Part shown: piece after piece, positions 1 to 64,000 of the stretch
How positions within the stretch are numbered: position 1 is the first letter of the stretch
Layout of the letters: each line of letters starts with the position of its first letter
Assembly: GCF_004664715.2 (NCBI RefSeq)
Contig: NC_051069.1
Location: forward strand, 70,392,647 to 70,456,646
Direction: 5' to 3'
DNA length: 64,000 nucleotides
From: Peromyscus leucopus
Taxonomy: Eukaryota > Chordata > Mammalia > Rodentia > Cricetidae
Made by a program: the position numbers and the translations under genes
Notes under the pieces: model-generated
Told to the model about the DNA's origin: nothing
What the model saw: the letters and a program-made list of their open reading frames with translations, nothing else
Database searches by the model: none

Positions 1-1164
1 CAATGCTCAGGTATGTGCTGCTGTTTAATTTCCTCTAGTATGAGTCATGTACATCATTCCATGAGGGATGAGTAATTGAATAGTAAACAAAATTCTTACT
101 TTCAAAAGTTTGTATTCTAGTTAGAAGACAAATGGGGGGGCATAAAAATTACCAGTATCAAGAAGTACTTTGTATCCATGTCAGTTTTGTATGTACATTT
201 ATATCACATACAATCATATACATCTATAGCAATAGAGTATATAGACAGGAATGTTGTGTGAAAGAGCAAGAATATGCTGTATCCCCAGAAGAATTATTCT
301 GGACTTGATAGATGATTTTTAAAAATAATCTTTCTCCATTCATGTTCTAATAACTCAATCAATATTTTGAATGCTTCTAAATTTCTTTTCAAATGCCAGT
401 TTCCCTGGGTTTCTTATTTGTTTTCTAGCCCAAAGCTTTGCTTTGCTGTGTTTAGTAGCAGGTTCTAGGGTTTCCTTCTAGACCTCAATTTTATCCTAAG
501 CCTTTTAATTTTGAAATGGCTTGCAGATGTTTAGCACACATACTAAGAAGTTTGCAATTAATGAATCTTATAATAAATAGTATATTAAATGATATACTTA
601 CAAACATGTTCAAATCTATGGTCTTTGTCTTATATACCAAGATTCTTAACTTTGGAATGACATTGAACAGGCATGTATTTGCATAGAAATTTGACTTGTG
701 ATTTTTCATAATCAAATAATTAATTCATAGTTCCATAATGTCAATGAAATTTCCAAAACACTCTCCTTAACTCTACCAAGGAAAATAAGGCCAATGATAA
801 ATAAATTTAAAAATTCTGTCTTTGCAAAGAAAGCTTAAAGCCTAAGTTATTTATGCTGATAAAGCCCTGAAAAATCACAGATTGAATCAAAAACCCTGGA
901 CAAGACCATGTTAGACAACTACCTGCCACTTTGATTTCTGTAATTGTTGTGAAGACATATAAGGGAAGCGTTTGAAGGGAGGGATGATAATATCCTTACT
1001 TATAAATTTGATGAAATGATTTCAACATTCATATACCCACTAAAATTCTATGAAAACATTTTCATGTGAATGTGTTTTGAATCTAAGCTGTTCACAGAGG
1101 AAAAAAAGAACTTTTATTCTCATCCACATGTAAACATTGGATATTATGTAAAAGCCCAAAATAC
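1..1164. other. Unique A+T-rich DNA, no gene seen
   Basis: I see no repeat, coding exon or RNA gene here. The only open frames are short and have no recognisable domain. Confidence 0.6.
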
Positions 1165-1165
1165 A

Positions 1166-1245
<80 letters not shown>
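1165..1245. repeat. Compound (TG)n(GA)n microsatellite
   Basis: About 12 TG units run directly into about 28 GA units. Short frames on both strands that translate to Cys-Val, Arg-Glu or Ser-Leu runs are products of this repeat. Confidence 0.97.
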
Positions 1246-1246
<1 letters not shown>

Positions 1247-2825
1247 ACATGTGTGTAGATTTATTGTAGAGCATTATGTGGCATCTTATGGAGGGTTAGG
1301 AGTTCCACCTTTGTCCTATGCAATATCAGGAAGCTTCTCATCATGTTTGAGTCCAAGTCTGAACCCTATGAGGTATAAGCACTCAGGGTGCTTCTAACTC
1401 TTAGTCCAAATATAGAGGAAGTCTGAGAACTCAGCCTTAAACTTCCACTCTTACTCAGCTACTTTGGTCTGTTTTGATGGTGAAATGATGATGACCAAAC
1501 ACACTGAGGAGTGAAAACTGCCTTTCTAGTTACATGGTTCCAAATACATGGCTTTCTAAAATATTCCCACAACATTTCAGAAATAAAATTAACTGGTGTT
1601 GGACATCTCATGCCACAGCTAAACTGATATGTGAAATTAATAATCAAACATCTACTTTTAGTATGAAGAATCATCAACACTTTCTATGTTGTCCATCATG
1701 GTAGAATTTTATACTGGATGTCACAGATACTAAAGTGACAAGATGATAGAGTATGAGTAGCATCAAAATAGAGCAGTAGTAGTCAAAAATAAAAAAAATG
1801 TGATAATTAATAGGTAATTCTGTTAGGCTTCAAATGGGAAGGAGAGCTAAGGAGGAGCAGAGGAACAGTAAGGGGAGCTCAGTCCTTTGCCTATCAATGT
1901 CTGATCACTGCTGTTAGGGCCATGATGAAATTTCTGTTCTCTGTACAGCATAAAGCCTTAGCTGTGTTATACAGATTAGGAAGGGATTTCTCACTATTGG
2001 TTACATAGTCCTTCAGACACTGTGTAGCCACCACCAACCTAAGACTACATAATTCACACCATCGGGTTTAATTTTTCTAAGTTCTTTCATGAAATGAGTT
2101 AATTCAGAAAGTGTTAATACTAATACATTTATTAATGAATATATCTGAAAAGTCTGAAAAATAAATGGTTAGGTTAATAGCTAGAACTTTAGTATTTGAC
2201 AGATCTACAATTTCAGTAGTGGGAGATCTCACCATTTTTAGGCTTCTTAGGTAGAAATTGAACCATATTTGAAAAGTACACACATTAAATTATTAAGGCA
2301 TTGCAAGATTTCTGTCAGTTTTGAGGCACATGGGTATCACTGTCAAAATAGAGAAAGGTAAACATTAATCATAAATTTTATAGTGCTATGATCTTAACAT
2401 ACTTTTTATATCAAAATCCTGTTTGTTTCTATGCATACAGAAGGGATATACATTTTATTAATGAAATAAGTTGAGAAAAGTTGGATTTATTTGGGATTTT
2501 CTCCATTATAATTTTAGCTAATAGAATTTCTTTTCTTTTCTCATTTCAGCACATACCTGTTGATCAATTAGGAAAGGCCAGATCATCCTGTGTGCTTTCA
2601 CAATTCTCTGCTGACTTAATCCACCATGACGTATCCTAAGGCAGATGAAATTATAAACAGCTCTTCTTTGTACTGTGGAAGCTGAAACTATACAATTTGA
2701 ATAGTCTACTGCAGTAGCAACCTGTGATCTGGGAGTGGGCTCTCGCTGGCCACTATTCACAGGATATAGCTGTTGTTACTGCATTTGTCCCATGTCCTTC
2801 TTAGTCTTTCTTGATTCTTATTCCT
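1246..2825. other. Unique A+T-rich DNA, no gene seen
   Basis: No recognisable transposon, RNA gene or convincing exon. Open frames are below 85 codons and look random. Confidence 0.55.
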
Positions 2826-3120
2826 TTAAAACATAATATTTTTACTAGTCTTTTGAGAATTCCATATACACAGATGATCTATTGTGATTACATTCATGCC
2901 CCCCCTCCATAAATCCTCTCAAATTCCCTTTCATCCATAGTTGAGGAGCTACTGACATTTGATAGCTTTTAAAGAAAGTGTGGTCTCTGTTAGGTCAGCC
3001 ATACTTCAGTGTAAGGCCCCAGATTCATGGGTACATGGGAAGCACAAATTAAACTTGGTGTTTTACAAAATTAGACATGAATTTGGAAGAGGTTTGTCGG
3101 GGCAGATCTACTTATTCTGT
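2826..3120 (-). mobile_element. Old L1 (Lx-like) 3' UTR with internal inversion
   Basis: The left part (about 2826-2940) is the reverse complement of an L1 3' terminus. It has an A+T-rich end, then a C-rich block ending near the word 'aaattccctttc'. The right part (about 2941-3120) is upstream 3' UTR in the opposite, plus-strand sense, starting 'gaggagctactgacatttga' and reaching an 'agacatgaatttggaagagg' segment. The two parts are neighbours in the rodent L1 3' UTR as I know it but point in opposite directions, the signature of twin priming. It is well diverged. Boundaries are approximate and I did not find a target-site duplication. Confidence 0.65.
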
Positions 3121-4623
3121 CCTTGTGATAACCAGATTTTTCAAATGCATTCATCAAGCCCTGAGCCAAGACTAGGGTATAAAACACTGAATAGAAGAAA
3201 TGGCTACAGGTCCTAGGTGACTATGAACTAAGCATATTGCATGCCACCTAATAGAATTATCTGTCTACCTGCGATGGTTTAAACAGCAGTATAATGCGCC
3301 TGTAGCAGTACTTGCTAGCCCAGGCAGATCTTTATTTTTTTTTAACAACTTAGGACACAACTAGAATACTGTGTTCAATGATGAATGCCACTGTTCAACT
3401 GACCATTTTGGATTCTAACTTCAGTTGGTGCTCAAGCGCTATATTGTGTTAGGTTCAAAAGGCTAAAGTGGATCTACACAGAATAGTTGGGTGAACTGAA
3501 AATTTATGAAATTTGGAAATAATAGAAAAGGGCTGCTGAGGATGAAAAAGTTTGGCATGATAGCTGCTTTCCAACATTAGAATGTTAGCTACATAAAGAT
3601 TAAACTTGATCATACTTTATCCAGAATCAAAGAAGGAAATAAGATGGCTGAAATAAATACCTTTGAGAGCTAATCACCTGATTATAGGTATTTGGAAGTA
3701 GTGCAAGGGATATAATTGCACTGATGAGAAATCAGGTCTTATTGCAGCTAAGTTCTTTCGAATCTTAAGATTTTTTTGTTGTTTTTGTTTGTGGGAGGAT
3801 AAAAACTAGAAAGATCAGCAACTAAAACTTTGATGTTAAGACATAAATCCACAAAGAACCACTATGTCCAAAAGCTTGTGATATTTTCTCAGTATTTATT
3901 AAATCATATGTTTGTTTATGATCTTAATTCTAGGCATTGAAGCTTGCTAACTTCATCTTTTTAACCTTTGTAGGTGGGAGAACAACTCTCTGAGGTTCAA
4001 GGCCACCAGAACCTCATATTGTATTCTGGCAGCTTTACAATTGTGGACAATTTGGTTTAGAAACTTCTTTAACTGAGGCAGATGATTGTGTGCTTAGCAA
4101 GATTTCTCTCCTCTTTCTCAGAAGATGCCAAGAAGCTATAACATCCAAGTACAACAGGAAAAAAAATATTTCTGGATATCATGAAACACACCAGCTTTAG
4201 AACTGCAGTCACAGACCATAGATGAGGTAAAATAAGCTTCAAAAACCAGTGAAACTTTATCTATGAACACATACGGAATCTTGCCAACATTATATATTAT
4301 ATAAAGACATGTAAACAAATATGCAAGGTGGTGCAATACAACATGAAAGACAGAGAACAAGAAAGTGAAGGAGGAAGGAATGACTGGAGGTAACAAAGTT
4401 TATGTAATATTATATCTTTTTAAGTTATACTTACATCATGGATTTTTTTGGTTTTGGTTGGTGGATAAGGACAGAAAAATCAATATTGAAAGTGTAAATT
4501 TAATGTGAGACTCCACAGACTGTTCCTAATGCATATTTAAACTGTATAGAATTTGATTGAGCTGTGCAGTTTTGGGGTTTGGTATGCAATTTTTTTGTAT
4601 CTGCTTGCAAGGTTTTTTGTAAT
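3121..4623. other. Mostly unique DNA, no gene seen
   Basis: Nothing coding is recognised. A short decayed B1-like right half lies at 3972-4032. Confidence 0.5.
3972..4032 (+). mobile_element. Decayed B1 SINE right half
   Basis: The stretch 'gaggttcaaggccaccagaa' followed by 'gtattctggcagc' resembles the B1 segment 'gttcaaggccagcctggtct...ttccaggacagc'. It is too short and diverged to be certain. Confidence 0.35.
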
Positions 4624-4629
4624 GAAGAT

Positions 4630-4975
4630 TGTTGCTGGAGGGCTTCTCTCCAGGTTCCGCCAAACCCCGCAGTCCCACAATCCACGTATAAAATAATCAC
4701 TCAGATGCTTATAATAATTATAAACTGTATGGCCGTGGCAGGCTTCTTGCTAACTGTTCTCATATCTTAAATTAACCCATTTTTATAAATCTATACCTTG
4801 CCACATGGCTGGTGGCTTACCAGCTTCTTCACATGTTGATTGTCCTGGCGGTGGCTGCAGTGTCTCTCCCCCTTCTTCCTGTTCCCCCAATTCTCCTCTC
4901 TCCTTGTCCCGTCTATACTTCCTGCCTGGTCACTGGCCATCAGTGTTTTATTTATATAGAATGATATCCACAGTA
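4630..4975 (-). mobile_element. Solo LTR, family A copy 1
   Basis: A 346-bp block is bounded by an exact 6-bp target-site duplication, gaagat, at 4624-4629 and 4976-4981. This size is typical of class II ERVs. It is about 70-80% similar by eye to the block at 40142-40528, sharing 'aaactgtatggccgtggcag' and the following 150 bp. On the minus strand it starts TACTGTGG where the other copy has TGCTGTGG, so the canonical TG end carries a mutation. An AATAAA signal lies near its 5' end. No internal viral sequence adjoins it, so it is a recombined solo LTR. The Repbase family name cannot be assigned here. Confidence 0.85.
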
Positions 4976-4981
4976 GAAGAT

Positions 4982-5531
4982 TATAAAATTTAAAAAAGAA
5001 TACAGTTAGACATTATATTTATTTAGTAAATTGGCGGCATAAGTTTACAATTAGGGTTTATGACCTTTCGTGCCGTAGGTAGTTGGCTTGATTCACAAAG
5101 CTAGACATGAATTCCCTTCTGTTGTGTCAGGCTTATGTTAGCTGATTAGTCAGCTGTTGCTTTTGCCCAAGATAAAAGTATCACTACTGAATCCTTCATT
5201 ATTTTGTCAGGTTATTCATGACTGTGGTTCATAGGCTTTAAATCTGGGTAGAAATCTTGATTGCTTTTTTTCTTTGGTGTCTGACATTAAAGCTACAGAT
5301 ACTATGAAAGCTAGTCCCCAGGGAAGAGGTCCAGGTCATTTTCAGCTGAGTCCTATAATGTGTTTGCATCAATAAGGACTTACTTTGGAGTTCCGAGATG
5401 CAACCAAGGGCAATGGTAATAGTCTGTATTTCTAAGAGACTCCTCAAGAATGTTTCCAAGTTTCCAATGCATGGCACTGGGACTTTTGTTAGATAATCTA
5501 TGGAACTTGAAGAAGCATTATCTCTCAAAAC

Positions 5532-5534
<3 letters not shown>
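4982..5534. other. Unique DNA, no gene seen
   Basis: No repeat or exon recognised. A 96-codon minus-strand frame (5238-5528) has no recognisable domain. Confidence 0.5.

Positions 5535-5579
<45 letters not shown>
5535..5579. repeat. (TC)n microsatellite
   Basis: About 22 uninterrupted CT dinucleotides. Confidence 0.97.
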
Positions 5580-5582
<3 letters not shown>

Positions 5583-5689
5583 TCTTCTTTAGACATAAAC
5601 ATATATGTATATATGTGTGTGCATTTAAGTAAGCTTATAGAATAATATTTTTCCATGAATTTTCTGAGCATCCTTAGTGTTATTTATCT

Positions 5690-6240
5690 CCTCCTCCTCC
5701 TTTCCCTCTCTATCACCCTCCTTCCTCCTCCCAATTTAAAGACCTTCCCCATTTTTCCTATTTCCCACTTCATAGCACCCTACCATCTCCCTCTCTAGTT
5801 TTTTCTCCCCATTATCCCCTATGGTCCCTATCAACCTCCATTGCTTCTGCACTTTCTTCAGATTATATACTCAATCTAAAAATTCAGAACCAGAATCCAC
5901 AAGTAAGAGGAAACATGTGATGTTCATTTTTTCTCAGGCTGGAATATTTCACCAGTGTATTTTCCAGTTTAATCTAATTACCTGCAAGTTTCATGATTTC
6001 ACTTTTCTTTAGAGTTGAATGGAATTCCTTTGTGGGTATGCACTACATTTTTTTTATCCAATGGATATTCATCAGTTGAAACACATTCAGGTTGTTTCTG
6101 TTTCCTAGCTATTGTGAGTAATCATCAGGCTGAGCAATTATCTGTGTAGTAGGATACTGAGTCCTTTATTGGCCAAAGGATAGTATAGCTGGGTCATATG
6201 ATATGTCTACTTTTAGCTTTGGATATACATTTAATGAGAC
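5690..6240 (-). mobile_element. Old L1 (Lx-like) ORF2 3' region
   Basis: On the minus strand this region matches the remembered order of the rodent L1 ORF2 C-terminal coding region. Recognisable words include 'tcatgatttcacttttcttt', 'atccaatggatattcatcag', 'caggttgtttctgtttcc' and 'agtatagctgggtcatatga'. It is preceded on the left by the usual C/T-rich stretch. Many substitutions and no long frame show that it is an ancient fragment. Confidence 0.75.
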
Positions 6241-6639
6241 ATGTAATAGAAAAGAATTTTATTTTATATTAACTATAGAATCTACAGTTTGCTTTTAAGT
6301 GATCCATAAGATATTGTATAAGCTCCAAATTCTAATTCTTATTTGCATATAAATTAATTGAATAATGTAGAAGTAAAAAGAGGTTTTATTTTGAAAAGAA
6401 GTTTCATTTTGGGAAAAATACTAATGACTCTTTTTTCGTACAAAAAGGAAACACAATGGGATTTATTTTATTAATACAAGGAATTTCACTGCTTATATGT
6501 GGCCATAGAATAAAGTACTTAAAATAACTTTAGTATTTATTATACCGTGATATGACAATATGATTGTATGTCAATCAAGAATGCACTATTAGAACTCTAT
6601 TATTCAAAGTGTGACCTGGCTAAAGGCTACTGACTCTTT
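6241..6639. other. A+T-rich DNA, nothing recognised
   Basis: No repeat or gene identified. Confidence 0.5.
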
Positions 6640-6768
6640 TTTAATTATTTATTTTTTTGAGATGATAATATAGTTATATAATTTTCACATTCCATTTCCT
6701 CCCTCCATTTGCTCTCATGTACCATCCTATACTCTCTTTCAAATTAATGGACTATTTTTTTAATTGTT

Positions 6769-6822
<54 letters not shown>

Positions 6823-7765
6823 TGTATAATGTTACTTGTATATAAATGCTTTCAAGGATGATCATTTGTTATTTGGTAACCAACTGGTGTTTCTCCCCTG
6901 GAGAAGATTATTTCTTTTGCTCTATTATTTCCTTAGTTGCCTGTAGGTCTTTGTCTAGGGTTAAGGCCCTCATGAGTTCCCCTCTTCCATGTTAGTGTGT
7001 CTATTGCTGTTAGAGCCTATTGCTATTACCCTTTGTTGTCCACAAAGATGGAAGGTTTAAGTCTCTATTGATGAAGACACCATGCACATCAGAGACATGG
7101 CACAGAGGCCCTGAGCTGGATCTGCCCTGAAAGCCTCCTCCCTGAATACTAGCTTTCATAATACCAGAAGACATCATTCAAATGTCCAAAAGGGAGAAGC
7201 AAGCAACAATCCTACCTAGCTGTAATGCCTATAAGGCACAAAAATGGTCATCATGGCACAATAACCCTAAGGGTGCAACAGTGGCATGCATATCTTGGTG
7301 GTAACCATCAGTTCTCTAATTGGATTTAAATCTCACACAACAAGAAGGAAGCCATGTCTAGTACTGGAAACTGAGCCAACTACCTAACGTTAGGGAATTC
7401 ACAAATCTTAGAGGACAATTTACAAGCACCACTTTACTAAAACAGCATAATCCCTAACTATTAAAAATATTTGTCCTTTTACCCACATATAAGTTTAATT
7501 CTCTTCCCTCATAAGGAAGCTTCTCTGTGCAACAGATGGAGACCACTATAGGGAACCATTACAATCAAGATGCAGAGTTATGGAGCTATGTTTCAACTAA
7601 AGCATCTACTAAAGCAACCCCTGCATCTAAGGCTCAGGGATCACTGAGGGAGAGAAGACAGAAAGATGATAAGAGACAGAAGAATAGTGAGTTTGCTATG
7701 AGATTGTGTCTCCTAGATATGTCCAGAGCCACACCCATGAACTCTTGCCATCATGACTGCTACTG
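6640..7765 (-). mobile_element. Old L1 3' UTR with 5' inversion (Lx-like)
   Basis: The left part (6640 to about 7070) is the reverse complement of an L1 3' UTR terminus. It includes a CA repeat at 6771-6820 and the words 'ataatgttacttgtatataa' and 'cttagttgcctgtaggtctt'. The right part (about 7070-7765) is upstream 3' UTR in plus-strand sense, containing 'aaggctcaggga', 'gagagaagacagaaagat' and 'gattgtgtctcctaga'. In the rodent element as I remember it, the right end of the second part joins the inner end of the first. The arrangement is therefore 3' segment plus inverted 5' segment. The 79-codon plus-strand frame at 7527-7766 lies inside this non-coding UTR and is not a gene. Confidence 0.65.
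6771..6820. repeat. (AC)25 microsatellite
   Basis: Twenty-five uninterrupted AC units, at a position where this old L1 3' UTR normally carries a CA-rich run. Confidence 0.97.
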
Positions 7766-8224
7766 ACACTTATGCACCGATTTTATAACTTGAGCTTTAC
7801 TGGATTCTTTTATTTATTCTTGTTTTTTACCTTTCTTTTCTTTTTTTCCTTAAAAGAAAAGAGCCTTCATGGTTTCCCTCATATAACATTCTGTCTTCTA
7901 TGAATGTGGATACTTTAACATATTTTCTGGTGTGAAAAGCAGTATTCAGATGTAGAGCAAACCCCACTAAACTTTCAATGGCATTCTTCACTGAGACAGA
8001 AGCTGTAAGGAACCTCAAGACAAAGCTAATCAAAGCAAATGAACAAAGTGCCAGCAGCCAAAGCAATATCAAGAAAGAAAGCCAGCTTGGGGGTGTCTTA
8101 CATCCTCAGTTAAAAGCTCTAACAGTAAGAATAGCATAGTCGTACCAAAAATTAGAAATTTAGACTAATGAAAAGGTATGGATTCACTAAATCCAAACTA
8201 AATCAAGTAGATTTTCACAAAGGA
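7766..8224. other. No gene seen
   Basis: Contains a T-rich run near 7815-7850. Otherwise unique sequence with no recognised feature. Confidence 0.45.
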
Positions 8225-8470
8225 ATGAAGAGGACATAGTGGAAGATATGACCTCCTCAATGAGTGGTGCTGGGAAAACTGGACTTCCCATGCAAAGGGA
8301 GAGATGGACCCTTAGCATACATATTTCACATCACAAAGCTGAAAGAAAGATTGAAACTGAAACCACTAGAGAGCACACTGGGGAAACCCCTTGACATCAA
8401 CTCTTTGGACAGCCCATTGATAGCAAACCAAGAAGCTTTCCAAAGAAAAGGGTGTAATTCACGAAGTAAC
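8225..8470 (+). mobile_element. Decayed L1 ORF2 fragment
   Basis: The plus strand contains 'gagtggtgctgggaaaactg', then a diverged stretch ending 'gcacactggggaaacccctt'. This order resembles the ORF2 region just downstream of reverse transcriptase. The homology is blurred by substitutions and indels. It is older than the neighbouring insertion at 8592 and is not part of it, because that insertion has its own target-site duplication. Confidence 0.5.
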
Positions 8471-8580
8471 AAAATGTTTAAACTTGATTTTACAAACCTG
8501 CTACTTCTAATGCAAAAAGTTATTCATGCTAATGTTGATACAAATGAAATATTTTTTTACATGCTTAAGTGCTTCCATTT

Positions 8581-8591
8581 TAACTCCTCTT
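8581..8591. repeat. Left TSD of the L1 at 8592-11837
   Basis: TAACTCCTCTT, identical to 11838-11848. The L1 oligo-T (antisense poly-A) tail follows directly, as expected for a minus-oriented insertion. Confidence 0.9.
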
Positions 8592-8669
8592 TTTTTGCCA
8601 TTTTTTTTATTTTACAATACTATTCAGTTCTACATAACAGCTACAGATTCCCTTGTTCTCCCACTTCCT

Positions 8670-8706
8670 GCCCCCCCTTCCTTCCAGCCCACCCCCCATT
8701 CCCACC
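8670..8706 (-). other. G-rich tract of L1 3' UTR (potential G-quadruplex)
   Basis: The plus strand shows several runs of three or more C within about 40 bp, so the L1 sense strand has matching G runs. The same tract recurs in the other L1 3' ends (12448-12485, 22440-22530, 23285-23335, 60680-60740). Confidence 0.6.
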
Positions 8707-9526
8707 ACCTCCAGATCAAGGCCACTCCCGAGGACTGAGATCGACCTGATAGACTCAGTCCAGGCAGGTCCAGTCCCCTCCTCCCAGATTGAGCCAAGCG
8801 TCCCTGTATAAGTCGCAGGTTTCAAACAGCTATCTCATGCAGCGAGCCCAGGACCTGGTGCCACTGCCTAGATGCCTCCCAAACAGATCAAGCCAATCAA
8901 CTGTCTCACCTATTCAGAGGGCCTGATCCAGTTGGGGGCCCCTCAGCCTTTGGTTCATAGTTCATGTGTTTCTATTCTTTTGGCTATTTGTTCCTGTGCT
9001 TTATCCAACCTTGGTTTCAACAATTCTTGCTCATATAAACCCTCCTCTTTCTCACTAATTAGACTCCCAGCGCTCCACCCGGGGCCTAGCCGTAGATGTC
9101 TGCATCCAGATTCCTCAGTCCTTGGATGGGGTTTCTGGCACAACTATTAGGGTGTTTGGCCATCCCATCACCAGAGTAGGTCAGTTCCGGCTGTCTCTCG
9201 GCCATTGCCAGCAGTCTTTTGTGGGGGTATCTTTGTGGATTTCTGTGGGCCTCTTTAGCACTTTGTTTCTTCCTTTTCTCATGTGGTCTTCATTTACCAT
9301 GGTCTCCTATTCCTTGTTCTCTCTCTCTGTTCTTGATCCAGGTGGGATCTCCTGCTCTCTTTCCCTCGACCCTCACCGTTCATTGCTCCCACTCATGTCT
9401 GGTTGTTTATGTAGATCTCAGCCATTTCTCCGTCATTGGGTGATCCCCGTGTCTTTCTTGGGGTCCTGTTTTATAAGTAGTCTCACTGGTGATGCGAGTA
9501 GCCGTCCAGTCATCCTTGTTCCACAT

Positions 9527-10106
9527 CTAGTATCCTCCTATGACTGAGTACATACCATATTTGTCTTTCTGACTCTGGGTTATCTCACTCAGGATGATTT
9601 TTTCTAGATCCATCCATTTGCCTGCAAACCTCACGATGTCATTGTTTTTCTCTGCTGAGTAGTATTCCATTGTGTATATGTGCCACAATTTATTTATCCA
9701 TTCTTCAGTTGAAGGGCATCTAGGTTGTTTCCAGGTTTTGGCTATTACAAACAATGCTGATATAAAAATAGCTGAGCAAGTGCTCTTGTTGTATGATTGA
9801 GCATTTCTTGGGTATATGCCCAGGAGTGGTATAGCTGGATCTTGGGGGAGATTGATTCCCAGTTTTCTAAGAAAGCACCATATTGATTTCCAAAGTGGTT
9901 GTACAAGCTTGCATTCCCACCAGCAGTGGAGAAGAGTTCCCAGAGTTCCACATCCTCTCCAGCATAAAGTGTCCTCAGTGTTTTTGAGCTTAGCCATTCT
10001 CACAGGCGTAAGGTGGTATCTCAGAGTTGTTTTGATTTGCATTTCCCTGATGATTAGGGATGTTGAGCAATTCCTTAAATGTCTTTCAGCCATTTGAGTT
10101 TCCTCT
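9527..10106 (-). pseudogene. L1 ORF2p C-terminal region, truncated
   Basis: An open minus-strand frame of about 190 codons ends in TAG at 9527-9529. It encodes the cysteine-bearing C-terminal part of L1 ORF2p (motifs include '[18 protein letters not shown]' and '[17 protein letters not shown]'). It also has the conserved end '[20 protein letters not shown]'. In the intact protein this region follows reverse transcriptase and assists RNA binding and retrotransposition. Here it is cut off from its upstream coding sequence by the inversion at about 10106/10107. Nominal ORF codons beyond 10106 read antisense through the inverted segment. The frame has no internal stop, which fits a young copy. 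It is not expected to be functional alone. Confidence 0.9.
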
Positions 10107-11837
10107 GTTGAGAATTGTTCCACATAATAGAAACAGAAGGGACATTACCAAACTCCTTCTATGAGGCTACAATAACCCTGATTCCCAAACCAAAGATACA
10201 ACAAAGAAAGAGAACTACAGACCGATCTCCCTTATGAACATTGATGCAAAAATACTCAATAGAATACTGGCAAACAGACTCCAAGAACACATCAGAACAA
10301 TTATCCACCATGATCAAGTAGGCTTCATCCCAGGGATTCAAGGGTGGTTCAACATACGAAAGTCCATCAATGTAATACACCATATAAACAAACTCAAAGA
10401 AAAAAACCTCATAATCATCTCACTAGATGCAGAAAAGGCATTTGACAAAATCCAACACCCCTTCATGATAAAAGCCTTGGAGCGATCAGGAATACAGGGA
10501 ACATACCTAAACATAATAAAGGCAATTTACAGCAAGCCAACAGCCAACATCAAATTAAATGGAGAGAAACTCAAAGCAATTTCACTATAATCAGGAATGA
10601 GGCAAGGCTGTCTGCTCTCCCCATACTTATTCAATATAGTACTTGAAGTTCTAGCCAGAGCAATAAGACAACATAAGGAGATTAAGGGGATACAAATTGG
10701 AAAGGAAGAAGTCAAGCTTTCCCTATTTGCAGATGACATGATAGTATACTTGAGTGACCCCAAAGATTCCACCCAGGAACTGATAAAGCTTATAAACACC
10801 TTCAGCAACATAGCAGGATACAAGATCAACTCAAAAAAATCAGTAGCCCTCCTATATACAATGGACAAAGAAGCTGAGAAGGAAATCAGAGATACATCAC
10901 CCTTTACAATAGCCACAAATGACACAAAATACCTTGGGGTAACACTAACCAAGCAAGTGAAGGATCTATATGACAAGAACTTTAAGTCCCTGAGAAAAGA
11001 AATTGAAGAAGATGTCAGAAAATAGAAAGATCTCCCATGCTCATGGATAGGCAGGACCAACATAGTAAAAATGGCAATTTTACCAAAAGCAATCTACAGA
11101 TTCAATGCAATCCCCATCAAAATACCAACACAATTCTTCACAGACTTGGAAAGAATAATACTCAACTTCATATGGAAAAACAAAAAACCCAGAATAGCCA
11201 AAAGAATCCTGTACAATAAAACAACCTCTGGAGGCATCACAATCCCTGACTTCAAGCTCTACTGTAGAGCTACAGTAATAAAAACAGCTTGGCATTGGCA
11301 TAAAAACTGACATGTGGACCAATGGAATCGAATTGAAGACCCTGACATTAACTCACACACCTATGAACATATAATTTTTGACAAAGAGGCCAAAAGAAAG
11401 CATCTTCAACAAATGGTGCTGGCATAACTGGATATCAACATGTAGAAGGCTGCAAATAGATCCATATCTGTCACCATGCACAAAACTTAAGTCCAAGTGG
11501 ATCAAGGACCTCAACATAAATCTAGCTACTCTGAACCTGCTAGAAGAGAAAGTAGGAAGTAGTCTTGAACACATTGGCATAGGAGATCATTTCCTAAATA
11601 TAACACCAGTAGCACAGGCACTGAGAGATCAATCAATCAATGGGACCTTTTGAAACTGAGAAGCTTTTGTAGAGCAAAGCATACAGTCAACAAGGCAAAG
11701 CGACAGCCTACAGAATGGGAAAAGATCTTCACCAACCCCACATCTGACAGAGGACTAATATCCAGAATATATAAGGAACTCAAGAAATTAGACATAAAAA
11801 AAGACCAACAGTCCAATTAAGAAATGGGCTATAGAAA
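10107..11837 (+). pseudogene. L1 ORF2p reverse transcriptase region, inverted and interrupted
   Basis: The plus-strand frame encodes the L1 reverse transcriptase, which copies L1 RNA into DNA at the nicked target. It starts in the fingers region ('[17 protein letters not shown]'). Palm motif A is '[14 protein letters not shown]' (about 10410-10455), and the catalytic motif FADD lies at 10726-10737 with both aspartates intact. Then come '[18 protein letters not shown]' (11071 on) and '[13 protein letters not shown]'. The frame is broken by TAA at 10588-10590, TAG at 11023-11025 and TGA at 11308-11310. Further downstream the 'QQMVLA' stretch is also followed by a stop. No upstream endonuclease domain or ORF2 start is present. 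The segment is inverted relative to its own 3' end, so it is a dead fragment. Confidence 0.93.
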
Positions 11838-11848
11838 TAACTCCTCTT
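11838..11848. repeat. Right TSD of the L1 at 8592-11837
   Basis: TAACTCCTCTT, exact match to 8581-8591. It abuts the left duplication of the next L1 with no base between them. Confidence 0.9.
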
Positions 11849-11863
11849 AAGAATCAGTTCTAC
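11849..11863. repeat. Left TSD of the L1 at 11864-12548
   Basis: AAGAATCAGTTCTAC, matching AAGAATCGTTTCTAC at 12549-12563 in 13 of 15 positions. Confidence 0.85.
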
Positions 11864-12548
11864 ACCAAGACTGAGCAAAGTGTCTTACCATAGGCACTAG
11901 GATGCAAAAAGCCGGCTCATGCACTAGGGATGGGTCCCATTCCCACTGCCTGGGGGCCCCCTAAACAGTTCAAGCTAAACAACTGTCTCGCTTATCTAGA
12001 GGGTCTAGTCCAGTACCATGAGAGCTTTCCAGCTACTGGTCCACAGTTCATGTGTCTCCACTAGTTTGGCTAGTTGTCTCTGTACTTTTTCCAATCATGG
12101 TCTTAATATCTCTTGCTCATAGGATCCCTCCTTTCTCTTGTCATTTGGACTCCTGGAGCTCTGCTTAGGAATCGGCCAAGGATCTCTGCATCTGCTTCCA
12201 TCAGTCACTAGATGAGGGTTCTATGATGACAGGTGGGTATTCAGCCATCTGATCACCAGAGTAGGTCAGCTCAGGCACCCTCTCGAACATTGCCAGTAGT
12301 ATAGGTTGAAGTCATCTTTGTGGATTCCTGGAATCTCCCTAACACTTGGTTCAGGGAGGAGGGGTTGGACCTGCCTCAACTGAGTGTACCAGGCTCTGCT
12401 GACCCCCCATGGGAGACCTTGCCTTGGAGGAGGTAGGAATGAGTGGTGGGTTGGGGGAGAGGGCTAGGGGATGGGAGGGGGAAGGACAGTGGAATCTGTG
12501 GTTGGTATGTAAAATGAATAGAAAATCTCTTAATAAAATAAGGAAAAA
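11864..12548 (+). mobile_element. Short twin-primed L1 3' end
   Basis: The plus-strand 3' segment (12354-12548) starts 'cagggaggaggggttggacc' and ends in an AATAAA-containing A-rich tail. The preceding 490 bp (11864-12353) are upstream 3' UTR in the opposite sense. The far-left word 'caccaagactgagc' is the reverse complement of the sequence that normally joins 'cagggaggagg', so the two pieces abut in the source element. A 15-bp target-site duplication (13 of 15) brackets the whole. Only 3' UTR is present, with no coding sequence. Confidence 0.9.
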
Positions 12549-12563
12549 AAGAATCGTTTCTAC
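12549..12563. repeat. Right TSD of the L1 at 11864-12548
   Basis: AAGAATCGTTTCTAC, directly after the A-rich tail. Confidence 0.85.
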
Positions 12564-12646
12564 TGCCAATGATTGCCAAATTATAAATATTATGTCATTA
12601 TTTTAAACCTTTGCAGTGATCTGAAACTAATTCTTTCCTCATTATC

Positions 12647-13377
12647 TGTGGTGATATATGTTGTACCCTAATAAAATTTTTCTGAAGATCAGAGGACAGA
12701 ACAAGCCACTAAATTAAATATAGATGCCAGGCAGTGCTGGCACACACCTTTAATCCTAGCACTAGAGACAGAGATCTGTCTGGATCTCTGTGGGTTCAAA
12801 GCCAGCCTGGATTACATGACATTGACAGTCTAGGAGAGAAACAGAACCAGGTAGTGATGGTATACACCTTTAATCCCAGTATTTGGGAATCACATGCCTT
12901 TAATCCCAGCACTTGAGATTTTATGCCTTTGCTTGGGAAGCACACACACCTTTAATCCCAGCACTCAGAAGGAAGTGATATGGCTGGGCAGACAAAGGTA
13001 TATAAGGCATGAGAATACAGGAACTAAATCTCTTTCAGCTAGAGAGCTTTTTCAGGTTGAGGAGTCCTAGAGGAAGGACATGGCAGTGGTTTGTTCCTTT
13101 GTCTCTCTGATCTTTCAGCATTTACCCCAATATCAGGCTCCGGGGTTTTTGTTTAATTTGTTTTGTTTTGATTTTTTGTTTTTGTTTTTGTTTTTCAAGA
13201 CAAAGTTTCTCTGTGTAGTTTTGGTGCCTGTCCTGGATCTTGCTTTGTAGACCAGGCTTGTTTTGAACTCACAGAGATCCACCTGGCTCTGCCTCCCATG
13301 TGCTGGAATTAAAGGCATGTGCCACCATCGCCCAGCCGGGTTTTTTATTAGAAGACCATTTAGCAAATCAAGCAACA
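12647..13377 (+). mobile_element. LTR-like repeat, family B copy 1, with SINE-like internal units
   Basis: It starts TGTGGTGATAT, with an AATAAA signal shortly after the start, and ends near 'gaccatttagcaaatcaagcaaca'. The same ends occur at 42759-43242 and 47043-47540, and a similar start occurs at 52038. Four copies of a 'ctttaatcccagca'-type B1-like word lie inside (about 12750, 12869, 12900 and 12951). A separate B1 is inserted near its 3' end. The flanking 6-mers attatc and actacc agree in only 4 of 6 positions, so it is old. The Repbase name is not assignable from memory. Confidence 0.7.
13150..13336 (-). mobile_element. B1 SINE nested in the family B LTR
   Basis: Antisense B1 with an oligo-T/TG-rich tail on the left, 'gtttctctgtgtagttttgg' and the terminal 'gctgggattaaaggc'-like box ('ctggaattaaaggcatgtgc'). 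The flanks 'ccggggttttt' (13140-13150) and 'ccgggtttttt' (13336-13346) look like its target-site duplication. The host repeat resumes at 'ttattagaagacc'. Confidence 0.88.
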
Positions 13378-13383
13378 ACTACC

Positions 13384-15330
13384 CTGCGATAGAATTCTAT
13401 AATGTATTCATTGCCTCTTTTGGGAATAATTTTAGTGTTTTGTGACAGTTCTTCACTGGTATAATCTTTCATTTTATCAGGCATACTGAATTTTTACTGT
13501 GAAATGGACAACCATCCCAAACTGTTCCACATTCTCAGATAGCATCTGTTCAAGAGAACCCAGTGGGTGACTTCCCTGATGCCTTCTGACCAGAAACACT
13601 GAAATCACTGGGCAAAAGACTAGAAGAAAATCTACATTGCCTGGGCCTTACAGGACAAAGTTAATAAGGACCTTAAATTCATGCTTTCCTAGGGGATTTT
13701 ATTCTTCCACTGCTTAAGTAGCATGACAAGAAATGCTGTTTTTCCAATGCAGTTCAACTTACAACTGACATTTGATTTCCTTTTAAAAACTTTGTCAAGA
13801 TATCAAGGAAGTGTTGCCACATTAATTATATCTTTAAAAATGATTCAGCCCAAGTGGGTGGAAAAGGAAATGAATTCAATCAGAAATTTGATCAGTAACA
13901 GAAACAATGTTTATCACATTGGTTTTATTCCTCCCAGAGATTTAGAGTTTTTAGTGCATTTACTTAAAGATCAATCATTATTATTTCTTCACCTATGTCT
14001 GACCTCTCTGAAGGCCTACAAAGTAATATTTTCCCTAAGCTGTTTTATTAATGACATCATTAATCTTGGAAATAAGTGTAGAAAAGAAAAGCTCCATGAT
14101 GATACTATGCCATCCAAACTGCAATATGTGAATTTATCATTAAATCAAGAAGGCAAAATGCTTTTAGGTTTACTGAACAGAGTAAGATGTAAGCAGAGGT
14201 TTGCTTTAGAGCTGTATGGTGTTATTTAGGAAAATATTCACCGAGAGCCTGTCACCAGTGAGAGCCAGAGCAGAGGAACGGCAAGTGAGGTGTGTGCTCC
14301 TCACAGCATCAGGTGATAGCACTCTGCTGATTCTTCCGACCACTCATACGCAGACTCTTTTCAAATGATATCTTAAATAAGTTTCATAAATAATTGCGAG
14401 TTTTATACTTCTTACACATTTTACACTATGCAATTTTGACTAACTTTTTTCCCTACAAGTTATGTTTTTCTCTATAATTCTGAGTGCTCCGTTTCTACAG
14501 TTCTGCTTTCCTTACGTTTTATGAAAGGTTCAGCTAATATTGAAGATGACATGACTGTCAAGAGACTTATAATGGCTTTCTGAAAGTGTTTTTATTCTCC
14601 AGTACCATTTACATCTCAGTTAAATAAAAACTCCCATAACCTCCTTTGGTAATGCTGTCTGGTCTGCCTTCTATGATCCCTGAATACTTTGTTTATGTAC
14701 TTTGTTACTTATAATGAGTTATTTCACTCTGTCTGTTTAGATGTCTTCTATTCTATGAGATCTAGGAGGTGGAGTCTCCCATCTCTATAGTGAGATCTTC
14801 CGACAATATCAGCCTGATGATAGGCTTCATCATGCTAGCTGAAAAGCTGATTCGGTAGTGATTTGTGGAATGGCACAGATTGCTAGCCATTTCCCCATTC
14901 TATTCTCACATTTTTTTTTCTGTAATAATAGACATTGACCCCTTTTGTCTCAGACTGTCTCTGTGCTATGCTATCTCCTTTGTTGAGAGGAGGAAACTTC
15001 TTAGCTTTATGTAATCTAATGTGCCAGATTCTATTTTTATAAGGGATTTTAAAGATAATTTCTATAATAGTTCCTTTTTATTTTCCACAAAAGATAAGTA
15101 TAATATATTGTCATATCATAAAAGTAAATTAATTAAAATATTTTTCATTATAATAATTGATCTGAATATTTGAATTTCTACAATGAGAAGCCAGCTAGTC
15201 TCTTAGAGAATCATATAATAGATCTGAAAATCCATATTTGTCTTTATCATAGTGCATAATGCTGTCTTGCTAATATAAAATAAAATAAAGGCTCTATGTT
15301 ATAATGTGTCCGTCTGTCTATCTCTGTCAC
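13384..15330. other. Unique DNA with one orphan ORF
   Basis: No repeat recognised. The only notable item is the open frame at 13723-14229. Confidence 0.5.
13723..14229 (+). other. Orphan 168-codon ORF, not recognised
   Basis: This is the longest ATG-to-stop frame outside obvious repeats and simple sequence. It lies in what looks like single-copy DNA. The predicted protein is basic, leucine-rich and has no signal peptide, transmembrane segment, zinc finger or catalytic motif I can name. There is no Kozak-strong start, no clear promoter, and no flanking splice sites or poly-A signal that would make a gene model. At this base composition a frame this long is uncommon but not impossible in 64 kb. 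It could be chance, a decayed exon or an unrecognised old repeat. I do not claim it is a gene. Confidence 0.2.
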
Positions 15331-15479
15331 TTTTGGTTTTTCAAGACACAGTTTCTCTGTGTAGCTCAGGCTGTCTTAGAACTCATTCTGAGTCCAGGAT
15401 GACCTTGAACTCACAGAGATTCACCTGCTTCTGCCTCCTGAGTACTGGGATCAAAAGCAGGTGTCACCACAGTCTGGCA
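15331..15479 (-). mobile_element. B1 SINE
   Basis: Antisense B1: 'ggtttttcaagacacagttt', 'gatgaccttgaactcacaga' and 'tgcctcctgagtactgggat' in the normal order, moderately diverged. Confidence 0.9.
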
Positions 15480-16774
15480 TGTGTATTATAATTTTGATGG
15501 AGTTTTTGCAGATCTATTTGCATTTTATAATCTTATAATAATACAGCTAAAGAATGGAAGTTTGAAAGATTATACTTGCTGCAGAAACCTAACACATTAA
15601 CAAAAATTAACGAGATCATTTGTTTAAAGGTAACAATAATGAAAGAGGCACTTTTAATTTTGTATTTGAATCATTCTCAGCAACTATCAAGGTGATTTAA
15701 AGCCTTGCCTTATATATAGCATGGGCGGCAGCAGGTCTTCAGGATTTTCTGATGCTGACTGACTGAACCACTGATGCTTGGTGAGCAGCACCTCGTTACC
15801 ACTTCCTCTCACATGTTGGGCAATAGCAGGAGCCGTAGTCAATATTTCTGATAACCCAATAGAGAATACATTCCTTAAATGTATTGGAAATGTGTTTTTC
15901 TTTACACAGATAGCAAATATGATATTAGATTAAACTTTCATTTTATATGATTTGGAGACACAGGATCATCTCAAATCACATGTATGTTCTAAATCAGTGA
16001 TGTCATGAAATCAAAGGAGCAGTTTAAAGCTTGTGCTATATATATATAGAGAGAGGCATATATATATATATATATATAGGCATTCCTTTGCAAACAAATT
16101 CAACTACTTACAAAATTTGATCGTAAGTTATAATCAAAAGAAGCAAAGTGAAAGGTGAAGTCAGAAAACTCTGTGTACTAAGTGCTAGCCCGAGGATGGA
16201 CGGGTGGCACCAACTGTTTCCTTATCTGCTAGGCTGATTCCTGCTTTAGTTTCTTCATGATTATCTTCATAAAGTTAGCTCCTGTGAAGTTGCATGTGGT
16301 TGTTTTATATTAACTCCCTTCTCAGCTACTTGCCAAAGTCTTATAATTGCACAGGGCAAGTATGCATAGGCAAGGATTCAAACACAATACAAGGTGCAGG
16401 ACACATAAAAACTCCATAGATGTAGTTGTCTCCAAGGGCTAGTTTAGAGAAGATTGAGGGAAACAGGGAGTGGAGAAAATGTTTCGAACCGATTGGCTGA
16501 AAATTAGCTTTTGAGGATCTGAATTTGTGATACAATGAGGGATTTGAGAGGGCTTAGGAAGACAGGGGAATTACCTAAGATTTCCTTGCAAAAAGAAATC
16601 TTGCAATCATGACGTGGCATGTCATGCACAAAAAGCAGAATGAAGGACACCAAATGGTATGCGTGGTTATGGTAGGATAGCTTCTCAGCCAGCCAGGGAA
16701 GGGTTAAGCTAGAAAATCCAAACTACATCCTCACAGTTAAATAATAGGGAGAAATTTACAAAAACAATTTTGTG
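15480..16774. other. Unique DNA with (TA)n, no gene seen
   Basis: Two TA-rich blocks (16038-16049 and 16059-16078) separated by 'gagagaggca'. Otherwise nothing recognised. Confidence 0.5.
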
Positions 16775-17679
16775 ACTGCTAATTTTGTCTGCCAACTTGA
16801 TGGGAATTGGAAAACATCTGGGAGACTCATGAGGACTCCATTAGAAAGCAAACCGGCATATAGTAGTAGTAGTAGTATTAATAATACAATAAAGTCAAAA
16901 CAAACCAGATTAACAAACTAACAAACTGAAAAAAAAAATGGCAAAGAAAAAGCGCAAGAAACACAGACAGATGTAGAGACACACACATACATTCGCACAC
17001 ACAGAAATTCCATAAACACACAAAATTAGAAAGTGTAATATATAAGCAAAAGACCTACAGTATTAAAAATGCCCAGACCAACCATTAGGAAACAACAACA
17101 ACAACAAAACCCTCTAAACATACCACTGAATTTTTTTGTGTTGTCTCTTTCCTGTAATGTCTATTTCTTTATGTTCCATGTCTCAGTTTTCTGTCTACCT
17201 TGAAGCTACATGCTCCCTTTTCTATCATGTTCTGTTTCTGTCCGGATTTTTAGGCAGCATCACAACAAAGAAACTCAGTTCAAGTGTTGAGAACTTTCCT
17301 ACCTCACAGGGATTCCAGTTCAATGGGGCTGCTGAGAATGTTGGTTACTCAATTGACAGCACTCATTTGCTTTTGAGACTGTTTTTTTTTTTTTCAAAAT
17401 TAGTTGATGAATCAATATAGTTAATAAATGTAAAAAATTCTATTAAGACTTCTAAAGTAAAAATAAATATATTTATGAAATAAGGATTCTTGTCAAAATT
17501 AGGGTACATAGTATATCACTGCAGAATAAACATAAGCTAGCTTAAATATGATAGCGAGTGCTTCATGCTCTTAGCAGAGACATAGATACAAAATGTATGA
17601 GGCTAAATGTAAACAGCCACATGATAATCCATAAAATTTCAATTTTGGCCCACACTGATAATAAATATTCTGTTCATGT
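16775..17679. other. Unclassified, simple (TAG)n, no gene seen
   Basis: 16775-16850 ('gtctgccaacttgatgggaa') weakly resembles the terminal part of the dispersed repeat at 26642 in reverse. A short (TAG)n lies at 16860-16877, followed by A-rich and CA-rich low-complexity DNA. A 94-codon frame at 17136-17420 has no recognisable domain. Confidence 0.4.
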
Positions 17680-18108
17680 GTTTTCTTAGTTAGTGAAAAT
17701 ATACCGTGAACAAGGCGACTTCATGAACACGGCAAAGCATTTCATTGGGAGCTTGCTAACTGTTTAGAGGGTGAGTCAGTTGTCAGTATGGTAGAGAACA
17801 TGGTGGTTTGTAGGCAGGCATGGTGCTGTAAAAGTACCTGAAAGCTTTACATCCTGACCCTCAGGCAGGAGAGAGGGAGAGAGCAGGAGACGGAGAGGGA
17901 GAAGGAAAGGGAGATGGAGAGAAACTGGGCCTGGCATGGACTTTTGAAACCTCAAAGCTCATCTCTAGTGACACACCTCATCCAACATTGCCATATCAAT
18001 TCCAACAAGGCCACACTTCCTAATCCTGTTTTTGACAGCTCATAAACTGGGGACTAAGCATGCAAATATATGAGGCTATGGGGATCAATTTCATTCAAAC
18101 TATCACAT
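17680..18108 (+). mobile_element. Dispersed rodent repeat ('cttagtta...' type), copy 1
   Basis: The order of words ('cttagttagtgaaaatatac', 'gacacacctcatccaaca', 'ccaacaaggccacacttcct', 'gaggctatggggatcaattt') matches a common non-coding rodent interspersed repeat. I know it from mouse but cannot name it safely. A purine-rich (GA)n block at about 17868-17930 is expanded inside it. Confidence 0.7.
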
Positions 18109-20109
18109 GCTCTCAAAGAAAACTTTAACAATAGCCAGTGAGTCTAAATGTCGAGCTGCAACTATAAAAAGGAATACTTATCTTTATGTCTATGCATCAA
18201 AACAAGACCAAGTCACCTTCAGTCTTTGGGTCCCTTTCCTCAAGACCATGTGGGTCCTTAGAACTAGACTTCCAGGTTTGCTTGAGTTTTGTAATTCAGT
18301 TTGTGAAACTATCCTATGGCCGTCTAACTTATATTTGCTTGATGGTATAAATTATTAGAATGTGATTTCCACATGATAAAGACAGTATTTAATTTTTCTG
18401 CAAGTGATTTTTAATATGAAACTAGGCTTGAAATTTTGCAGAAGAAGAACTGAAGGAAAATCATAAGTGACATGAGAATTAGAGGCAAGGTTTAAAGATT
18501 TGTATTTTGACATGTAGAAAGTGTTGAAAGTCGTTGAAACACAAAACAAACAAACAAACAAAACACCACAAGAAATGTGTGCATCATGAAGACCAGTTTG
18601 ACAGCAGCATGTGAGCAAGAGGAGTTAGGACACGGTGGAAGAGCCTCAATGAAAAGGAAGAGAATATACGGTTTCCTGAGTGGGTCCTGGGTTCCATCGC
18701 TTTCCCGATTCATTTTTGGTACTGACCACTTTAAAACAGAAAAAAAAAAGTTAAAGGGAAAGAAATCTAGAGAACAACATCCTATCTTAGCATTAATTCT
18801 AATAGTCATTAATAAATGTTTTAACAAAATAATACCAAACACAGCCAGGCAATATTGCACACAAACCCTTATACAATACAGGAAGGGCTCCACAGCAGGC
18901 ATACATGCTGCCTGAGTTGTGAAAGCTTTCCTCAGTACTGCAAGACATTCACTTTCATTGTTCCCTGCCTGTCTGTGAGGGTGATAGACTGGCCCACGCT
19001 TCAGAACATAGCTCTGGGTTTAACCGTCTTCCTCCCAGAAATCCTCTCCAATAGGCAGGGAGCTCTTTATTCTTTCTCCTTTCTTTTCTTTTTCCAGTAA
19101 TGGGACAAAAAAAAGTAAGAGGAATGTGCAGAATTTAATAGCACTTCCAACCTTTTAGGTGAAAGCAACCACTTTTTGGTGTCAAAGAGATCCTAGACAG
19201 ACCCGTCATATTTCATTTATTTCTTTGTACTTTGCTTTTTCAGGTATCACTGAAAAAGGATAAATTAACAGATGGAGGGAGGTCACAAAGAGGAGAGGTA
19301 AGAAAAGAACACACTGCTCAAAGGACAACAATTCATTTGGGCTTGGACACAGTACACAAGGGAGTGTGAGTGCGAATAAGATGACAGAATCTTACAGTTC
19401 CATCACATGAGACGTAAGTGCTTCTCAATCAAGAGAAAGTTATTTCATCTACTTAAGTCACATCAATACTTGGTTGAAGTAATGGGCATGGAATTATTTG
19501 AGAATATAACAGGAGCAAGCCTGTAGTTATATCTTCTATGTTCTATTGAACTTAACAAATACTCATTTCCTGGTTCAGAATTTGCAAACAAAATGTCCTG
19601 GGAAACTATAAAAAAAGAAACTGCTCAGAGATAGATATGCCCCTCTTTCCCAGTGGAGTGGTGGTGACCTGCCACCTTGTCACTGTGAACATATGTTCCT
19701 GAGAGACCAGCAAATTCCCGATTCACAGCAACAGCAAACTATTTCTCTGAAACACTTAAAGCATATTTGATTAAAAAAATAATTGATTTTCAAATCATCT
19801 CGATTTATAGGGTTATTTAAATGAAAGGCAAGAAAACATGATACTGAGATTATTAGTAGTCTGTCCAAAACTGAAACAGGCTGTCCTCTATATTTTCAAA
19901 TTTGGCAAAAGAATGTAAATATATATTTTGACAAAGTTAATCCAGTCAATCCATGTTCTATCAAGGGAAATGTAAAATATATGTGTAGTAAATGCTTGGT
20001 CTGTGTTACATACAATGCTCTTAAATGAGGTACTTTTGCTTTTCTGTAAAAGTGAGGTTTAATTATATTTTTTCAGGTCTTAGTTTCCTCAAAATATTCA
20101 GAAACAATA
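18109..20109. other. Unique DNA, no gene seen
   Basis: A short (AAAC)n lies at 18541-18562. The overlapping frames at 18492-18915 run on opposite strands through the same DNA with no known domain, so they are probably chance. Confidence 0.45.
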
Positions 20110-20330
20110 TGAAGTTTTAAATTTTTCTATTATACTTATTTGTATGTATGTATACTTGTGTGCATACAGATGCCATGGGGCTCATGTAAAGCTCAGGGGA
20201 CAACTTGAACAATCTTATCTCTCCTTCCATCATGTAGTAAGTAATTTGGAACTTAATTTTGGTCTTTAGACATGGCTAAAATTGCCTTTACCCATTGGAT
20301 TGTCTCTCTGGTCACTGATGAGATTTCTAA
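20110..20330 (-). mobile_element. B3-type SINE, decayed
   Basis: The words 'cagatgccatggggctcatg', 'caggggacaacttg', 'ctctccttccatcatgta' and 'gcctttacccattggattgt' appear in the order of an antisense B3/B4 muroid SINE. Confidence 0.7.
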
Positions 20331-20754
20331 ACACAACTTATTGAAACAGAAGGAGATGGTCTCCCTCCAATGATCTATAAAATATCTATTGTTACCCACC
20401 ATAGGAAAAAATAAAATATTGATCTGCCATAAAAATCACACTTTCAAAGTGTGAGGCTAGATGAAAGCCTTTTAATTATGAAATTGTAGTGAAAATCAGA
20501 ATCAAGGAAAAGATGACAATAAAGTAAATTTATATAATCATTCTTCAAAACTGATGATCTCCAAAGAGCCCATATGTTGCATACAGAAGTGAGTTATATA
20601 TTCTTGTGTTGTTACATGTGATGTGTAGGTTGAGATAAAAACAATAGAGGACAAATTTCTTTTTGAAAATAAGATTGCTTGTGAACACAAACATGTTTTT
20701 TAACTAAATCTGTGATTTCTTCAAATCCAACTTTACATTTTTAAATCAGCCTAT
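20331..20754. other. Unique DNA, no gene seen
   Basis: No repeat, exon or RNA gene recognised. Confidence 0.5.
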
Positions 20755-20774
20755 AATTAAAAATTGTTTTTCCC

Positions 20775-21333
20775 TTCTGAGTCTGGGTTACCTCACTCAT
20801 GATGATATTTTCTAGTTCTATCCATTTGCCTGCAAATTTCATGATATCATATTTTACTGCTGAGTAGTATTCCATTTTGTACACATGCCACATTTTCTTT
20901 ATCCATTCTTTGTTTGAGGGGCATCTAGGTTGTTTCCAGGTTCTGTCTATTATGAATAATGCTGCTGCTATGAACATAGTTGAGCATGTTTCTTTGTGGT
21001 ATGATTGAGCATTCCTTGGGTATATGCCGAAGAGTAGTATAGCTGCGTCTTGAATTAGATTGATTCCCAGTTTTCTGAGAAACTGCCATACTAATTTCCA
21101 AAGTGGCTGTAAAAGTTTTCAATCCCATTAACAATGGAGGAATGTTCTCCTTGCTCCACATCCTCTCCAAGATAACCTGTCATCAGTGTTTTTGATCATA
21201 GCCATTCTGACAGGTAGGTGTAAGAGGGTATCTCAGAGTCATTTTGATTTGTATTTCCCTGATGACTAAGGATGCTGAGTAATTCCTTAACTGTCTTTCA
21301 GCCATTTTAGATTCTTTTGTTGAAAATTCTCTG
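20775..21333 (-). pseudogene. L1 ORF2p C-terminal fragment, broken
   Basis: Minus-strand coding remnants of the ORF2p C-terminus: 'VYKMEYYSAVKYDIMKFAGK' and '[17 protein letters not shown]' are legible at 20741-20977. Upstream pieces at 20925-21170 and 21183-21419 are in other frames. At least two frame changes and several stops separate them. The cysteine-rich part is poorly preserved. It is the inverted 5' portion of the surrounding L1 and cannot make a functional protein. Confidence 0.85.
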
Positions 21334-21429
21334 TATGTAATCACAGATAAGTGGAAACTAGATGTAAAGCAAAAGATAACCAGACTACAACCCACAGCTC
21401 CAGAGAAGCTAGCTATCAAGGAAGACCCT

Positions 21430-21444
21430 AAGAGGTACGCATGA
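21430..21444. repeat. Left TSD of the nested L1
   Basis: AAGAGGTACGCATGA, matching AAGAGGGATGCATGA at 22589-22603 in 13 of 15 positions. Both copies are host L1 3' UTR sequence, which confirms that the inner L1 landed inside the outer one. Confidence 0.88.
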
Positions 21445-22588
21445 TCTTAACATCTCTTGCTCATATAATTCCTCCTCTCTCTTGCCAATTGGACTCCTGG
21501 AGCTCCACCCAGGGCCAGTCATGGATCTCTGCATCTGCTTCCATCAGTCACTGGATGAGAGTTCTATTATGACAGTTAGGGTGCTCAGCCATCTGACCAC
21601 CAGAGTAGGTCAGCCCAGGCATTCTCTCAACCATTGCCAGTGGTCTATTGTGGAGGTGTCTGTAGGGACCTCTCTAGTACTCTGCTTCTTCCTATTCTCA
21701 TGTATCATGGTGTCTCTTTCCTTGTTCTCCCACTCTGTTCCAGATCCAGCCAGGACCTCCTGCTCCTCTAAGCTCTCTTTCCCCTAACCCTTGCCCTCCA
21801 CCACCACCCCTCACCCCCAGATTGCTCATGTAGATATCATCCATTTCTCTGTCATTGGGCTATCCCTGTGTCTTTCTTAGGGTCCTCTTTACTAAGTAGC
21901 CTCCCTGGAGTTGTGAGTTGCAGTCTGGTTACCCTTTGCTTTACATCTAGTATCCACTTATGAGTGAGTACATACCATGTTTGTCTTTCTGAGTCTGGGT
22001 TACCTCACTCAGGATAATATTTTCTAGTTCCATCCATTTGCCTGCAAATCTCATGATGTCATTGTTTTTCTTGGCTGAGTAGTACTTCATTGTGTATATG
22101 TACCACATTTTACTTATCCATTCTTCAGTTGAAGGGCATCTAGGTTGTTTCCATTGGAAAAAGCACTGGGAAAAATAGCCAAACTAGTGGAAACACATGA
22201 ACTGTGAGCCAGTAGCTGGGGAGCCCACATGAGACTGGATCGGGGCCTCTGGATGTGTGAGACAGTTGATTGGCTTGAACTGTTTGGGAGGCCCCCAGGC
22301 AGTGGAATCGGGACCTGTCCTTGGTGCATGAGCTGGCTTTTTGGAGCCTAGGGCCTATGCTGGGACAATTTGCTCAGCCTTAATGTAGGGAGGAGGGGAT
22401 TGGACCTGCCTCAACTGAGTCTGCCAGGCTGGGCTGAGTCTACAGGAGAGACCTTGCCTTGGAGGGGGTGGGAGTAGGGCGTGGATTGGGTGGGGAAGGC
22501 TGGGGGGTGCAAGAAGGGAGGATAGGGGAATCCGTGGCTGATATGTAAAATTAAATTAATTGTAAAATAAAAAAATTAAAATTAAAAA
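21445..22588 (+). mobile_element. Twin-primed L1 nested inside another L1
   Basis: 21445-22154 is antisense: 3' UTR then ORF2 C-terminus, ending 'gcatctaggttgtttcca'. 22155-22588 is plus-sense 3' UTR starting 'ttggaaaaagcactgggaaa' and ending in an A-rich tail. The left end ('tcttaacatctcttgctc') and the start of the sense part are adjacent in normal L1 3' UTR, so this is again a 5' inversion. A 15-bp duplication of the host L1 brackets it. It has no intact coding region. Confidence 0.9.
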
Positions 22589-22603
22589 AAGAGGGATGCA
22601 TGA
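22589..22603. repeat. Right TSD of the nested L1
   Basis: AAGAGGGATGCATGA, where the outer L1 3' UTR resumes. Confidence 0.88.
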
Positions 22604-23426
22604 ATTGCCCAGCAAAGGAGAAATAAATGAGATCTACATGAGCAAACTGGGGTGAGGGGCAGTAATGGAGGCAAGGGATGGGAGATGAGAACATAAGGGA
22701 ATGGGAGGTTTGAGCTGGAACCAGGACAGAATGGGAGAGCAAGAAAAGAGATACCATGATAAATGAAGACATCCTGGGAACAGGGAGAAACAGGATGCCT
22801 GAACTGGCCTACTCCACTAGTCAGATTAGTGAATACCCTAACTGTCATCATAGAGCCTTCATCCAGTAACTGATGGAAGCAGATTCAGAGATCCACGGCC
22901 AGGTGCCAAGTAGAGCTCCAGGAGTCCAATTGATGAGAGAAAGGAGGGATTCTATGAGCAAGGGACATTGAGATCATGATGGAAAAACATACAGAGACGG
23001 CCCACCAAACTAGTGGAAACTCATGAACTCTGGATCATGAGCCCCCATGGTACTGGACTAGGCCCTCTGGAAAAGCGAGACGGTTGTGTAGCTTGAACTG
23101 TTTAGGGGGCCCCCAGGAAGTGGGATCGGACCTGTCCCTAGTGCATGAGCCGGCTTTTTGGAACCTAGTGCCTATGGTGAGACATTTTGAGCAGTCTTGG
23201 TGCAGGGGTAAGGGCTTGGACCTGCCTCAACTGAATGTACCAGTCTCTGCTGACTCCCCATGGGGAGACCTTGCCTTGGAGAAGGTGGGAATGGGGGGTG
23301 AGTTGGGGTGACAGCTGGGGGACGGGAGGAGTGAGGAGAGGGAAATCTGTGGTAGGTATGGAAAATGAATAGAAAAATTTCTTAATAATAAAATAAAAAT
23401 AAAAGAATTTAAAAAATCATTTTCCC

Positions 23427-24382
23427 TGGGACTGAGATGTCTAGTAGATAAGTCACCAAGCCTGATGGCCCGAGCTTCATTCATGAGACCCAAATGGTGA
23501 AAGGAGTTTTAGGGTTGTCCTTTGACCTCTATAGGCATGCTTCCCTCCCGACCTGCCTCTCCATCTCTCTATCTCATTATATGTGTATGTATGTACACAC
23601 ATATACATATACATATACATATACATGCATTATTATTAAGTAACAATTTCCCTAAAAGAGAGATGTCAAATTTACAGTGGCATCTGTTGTAGTACAGAGG
23701 ATTTGAAAAACATGAGATATGAAAGCCTCTCTGATGAGCATATGGACTGTGAGGCCGGGCTGGCATCTGGCTGGGCTACTCAACATTTTGTAGGCTGGGA
23801 GCAGAGGTCCTTTTTGAAGACCTGGAAAGAAACTCACATGCATTTGAAAACATGTTACTGCTTAGTAAATTCTGAAGTGTGCTGTACTCCAAAGCTTTAT
23901 TGACAGACTATGGAGTTCAATGTCCTTACAGTATTTGAATCCTAGAAATGGAGATAATGTCAGTTCCACAAAAGCAAACCTGCCAGTCAGAATAAAATTT
24001 GTGATGCGCTGTGTTTGATTTTTGTCACTTCATGCCAGTACAGACTTTCTTAAGGTAGTTTAGAAAATTTTGAAAAACAAAGAAAAATATTAAACTATCC
24101 TAACATACTATGGGTGAAAATCTAAGCATGCTATTAGGATTTTCACTAAATATACATATTATTTGCTTAAATAATTTATATTATAATTTAAAGAAATTAT
24201 TATATTCATGAGTAATTAATACTTTTTAATTTATTGAAATGGATAGAGGTCATCTCCTTTGTTATATGTCTACAAAATATATATCACAGATATATAGCCT
24301 ATAAAATTTGAATATTCAATAGAAGCAGTACAAAAATGTTACATTTTCTCATTTACATGTTACTTATTGGAATAATCTTTGG
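23427..24382. other. Unique DNA with short (TA/CA)n, no gene seen
   Basis: Interrupted TATGTA/CATATA dinucleotide-rich stretch at 23578-23628. No coding feature recognised. Confidence 0.5.
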
Positions 24383-24510
24383 CTTTTTGTTTTGTTTTAA
24401 TTGAAGCAGGGTCTCTCTTTGCAGACCAACTGACCACTAAATCACAGAGATCTTCCTTCCTCTGCCTCCCATGTGCTGGGATTAAAGGTGTGTGCCACTA
24501 TGTCGAGCAT
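24383..24510 (-). mobile_element. Decayed B1 SINE
   Basis: 'cagggtctctctttgcagac', then 'aaatcacagagatcttcctt' and 'catgtgctgggattaaaggt' in antisense B1 order, with an internal deletion. Confidence 0.8.
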
Positions 24511-26070
24511 GAATAGTTTTACTATTGATTACTGATTGCCACTGTTAACTGGTACTAACCTTGATTTGGTTGGTACTATTTACATATCTGAAACAAAAAT
24601 ACATAGACTAATAAGTGATGTCAATGGATACACTTTTACCTTTTCACGTTCAGTGTGTAACGACACCACTATGTGCACTGTTGTTGGTGTACAGTTGTGC
24701 ACCTCTTTAATAAGTTGGTTATACTACATCATGTGACAAGATCTATGATCTTGCCTTTTGCAGCTGAAGGATGCAGGATGCTGTCACTTTTCACTTGATG
24801 TTATAAGTTCCTTGTGGGCAGGAGACACTTCTTTGTGGTCCAGATCCAGCCCCCATCTGGTTTGTCTTCATACCCCTGCCACTTCTATCTATATATGCCT
24901 TATCTTGGACAAAAAAAAGAGTATTACTGCTTCTCACCTAGTGATTCAGACCTCTGCTTGGTATTGGGACACCATCTACATGTACTCTGACATGCCATTA
25001 ACAGAGTGATCCGGCTGAAGACCAGCTTCCTTTAAGGATGGGTTTGTCATCTGAGTGTCAAGCATGTTAAGTTACTAACCTCTCCCTTTCACTCTGTGTA
25101 AGCCATTTTGAGCATAAATAATTTTCCAGGTAGCACCTGGAAAATTATTTTTCTACCTACCTCTAGAACCTATGCATTTCCCTCCACTATGTCAATTGTT
25201 TGAACACTGTTCCTGTTCCTGTGTGCATTGTTCCTACATTATTTATTCACCACCAACTATGCTGTTCTCCTTCGGACATTCTAACACTTCACTCGCTGTC
25301 AGTAGCATCCAAGGCAGGTTATCTGATTAGTCATTTCTCAGTGACATGTGCACTGAAGTGTTGAAGCAAATATTTCCCTTTGATGTGCTCCATTTTTATG
25401 GCTTAAACAGATACATTGGGTCAGTACTAGATTTTTATATTGTTAAATTGAAAAGAAAATTTAATGACTTCTGCCCTTCTCCAAAACAAATCATTTTATT
25501 TGAACCAGCATGTTGAATCAACTTAAAAAGTGTGTGGAAATGAAAAAACAAAAAAAGGCTAGAATGATAAAGGTGCATTTGAATGTGGTCTTTTGGGAAA
25601 TGGAGAAAAAAGCAAGAGCAGCTTAGATAAAGATTAGATTTGGTGTGCAAAAATCAAATCCATTATTTAAAAGTAAATTTATCAAAAACTTTTGTAAACA
25701 TATGAAACAATTGTTCTTATAAGAGAAGAACAGGAAGGAAATATTTAGAAGTAGGATTCATATTCTCTGTAGAGCTACGACATAACCATTTTCACAAAAA
25801 ATTAAATGTCCAGTTTTGTTTGTCTTCAAATAAGTTAAGATTCAATATACTCAACAGTTCACTTTTACTTTTATTGTTTTATATATGGCCATTGTTTGAC
25901 TAAGGTGGTTTTGTCTTTGGAGTGTACTCACAGTCTAAGCAGTGAGCTAATTCCTGGTACAGAGGAAGGATTTTTTGTAGTATTTGAGAAGACTACCAAC
26001 GGACTTAGCATAGAGTTTGTCTGCTTTTGCTTGATTGTTTTTCCATGGTGTGTCACAATGTACCCTTGGC
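24511..26070. other. Mostly unique DNA, no gene seen
   Basis: 'taagttccttgtgggcagga' (about 24803-24822) is reminiscent of an L2/MIR tail, but too short to assign. A perfect hairpin lies at 25116-25150. Confidence 0.4.
25116..25150. repeat. Perfect 16-bp inverted repeat with 3-nt loop
   Basis: The arms AAATAATTTTCCAGGT (25116-25131) and ACCTGGAAAATTATTT (25135-25150) are exactly complementary, separated by AGC. No poly-T run follows, so it is not an obvious terminator. At 35 nt it is too short for a typical pre-miRNA. Confidence 0.9.
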
Positions 26071-26074
26071 TGCC

Positions 26075-26180
26075 TTAGACCTTCCTATATAGACAAGGTT
26101 GGCTGGAACTCATAGAACTCCTCCTGTCTCTGTCTCCCTTTTGCTGAGATTAAAGGCATCTGCTACCCCATCCACCTCTT
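26075..26180 (-). mobile_element. Decayed B1 SINE
   Basis: 'acaaggttggctggaactca', 'ctcctcctgtctctgtctcc' and 'tgctgagattaaaggcatct' follow antisense B1 order. Confidence 0.75.
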
Positions 26181-26641
26181 CTTACAGTTTTATCCATACA
26201 TTATTTGCCATGCTGTTTTTTTCCACATAAATAGGCAAGACAATTATATCTATTAGCTAAACTTTTGTTACTATCAGAAATGACAAAATAAAGGCTCCTA
26301 GATAACTTCTAAATTTGTGAATTATACACAAAGATTAGTTTTCTGTTACCATAATACCACATTTAGTTCAGATTTATCACTGGAAATTATTTTAATAAAA
26401 AGGCATAATTTGCAAGCTTGGTGAGTTGAAGCACAGGAAATTACAAGATTGGTTAACAAGGGGTGTCATGTGATAATACTCATGGTGCATAATTCTAGCC
26501 TTATTTTTAATGACTAGGAGAAATATGTATGTCTTCACTCCTGTTCACTCAAGCACATATTCCCCATAATCACTAATCGTCACTTGTGCTGCAAATTGTT
26601 TTCCTTTTACTCCTGATATTAACATAAATTGTAAGCAACCT
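26181..26641. other. A+T-rich DNA, no gene seen
   Basis: No repeat, exon or RNA gene recognised. Confidence 0.5.
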
Positions 26642-27048
26642 GTCTTAGTTTCTATTGCTGTGATAAAACGCTATGACCAAAAGCAACTTGAGGAGGAAAG
26701 GTTTCATTTCAGTGTATAACTCTCCAGTCACAATCTATCACTGAGAGAAGTCAAGGCAGGAACTCAAATCAGGCAGAAACCTGGAGGCAGGAACATAAGC
26801 AGAAACCATGGAAGAAGGCTGTCTACTGGCTTGCACTTCCTATTTTCTAATATAGCTCAGTAACACCTACTTAGGGGTTACATCCCACCTACTGTCAGCT
26901 AGGCCTACACACATCAATCATCAATTGAAAATATGTCCTAAAGACTTGCACTACAGGCAATCTGAGGGAGGCATTTTCTCTAGTGAGGTTCCTCTTCCTA
27001 AATAGTTCTACCTAGTGTCAAGTTGACACAAACTAATGAGCATACAGT
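26642..27048 (+). mobile_element. Dispersed rodent repeat, copy 2
   Basis: It begins 'gtcttagtttctattgctgt' and continues 'gctatgaccaaaagcaactt', 'aacctggaggcaggaacata', and ends 'gtgtcaagttgacacaaact'. Same family as 17680 and 27612. Non-coding. Confidence 0.8.
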
Positions 27049-27611
27049 CTTCTCATGTGTGTAGCTACACAACAACAAGCTTCAGCTCTACCCTTCCTCT
27101 TTCAAACAAGTAGCCATTTACTTAAGTTTTAGTAAATATAACAGGGCACAATATCTTATTGACTCTGGACACATGCTAAGGTGGTTGCTTATTTGAACAC
27201 AGAGTTCTAGGTGGCATATCTTTGTGAGCTTTAGAAGGTGTGAGTGGGATCCAACTAGAGGGGGATCAAAGTGAGACTTGATTGCAAAAAGTCACAATTG
27301 GATTCGCCCAGTTGCCTGGATACAATGCACACTTGGATTTGCTCAATAATACCTATCAGTGTATAGCAGAACACAAGACAAGTTCTAGTAAAAGATGGCA
27401 TTGTTTGCATCTACCTGACCATTGACTAAATACCTCTGAGAAATGATTATACATTTAAAATATCTGCCACTGTTTTTCTTCCCCAGATTGGCAGTTTTCA
27501 ATTAATTCTTAAATATTCCCCAAAGGTCCACGCGCTAAAGGCCTGATAGCCAGCCCATGACAGTGTTAGCAGATGACAGTACTTTTAGGGGTCCATTTTG
27601 GAATGAAAGTT

Positions 27612-27995
27612 GTCTTAGGGTTTCTATTGCTTTCATGAAACACCATGACCAAAAGCAAGTTGAGACAGGAAGGGTCTCTTTGGCTTATACTACCATGTCA
27701 TTGTTCATTGGCGAAGGAAGTCAGGACAAAAGCTCAAACAGAGAAAAACCTGGAGGCAAGAACTGTGCAGAGGCCATGGAGGGGTGTTGTTGGCTTCCCC
27801 CGCCCGATTTCTTATAGAACCCAGTACCACCACCCCAGGAGTGGCATCACACACAATGGGGCGGCACTCCTTCATCAAACACTAATTAAGAAAATACCCT
27901 ACAGGCTTGCCTGTAGCGAGATCTCATGGAGTCATTTTCTTAACTGAAGTTCCCTTGACACATAACTTGAGCTTGGGTCAAGTTGACATGAAAGT
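27612..27995 (+). mobile_element. Dispersed rodent repeat, copy 3
   Basis: 'gtcttagggtttctattgct', 'aacaccatgaccaaaagcaa', 'aaacctggaggcaagaactg' and a terminal 'gggtcaagttgacatgaaag'. The two overlapping plus-strand frames at 27557-27947 lie in this repeat and are not genes. Confidence 0.8.
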
Positions 27996-28184
27996 ATGCA
28001 GCACAAAGGTCAATCATTAAGGGAATATTGGTGGTTACTGGGTTACTCTGCCCTGCCTTTTTTGCTCACTTTTGCCCTTTTGGGGGGCGTTGTTGTGGTG
28101 CTCATTCTTGCATTTACTTTTCTTCTTGCTCCTTCTTTCTCTTTCTGTGTATTCTGGACACCACAAGTAAGCAGCTTTCTTCAT

Positions 28185-28350
28185 TGTCTGCCCTCTGCCA
28201 TGATCACTTCCTTATCACAGACCCAAAGACAATGAGGGAATACAAATAAGCCCTAAATCTCTGAAACCATGAATTAAAATAAAGCTGTTATACTTACATG
28301 CTGGTTATGTCAAGGACCTGGAACCAGTCATGGAAAGTTAGCACAGTAGT
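28185..28350 (+). mobile_element. Rodent dispersed-repeat tail
   Basis: 'tctgccctctgccatgatca', 'aaccatgaattaaaataaag' and 'atggaaagttagcacagtag' match in order a repeat tail I know from mouse genomic DNA. Family name not assigned. Confidence 0.55.
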
Positions 28351-29216
28351 CTAAATATGTTACTTAGATCAATATTGCCTAGTCTTAGCATATCACAAAT
28401 AAAGAAAAAATCCTAAATGATAACGACCTTCAAGATACTTGAATGATAAGGAATAAGTCTGCTGAGAAGTCAAGAGCTGTCCTGGCCTAGTATGCAAAGC
28501 CTCTGGAATTCATAATTAAGATTGCTATCAAAATTCTTATTTACAATAAATTTCTGCTTAAAACCTTATGCAGAAAATAAAAAAGATGTGTGCACAAGAA
28601 TTTTTGCAAGATGTATCAGTTATTTCAACAAAATTCTAATTTGATTATGTTTGTCCACAATATTAAACAAGAAAATATAGATGCATTGCTAATTGGCCTT
28701 CAGAGTATGGTGTCATCACAGCACCATTGTTACTATACCGTTATTACTCCAAGGATTAAAGTACTTCTATTATACCATTAATTAACAACTAGCTTTGTCA
28801 ACATTGCTAGAATAACTGATGTGTGTGCAAGCTCTTAGGCATGTTTATTGACAAAATTGGCAAGGACATTCTGAATCTATACTATGCCTATTCTGATTGG
28901 TCAATACTCCATTTGCCCTTTTAAGAAATGACATCAGCTAAGAATCAAGATTGCTATATTAAACTCTAAATCCATATACTATATTTTTCTCTCCTCTGTC
29001 TTTTATGTTACTGATGGAATTTCCCATGTACCTCTTTCAGGCATGGAGTTGCAGATCAATGGAGGGAAGAGGTGCCTTGTGAAATATTGTCAGTTCTGGT
29101 GAAGTGATGGTGGGTCTAAAGGTTTCACTATGTGGAATTGAGAATGTTCAGAGGGTTTTCTTATGAGAAATCAGAAATTGGATGACACATGGATAATCTC
29201 ATTAAGCCTACATTTC
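28351..29216. other. Unique DNA, no gene seen
   Basis: No repeat, exon or RNA gene recognised. Confidence 0.5.
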
Positions 29217-29332
29217 AGCCGGGTGGTGGTGGCACTTTTAATCCCAGCACTTGGGAGGCAGAGGCAGGTGGATCTCTGTGAGTGTGAGGCCACCCTGGTC
29301 TACAAAGTGAGTTCCAGGACAGGCTCCAAAAA
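29217..29332 (+). mobile_element. B1 SINE, 3' part diverged
   Basis: Sense B1: 'gccgggtggtggtggcactt', 'aatcccagcacttgggaggc', 'gcaggtggatctctgtgagt' and 'gttccaggacaggctcc'. Confidence 0.93.
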
Positions 29333-30687
29333 AGTCTTCATTTCAACAGAGTAAGACTATGAAAGAGAAGCCCGGTGACAACAATTTAGTGAAGAATTTC
29401 TGAAAGTTTTCAGGTGATTAGTTCTCTTCATTGTTTTCATTTTCAACTGTGGTTTTTTTAGTTCCCTGCTTTAGGAAATTCACAGCCTACTCCTCTATGC
29501 CACATCTTTGAAATCCTAACTAGCCTCTAGCAATTGCTATAATTGAATCTCCCTATTGTTAGTACAAATTCCACAATTTTCATGTTTGTCTTGATGTTCA
29601 CATATAGTAGATTGACCATCCATCCAAGTATTCCACAAATGTCCATTGCTATAATATTGAGCAAGTGAAACTTGGTACCAGTCATCATGAAGGAAGAAAT
29701 CAAATAAATACATAAACAAATGCATGAACAGCAAAATATCAGACATCATGGGTTGATAACACATGACAACTTTAAAGTCATTAGTTAGATTTTGGGTGTT
29801 GGAGAAAACCCCAGGAAGAATTTGGTATAATCAGATATACTAATTAAACAAAGGACCCTGCAAAGTAAATTCATATAAAAGAATATTACCCACAGGAACA
29901 TTGAGCTTAATGTATTCCAGGAAGAAGAAATTCAGTGTATTCATAGCAAAATGCACATAGTAAAGATAAGAATAAAAAGAAGTGAATGGGAAGAGCAAAG
30001 GCTGTATAACAATTTTTTACTTGCCCAGATATTATATTTCATTTTAGAATGTGGTAGGGAATTACTGCTGCATATATAGTAATAGGTCTGGGACTTGACT
30101 TCAGTAACTAGATGGCAAGAGTTTCTATTCTTCAAATATTAAAACTGGGGAATAGAAGAGTTAATGGAGGAAGTATATATGAAGGTTTTTCCTCATAATT
30201 AGATTGTGTGGATTAGTAGAGACTTGGGAGATTAGTGATGCACACCTCTTTGTGCGTTTTTGAAGGCATTTCCAAAAAGAAATTGCTGTGGGAGAGCAAC
30301 TGAGGGAGAAAGACATGCCTGGAGTGTATACAGTACCATCTTATAGGCTGAGGACCAGGATAAGTTAAACAGAATTAATGGAAGGGCAACTAATGGGTGC
30401 AAGTTTCATCTTTTTGAGCCAGTGTGGCTATTCCTGCACCCATTCAGCTATGGATACCAAACTCCAACTTGTTCAACTTTTCATTGTGTCCTCATACCAG
30501 CCCCTAGGGAGCACCCAGGCCTTCTTATTTGGTGAGGTGATAAATTATCAGACTACCACTTACTCAAAGTTTCCAGTCCCTTTGGAAGAGTAGACCCTGT
30601 GTTCTACCTCTCCAGTATGCAAATAGCCATCATAAAACTATTTAGCTTCTAATCCTGTGATTAAACCCAATAGCTGCAGTTTATAAA

Positions 30688-30734
30688 TGTGTGTGTGTAT
30701 GTGTGTGTGTGTGTGTTTGTGTGTATGTGTGTGT
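30688..30734. repeat. Interrupted (TG)n microsatellite
   Basis: TG repeats broken by TATG and TTTG units. Confidence 0.95.
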
Positions 30735-31047
30735 AAAATGGGTGAAGTTAGTCTCAAGTCCATCTATGAATATTTAAATAAAAGTCATTATGGAGATTGT
30801 TTCATTTAGCAACTACTGGTGCTAGAAAATATCTACATATGCTCAAAGGCTGGCTTTATGATCATGAAAACAGATGTAACTAAAATAGCAATAGTCAAGA
30901 CTCAGGAATAAACTATCATACCCTAAGTTAAATTATAAAAACCTAAGATGTAATTGGAACATTTTAAGAGAGGAAACAGAGCCCATACACTGAGCACATA
31001 TAATTTCATGGCCAGCTGCTGGAGGGTTGATCAAGAAAGAACAGTGA

Positions 31048-31050
<3 letters not shown>

Positions 31051-31106
<56 letters not shown>

Positions 31107-31107
31107 T
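31051..31107. repeat. (TG)n microsatellite
   Basis: About 26 uninterrupted TG units, then TTTG. Confidence 0.97.
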
Positions 31108-33834
31108 AAGGACAATGTCAACTTTAGAGAAAATACCTTAGAGGCAAGTCTGATATCATTCTATATTTCCAACATTGTTTGTTTAATTGATGTGTATTAA
31201 TGAGGCTGATGATCAAATCCCACATGGTACACATGTATTCTGCCTCCTAGCTGTATTTTTCTTCTTTGTGCAATCCAGTTAACAGTGCTTACTTTGCAGA
31301 ATGCTTGGGGGTTTCAAATGGGATTCCTTAATATTTGAAAATAAAAGTTCTTAGCTTAGTGCCTAGTACACAGGAAATACTGAAAAGATTGAATTTGTTT
31401 CTAGTGATTATTAGTGTTTTCTTCTGCTTGTATGGACAGTAACAAAGGATTCCTTACACATTTACTTTTCACAGTACTCTGGAAAGTTGAAACTTTAAGA
31501 ATGCTATTTCTGAGAACTATAACATGTCAAATGAAAAATATTTTAAACCAAGGGAAAAAGAACTAATAGCCTTTCTGGCAACCAACTTCTAAGGTTAACA
31601 TCCCCAAAGCAAACAAAACTGTATGTCGACTTTTAGAAAGTAATTCATGGAAGGAATAGGAAATTAACTTTGGGGTAAGGGTTGCTTCAATCTGGAACAA
31701 CTTGAACAGGAGGAAATTACAGGATATATTACTGTGTAATTAAAGAAATGCTACCAGATGTGAATATCACGTCTTTAGGTATACTCCACTATCCACTAGG
31801 CATAACACCAAAACAACTGATGTAGGACAAAAAGATTCCAGCCTCTAATGTAGGGCGGTCAAATCAGAATGAGCAGCAGTTGAGACAGTGGATGACAGGT
31901 TAGGGTAGCACAAGCAGTGGTCATAGCAACAGATATTATGACATGAACTGAACGTGGGAGGCACCCACCAGCAGATGGAGGAAAGAGGCGCAGTGCTGAC
32001 AGGGGAAGACAAAGCTGCAAGAAGCATCTGAGAATTCTGAGATCCACCCACAGTGTTAAACAAGGGGACCTGCTGAGCTAATGGCTCACTGGTGTCATTG
32101 GTCTATATGGAACAACAGGACCCTAAAGAGGAAGGAAAGCAACAAACTTCTAAACCTTTAGGGAAATAAGGTATTTTATTTTGATCTCATATTTTACCTA
32201 AATAAAACTATTTTCCATGCCACCAGTAATTAATGTGTAATGTAAATGCAAATCACCATTTCTTTTAACCCCACTTTCCAAATTTGGGTGTATAAGTATT
32301 CACAAGCAATCTGACACCCCTCCAAGGAACTGGGGGCTGATAATACAAAGCCATTACTAAATGGTCAGCTGAAAGAATGGAACGTGAACTAGTAGCAGAG
32401 TATCAACTGAATTGTGATATTTTAAGAAGTAAAAATTTACTCTCCAATATAATGTGTAGATAGTTGTAAAATCAATGAAGTCGATATAAAAGATTAAATT
32501 TTATTTTGAAATAGTTAATCATTCTAAGTGGAAGAGGAGACCAAAGACTAAGAAGTGTGATAAGAATAAAAAAATAAATCTTTGATACGGTATAGACTTA
32601 ATTACTATCAATGCCACCACACAAACATTAGCTAAAGCTGCAATTAACAGGCAAAAACATTATGATAACATTTTAGCCTGTATAGGTCATTCAAGATAAA
32701 AATCCGGAATTCCTATTCAAGCAGTAGTTCTGAGTAGAGTCGTTTTACCTTTGGTCGCCTTGAAAAGTAATCATTTGTAGCTGAGCATACAGTGTGAAGA
32801 GAGTCCAAGGACAAAGGGGTCCTCACATTGCAGGGAACAGAACAGCCTCTCACAACAGTGGAGATGAGTTGATAAGGGTTCTAAAGCTGGAAAAAGGCAA
32901 ATCATGTACAAATACATTTTAGAGAGTAGACAATGGATTCAATTTTTAGCGCATTAGAACACACTGAAAGTGACATTAAATATAAATAAAAATAATATGC
33001 AAATGAAAGGAAAAGATTTCAGGAGTGTCTATAAAACATAACTAAGTAAATACAATTTTAGAAGCAAAAAGTATCAGACAAATTTCCCTTTAAGCAAGAA
33101 CCCTAGGTGTAGCTAATGAAGGGCATTTTGTGACTTCTGAGAGTCAATCAGCAGTTTAAATCTGAGATAAATTAATTTGCTTTTCCTCTCCATATCAGAA
33201 TAGTCTGCATTACAAGAGCCTCACAAGGAAAACACAGAAAGCAGTTAGATATCCCCACAGAGTCAGCAAACTAATCCTGTAGGATCTAATTGAGCTGGAG
33301 TATGCTGATGAGAGTTCTAGGTTCACCTGAGTATTATTTTAAAGTTATATTTATTTTTATACCAAACATGAAAAGTTAAGTTCATTTGAAAAAGAACAGT
33401 TAATCACATTCAGGATAAAGTCTTGAAAAGAGGGATTTAATGAAAGAAACTAGAAACCTTATGCTATTCCCCACTCCAGGTTTTGAGTTACATTTAGATT
33501 GAATTGCTGAGTTAGATTTCAGTAACTCTAAATAGAACCAGTGACTGGAAGAATCAAAGACAATTCAGCAAACCATAGGATGCTTATGGAGTGGAGGGTT
33601 TTGTTTTTTTCTTTTGCATTCACACTTTTGTGTATAATAATTCGTTTTATAATATATACAAGTGTATAGCATTATTTGAAAGGACTATATATACTTCATC
33701 TGAGCGAAAATTACATTTTCATTATCCAGCCTAAAGATAAATGTCATGATATTTGAAACCATGCTGGAGTTACTCTATGAGCCAAATGAGATGTTGTAGA
33801 TCTTCTGTCATTATTTTCATTCCACAATATTAAT

Positions 33835-33975
33835 ATTTTTTTCATTTTATTTATATTTTTTAATTAAGAATTTTTTATTCATTTTACATATCGACCACAG
33901 ATTCCCCTTTCATCCTCGCTCCTGCTCCCCCACCAGTCTTTCCTCCCTCCCGACCCACAACCTACCCAGTCCTTA
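33835..33975 (-). mobile_element. L1 3' end fragment
   Basis: 'cattttacatatcgaccaca' followed by a pyrimidine-rich C block. This is the reverse complement of the L1 3' terminus and resembles the layout at 8600-8700. Confidence 0.6.
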
Positions 33976-35807
33976 CCCTTTTGGAGTGGAGGTTTAAGAG
34001 CAGCCCCACAAACGTGGAAAAGGCCTTGGTGAGATTTCTGTACTCTGGAGGTTCAAAAACACTGCACCATAGTAATGGGGATCACATCCCCAGTAGAGAA
34101 GAAAAACAGTGTGTACCTCAAATAGCTGGAATCTAATACTTGGGAAAATCAGATATACTTCTGGCAATCAAAGGGTCTTCTTTCTTAAAAGAAATTACAT
34201 CTACTAAAGAAGTTAATAGCACTCAGTGATCTGTATTGTCTTTATTTAGTGTCAAGCACTAAATAGTAATTACAATTTTGTCTAAAATATAGCAAAAATT
34301 AATGAAAATTCAAAAAAAGGCAGAGAAAGGGACCTGTGTACGAATTTGTTGGCATTGACGCTCAAAAGTAATGTAAAGTGAAGCATTAAACATGTTCATT
34401 GGGCAATCAAAAATACATCAAAGCCTTAATCGGAAGGCATATGCTGGCATAAACAAGTGCAAGCCATTGCATGCCATTTTCTCATCTCCCAAAAGCATTG
34501 TGACTAAGTTAAGTGAAGGGTCTATGTGTGAAGAGGAACCATAGAAATACAGCACATAGCTGCTTCCCATAGTGAGTCCCCTGTGAGGGATCTGGTCAGA
34601 CTTACACTGCTTGGATAGAGATGAAATTTTGTAAATTATTAGTACTTGTGAAGCTTAAAGATTATAATAACTAATGTGCAATAAAAATACGTGACTGGTA
34701 GCTTAATTACAAGAAAATGGAGTTAGAAAAACAATATCTGGCTGATTTGGCCAGTAGAGATGACAGCAATTTGAAAGAGTGAAACAAGTTAGAAAGTACC
34801 AAGTCTCCCTTTGTTGGAAGGAAGAGAGAGAGAGAAAGGGTAGAGTGGGTCTTGAAAATTAACTTCTACTTTCAATTTCTTCTAAGATAACTAACATCCA
34901 TTGGCCACATTAGTCACAGAAGTCCAAGAGAGAAAATACTACTGTAATGACTTTTCTCAAATGAGGAATGTGCATTTGTAATCAGCATTTTATTCAATTT
35001 TACTTTTATTCAATTTACTTTAATAAATATGCTAAAATATAAATTAAAAGTGGCCCTTTAGTTGTTAGGTTTTGTGTGATAAGAAAATTAAGTGTTCTCA
35101 CATATAGAGAAAAGTGTAATATCACCAGTGATATGCATGTGGGCATGTTTGTTTTGTAACATCAGGTGTGTGGGTGGGAGCACAGATAACAGACTCATTC
35201 TTCAATATAATAATTATTGGGTAGTAAGACTTTTGCATAATTTTTACTTTACTTTTTCTTCAATTTTGAAGCTTCCTATAATTACCATGTATTATTTATG
35301 TGATGAGAAAAATTACAACACATTTAAGAAGACTGAATCTGCCTTACTCTTTCTTTGCCACTTAAAGCAGTTCAGCTTTGATGTATTTGAAAAGCTAAGG
35401 ACTCATTGCTAACGAAACCTGTCCACAGTGATAGATGTATAATTCGAAGCACTGGGGTGTTCTTTTATTTTCTGCTTGATGATGACTTGTGAGAATAAAG
35501 AGACAGTATGGCAAATGCCATACAATTTAAAAGCCACATGAAATTATTTCCTGAGAGCAATAATAGTTTTTTTAATCTACACATAGATGTTAGATGGAAA
35601 AAAGCAAAACCTCTGTTTAAACATTATATTATCCACTGCATTGAGAAACTTAAGGTAGTATGAGGTTAAAGGACTTGAGGAATATCTACTTCTCCACCAG
35701 ATTCTCTTCACCAGCTTCTGTAATTAGAACCATGACATCTCCTATTGTAAAAAGGGTACACAGTAATTTCCTAAGTCACTAAATCACAACATTTAAAGTT
35801 ATTGTTA
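33976..35807. other. Unique DNA, no gene seen
   Basis: No repeat or exon recognised. A 106-codon frame at 35092-35412 has no recognisable domain. Confidence 0.45.
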
Positions 35808-35998
35808 TTTATGACTGTATGTCCTTATATCTACATGTGTATGTGCTTGCCCAGAAAGGCCAGAAGAGGGTGTTTGACTCCTGGATACAGATTTGGAGTT
35901 AGTTGTAAATTGCCTGGCCTGGATGCTAAGAACTGAACTCCAATCCTCTGCAAAAACAGTGAATACTTTTAACTGCTGGGCCATCTCTACAGTTCTCA
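35808..35998 (-). mobile_element. B3-type SINE
   Basis: 'ggccagaagagggtgtttga', 'gatacagatttggagttagt', 'gaactgaactccaatcctct' and 'gctgggccatctctacagtt' match an antisense B3 SINE in order. Confidence 0.85.
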
Positions 35999-36002
35999 TC
36001 CT

Positions 36003-36356
36003 TAAAAATATTTTATTATTTTTTCATACAATATACTTTAACCATAATTTTTCCTCTTTATCAACTCCTCTAGGATTCTCCCCACCTTGCTACTCATCCA
36101 ATTCATTCTCATTCTCTCTCTCTCTCTCCCTCAAAATAACCAAGGAAAACAAAAATTAAAATAAACTAAAAGAAAAATAAGATAGTGAATATCAAAACAA
36201 AACAGGAAGTGCACAGAAAAGCATCAAACCCATTCTGTGTTGGCTAACTACTCCTAGGTATTAGGTTTACCCTGGAGTGTGCTTGATGAACTCAGTGAGA
36301 CTCCCCTGAAGAAAACTGATTTTCTGTGGTTCTGCCTCTCCCTCCAGATCATTAGC
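36003..36356 (-). mobile_element. Old L1 (Lx-like) 3' UTR fragment
   Basis: The minus-strand L1 3' terminus ('tttcatacaatatactttaa', 'gattctccccaccttgctac') is followed by 'ttggctaactactcctaggt' and 'gaagaaaactgattttctgt'. The last words are typical of the old rodent L1 3' UTR. It abuts the ERV LTR. Confidence 0.7.
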
Positions 36357-36836
36357 TGCATTAGTCCAGGAGGGTGGAGAGAACAGAAGCAAAAAACTGG
36401 GTTCAAGATGGCTGTGGGTACGAACAGAGACAGCCCTCCAGGAGAAACTTTGTGAATCGGGTCAACTTTATTCCAGAATATAAGGAACATACAGGATTGG
36501 AGAGCCAGGGGAAGAACCCTAATTTGCATTAAGAGGCACACTTCTATCATAAGACTTTGTATATGGCAGTAGGTTCATATAACAGAGCTCCTAGCACAAG
36601 TCTTAGCAGTAATCTGTGCCATGGGTCAAGCTAACGATAAATCAGTCATTTGGTGTAGAGACAGCTTTCAGATAAGGTCAGTCCTGCAGGCCCAGGAACA
36701 TTCTTCAGATAAGGGCAGATAGAGGCAGGAAACTTTGCTGGGGAGGGAGGAAGTTTCCATGTTGCCAAGGCATTGAGATAAAAGGTGCCAAGCCATGGGA
36801 GACTGCAAACTACCAGTTAGCAGAAACCTTCCAACA
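36357..36836 (-). mobile_element. Putative 3' LTR of the class II ERV
   Basis: On the minus strand it starts TGTTGGAAGG at 36836, directly after a purine-rich tract (complement of 'catctccctgttttgtttt'), as expected of an LTR next to a polypurine tract. An AATAAA signal lies at about 36468-36473, with an R-U5-like stretch beyond it. The left boundary near 36357 is set by a TG...CA reading and is uncertain because it abuts an L1 fragment. Env-like sequence follows on the right, so this is the element's 3' LTR rather than a solo one. Confidence 0.65.
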
Positions 36837-37097
36837 TCTCCCTGTTTTGTTTTATAATGGAAAGGTGTCATTGTAAGCCTTGAGGAAACTGACACCTGTG
36901 TCAGAAGTTTCCAGGGCCTGATAGTGAACCATGACCTGATTTCCGGTAATTTTAGCAATGATGGTGATCTGTCACCAGAGGAACTGAATAAGGCAGAGGG
37001 CAAGCATCAAAATAAAACATAGCCTAATCAAAGGACTGATGAAGGGTAGGAACCAAGAAAACAAGGGGTTATAGGACCAGCTAATTTAGTCTATGGA

Positions 37098-37325
37098 CTA
37101 GAATTTTAGGAGTAGGTCTTTGTGGAATTTTTTGAGGGTGTTGAGATTAGTTTTAACAACATCTGATTTATTTACATGGAGGCAAAATTCTTCCCCTAAT
37201 TCCAAGCAAGTCCCTCTATGTTTAACAGTTATTTGATCTAGTGTTCTTTTGTTTTGGAGCACAACTCTGGCAAGAGAGTTCATCTGTCCTTGGAGTGACT
37301 CAAGGCTCTCAGTTGTAGATGTCAT
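37098..37325 (-). pseudogene. env: ERV env transmembrane-subunit remnant
   Basis: A 75-codon frame contains a heptad-repeat-like stretch ('LQGQMNSLARVVLQNKRTLD') followed by the region that normally carries the CX6CC disulfide motif. Here it reads C-L-E-L-G-E-E-F-C, so one of the paired cysteines is replaced by phenylalanine. This layout is that of gammaretrovirus/type-D envelope transmembrane subunits rather than of classical mouse-mammary-tumour-virus type. In the parent virus the subunit mediates membrane fusion. Further env-like decayed coding lies upstream at about 37430-37642. Stops on both sides show that it is non-functional. Confidence 0.7.
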
Positions 37326-39639
37326 GGCTTGATTGAACTTGTCTCAAAAGTTTCCAGCCAGATGATGTGTTTGGACGACGGCAGTTTTTGTGGCCCTAGA
37401 CAATCCAAGGGAGATGACAAGTTCTATTCCTACCAGTAACAGAAGGAATGTCTCTCGTCTTTGGTTAGCAGCAGTGTTGCTTCTTCCTCCTCATATGGAT
37501 AGACCTGTGGAATAATCACAACAGGGGTGCAAAATCCTGGCAAGGAGGTGTCTATGCAGGAGGTTATCATTCCCTTATGCCAAAGAAGGAGATGGGTGAT
37601 GTATGTTAGCTTGGAAAGGGTGAGACATTGGTCCTGGGGCAAAGGAGAGTGGTACTGACCAGTGTAGCTGTCAGTAGAGGTCTATTGCTAGATGTATAAA
37701 AGAAGCAGTTAGAGCATTAGCGTGGGTGGAGAAAGGGAGAAAGTTAACAACATATTGAACATGCTGTAGCTGGGATGGACTGAGTATTTCTTCTTAGTTG
37801 TGTCTCCTGGTTAAAAACATTTATGGGTTAGCTTGGACTGGGAGGTCCTCACCAGTTGCTGAGAAATATGAATATCAGCAGAGGGGTTTGCAGTATGAGC
37901 AGTGGGATATAGTTTTCCCATAACTCCTGCTCTTTATCTTTCATTCCAGGGGTTATATATAATAATGGTGAGATTATTATGTAGGTTTTGGAACAGGAAC
38001 AGTGTCCTTAGTTTGGGCTGTCTGCTGACCCAATATCTTGTTTATTTGTTTTCTCCTCACAGGTTTTCTGAAGGGAACAAATAACAGTGGTGCATGTTGG
38101 GGTGAGAATTAGGAAGATGAGCAGTGGCAGGACAGGCCTGTAATATAACAAAGACTGTTATGAAAATACCAGGTTTAAGGAGAGGGCACATGGCTTGGGC
38201 AGTGGCCACCACATCATGGATGTCATTTCAGGCGATTTTGTTGTTCTTCAATGGGAGGCATTTCTTCTATCTCTTCTGTTACTGTCTAGTGAGAGGCAAA
38301 AAAAAAAAGCCTTTTCCTGTTATGAGGGGAGGTTGGGTCCCTTCCAAATTCCATCCATGGGGTACTGCCATCATACCATGATGGGAGGGTGTTTTGTTGT
38401 ATGATATCTTATTTGCATTCTGACAAATAAAGCTTGCCTAGATATCAGAGACAACTGTTAAATCCTCGGAGAGCTAGCTGTATCATTTGTTGTCCAGTCT
38501 CTGTGTAATGGGAAAGTGCAGGACTTATCTCAAGTCCTTGCTAGATTAGTCTGTGAGCCTGATCATCTCAGCCAGCCACCTTGAAATTGTTCTGAATAGT
38601 TTGTAGTCAAAAGCCAAACTTTAGGTGGTGTTTATTGGCTTAGTTGTGTTACCATAGTCCAAGTGGAATTGTTGTAGGGCCCCATCATCTTTTTGGAGAC
38701 TTTAGAGATCACTATTTGGAAAGTTTATCTTTCACTGTAGAAAACTTAAACACCATTAATTTCAAAACAGAAAGTTTAAATTTTAAGATAGTACTATACC
38801 TAAAGAAAAGTTTTAAAGAGTCAAAATAAATTTGAGGGGTAAGAGATTTGTGATAATAATAGTCCCTAGATTTTGGGTTTACTTCTGTCCCATATTAAGT
38901 GGCTCTTCTGAAATATGACAGAGATTTTGGATTTACCTTTTTAACAAGTGTGCTTGGATTTACAGAAGGAGATAGCCATGCTCCAACTTTAAATCCAGCT
39001 TTAATTTTTAATTGAACTAGAACTACAAAAAGACCATTTGCATTATGTGTTGGTAGAGAACAGCTGAAACAAACATTTAAGGAGATTTATGAAATTTTAT
39101 CCTGTTGGAAATTGATATATCAATAGGTCAACTTACTCTTTTTCTTGGGATATTTTCTCTGGATGATTCATCCTTTTTCTCTAGATGTCTACTTTGTCCA
39201 GTGGTCTTCAGATCCCTTAGCTGGTTGCCTTCATTCTTCTATAAAGAAAAAAGCAAAACCCTGCCCCAACCCTGACTTCGAGGAGTTTCTCTTTTGGCAA
39301 GCTATATCTGATCAAATGAAAAGTACTTGTTAGTCTTATAAGTTAGTTTAGATTGAATGGTCATGCTAGTTCATGACTATCACCTATTCTAATCTTGTTC
39401 AAATCTAGTCTTTATCAATTTTGATGGTATTAATAGCTTTTCTTCTCTTGTGGAAACAAAAGCAAAACCTTTCCACCAATGTACCACACATACTGGTTTC
39501 CATTCTGAGATCAGCCACATCTTTAGAGTATACAGACTGATTTAATTCAGTAATTTTTTCTATTACCCAGTGTCTCTCCACAGCTGTTGTTCCTTTCTCA
39601 TTAGCATTTAGAAAATTCAAAGTCAATAAAGCATTATAT

Positions 39640-40135
39640 AACCTATTTATGAGGTTCTTATTACCCCCTTCTGTTTATTAACCATATCTTTTAAAGTGTG
39701 ATTAGATCTTTCTAGAACTGCTTGTCCTGTTGAATTGTGTGGTATATCTGTAATATGCTTTATGTTGTAATGCACAAGAAACTATTTCATTTTACTAGAA
39801 ACATATGTTGGAGCATTGTCAGTCTTAATTTGTACAGGTATTCCAATAATGTCCATGACTTCTAATAGATGTATAATTACAGAATCAGCTTTTTCAGAAC
39901 TCAAAGCAGTTGCCCATTAAAATCCTGAATATATGTTTATTCTGTGGTGTACATACTTTAATTTTCCAAACTCTGCAAAATGAAACACATCCATTTGGCA
40001 GATTCAATTTATTTGATTATCCTTTGGGTTATTTCCTAGAGGTAGTGGAGTTTGATTATACAAGTAACAAGTAGGGCATTTTCTTATAATTTCCTTGGCT
40101 TGTTGCCAATTGATAGAAAAATCCTTTTTCAAACC
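39640..40135 (-). pseudogene. pol: ERV integrase remnant
   Basis: The minus strand shows part of the zinc-binding region ('QQAKEIIRKCPTC'), then catalytic-core words. One aspartate codon lies in 'KTDNAPTYV' (about 39800-39830) and the glutamate in 'GQAVLER' (about 39705-39727). Retroviral integrase inserts the viral DNA using a D,D(35)E triad. Two of those positions are legible, but stops and frame changes break the reading frame. The N-terminal zinc-binding half is cut off by the LTR at 40142-40528. Confidence 0.8.
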
Positions 40136-40141
40136 CTTGCT

Positions 40142-40528
40142 TGTAGCTAGAGTTTTCCTGCCTGGCCCACAGTCAGGACAAATCTCTGTCACCCGCCAGT
40201 CCCACAGCCACTCAGACCCAACCAAGTAAACACAGAGACTTATATTGCTTATAAACTGTATGGCCGTGGCAGGCTTCTTGCTAACTGTTCTTATATCTTA
40301 AATTAATCCATTTCTATAAATCTATATCTTGCCACATGGCTCATGGCTTACTGGCATCTTCACATGCTGCTTGTCATGGCGGCGGCTGGCAGTGTCTCTC
40401 TCTGCCTTCCTGTCCTTCAATTCTCCTCTCTGTTAGTCCCGCCTATGCTTCCTGCCTGGCCACTGGCCAATCGGTGTTTTATTTATTGACCAATCAGAGC
40501 AATTTAACATACAGACCATCCCACAGCA
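40142..40528 (-). mobile_element. Solo LTR, family A copy 2, inserted in ERV integrase
   Basis: A 387-bp block with canonical ends (minus strand TGCTGTGG...CTACA) and an exact 6-bp target-site duplication, cttgct, at 40136-40141 and 40529-40534. It carries a 'tcaataaataaaacac' promoter/poly-A region near its 5' end and shares 'aaactgtatggccgtggcag' and following sequence with 4630-4975. ERV coding sequence flanks it on both sides, so it is younger than that provirus. It has no internal region, so it is a recombined solo LTR. Confidence 0.92.
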
Positions 40529-40689
40529 CTTGCTATTGACATGGTTTTTTATTTTTTTTTTATGAAATTCTGACGCCTTCAGCACATTTCCTATTAACTG
40601 ACCAATTTCATCATTAACTTGTGCTAGAGGGCCTGACACTATATGCAATCTGATTTGTGTTATATATATATGAGATGATTCCTATTCCT

Positions 40690-40920
40690 GATTAGTTCCT
40701 ATAATTGTATAAGTAAGAAAGTTAATTCTGATTCATCAGGAATAAGTTCAGCAGTTTCATTTTGTAAAACAACTCTTTCTGCATATTGAGAGTCAGTAAC
40801 TATATTAAGAGGTTCTGTAAAATCCATTAATACCATGAGAATAGCATATAATTCTGACTTCTGGGCAGAATCATAAGGACTTTAAGCCACTTTACTTAAA
40901 TTTCCTGATTTATAACCTGC
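40690..40920 (-). pseudogene. pol: ERV RNase H remnant
   Basis: Minus-strand reading gives 'SELYAILMVLMDF' followed by 'TDSQYAERVV', matching the E and TDS-Y parts of a retroviral RNase H active site. RNase H degrades the RNA strand during reverse transcription. The frame is interrupted and no full-length domain remains. Confidence 0.75.
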
Positions 40921-41349
40921 CTTTCCTGATTTATTTGCATTAGGATAGAATGTAGGGGCTCAAGAAATTAGTGTTCTCCATACAATGTGAAGAAGGATCC
41001 AGTTAGTTCTCTTTATAAACTGAATTCTCTTGCTTTTAGGATATTTGTTGTTAATCTCTCCCCCAATTGCTGCAAGCTCTTTGCAAGTTTTCATTTTCTG
41101 CCTATAAGGTAGAAATTTCACCATTACTAAAATGTACTAAAGTTTCTGCTGGGTCCATTCCTGTAAAATGATGAGTCTTAATTTTCCTTTTAGAATAAAT
41201 TCAGAAATCTTTTCCACATATGTTTTTAATTTTTTACTCTGTTTGTGTGGTAAACCATATCTGTTCTAAGACATCTTCCCTCTGCATTAAAATCTCTGTT
41301 GCAGAATGTATACAGGGTAAAATAAACAGGAGGAAATTAAGCACCAAAT

Positions 41350-42000
41350 CTAAACAATCCACATGTGTATCTGTAATTTCTTTTCCACCAAAGCCAATTC
41401 TCTTTCAGCTTCTGTTGATAACTGTGTGGGACTATTTAAGTCTTTGATATCTTTTAAGGTTTGAAGCAAATTATTCAGTTCTTGATGTGTTACTCCAATA
41501 GTGGGCCACAAATGGGCAATGTCACCTAACAATTTTTGAAAGTCATTAAGAGTCCACAATTTATCTCTTCTGATTTGTACCTTTTGGGGTTAAATTTTTG
41601 TAGACCTATTTTATTTAATACTAAGTAATTAATACAATCTCCTCTTTGTATTTTTTTCAGGAGCAATTTGTAATGCCCAACAAAGCAAAATTTTCTTTAC
41701 TTCTTCAGCATTTTATCTAAAGTATTTACATTTGAATCAGCTACTAAGATGTCATCCATATAATGGTAAATTATAGACTGAGTACTACTGTACAATATTG
41801 GCACAGGGTGGGATAGCTTAACATCACTTTTGGGAAAACCTTCCACTGATATCTCTTAGCAAGCTGAGAATTATTATAAGAAGACACTGTAAAGGCAATT
41901 TTTTCTCTATCCTCTGCATGTAAGCATATAGTGAAGAAACAGTCTTTTAAATCAATATAACTATAATAGGCCATCCTTTAGGTAACAGAGAGGTCAAGAG
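41350..42000 (-). pseudogene. pol: ERV reverse transcriptase remnant
   Basis: The minus strand carries palm sequence '[20 protein letters not shown]' (around 41900-41960), an intact YMDD catalytic motif at 41751-41762, and a thumb/connection frame at 41350-41559 ('LNDFQKLLGDIAHLWPTIG'). This is the class II (betaretrovirus-like) form of the enzyme. Frame changes separate the three parts. The N-terminal fingers are missing because the provirus ends near 42005. Confidence 0.85.
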
Positions 42001-42009
42001 AATTCCAGA

Positions 42010-42220
42010 CTGTAAAGAGCCAATTCTAAAAGAGAAACAGAGCCAGGTGGTTGCAGTGCATGCCTTTGATCCCAGCACTAGGGAGGTGGAGACAGGAATA
42101 TAAGGTGGGTGGAGACAGGTCCCCCATCCCCCCCATTCAGTCTGAGGATTCCTAGAGATAAGAAGATTCTGGTGGCTGGTTGCTCTGCTTCATTGATCTT
42201 CAGGCAAACTTTATTTGTCA
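42010..42220 (-). mobile_element. Family B LTR 5' fragment with B1-like unit
   Basis: On the minus strand it begins near 'tctgacaaataaagtttgcc' and continues to a B1-like unit ('gtgctgggatcaaaggcatg'). This is the same layout as the 5' half of the LTR-like repeats at 43242 and 47540. A C-rich run lies at 42121-42136. Confidence 0.55.
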
Positions 42221-42388
42221 GAAAAAAAATATACATACAACAGTATTTGGAGTTTTTGTGATACAGAATATTTTTAGGATGACCATTGCCATTGCCAATT
42301 GCATTGTTAGAAATGTAGATGCTTTTTTTTTAAGTTGAGCTTTTAGAGTTTGATGTGTTATTTCTATGATCTCTTGGCCCTGGGGATG

Positions 42389-42728
42389 TGTGGGAGCCTA
42401 TAGGCTCCCTAGTAAGGCTTTACTTAAGGTCAGAAAGTCTGAGCTTGCTTTGCCCAACATGGCTGCATAATGGAATGATTTGGCCAAAGGGGTGGGTACC
42501 AGGTGTTTTGCAGGGTCTACACTTGTTGATACTTTATACCATGACCTTGGAAGGGGAGGGACCATTATGAATAAAGTTGGGGTGGCTGAGTATTGACCCA
42601 AAGCCCTCTCAAATCTATCCTGTGTCTCTGTCTTTCTCATCATCTCCATCTATATTTCTATCTAATTCTTCCTCATTCCTCACTCCTCCCCCAAGAACCC
42701 TTCAACAGGTCAGAGCTGGTCTCCTACA
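42389..42728 (+). mobile_element. Solo LTR, family C copy 1
   Basis: It starts TGTGGGAGCC, has an AATAAAG signal near 42570 and a pyrimidine-rich stretch after it, and ends CTCCTACA. The same layout, including 'tctgagcttgctttgcccaa'-type words, occurs at 53281-53627. I could not find a clear target-site duplication. It is probably a class II ERV LTR. Confidence 0.7.
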
Positions 42729-42758
42729 GTGACTGTAAGGAATCCTTGTGTGGTGGGC

Positions 42759-43242
42759 TGTAGACGAATTTCTAATGGTCTTATTAAATAAAAAACATGG
42801 AGCCAAATATAAGGGTGAAAGCCTTAGAGAGATCAGGGAAATAGGGAAAGTCACCAGCCAACCTTATCTCACCAACTCTGCAGCTTCCAACTGCCAGTTA
42901 CTTCCTGTCTACTCACGTCTTCATTTGCTGTTCTGCCATCTGATTTGCTCTCTATCTAGCTATATCACTTCCTTTTCCTGGCCAGCTGTGTCACTTCATG
43001 TCTGTACAGGCCTCCAGAACTCTACAGTTGGTACTGGGATTAAACGCTTGGCTCTGTTCCCTAGTGTGGCCTTGAACACACAGAGATCCTGCCTACTAAG
43101 TGATAGGATTAAGGGCGTGTGCTACCACTGTCTTTGTTTACTTAAAATGGCTTACTATTTCCTCTGATCTCCAGGAAAACTTTATTTATTAAAGCACAAA
43201 TAAAATATCACCACATTTCAGCACAAATAAATTATCACCACA
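42759..43242 (-). mobile_element. LTR-like repeat, family B copy 2
   Basis: On the minus strand it starts TGTGGTGATA and has 'aataaataaagttttcctgg' near its start and a degraded B1-like unit in the middle. It ends 'gaccattagaaattcgtctaca'. The 5' end is duplicated, with the first about 27 bp repeated in tandem at 43189-43242. The 139-codon plus-strand frame at 42748-43167 runs antisense through this repeat and is not a gene. Confidence 0.75.
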
Positions 43243-43454
43243 GTAGACAACCTTTCATTATGAGCAGAAAGCTTTGAATTTGGAGCTGGTAAAGGTGGGA
43301 CCATTGTTAGTTTCTTAAAGTTTTAAATTTAGGACAGGGTATGAGAGCCATACCCTGTAAGAGGTAAGGACTGAGGGACAGTGGAACAACCTGGCAGCCA
43401 GGTTCAACTTTGATATGTTAAATAGGTACCTCAACCTCTTGTCACATGTTTGAA

Positions 43455-43485
<31 letters not shown>

Positions 43486-43508
43486 TATGTATATATATGT
43501 ATATGTAT

Positions 43509-43573
<65 letters not shown>
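43455..43573. repeat. Compound (AC)n(TA)n microsatellite
   Basis: AC runs at 43455-43484 and 43510-43539, separated by TATGTA units and followed by about 17 TA units. Confidence 0.97.
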
Positions 43574-43578
<5 letters not shown>

Positions 43579-45879
43579 AAGTTAAAAATTAGTTTTTATT
43601 AAAATTTTTTGAATATTTCCAAGATGGAATCTTATCAGGGCCACCATCTGGACACTTTTTAGTTGTGTGGCTTCAATAGACATGTTGTTGGGGCTTATAT
43701 GGACAAAACTATATGCCACCATACCTTTTTTATGAGGCTTTGTTGTTATGCTTTAGGAACTACAACTCCAACAATCCTAGGAAGTTACCAAGTCCTTGGG
43801 CCGGCATTATCATTTAAGAACTACAACACCCAGAATTCCAGGAAATTACCTGGTCGCTAGGCAGGCTCTATCTTTTAAGAACTATTTTAATTAATGAATC
43901 TACCTATAGATAAATTTGAGTCCATTTTTGTATGTCATTTAGCATTATAGGTAGCTACTCTGTCCCTTATATTAGGGAGCTTACTTTGTCTGTTTTGGTT
44001 TTGTTTGTTTTGTTCTGTTTGGTTTTTGTTTGTTGTTTTTTGATTTTTTTTTTTTAATTTTTGACTTAACCTATCTAGAACCTGTTATGGGGGCAAGGAT
44101 CAAGCTTTTCTTAGCTGCTTCCAGCTGAACTGAGGCATAGGTTGTCAGAGACCTGGAAGGCTGAAAAGCTAGATAGGGGGAGGGGCATTTATCAGAAGCA
44201 TCTGATTAGCTGCTCCAGGTGAAGGGACTGAGAACATATCAGCTGGACTAGTTCATATTAGCTTTTAGTTAGTTCAGAGCTTAGTAGTTTGTAGTTTGTA
44301 GGCATTTCCTGGATGGTGAATGTTAGCCAGGTAGAAGTCTTTTAAGATCTAGACTGGACAGAAGTTAAAATTTAGGAGCTTAAGAAAAAATTCTTATATT
44401 TGGAATCCTTTTTGCTTGATTTGTTGATAGGTGGATCTAAGCCTTATGACTTTGATTCCTTGAAGCATATATAAATTTTAGTTTACCAAAGGAGATAAAA
44501 GTTTTAGATATATTAGCATTACCCTTTTTTTGAGATTCACATTGTAGAAAAGGCAGTTAATTGGTGTCTGTAAAACAGCTGGAACAGATTTACAGCTTGG
44601 GATCACAGCAAGGCCTATGGCTTTGGGTTAAAAAGCATAAACATTTTTCCCTATGTCCAGAGAGACGGATATCAATTGGACAGAGATGTCTTTAGTCCAG
44701 TGAGAAGTACTTTTAAGTCTATATTTAGAGGAAAACCAAAGGAAACTTAAAACCTTGAGTTTCTGACTAAATAATATGTAGTCAGTGTTTTCGGAGCTAG
44801 ATTAATAGTTTATCAGAACTCCATTAGTTAATGCTAAAACTTTGAACTTTTAACATCTTAGTATAATAATAGCATAGTGAGGGAAAGAAATCTGAAACAT
44901 TTTTATATACTTTAAGTCATCTTTTATATAAATTATATCCTTTCAAGTATTTCAAAAACACCCTTTTTAGGTCTTCACAATCCAGATCTTAATGTCCTCA
45001 GACTTCTATAACTTGCATTTACATACCTTAATAACTTTTAATTAATAACTTGCATTTAAATACTTCAGTTACTTTCTTATCAAAATTTCAGCTTTCATAT
45101 CCTCAGACCTTTATAGCTTGCATTTATATACCTTAATACACCTTCTTAGACCCTAAGACATTTTCTTAGATCCTCACAACTTAAGATTTAAACTTCACAA
45201 TGCTTTTATAGATTTAACCAATTTTTAACCAAATCTAATAAAATGAATTTGTAAATTTGAAGGAGTAGAATGTCTACATAAACCAAGTTTAATATTTTTG
45301 GCTATTATGTTTCAGTCTCTGTGCTAAGAGGCATAGCCTGACATGGGACATAGAGGGACTTTTAAACATTCTTGAATCTAGAGAAGGGGAGAGCCAGACC
45401 CCAAGTCTAGAAACAGCTTTTTAATAAAATAGAACACTAAAAATATCTTTAGTGTTCTCTGCACCAAAAGAATATATCAACCTCTGTTAACCCGGATTCA
45501 GTGACCAGATAGCTCAGAGGCATATTCTGAGGCAGAGACAGAGATATCTAACAAATTCTCCTCTTCATTCCATGTTTAAACAGCATTTACGAACACACCA
45601 GAACACACAAACAGATGAATAGACAAACTTTCTAATGACACAGCTTTCTTAGGAAGTGGACAAATAAAAACTTCCCATTTGAGAGATATTTTGTTACAAA
45701 TTATATAGATTTTGAACCTTGCCTTAATGGGTATCTATAGATCCTTAGATAAGAATTAATAGTATAATTTTAAGATAGAGAAAAAAAGATTTTTAGTGGG
45801 TTTTTAAGAATTTTTTTAACCAGAATTGTAAGTTTTGGGAGAGAGAGGTGGGAAGCACTATTGTGGAAGTGCCCTGTGC
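43574..45879. other. Unassigned segment, probably repeat-derived
   Basis: A poly-T/TG-rich stretch lies at 43985-44060. The remainder has no coding frame. Degenerate units of about 105 bp near 44970-45180 and a hairpin at 45431-45458 suggest a repeat, but I cannot name it. Confidence 0.35.
45431..45458. repeat. Perfect 11-bp inverted repeat, 6-nt loop
   Basis: AGAACACTAAA (45431-45441) and TTTAGTGTTCT (45448-45458) are exactly complementary around AATATC. Confidence 0.85.
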
Positions 45880-46880
45880 CCAGTGGTGGCTGGTTGCCAG
45901 TTGGGAAAACATTACAACAATTTTTCCTTTGCCAGCAGCTATCACTTGAAAATAGCCTCTTGGTTATGGGTGGGACTTTGTGTCTGCTTCTGCCTCTCAG
46001 TGCTGGGATTTTGTCTGGTTTGAATCTGTGCAGGTCTTGTGCATCCTGTCACAGTCTTTGTTAGTTCATATGTGCATCAGTCCTGTTGTGTATGGAAAAC
46101 ATGGGTTCCTTGAAGTCATATACCACCTCTGGGTTTTAAAGTCTGTCTACCTTTTCTTTTGCATACACCTTATTGATAAAGACACCATTTAGGGCTGAGT
46201 GACCAACATCTCTCAATCTCTTTATATTGCCAGGTTGTGGATTTCTTTAGTAATTGCAATCTACTGCCAGAAGAGCTTCTCTGATGATGGCTAAGCAATG
46301 TTCTGATCAATAGGTAAGCCAACATACCATTAGGAATCATTTTGTTGTTGTGTTCCTTTAGCAGAATAGTAGTAGTGCTAGTGTTAGGTTTCCTCCTAGG
46401 TCCATTTCCTTTGAAGCCTCAGGTTCTCGGTCCCTTTAGCAGTGTCAGATATGGGTTCCATCTCATAGAGTGAGCCTTAAATCCAAGCATATGGGTTTGA
46501 TATTCCCATAACATTTGTGCCACTATTGTACTAGTTAATTAGGGTTTGTAGCTGGGTGATATTTGTGATTACTCTTCTCCTCCAGTAGTATGCAGAGTGC
46601 CTTCTAGTATCATGAGCATTATTAGTCAGTAGGGGTAAGGGCATCTAATTGAGCACTACCTTGATTTCTTCAGGTTTGATGACATAATGAAGTGATGTCA
46701 TCAACAATAGGTCTTTACCTTCAGATATGTACAATAACCAATATCTTTGGCCATAGCCTGTACTGTTTAGTCAACAACTCAACCAGTTATAACCAACTAT
46801 TAGCATGAGAGGTTCCCATAAAAGACACTGAGATTTTAAATTACCTTTTTAAAAGTCATGCCAACAAGAAGAAAGACAGA
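45880..46880 (-). mobile_element. Old L1 (Lx-like) 3' UTR, long fragment
   Basis: Words such as 'gttcatatgtgcatcagtcc', 'gtcagatatgggttccatct', 'ataacatttgtgccactatt' and 'ataaaagacactgagatttt' occur in the order of the reverse complement of the old rodent L1 3' UTR. No ORF is expected or seen. Confidence 0.75.
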
Positions 46881-47042
46881 CATGGCGTCATAATGGTGAA
46901 TGATGAGATCTTCAGGGGATCAAGAGCAGAGGTTTTAGCTAAGAGATTCCCATTTATTTCAACTTACAAATAAGCTGATATTAAAAACATTAAGATGCAA
47001 AATGCTCTTCCTGTATTTTAGAAGAACACCATCTAGAACATG

Positions 47043-47540
47043 TGGAGCACGAATTGCTAGAAGGTCTTATTAATAAAAACAAACCCGGAGCCAAATATTG
47101 GGGTGAACACTGAAAGATCAGAGAAACAGAACAGGCCACAGCTAACCTCACCTTGCCAACTCCTCAGCCTATCTTGTTTCCTCAAACTGAAAGCTTCTGT
47201 GTCCTCATCCGAATGAATTTCAGCTGAACTGCTGCTAAAAGCCTAAAAGTTTGACAGACTCTAGATCCTAGTTTTTATGCCTTATATATCTTTCTGCTTC
47301 CTGCCATCACTTCCTGGGATTAAAGGTGTGTGTCACTATGCCTGGCTGTTTCCAGTGTGACTTTGAACTCATAGAGATCTGGATGGATCTCTGCCTCCAG
47401 AATGCTAGGATTAAAGGTGTGTGTGGCACCATTTTCTGGCCTCTATGTCTATCTAGCGGCTGTTCTGTTCTCTGACCCCAGATAAGTTTATTAAGGTGCA
47501 CAATATATTGGGGGGTGGATGACGACACAATATCACCACA
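47043..47540 (-). mobile_element. LTR-like repeat, family B copy 3
   Basis: On the minus strand it starts TGTGGTGATATTG at 47540, with AATAAA shortly after, then two B1-like 'acctttaatcc' units and a 'gatatataaggcataaaaac' TATA-like stretch. It ends near 'aattcgtgctcca'. The flanking 6-mers aacatg (47037-47042) and aacatt (47541-47546) agree in 5 of 6 positions, supporting a class II-type insertion. Confidence 0.82.
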
Positions 47541-47675
47541 AACATTGGGTTAGATAAAAGGCAGGGGCCATCAATGGAACCTTAGTCAATACACAACAAT
47601 AACAAAGACTTCTCTGGGGACCTTGGAGAGGTGTCTGGAGTTAAAGGACAAATTTAGCCAGGCGGGGGTGCCTCT

Positions 47676-47691
47676 CCCCCCCCCCCCCCCC
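47676..47691. repeat. (C)16 homopolymer
   Basis: Uninterrupted C run. Confidence 0.95.
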
Positions 47692-47736
47692 GCTCCCGTT
47701 GGTTGGGGTCCACTTCCTTTGTTGTTGGCCAGTTTT

Positions 47737-47893
47737 TTTTTTTTTTGGTTTTTCGAGACAGGGTTTCTCTGTGTAGCTTTGCGCCTTTCCTGGAACTCAC
47801 TTGGTAGTCCAGGCTGGCCTTGAACTCACAGAGATCCGCCTGGCTCTGCCTCCCAAGTGCTGGGATTAAAGGCGTGCGCCACCACCGCCCGGC
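47737..47893 (-). mobile_element. Young B1 SINE with exact TSD
   Basis: Near-consensus antisense B1 with the cricetid-type word 'gtagctttgcgcctttcctg'. An exact 13-bp target-site duplication, gttggccagtttt, lies at 47724-47736 and 47894-47906. It is the youngest-looking B1 in the window. Confidence 0.97.
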
Positions 47894-47906
47894 GTTGGCC
47901 AGTTTT

Positions 47907-48728
47907 CAAAGAATAAGTACAAAGGAAATGAAGGAACGAGGCACGAGGATCAGCCATCATGGCAAGTTCTGAGAAGACAGCAGGATCCTTATGTAAATAG
48001 AAGTTTTACTAGGTTTAGTAGGAATTAAAACATTTGAATAAATATTTTACAAGGTAGGAGAGATGAAGAGATTTGAATTCTTTGTCATAAACAAGTTTTA
48101 TAATATTTGTTAGGAAAGGCTCATATTTAATGTTTCTAACATTATTAAATAAAAATTATACTGATGCTTCTTAAATAATTATGAAGAATTTAAATCAACA
48201 CTATTATAATATCTCTATCCTCTATAAACATTTTAAGGGAATTCCTATCCTTAACTGAGATGTTGATGTAAGGCAAAGAACCTGGGCTCCCCTTTGAATC
48301 TAACACTGACAATTAGGGATGTACAGTCAACGAGGTGGAGAATAGTGGGTAGAAAGTTACTATGAGGTGGCACCCAAGGTAGGATTCTTGCTATAATGAT
48401 CTAAAGATCTCCTTGCAAAGCAAGGGCCTCATCATTAAAGATGGGGGATGAAGAAATTGATCAGATTACCAAGGCTAATTAGATATGCAGGTGGAGGGAT
48501 GCTCAGGGAAAAAGATAAAACACTGTGATAGTCACACCAAAAACAAGATGGAGGTCAGGACAAAGCCTGCCAAGAAGCATACAGTCAGGGACTTGCCAAA
48601 ATATTGATCAAGAGAGGGGTTTTGTCAAACTGAACAAAGAGAGGATAGATGGATTAAAGGATGAATATAAGGAAAAGTTGTTAAAACCATTGATTGGTGA
48701 CTGTTTTAGCCTGTTCAAGAGGAGGGAC
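47907..48728. other. Unique DNA, no gene seen
   Basis: No repeat, exon or RNA gene recognised. Confidence 0.5.
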
Positions 48729-48961
<233 letters not shown>

Positions 48962-49025
48962 TAGATAGATAGAAGGAAGAAATAAAGGAAAGGAGGACAA
49001 AAAAGAAAGAAAAAAAGGAAAGAAA

Positions 49026-50142
49026 AGCTCTTATTCAAAGCTGATTTGTTAGCACAAACTATCGATATTTCATTTGCCAAAAATGATTTGTAAGACAGAC
49101 AAATATCAAATGTCACCCACATATTTCCTGTTAAGGAAAAAATACTCCTGTCAGAGAGTCCTGTGAAACACTGCAATTATGAAGGAATACCGTGGTATGC
49201 GAACAGTAAAACCGGAGCAGGGCCAGGAAAATACCAAAGTCTGTTTACAGATCCAATGATTACAGGAACTTCAAAACTAATTAATAAAAATTAATCATTA
49301 GTTGCAATGTTTCCTTCAAGATTCCATGTTTAACTACATTTTTATTTGAGGTGTGATCTCATGGCCAGCAGAGGAATTTGTTCCATTCTTCTGCTTGGAT
49401 TCATTGCTTTCCTGTACTCTCTCTCTTTTGTTCTAGTTTAAGGAGTGGGGAAGAGAAGGTAAGAGAAAGGAAGGGAGGAGTGGGTGGGAGAATGGAAAAA
49501 AAATTAAAATGTAAGGAATTTGTTTCTTACACCAAAAGGCAGCCAACATTCTTTCAAAAGTAAGTAAAAGGCACTGTTACAGGCAACACATGGATTTGTC
49601 CTGGCAGCCCTAATATGGTGATATAATTCTTTTAATCACCTCGAGAAGTAGATGATTAGAATTGCCATTGTAATTGTTTGTTTCTACAGACACCCCTTTA
49701 ACTCATTCAGAAAACTTGATTTTTTTACAGCTACTTATTGTCTGTTCAAACCCACTAACTTCCTATCCAGTCTGCCTGTCCCCTTGCAGTTAAGGTATTA
49801 ACTGCTCCCACAACATCGTGTTTCAGGCAGAGCACAGTGAAAGAGCTTCCATGCTCCTAGTTCTCACCAGCAGACAGCCCTAAGGATTTGAAAGTTCAGT
49901 TCTCTGATGTCTGAAGGGGTTTTTGAAGAGGGAAGAGCCTAATCTTAGATTAGTGACTACATATTTACAGGGCTTTCAGAAATCAACACTCTCATTCCCA
50001 GTCATCTTGGTACTTCCTTTGAAATGCAGGAGAAACAAAATCATCAGGTAACAAGTCAAAGGCACTTACATACTTGTGGCAAGGATGTTTTAGCTACAGT
50101 ACTTGGGTGTGTCTCTCTCTCAATCTCTATCTCTATCTCTGA
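49026..50142. other. Unique DNA, no gene seen
   Basis: No repeat, exon or RNA gene recognised. Confidence 0.5.
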
Positions 50143-50316
50143 CATAGGGTTTCTCTGTGTAGCCCAGGCTGTCCTTGAACTCACTGTTGACCAGGCTGGC
50201 CTTGAACTCTGAGATCCACCTGTCTCTGCCTCCAGAATGCTGGGATTAAAGGCTTGCACCACCACCACCACCACCACCACCACCACCACCACCACCACCA
50301 CCACCACCACCCAGCT
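50143..50316 (-). mobile_element. B1 SINE with expanded (CCA)n
   Basis: Antisense B1 ('gggtttctctgtgtagccca', 'gctgggattaaaggcttgca') in which the normal short 'ccaccac' box has grown to about 18 CCA units (50257-50311). Confidence 0.93.
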
Positions 50317-50410
50317 ATGGCTCCACCCTCAACTAAAAATATAATAATAGCATTAATAAAATACTAAAAACAGTATTCTTAAGTTTCAGAATTAAAAAAG
50401 AAAAAAAGAT

Positions 50411-50487
50411 TTAGTGTTGAGATGACCCAGTGGGTAAAGTGACTGCTATGAACGTATAAGGACTTGAGTTCAGATCCTGAGACTATC

Positions 50488-50523
<36 letters not shown>

Positions 50524-50645
50524 ATCCTGGCATGGTGGGTGGTTCATTCTGTAGCCTCATGCTGTGGACATGGAGACCAGCAGATCTCTAAGGTGCCACT
50601 GGCCAGCTCATACAGCCAACATGGCAAGCCCTAGGATCCCTTAGA
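50411..50645 (+). mobile_element. B4-type SINE with internal poly-A expansion
   Basis: The tRNA-like left part ('gacccagtgggtaaagtgac', 'gacttgagttcagatcctga') and the B1-like right part ('cctggcatggtgggtggttc', 'ggagaccagcagatctctaa') are separated by an A run of about 33 at 50489-50522, where B4 normally has a short A-rich linker. Confidence 0.8.
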
Positions 50646-50974
50646 AACCCTTTTAAAAAAGGAAGGGAGGATAGATAAATCTTGGACCTCTAAATAAGCA
50701 TGTATAGGTGAGCGTACTTAAGCACACCCATGTACACTGCATGTTAGAAACAAAGACAGACAAAATATAAAATTCTCACAAAAAGAAAATTGGAATAACA
50801 AAAGAAAAACTTCATGAAGATACAACGTATCAAAGAGGGAAAAGCAAAACTCTTATAGCTCATAATGTGACAAAGGCAGCATCCCTTTGCATTTGGATGC
50901 GTGCTCTATGCCTCAGCCATCCTTATGCAATCTTTATGGGCAACCCTTGGGCACTTGGATGCTTAGGACAGGAT
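50646..50974. other. No gene seen
   Basis: No repeat, exon or RNA gene recognised. Confidence 0.45.
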
Positions 50975-51830
50975 GACACAGCATTAATCCATGGTGGTCA
51001 GTTAAGATGCAGGGTGCTATTTCAATTTTCTTGTATCTGTTTAGACTTGTTTTGTGTCTAAGTATATGGTCAATTTGGGAGAAAGTTCCATGAGCTCCTG
51101 GGAAGGTATATTCTTTTGTGTTTGGGTGAAATGTTCTGTAAATAACTGTTAGGTACACTTGGTTTAGATGTCATTTAGCTTCAGAATTTCTTTGTTTAGG
51201 TTTTGTTTAGATGAACTGTCTATTGGCAAGAGTGTAGTATGAAGTCACCCACTATCACCACCTGAGGGTCAATACATGATTTTAGCTGTAGTAGTGTTTC
51301 TTTTACGAACTTGGGTACCCTTGTGTTTCCTGTATAAATGTTTAAAATTGTAATATCCTCTTGATGGATTTTTATTTTGCTGATTATATAGTGTCCTTTC
51401 TTATGTCTTCTGATTAGTGTTGGTTTGAGGTCTATTTTACCACATATAAAAATGGCTATACCATGTTGCTTCTCAGGTTCATTTGTTTCTGGTATTTTTT
51501 CCATCCTTTTACTCTAAGGTGATATCTATCCCTTGATGGTAAGGTATGTTTCTTAGATGCAGAAGAAGTATATATTACGATTTTTAAAATACAATTGATT
51601 TGTCTTTGTATTTTTATGATGGAATTGAGACTATTAATGTTGAGACTTATCAATGAGGAGTGTCTAAGGATCCCTGTCATTTTGTTAAAGAGGTTGGGCT
51701 TTTTCCCCCTCTTTTGATTTTCTGGTCTGAACCTCTTCAGGTGGATATTTTCCTTATAGTGCCTTCTGTAGAGCTGGATTTGTAGATAGATTGACTGTAT
51801 TTGGTTTTATCATGGGACATTGTGGAGGGA
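50975..51830 (-). pseudogene. L1 ORF2 endonuclease-domain fragment
   Basis: The minus strand carries the N-terminal endonuclease of L1 ORF2p, which nicks target DNA. The legible order is the start region ('SLISLNINSLNSIIK', near 51650), 'RDRYHLRVKGWKKY', 'DITILNIYTGNTRVPKFVKE', 'VIVGDF' (near 51240), 'YRTFHPNTKEYTF', and the C-terminal 'SQIDHILRHK' and 'TDHHGL' motifs (near 50990-51060). The active-site words GDF and DHH are visible, but the residue after GDF is not the usual Asn, and stops and frame shifts separate the blocks. The interval 51690-51830 extends it upstream toward the ORF1/ORF2 boundary. It is an old, dead fragment with no reverse transcriptase. Confidence 0.83.
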
Positions 51831-52031
51831 TGAGAGGGTCCACAGGAGGAAGGAGAGCTGAGTCTCTCATGAGGATATGCTGAGTCCTCAGAGAATGGGG
51901 AAAGAGAGGGAAGACAGGCTCCTGCAGGTGGTCTGCTACAGGCATGGAGATGAGACTGGGAAATTACAAGTAGAAGACAGGACAGAGAATAAAGATCACC
52001 TACTTGATTCCCTGGCCTTTCCTCTGCGTAT
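51831..52031. other. Unassigned, possibly LTR-derived
   Basis: Purine-rich sequence with an AATAAA at about 51988. It could be a fragment of an ERV LTR, but no partner copy is in the window. Confidence 0.3.
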
Positions 52032-52037
52032 TAATTA

Positions 52038-52445
52038 TGGTGGTATTTTATTTGTACTGAAATGTGATTTTAATTGTATGTTAATAAATAAAGTTGCCCT
52101 GTGGTCAGAGCTATTAGAGCCATAGCAAGAGCGTGGTGGTTAGAAGAGCTAGGTAGATTTCTGTGTGTTCAGGGATACAGCCAGTATTGGAGACATATGC
52201 CTTTAAGACCTGGAGGGCTGTACTTACAGGCAGTGACGAGGCAGTCATGTGTTTGGGTTTACAACCAATGAGAAGGCAGAACAGAAAGACTATTTAAAGA
52301 CAGACACACAGGAAGTAGCTCTCTTTCGGGGAAGCTAGGAGCACTGCAGGAGGTAAGATTTTAGCTCCGCGCTATGACCTCTTGGCTTTCTCTTTTACAT
52401 CGGTTCTGTGTTTCTTATTTTAATAAGATGGTTGGTTACATCTAC
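52038..52445 (+). mobile_element. LTR-like repeat, family B-related copy 4
   Basis: It begins TGGTGGTATTTTATTTG, with AATAAATAAAG about 50 bp in, one B1-like 'atgcctttaagacctgg' unit, and a 'gactatttaaagacag' TATA-like stretch. It ends 'gttggttacatctac'. The flanks aatta (52033-52037 and 52446-52450) are an exact 5-bp duplication, or 6 bp if the ends shift by one. Confidence 0.72.
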
Positions 52446-52915
52446 AATTAATGGCTGAGACAAGGGGAGGGGGTGAGGGAGGAAGACTGTAAGAGAAGGT
52501 CAGTGTCAACACTGGGCTTTTTAGCCGAAGCTTTGAAAGTAAGAAGGATCTTGCCTGATGTTCTAAAAGTCCTAAATGGTGACAAATGTCAATACAAACT
52601 ACTATAATAAGAAAAATTATCAGCAGTAACAGGAGAAAGAAAACCTTTCTATGATTAAAAAAAAAATTAAAGAAATTTATGTCTCTAAATTCGGTTCTAC
52701 AGAGGATAGTAGAATAGATGCTTATCTGAAGAGAGATTAACATTCCAAAGTGGGCACAAGGAATATGTAATCTCAGAACAGTGAAGCAAGAAAGATCTGA
52801 GAAAGCAAGAGCAAACAAAAAAACAAATAAGTTCTTAGACATTTGAAAGATGGTCTGTATTCAAACCAACTTCTTTTTAATTGTGACATTTATTTTTCAA
52901 AAGAATGTGCTTCTT

Positions 52916-53087
52916 TTTGTTGTTGTTGTTTTGTTTTGTTTTGTTTTCCGAGACGGTTTTTCTGTGTAGTTTTGGTGCCTGTCCTGTATCTCGCTCTGTA
53001 GACAAGGCTGGCCTTGAACTCACAGAGATCCCCCTGCCTCTGCCTTCTGGTGCTGGGATTAAAGGCATGCACCACCACCACCTGGCT
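52916..53087 (-). mobile_element. B1 SINE with exact TSD
   Basis: Antisense B1 with a TG/T-rich tail. An exact 14-bp target-site duplication, agaatgtgcttctt, lies at 52902-52915 and 53088-53101. Confidence 0.97.
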
Positions 53088-53280
53088 AGAATGTGCTTCT
53101 TAAATCTTTATAGATTCACTAAAATTTGAAAAAAGGCACACAAACATATAGGTAATTCATATTTAAAAATACTAAACAAGTTAAAAACTAATCAATGTAA
53201 TGGATAAGATGACAAAAAAGAGGTACAATATATAGGATGGATCAGGATGGCTTTCTAGAGGGAGCAAGAACTGACTTAAG

Positions 53281-53627
53281 TGTGGATGCCCACAGAGGTT
53301 TCCTAGTGAGATCTGAGCTTGCTTTACCCAGCAGGGCTGCATTAGAGAATGAATTGACCATGGGCATGGTTACTAAGTGAATGGAAGGGTCTATACTTGG
53401 CTGAGCTAGGGGAAATCTTTTGCTCCACCCCTTGGCATTCCTATAAATAGCCCTTTAGAAGAGACCGGAGAGGCCACTGAATAAGGATCTAGGCCCCTCC
53501 AAGGCTATTCTGTGTTTCTCTCTGTTTCTCTCCCCTCTATCCTTCTATCTAATATCTCTTATCCCTCTCTCCTCAAGAGTACCTTGTCATAAAATGTGGG
53601 AGCTGATCTCCCAGCTGGGTTCCCACA
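53281..53627 (+). mobile_element. Solo LTR, family C copy 2
   Basis: TGTGGATGCC...TTCCCACA, 347 bp, with a TATAAATA box near 53440 and an AATAAG poly-A-like signal near 53480. Target-site duplications cttaag (53275-53280) and tttaag (53628-53633) match in 5 of 6. It shares layout with 42389-42728, including 'tctgagcttgctttacccag'. No internal viral sequence adjoins. Confidence 0.85.
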
Positions 53628-53633
53628 TTTAAG

Positions 53634-54189
53634 AGTTAGATGAGACAGCCCCTTGGAAATGTGTGTTTCTACAATGAACAAGAAGAAAAGCAAGAATGTG
53701 CACAAAACCAGAGCAAATTTGTATTATGTAATAGGGTCCAGAGCAAATTTGTATTATATAATAGGTTAGGAGACTATACTAAGTGAATTACTAAAAATAT
53801 ATTAACAACTAAGTCAGGGACTTTCATTTTCCCTCTCCAGGCAGCTTATACTAACTAAACAATCATGGAAGTTTCTTGATAGGAATATGGGAAATGTTGC
53901 TTTTTATTTATGTTTTTAATTTACTTACCTGTTTTAATTTGGTACATACTTACTTTACACAATGACTGATATCATAAAGACATTGTCTTTCAAGTGTGTC
54001 ATATACGTACTTTGACAGTACTGATGACTCATATACTCTACTTTCTCTTCTGCTTGCTTCTTTGCCAAAACAGTATCACTTCAATGTTCATGTCATATAC
54101 TTATATATGAACCTTGAAATATACATGTGTATATATAAAGTATATGTATATAACTATAGATATGTTTATCAAGATCTTTGATTCCATAT
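53634..54189. other. Unique DNA, no gene seen
   Basis: A 20-bp word, 'ccagagcaaatttgtattat', occurs twice in tandem at about 53708 and 53738 (30-bp period). Confidence 0.5.
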
Positions 54190-54640
54190 CTGTGAGTGAA
54201 GGTATGCAATATATGCTTTAGTCTGGGTTATTTTGTTCAATATGATGATCTTTAGCTGTATACACTTCCCTACAAATGTCATAATTTTGTTTTTCTTTAT
54301 CAATGAGGAAAATTACATTGTGCACACATACTACCTCTTCTATACACAGACCCTGTTCACAGATACCTAGGTTCATTGCATGTTAGCTGTATGAGTAGTG
54401 ATATACTAAACATGGAAGTCAAAGTATTTCTGTGATATGTAGACTTAGAGTCACTCATGTATACAACCAAGTGTAGTCTGGCTGGGTCATATGAAAGTTC
54501 TTTTTCTAGTTCTTGAGAAAATTCTCTAATTATCTGGTCTCTGCAATTATGCTGTTTCTTTTCTGGATAATTGTATGTTCTGGGGAAAGCAGAAACTGTG
54601 CTGTGTTGTTGAAACTTTGCTTTCTGCACCATTCTTTGTG
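54190..54640 (-). mobile_element. Old L1 ORF2 C-terminal fragment
   Basis: Diverged words 'gtctgggttattttgttcaa', 'ccctacaaatgtcataattt', 'gtctggctgggtcatatgaa' follow the reverse complement of the ORF2 C-terminal region, the same layout as 5690-6240. No frame survives. Confidence 0.65.
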
Positions 54641-55399
54641 GATTTTTGATCAGGCAGAGGGTATGATAACACCAGGGATATTTTAGTCTTTAGGTACTGG
54701 TTAAGAGATGTAAGCAAACTTCTACTGGCATCTGAGACCCTAACATCTTTAGTCACTTCTTTGTCCACTTCTAGGAAGTTAGTGAGTCTCACTCCAGTAT
54801 AGGGCTAAGACCAGATTTTCAACATGCAGACATCATATTGTATGGACTCAGAGTTTTCCTCCATCTTCCTAGAGGTATTCATATGTCAAAACTCAGAGAA
54901 AAGTCCCATGTAGCTGCCCTAGATTCTCAGAGTAGCTAACCTTATAAAAATGGCTCCTTGTCACTGTACCTGTGAAAAGCTCAGAAGAGGATTTCCCCAA
55001 CACCTATATGTACCATATGTAGGTGAAACCAAAGTTCTAGTGGGATTGGACCAAAGATTTGTTTGGCAACATATCTACTGTTGGTTGTATTTTTGGAGAG
55101 TCTGTTTTTCTTTCTACTTTTCCCTTGGTTTTCACCCCTGTGTTTGCCTGATACATGCATCTGCTGTGGGGTTTCAGTCTTTAGTACTGTCATCAATAGC
55201 TGGGGTGGAGACATCATTCCATGCTGCTGTAACATGGACTTTGACTCAGACCTGTACTAAGGTAAAACTGGATTCCTGACTTCACCAGAGGGGAAAAATA
55301 GGCAAGATAGTACAGCAGAGTTGGAGTTTGTTAAATGACTATTTATTTACTCGGTATGTGCATATAGCAAATGCACTTGAACATGAAGAGAAAATATTG
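54641..55399. other. Unique DNA, no gene seen
   Basis: A 109-codon plus-strand frame (54950-55279) has no recognisable domain and is overlapped by an antisense frame. I treat it as chance. Confidence 0.4.
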
Positions 55400-55620
55400 G
55401 CTGTCTGTCAATATGGCTTTCTGCCTCCTTACTTTGAGAAAGTGTTTCTAAATCTAAAACACATCTTTTCAGCTGGATGCACTGACCACTAAGTTCTCAT
55501 CTCCCATCATGCTGAGGTTACAGGTATGAGCATACATGTTTGGTTTTTAACTTGGTTCTGGTAATGTAGATCAAGAGTTTTTTACCCACTGAAATGTATC
55601 TCTATCCCTAGGAGACATTA
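55400..55620 (-). mobile_element. Decayed B4-type SINE
   Basis: 'ctcccatcatgctgaggtta', 'aggtatgagcatacatgttt', 'aacttggttctggtaatgta' and 'ttttacccactgaaatgtat' follow the antisense B4 order. Confidence 0.65.
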
Positions 55621-58600
55621 AAAAAAAAAAACACATTTAGGAACTGGCATCAATAGAAGGCACTCAGGAGAAACTTATTTCTCATCATAGGAATGGACTT
55701 TGGTGGAATCACAATCCATTGACTACAAGAGCCCTAGTCATGATTTTGGTGATTTACAAAGTTATCCTTAAAGGGTTGTAGCAATCCCCAATTGAGACTA
55801 AACCCAGCTGAATGGACTCTGGTCTCTCTTTCTGTTTTACGTCTTAAAATTGTTCTTTTTCTTTCCTTTCATAAAAGATCTGCTTGTCAATGATTCCCAG
55901 TCTCTCACCTGAGATTCTAGCAGAAATTCTAGGAGTAAGGAGATGGTGTCAATTGTGGTCTTTCATCCTGAGTAGCTTTTTAATGGGACTTCCATTTTCA
56001 TCATCCTCATTTGCATCAGTTAAGGAAAATAAAATACACATTTTAGATAGCCTTGTAGCTTTTTCAATATCAACTGGTTCATTTAAGAAATGGTAAGACG
56101 GGTTTAAATGTCTTTTTCAAGCTTTATGTATATAGATGAGATGATATATATCTACCAGAAGAACAAATTCAGCTTCAAGAGAAAAACAAGCAGTGCCAAT
56201 AGAATTTTCTGTACCACAAAATTGCATTTGGAATCTTAACTTTCAGGAGCTTGCCCGTGGTCAGTATCTATAAGTGTAGGGAGCCTCCAAAGCCTATGAA
56301 ATCTTCAGAGAGACATACCTCCAAGATGTTCAACAGCAGGCCCATTTTATAATTCACTGGCAAAGATATTTGAGTGTTACAATGTGGATACTGTACTTTT
56401 AATTGTTGTTGTTGTTGAAGAATCTCCAACAATGCTACTAAAGTTGTAAAAAGGAGAGAGAGGAGGCAAGAAATGGGTCCCTGGAGAATCATAGTATCCC
56501 AGGGTTTTGGTGAAACAGGCACTAATATTGTAACAGAAATAAGGAATTCAACTTTTCTTACCCTATTTCAAAATAAAAAAGTCCATCCAGTAACATGTAA
56601 TGACTAGGCACAAATGAATAGGCAGTAAGAATACGTCAGAAAAATCATGAATGTAAATATCATAGCATAATTACATAGAACCTTGCTACTCCATCATGAA
56701 ATGAGGCTACAAATGATAATCTGATTTATTCAAACAAGCCAGGATGAGAGTTGTCCTAGAAAATATTAGATTGTCTCTTGAAAGTCACTTGGAATAAAAA
56801 AGAATATAAAATATACAAAATGTACATACTACAATCATTTGTACTAATCTGTACTAATGATGTTGCAAAGAGTTAAGTAGTCAAACTTCAATGTTTTGCC
56901 TAACAATTAGGTGAAATATTTGGTATCTTTACACACTAATTAGCCAAGGCCATGTGCCAGTGAATGCCCATTGGCAAGCTGCCATTTACTGATTGAAAGA
57001 GATAACTGTGCCAGCAATTTCTAAGTTTTATTTAATTAACATTTTTGTTTAATGCTTCTTAGGATTTTTCTTTGGACAAAAATAGATGTAAATTATTAAT
57101 TGTATGCTCTAAATTGGGAAAGAGTTTAGGAATATTTTCTAACTTTACATTTTGTTAAAAGAAATTAAGTAATCAGCATATTGAGCCAGGAAGAAAAGTA
57201 AAAATTTGCTTAGCAAGATTATTAAAATCTTTTCAAAGAATTCTTCATAAATGTGAAATTTCATGTCCTTCCAAGGTAAATGTGTTTGATTTAAATATTC
57301 AGGTTTGTAGAATATAAGTGCAAGGAAGGTAGATAAAATTTATATTTTATGTATGATATCATAGCAATACTTTTGAACTGTAAGACAAATCTGGATTATA
57401 ACAGTACAAAACATAACATTGAAAGCATATATATTAAACATGGTTTACTATCTAAAGAGTTTGGCTTTAAAAGAGAATCCTTATTATTTTGAGGAGAGGT
57501 GGAAGTGTGCATCAAGTAGATGAAATAATCGAGATGAGAACATTTTCATAGATAAATGACAAAGCTGAGCTATATGGTAGGAAGTGTCAATTAAAATGAA
57601 AAAAATGCAAGATATCTTTACATTGTAGATGAGTTCTCAGTTTTCAAGAGTGACATTTCCTGGTACACTGTAGATACTAGATAACTTTCTACTAGATAAT
57701 TCTTTTTTATTAAATAGAAAGGTGATAGCCATACTATGACTTCATAATCTGTGATATAAATTAGAAAAAACAAAACTTAAATGTTGTTATTTCTCTTGGC
57801 ATGATTATATTTTTAAGAACAGGAAGTTCCAGTCCAAGATTAACCATGTCATTAAGTCCTCAGATTTTCAATTGAAGAACATCGCTGTTTTTAAGAAGTG
57901 ATATGACATTTTGTTGCATAAATTATTAGGCTTGTGATAGCAGAGTCAAGGTGTAAAGCACACTGAATAGATACATTTAAAATTTAATTAAATATGTCTA
58001 TTTCTTTTCAACTTCTACTTCATAAAATGGCCTTAATGAGGAGGTGTTTCCAAGTGGGAACAAGAAGTTTCACGTGTTTTATGAAACCATTGACAATCAA
58101 ATACTATTCCCAAATCCCTGCTGACAGACATTGTCACTTAATAAGGGCTTTGGGCATGTTAAATAACTCGATGCATCATTTGTACTGAAATGTTCATCTT
58201 GGCTGAAAACAACTAATATAAATATCTTAATACTGTTCAGTTTTCTTTCATAGATATTCCTATACAATCACAAATATTCAAATATTTCTATTTGAAATAT
58301 TTGAGAGTTAGAAACAAACAAACAAAAAACAAAATGCAAAATCCATGCCTACATGACTTATTTTATTTCACTATTTCAAGTTTAGATGGGGTAAATTTCA
58401 AAAATAAAACAAACCTCATAGTCTATGGCAATGCAATTTAAACACAGTAATTACAAAAAACTGATATGAATCTGCTACTTAACTATGCTTTCTAATAAAT
58501 ATCACTGTCCACATTAAAATTAATAAATTTAACATGATATTGCAGCCCAAACTGTTTTCAGTGAATTATTTTATTTTTAAATAAACTATACTGGAATAAT

Positions 58601-59086
58601 ACCTAGAAGCACAGGAGAGACATGATGTGACCCTCTTTTCATAGACAGGCCACAGTTCTGCTCTCCACAAAAAAAGTGTGTTCATTTAAGTGGAAGCTAA
58701 AATAGCACCAGTAGTAATGTGTGAGAGAAAATAATAGAAGATGCATTTGCATCATTATGGTGAAGCTCCTGCTGGCATCTGTTACTATTATGAATTTATA
58801 ATGTCCTAACACCTGAATCCTAATATCCTAACACCTGCAAGGATGGAAATAGCCTGAATTCCCTCTCACCAGCACGGCCTTTCAAAAAAGGCATAAAAAT
58901 GGTCGCAAAAGTAATTTCATTACTCCAGAATCAGAACTGGATTTCTATTTAAAGAAAATAAATGAAATATTGTATTATGATAATTATAGATAGTGTATAT
59001 TATTTAAATGGTTATTTAAAAAAATCCGAGTGCTCTAATATAAGACAAATTAAGTGTACCTTTGCCTTGCATTTGGAGTCAGTGTC
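55621..59086. other. Unique A+T-rich DNA, no gene seen
   Basis: Only a perfect hairpin (58278-58304) stands out. No repeat or convincing exon recognised. Confidence 0.45.
58278..58304. repeat. Perfect 11-bp inverted repeat, 5-nt loop
   Basis: TCAAATATTTC (58278-58288) and GAAATATTTGA (58294-58304) around TATTT. It is A+T-rich, so chance is plausible. Confidence 0.8.

Positions 59087-59114
<28 letters not shown>
59087..59114. repeat. (GT)n microsatellite
   Basis: About 14 uninterrupted GT units. Confidence 0.95.
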
Positions 59115-59117
<3 letters not shown>

Positions 59118-59332
59118 GGACATGTATATATATGACATTGACTCCAATTACGAAAAATATATGTGTGTGTCATTTACATGTATCATATATATTTATAGAA
59201 ACAAAAAGATTGCATACATTCTTTCAATATATCCTATGTAAATCCGTGAGTCTTCTCATTTACACTTTATGAACTGCAACGAATACTTTCCAGTTAATTA
59301 ACAAAATCACATATTTAAAGTGTATTTCCTAG

Positions 59333-59414
59333 ATGAGCTCCAAGAAGCTTGAAGGACAATGTTACATCTTCTCTACAGCTGAAACTAATCTTCAGAACTG
59401 GCTACATACATATG
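59333..59414 (+). other. Weak candidate exon 1 of 2
   Basis: An 82-nt open block follows 'tgtatttcctag' and is followed by 'gtaaga', giving acceptor-like and donor-like ends. Only one frame is open throughout (starting ATGAGCTCC), and it leaves one base over at the donor. I do not recognise the peptide. The acceptor polypyrimidine tract is short. Splice-like pairs of this quality also occur by chance. Confidence 0.15.
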
Positions 59415-59835
59415 GTAAGATTATTATTCTTTTTTATGCTTTATGCAGATTTTATTTGTTTATTTATTTATTATTGAAAAATAGATTCTTCTCTCATACA
59501 ATACATCCCTACCACAGTTTTGTCCAAGTGATTATTCTTATAAAATATGTATCACGACAAATTGAGCACAGTAGGTACTTTATAAAAGAACTAAAATATA
59601 TATTAAGATATCTTGTAATTCCTTTGGTTATATATCTATGATCCAAAGTAAATTATTCATGTTATCATTTTCCTGATTCTATATTGACAGTCATTGCAGC
59701 CAGGCAATGAGCTTGAGGAGCACCTGTGTGATATGAGAACCACTTTCCTTGTATTCCTGTGAGCCTCAAAACATGCAGATACAACTATGGGAAACAATCC
59801 CAATCCCTTAAAAAGTAATTATTAAGAGTTGATTG

Positions 59836-59985
59836 GCCGGGCAGTGGTGGCACACACCTTTAATCCCAGCACTTGCGAGGCAGAGGCAGGTGGATCTCTA
59901 TGAGTTGGAGACCAGCCTGGGCTACAGGAAAGGTGCAAAGCTACACAGAGAAACCCTGTCTTGAAAAACAAAACAAAAATAACTA
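59836..59985 (+). mobile_element. B1 SINE, near full length
   Basis: Sense B1 from 'gccgggcagtggtggcacac' to 'gagaaaccctgtcttgaaaa' and an A-rich tail. Flanks agagttgattg and agaattgactg match in 9 of 11 positions as a likely target-site duplication. Confidence 0.95.
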
Positions 59986-60447
59986 AAAAACAAAAAGAAT
60001 TGACTGTATGTACCGTTAAAAAATATTTATAATGAGTAGATTATAATGTATATTCAACATAATGTTTGGAGCTCAGAAAAATTGTATGACTGTAATTCGT
60101 GAGTTACAATGGTTTCCCATGTTACAAGAATTTTCTCTTCCAGTAAATTCACTGAATACACCTAAAAATCAGAAAATATAATTAAGGCTAAAAACATTCT
60201 CCTTTATCTGTTAAATTCTCTTCTTTCATTTTATAGATCATGGTCATGTAATTAAACTTAGTTATGAAAGAATCTTATAAATGTAGTCTTTTATCTATGT
60301 ACATTGCTAAAAATAATTTTCATTTCCAAAAGCAGAGGTGGTAGAATCAATACTAGGTCGGCTCCCCCACCGAGTTTTAGTTTCTCCAACTCAGGCAAAC
60401 TTAGCGGTGGAAGCTAATCTATCTGCCTAAAGTTATTCTTTAGGAGC
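59986..60447. other. Unique DNA, no gene seen
   Basis: The stretch at 60355-60415 is more G+C-rich than its surroundings but I do not recognise it. Confidence 0.4.
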
Positions 60448-60800
60448 CCCCAACTGGATCAGGCCCTCTGAATAGGTGAGACAGTTGATTGGCTTGATCT
60501 GTTTGGGAGGCATCCAGGCAGTGGGACCGGGTCCTGTGCTCATTGCATGAGTTGGCTGTTTGAAACCTGGGGCTTATGCAGGGATGCTTGGGTGGACCTG
60601 GGAGGAGGGGACTGGACCTGCCAGGACTTAATCTACCAGGTTGAACTCAATCCTCAGGAGAGTCTTTACCCTGGAGGAGATGGGAATGGGGGATGGGCTT
60701 GGGGGAAGGCAGTGTGTGTGTGTGTGTGGGAGGGGGGAGAACAAGGGAATCTGTGGCTGATATGTAAAACTAAATTAAATTATAAGATAAAAAAAAAGAT
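60448..60800 (+). mobile_element. 5'-truncated L1 3' UTR
   Basis: It starts 'ggagcccccaactggatcag' and contains 'agacagttgattggcttgat', the G-rich tract with an added (GT)n at 60711-60728, and 'ggaatctgtggctgatatgt' before an A-rich tail. Same orientation throughout. No coding sequence and no clear target-site duplication. Confidence 0.88.
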
Positions 60801-63800
60801 GGGAAAAATCACTAAGAATATGAGAAGGAAAAACATGCTTGTTACTGTAGGAAATATTGATACCAATTGTAGTAACCATGAGTTTGCCTAGAAAGTCTTT
60901 TCCTTTGTTCATTTTCCATTTAGTATAATGCTTCTGTTGTTGAAATTGCTTAGTCTAATAATCTCATTTGAGAACAATTCCCCAACAGAAGGAATAGGAT
61001 TAAAACTTAAGGAAGTTGTTAGTGCATTTAGCCATTACTCTTTAGCATCCATCCTCTCAGGCTCAACAAAACACAAGTGGTTCAGGACACTCTATCTAAC
61101 TGTGAGGTCTTAAAGTGGGCAGATTCCTGTAGAGGTCATCTTGAAATAGACACATCCTGCCCACCTCTCCAAAATAGCAAGCAAGCAAAGAGCCCCGGAC
61201 ATTCAGAGTTCTTACACTTTCAGCCTTTATCAAGAAGTGATGTCGGGAACCAGTGTTACAATAAAAGATATGATAGTAAAAGCCTGTCAGTGGTAGGAAT
61301 TTACTCTCCTCAAAGATTCTCATGGAGAAAAATCTGAAGTCATTGATCCCCTGAGTGTCCTGGTAATATGAAGAGAGAAATGATAATCACACTGTTTTCA
61401 TTCCATGTTTCCTTGAATTATGTCTTTCAAAATAATGGTTTTTTTTAAGTGGTTATATGTCTACCAATGGAAGGTAAGCAGAGTGAGGAACAATCCCAAT
61501 CTTAGTTTAGGAAAGGCTTAAATAGGGGTATTTTAACAATTACAGGGAGTAGCTCCACAATGTGTTCCCAGGAAGCACATTAAGCCATTGGAGGGATTTG
61601 CCACTTGGTCTGTAACAAAATCTCAGCACTTCAGTTAATGTCCCTGTACCAAATATCTCAACACTCATTGGAATTGCCCTACACATTTTACTTCTACAGT
61701 TGCAACATGGGCTAGTATATTGTTAGAGTTCCTTGATGCTTCTATGGTAACATGTATTTAATTGATTTGTTTATTTTACCTTGAATTCTTCCAAATGTCA
61801 GATGTTACTTTTGCTTTGTTTGCTTTTTTTAAACAAACAGCAGAACAGTTGTCTAAATTTATTCTAAGAAATGCCATGCTTTCATTGCCCTCATCACCAA
61901 TGTTTCCTTATTGCTTGTGTACTTCTACAAGGTCTGATTGCTGAAGATAATTCCTTTTGTTTGTGATAATGCTTCTAAAATTGTAATTATAAGTGAAAGA
62001 GCAGAACACAGCCTTCCTCCATTAGAAACTCACAGATTTTATTTTCTGCTCAATCAAATTCAATTTTGCAACCAGTGTGTTTCACATAAATGAAGCCAGA
62101 GGGTCCTGGATCCTATTTTAACCAGGGATGTTTTGATCTCCTATACCTAAGGCAGAGATACAATTCCCTGGGACATTTCTCCTTTTGAAGAAGAAAGATG
62201 AAGAGTGACTGACTGACACATATATACATCCAAAGGTCAAGAACACCACTGTGGAGTGAAAAGCCTTGATGATTCAGTGGCCTGTGAAGAAATGTGATTT
62301 CCATGTAGGCTAGGAGCAATCTCCTGTCGGGCCATCCTTGCCAATGTGCTGCATTCAGATTCCAGAAGGGAGTACCCTGGGTTAGAACATTAATTAATGA
62401 AAGGAATTCCAAGAAGAGTTGTGGAGATGAAAAAGAAAATATTGACGTTAAAACACCTATGGCTTTAGATGTATTCTTTAAGAGCTCTATTACAAATTTT
62501 CTCATGCAATAAAAACATTATTGAACTTCTCTTAAGAGAACAGTACTGCAAATCAATTATCATAAAAGCCTTAACATACCAAAGTAAGCATTCTCATGGA
62601 AAGAAAGAGGCCAAGTTCTCCAATTTACACTTGCCTTCATTATAATTCATAAGCTTCAGATTTCAGGTTTCTGTTGTTTCTTTTAGGCCTTAGTTGTATG
62701 GATTTCTCAGTTGCATTCTGCCCAACCAATTCGCTATCATCAAAGAGACAAAAGCCATGTTTGGTAAGTGTGTATTTGGATTCCTTCAGTTCTGCTGGGC
62801 CACAATGTCTAATGCCATAAAGAGAAATGAGGTAGACTAAAGGAAAGAGCTTTTTCTCAATAGCACCACTTACCTAATATCCAAAACAAACAAAATGTTT
62901 AAAATCTTTGCCAATAATATTATTAACACGGGTACATTTTGTTACATAAGGTTTCCTTATGCTGTTAATACACACAAAATTCTTTATTATACAGAGAAAG
63001 AGAACTTAATTTCTAAAACAGACAACATATGTTTATTAGAGGCTTATTCTCTTAATGTTTTTTTTTTCATATACACACACACAGTGAATGGGAAATCAAA
63101 TTGTAAATGATTTTCCAAAAGAATTTTATCTTCTAAATGACTGTAATATTTTATAATAGCGTACTTGTGTGGATTCCAAGCAAATATTTTCATCCCCTGA
63201 TGTCAAAGCATTATTATTTCTTGGTTTGTTTAGAAGTTTGCTTCTGTAAGTCACCTTTTACTTATGTGTTAGAAACGCCCTTCATAGAAATGTATTAGAA
63301 ATCATTCTAGGTACTGTGAGACAAAACAGAATGAGACACACTCTACATCATGATACTCAGTAGGAATTCAGATGTGTATAGGCATTCAGGAATGAAAGAG
63401 GTTGTATAATTTAATATTTTTATTAAGTTACCACATTAATAATATACCTGGGGTGATTAATATGTTAATACATTATATTAATTAATATAAAGTCCTGGCA
63501 AGGTTCCCTCTTGGATTCTTGGTGCTATTATGGATAGGAAAAGGAGAGGATCTACCTTCTACATTGTAAATGTAGACAGATGATCCATCAAAGAGGGGAA
63601 TTTGATTCACTCTGTCATAAACGTTAAATGAATCAGGTTGCCAAAGCCAACAGACTGAATTCTATACCATGGAAGTACCTGAGAAGGTGATATTTAGAGA
63701 CACATAAATTTCCCATTTTGATGAATATCCAATGGAAATATTAAAAGAAAATAACATGGTCAGATATTATCAGTCATTATAATTTACATTCCATGTGTGA

Positions 63801-64000
63801 TTAAAACCCAAATTACCTCTTTATGGTTTTCTGAATATTAAACATCAAATCAGGAGCTTGATTAGATGTTATAATGTTTTTTCATACCAAAAAATTAATG
63901 AATTAACTAAAATTACTTCTGCCTCCATTCTATACATCATGTATTATATAACTGTGGCTTTTTGTTTGAAATTATCTGTTTAGGGAAAGTAACATATGAG
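60801..64000. other. Unique A+T-rich DNA, no gene seen
   Basis: Apart from the weak candidate exon at 62687-62763, I recognise no repeat, exon or RNA gene. The 130-codon minus-strand frame at 62113-62505 has no recognisable domain. Confidence 0.45.
62687..62763 (+). other. Weak candidate exon 2 of 2
   Basis: A 77-nt block lies between a good acceptor ('tttctgttgtttcttttag') and a consensus donor (TTTG then gtaagt). Two of three frames are open. One of them takes two bases to complete a codon, which is phase-compatible with the block at 59333-59414. The peptide is not recognised. Confidence 0.2.

What the first reader, a model, noticed from the sequence alone, without database searches (positions are those of the whole stretch)
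11838..11863. One palindromic L1 endonuclease site used twice, on opposite strands
The right TSD of the minus-oriented L1 (TAACTCCTCTT, 11838-11848) touches the left TSD of the plus-oriented L1 (AAGAATCAGTTCTAC, 11849-11863) with no base between. The junction is TCTT/AAGA (11845-11852), a perfect palindrome close to the L1 endonuclease preference TTTT/AA. Cutting the top strand there gives the first insertion. Cutting the bottom strand at the same point gives the second. An insertion by either element regenerates the site, so the locus stayed vulnerable. The first TSD is exact and the second has two mismatches, which hints that the 11864 element is older.
Basis: partly seen in the sequence, partly recalled or inferred. 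Interest (0 to 1): 0.75.

Follow-up and report, generated by a model that had tools for sequence, protein, structure and literature searches.

The report
Twice-hit L1 retrotransposon target site
Two jumping elements of different age landed head to head at what looks like the same short mirror-symmetric DNA site, one on each strand; this fits the known cutting preference of the L1 enzyme and seems to have happened elsewhere in the same genome.

Summary
Two L1 copies sit head to head, and everything between them is one target-site duplication (TSD) from each: TAACTCCTCTT (11/11) touching AAGAATCAGTTCTAC (13/15 against its right copy). The junction TCTT/AAGA is a perfect 8-nt palindrome, so both strands offer TCTT/AA to the L1 endonuclease. 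T and A tails blur each nick by up to 2 nt, so 'no base between' means 0-4 nt unless the TT/AA preference is assumed.

Their shared 3'UTR parts are 70-72% alike, and the right element is about four times older (terminal branch 0.082 against 0.020), matching two and zero TSD mismatches. They are not one rearranged element.

In the same genome, a strict pattern found 17 head-to-head B1 SINE pairs 10-40 nt apart; 15 spacers contain TTAA. In 6, both TSDs appear to touch at the cut (2 very clear, several weak). Human NF1 (PMC3219598) is a published case of one site used on both strands.

So the reading is sound but ordinary: a well-preserved member of a known kind. The orthologous empty site could not be tested, because no relatives are held.

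The parts
8581..8591 (+). Left target-site duplication of the younger, minus-oriented L1 (TAACTCCTCTT)
   Evidence: Exact match to 11838-11848, followed by an interrupted T tail
8592..10116 (-). 3' part of the younger L1 (T tail, 3'UTR, end of ORF2), minus orientation
   Evidence: Genome copies
10113..11837 (+). Inverted 5' part of the younger L1 (ORF2, reverse transcriptase region); homology runs on to 11840
   Evidence: RVT_1 and LINE-1 ORF2 matches; uninverted copies
11838..11848 (+). Right target-site duplication of the younger L1
11845..11852 (.). Palindrome TCTT/AAGA, the inferred endonuclease site on both strands
11849..11863 (+). Left target-site duplication of the older, plus-oriented L1
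11864..12346 (-). Inverted 5' part of the older L1 (3'UTR, antisense)
   Evidence: Genome copies
12345..12548 (+). Sense 3' end of the older L1 with a short A tail
   Evidence: Genome copies; sequence
12549..12563 (+). Right target-site duplication of the older L1 (two differences)

Best explanation
One L1 endonuclease site, TCTT/AAGA, was used twice, on opposite strands, far apart in time. First an older L1 nicked the bottom strand at TCTT/AA, primed there, inserted in plus orientation and duplicated AAGAATCAGTTCTAC; twin priming inverted its 5' part. This left TCTT/AAGA intact at its left edge. Later a younger L1 nicked the top strand at the same TT/AA, primed on CTCTT, inserted in minus orientation and duplicated TAACTCCTCTT; twin priming inverted its 5' part too, with 3 nt (TAA) of homology between element and TSD. 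Shown by sequence: two elements, two TSD pairs, two inversions, different sequence families and ages, an intact palindrome. Inferred: the exact nick positions (chosen by consensus preference), the twin-priming mechanism, and the empty site.
For: TSDs and palindrome. Uninverted genome copies place both breakpoints. Ages: terminal branch 0.082 and private differences 29/445 for the right element, 0.020 and 10/684 for the left; expected TSD mismatches about 2.0 and 0.3, observed 2 and 0. The 3'UTR parts are 70-72% alike. L1 identity from ORF2 pieces. Similar geometry in 6 of 17 head-to-head B1 pairs. Precedent: the NF1 intron 14 site used on both strands in unrelated patients (PMC3219598, section 7 read).
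Against: The tails make each nick ambiguous by up to 2 nt, so nicks up to 4 nt apart are not excluded. No orthologous or paralogous empty site was available: the joined flanks matched only this locus. Close head-to-head B1 pairs are not in overall excess: 17 at spacings 10-40, 18 at 41-59, 14 at 60-90. Only 2 of the 6 touching B1 pairs have clean TSDs at homopolymer tails on both sides.
Confidence: 0.88

Rival explanations
1. Two neighbouring but distinct nicks, 1-4 nt apart, were used; the shared TT/AA is an artefact of the tail and TSD ambiguity.
For: The T run after CTC and the A run before GAATC allow other edges.
Against: Only TT/AA gives the endonuclease consensus on both strands; in the two clearest B1 pairs (L082, L083) the TSDs also meet at TT/AA, though with the same tail ambiguity.
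Confidence: 0.08
2. The two pieces are one rearranged L1, or one event that used two templates.
For: Both pieces are L1, adjacent, and both carry inversions.
Against: 70-72% identity over shared 3'UTR parts, fourfold different terminal branches, two separate TSD pairs, and each inversion is complete within its own TSDs.
Confidence: 0.01
3. Two L1s inserted at separate sites and a later deletion brought them together.
For: Nothing specific.
Against: The spacer is made wholly of the two TSDs, and each TSD pair is complete; a deletion would have to end exactly between them.
Confidence: 0.03

Closest known systems
NF1 intron 14(10c) site used twice (Wimmer et al. 2011, PMC3219598; section 7 and passages read)
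   Same: One L1 endonuclease site nicked on the antisense strand for one element and on the sense strand for another
   Different: Alu elements in unrelated patients, on separate alleles; here two L1s sit in cis on one chromosome
Twin-primed (5'-inverted) L1 insertions (described in PMC2837659; abstract and passages seen)
   Same: Two oppositely oriented pieces of one L1 inside one TSD pair, with short homology at a TSD junction
   Different: Two such insertions lie back to back here
Head-to-head B1 pairs with touching TSDs in the same genome (L082, L083)
   Same: TSDs meet at a TT/AA, 5' ends facing
   Different: SINEs, not L1s; their relative ages were not measured

Membership tests
L1 insertion by target-primed reverse transcription | Target-site duplication flanking each element | tested here: met
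   11/11 and 13/15
L1 insertion by target-primed reverse transcription | A-rich tail next to one TSD | tested here: met
   T5-GCCA-T8 after 8591; A run before the TSD at 12549
L1 insertion by target-primed reverse transcription | Nick at a site like 5'-TTTT/AA | tested here: inconclusive
   TCTT/AA fits on both strands, but tail ambiguity allows other bonds
L1 retrotransposon | ORF2 reverse transcriptase of L1 type | tested here: met
   Younger element: RVT_1 and LINE-1 ORF2 chains. The older element carries 3'UTR only and is called L1 by 70-72% identity to the younger one
Twin-primed L1 | Inverted 5' piece adjoining the rest in uninverted copies | tested here: met
   Left: 17 of 19 copies join 11840 to 10116 with 6 nt between. 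Right: pieces contiguous on opposite strands in genome copies
Opposite-strand reuse of one site | Two independent events | tested here: met
   Terminal branches 0.082 and 0.020; 70-72% identity
Opposite-strand reuse of one site | Both nicks at the same TT/AA | tested here: inconclusive
   0-4 nt ambiguity from the tails
Opposite-strand reuse of one site | Orthologous empty site reads as the joined TSDs | not testable with these tools
   No relatives held; no paralogous empty site found

The most novel reading that the evidence does not exclude
Palindromic TTAA-centred sites act as lasting two-way insertion hot spots: each insertion leaves a live site for the other strand, so a measurable class of head-to-head retroelement pairs comes from one site used twice. 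In this genome 6 B1 pairs fall at the exact site, against about 0.64 pairs per offset at spacings 41-90 (32 pairs over 50 offsets), roughly a tenfold difference.
Probability: 0.35. Interest if true: 0.4.

Novelty: new member of a known kind. Interest (0 to 1): 0.25.

Why it matters
It is a clean fossil of what looks like one endonuclease site used on both strands, with order and relative age readable from the sequence. The B1 survey shows that such double hits can be found with a simple pattern, so the effect of site symmetry on re-insertion could be measured genome-wide. It also bears on parallel insertions when retroelements are used as phylogenetic markers. In itself it agrees with known L1 behaviour.

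Tried and rejected
One rearranged L1: rejected.

Shared 11-mer. TCAGTTCTACA (11854-11864, most of the older element's left TSD plus one base) also occurs in the younger L1's 3' end (8624-8634). I considered a template switch or conversion. Shuffled junctions share a word of 11 or more with that L1 in 65 of 2000 trials, and random window 29-mers in 163 of 2000, so I treat it as chance.

Paralogous empty site in the assembly: the joined flanks matched only this locus, in two pieces.

General excess of close head-to-head B1 pairs: not found (17 at spacing 10-40, 18 at 41-59, 14 at 60-90).

First dating script: wrong, because loci were not turned to one strand; replaced. One search used 28 of the 29 plus-type relatives fetched (L024 dropped, because its longest match lay elsewhere in the locus) and 29 of 29 minus-type relatives. 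Both sets are the best-scoring 29 of the 39 relatives listed, which themselves scored 40 of 11668 and 40 of 5804 candidates; they are not random copies.

TSD script on the 17 B1 pairs. Seven pairs reach p <= 0.01 on both sides. I set L090 aside: its left match is 14 nt running into the T tail, so its TSDs are about 11 nt apart although its spacer holds TCTTAAGA. Of the six kept, L084 has no A tail before its right match, L092's left match lies farther out than in the others, L094's right match follows an A-rich but not pure A run, and L097 has no TTAA and meets at TTCT/AA. L085 and L087 were not testable (a half under 7 nt). L095 has no TTAA and failed at a substitute cut. The remaining seven (L086, L088, L089, L091, L093, L096, L098) lacked support on one or both sides at that cut. 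The cut was chosen as the best of those possible, and the p-values (300 shuffles each) are per test and uncorrected.

Papers: six searches were answered. In their listings I saw no paper on touching TSDs of two elements in cis; the library lacks most subscription journals, and most listed papers were not opened.

Full report
What is there. The window lies at G000:C7:70392647-70456646 in an unnamed 2.475-Gb assembly for which no relatives are held. Left to right: TSD TAACTCCTCTT (8581-8591); an interrupted T tail and antisense L1 3' sequence (8592-10116); L1 ORF2 in + sense (10113-11837); TSD TAACTCCTCTT (11838-11848); TSD AAGAATCAGTTCTAC (11849-11863); antisense L1 3'UTR (11864-12346); sense L1 3' end with a short A run (12345-12548); TSD AAGAATCGTTTCTAC (12549-12563). 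TCTTAAGA at 11845-11852 is a perfect palindrome, with TTAAGA on both strands.

Is it more than chance? Over the whole window the motif counts are unremarkable: three exact copies of the 11-mer where up to one mismatch gives 2.16 expected, reached by 37 of 100 shuffles, and seven matches to the 15-mer with up to three mismatches against 3.66, reached by 4 of 100. The weight lies in position: shuffled 11-mers matched fully near the T-tail boundary in 2 of 5000 trials, and shuffled 15-mers reached 13/15 near the A-tail boundary in 0 of 5000. The 26-nt junction is unique in the assembly. The tails blur the TSD edges: the minus nick could lie at any of three bonds ending at CTCTT/AA, and the plus nick at any of three starting at TT/AAGA. 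The touching arrangement is the one in which both nicks are TCTT/AA; the sequence alone allows 0-4 nt between the nicks.

Both elements are 5'-inverted L1s. ORF2 pieces 10165-10587 and 10591-11022 match RVT_1 (two further pieces, 11026-11307 and 9530-10144, matched no Pfam family), and the second matches LINE-1 ORF2 chains such as 8sxt_A at E 4.2e-53. Of the 19 other copies L063-L081, 17 join the base matching 11840 to the base matching 10116, on opposite strands of the window, with 6 nt between; L079 does so with its match ending 2 nt earlier, and L078 breaks off. In six of the 17 (L064, L065, L066, L072, L073, L081) the matches cover 10113-11840 unbroken. So the left element is a 5' inversion with 6 nt lost and 3 nt (TAA) of homology to its TSD. 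For the right element, genome copies carry 11864-12346 and 12345-12548 contiguous on opposite strands with about 6 nt overlap. Twin priming is described with this anatomy in PMC2837659 (abstract and passages).

They are different elements of different age. The shared 3'UTR parts are 70.3% alike over 390 columns and 71.7% over 173. On trees of best-scoring genome relatives the right element's terminal branch is 0.082 (private differences 29/445; 28 relatives, one dropped) and the left one's is 0.020 (10/684; 29 relatives). At those private rates two TSD copies should differ at about 2.0 of 15 sites (right) and 0.3 of 11 (left); observed are 2 and 0.

Order and mechanism. The right element nicked the bottom strand at TCTT/AA and left TCTT/AAGA intact at its left edge; the left element later nicked the top strand there. 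The 5' ends must then face each other with the two TSDs back to back, as seen. The palindrome is still intact. 'Stayed vulnerable' is true in the sense that the site is still there; no extra vulnerability is shown.

Does it happen elsewhere? B1 SINEs are thought to use the same endonuclease (recalled). A strict head-to-head B1 5'-end pattern with 10-40 nt between found 17 pairs in this genome; it is exact, so this is a lower bound. 15 of 17 spacers hold TTAA, against a mean of 7.9 and a maximum of 14 in 2000 shuffles. Taking the spacer's TTAA (or, in the two without one, a similar motif) as the cut, both halves matched the outer flanks at p <= 0.01 in 7 of 17 pairs. One of these, L090, I set aside because its left match is only 14 nt running into the T tail, so its TSDs lie about 11 nt apart. 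Six are left: L082, L083, L084, L092, L094, L097. L082 (16/16 and 14/14) and L083 (17/17 and 16/17), both beside pure T and A tails, are very clear; the other four have weaker tails, positions or cut motifs. Two spacers were not testable, and the other eight lacked support on one or both sides. Pairs at spacing 41-59 number 18 and at 60-90 number 14, so close pairs as a whole are not in excess. The exact-site class (6, or 2 if only the clearest count) stands against about 0.64 pairs per offset (32 over 50 offsets, my arithmetic). I would expect a figure of that order from endonuclease preference alone, and I did not separate preference from symmetry.

Empty site. A query made of the left flank, one copy of the 15-nt TSD and the right flank matched only this locus, in two pieces meeting exactly at the predicted point. 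So there is no paralogous empty site in the assembly, and the orthologous one could not be sought.

What is known. In human NF1 the same endonuclease site in intron 14(10c) was used on the antisense strand for an AluY and on the sense strand for an AluYb8 in unrelated patients; 18 insertions used 15 sites, three of them twice (PMC3219598, section 7 read). The same paper names reused sites in APC, F9 and BTK (passages). So opposite-strand reuse is documented; here it is fossilised in cis with L1s.

Verdict. Observation confirmed and main interpretation supported, with the 0-4 nt caveat and an untested orthologous empty site. A new member of a known kind, of modest interest.

Noticed in passing
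window 8254-8283: 80% identical to 11403-11432 in the younger L1's ORF2; probably part of an older L1 lying just left of the double insertion.
   Followed up: partly
window 8624-8634 and 11854-11864: TCAGTTCTACA is shared by the older element's left TSD edge and the younger L1's 3' end; shuffles suggest chance (65 of 2000).
   Followed up: yes
window 18617-18627: A third exact copy of TAACTCCTCTT, on the minus strand; no link to this locus was looked for.
   Followed up: no
L090 (G000:C6:52245116-52245745): A head-to-head B1 pair whose spacer holds the same TCTTAAGA octamer, but whose two TSDs lie about 11 nt apart.
   Followed up: partly
L085 (G000:C1:102272078-102272689): A head-to-head B1 pair with a 20-nt spacer in which the two candidate TSDs seem to overlap rather than touch.
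   Followed up: no
L068, L069, L070, L074, L076, L077: 6 of the 19 copies of the younger L1 (best-scoring, not random) carry inversions of their own elsewhere.
   Followed up: no
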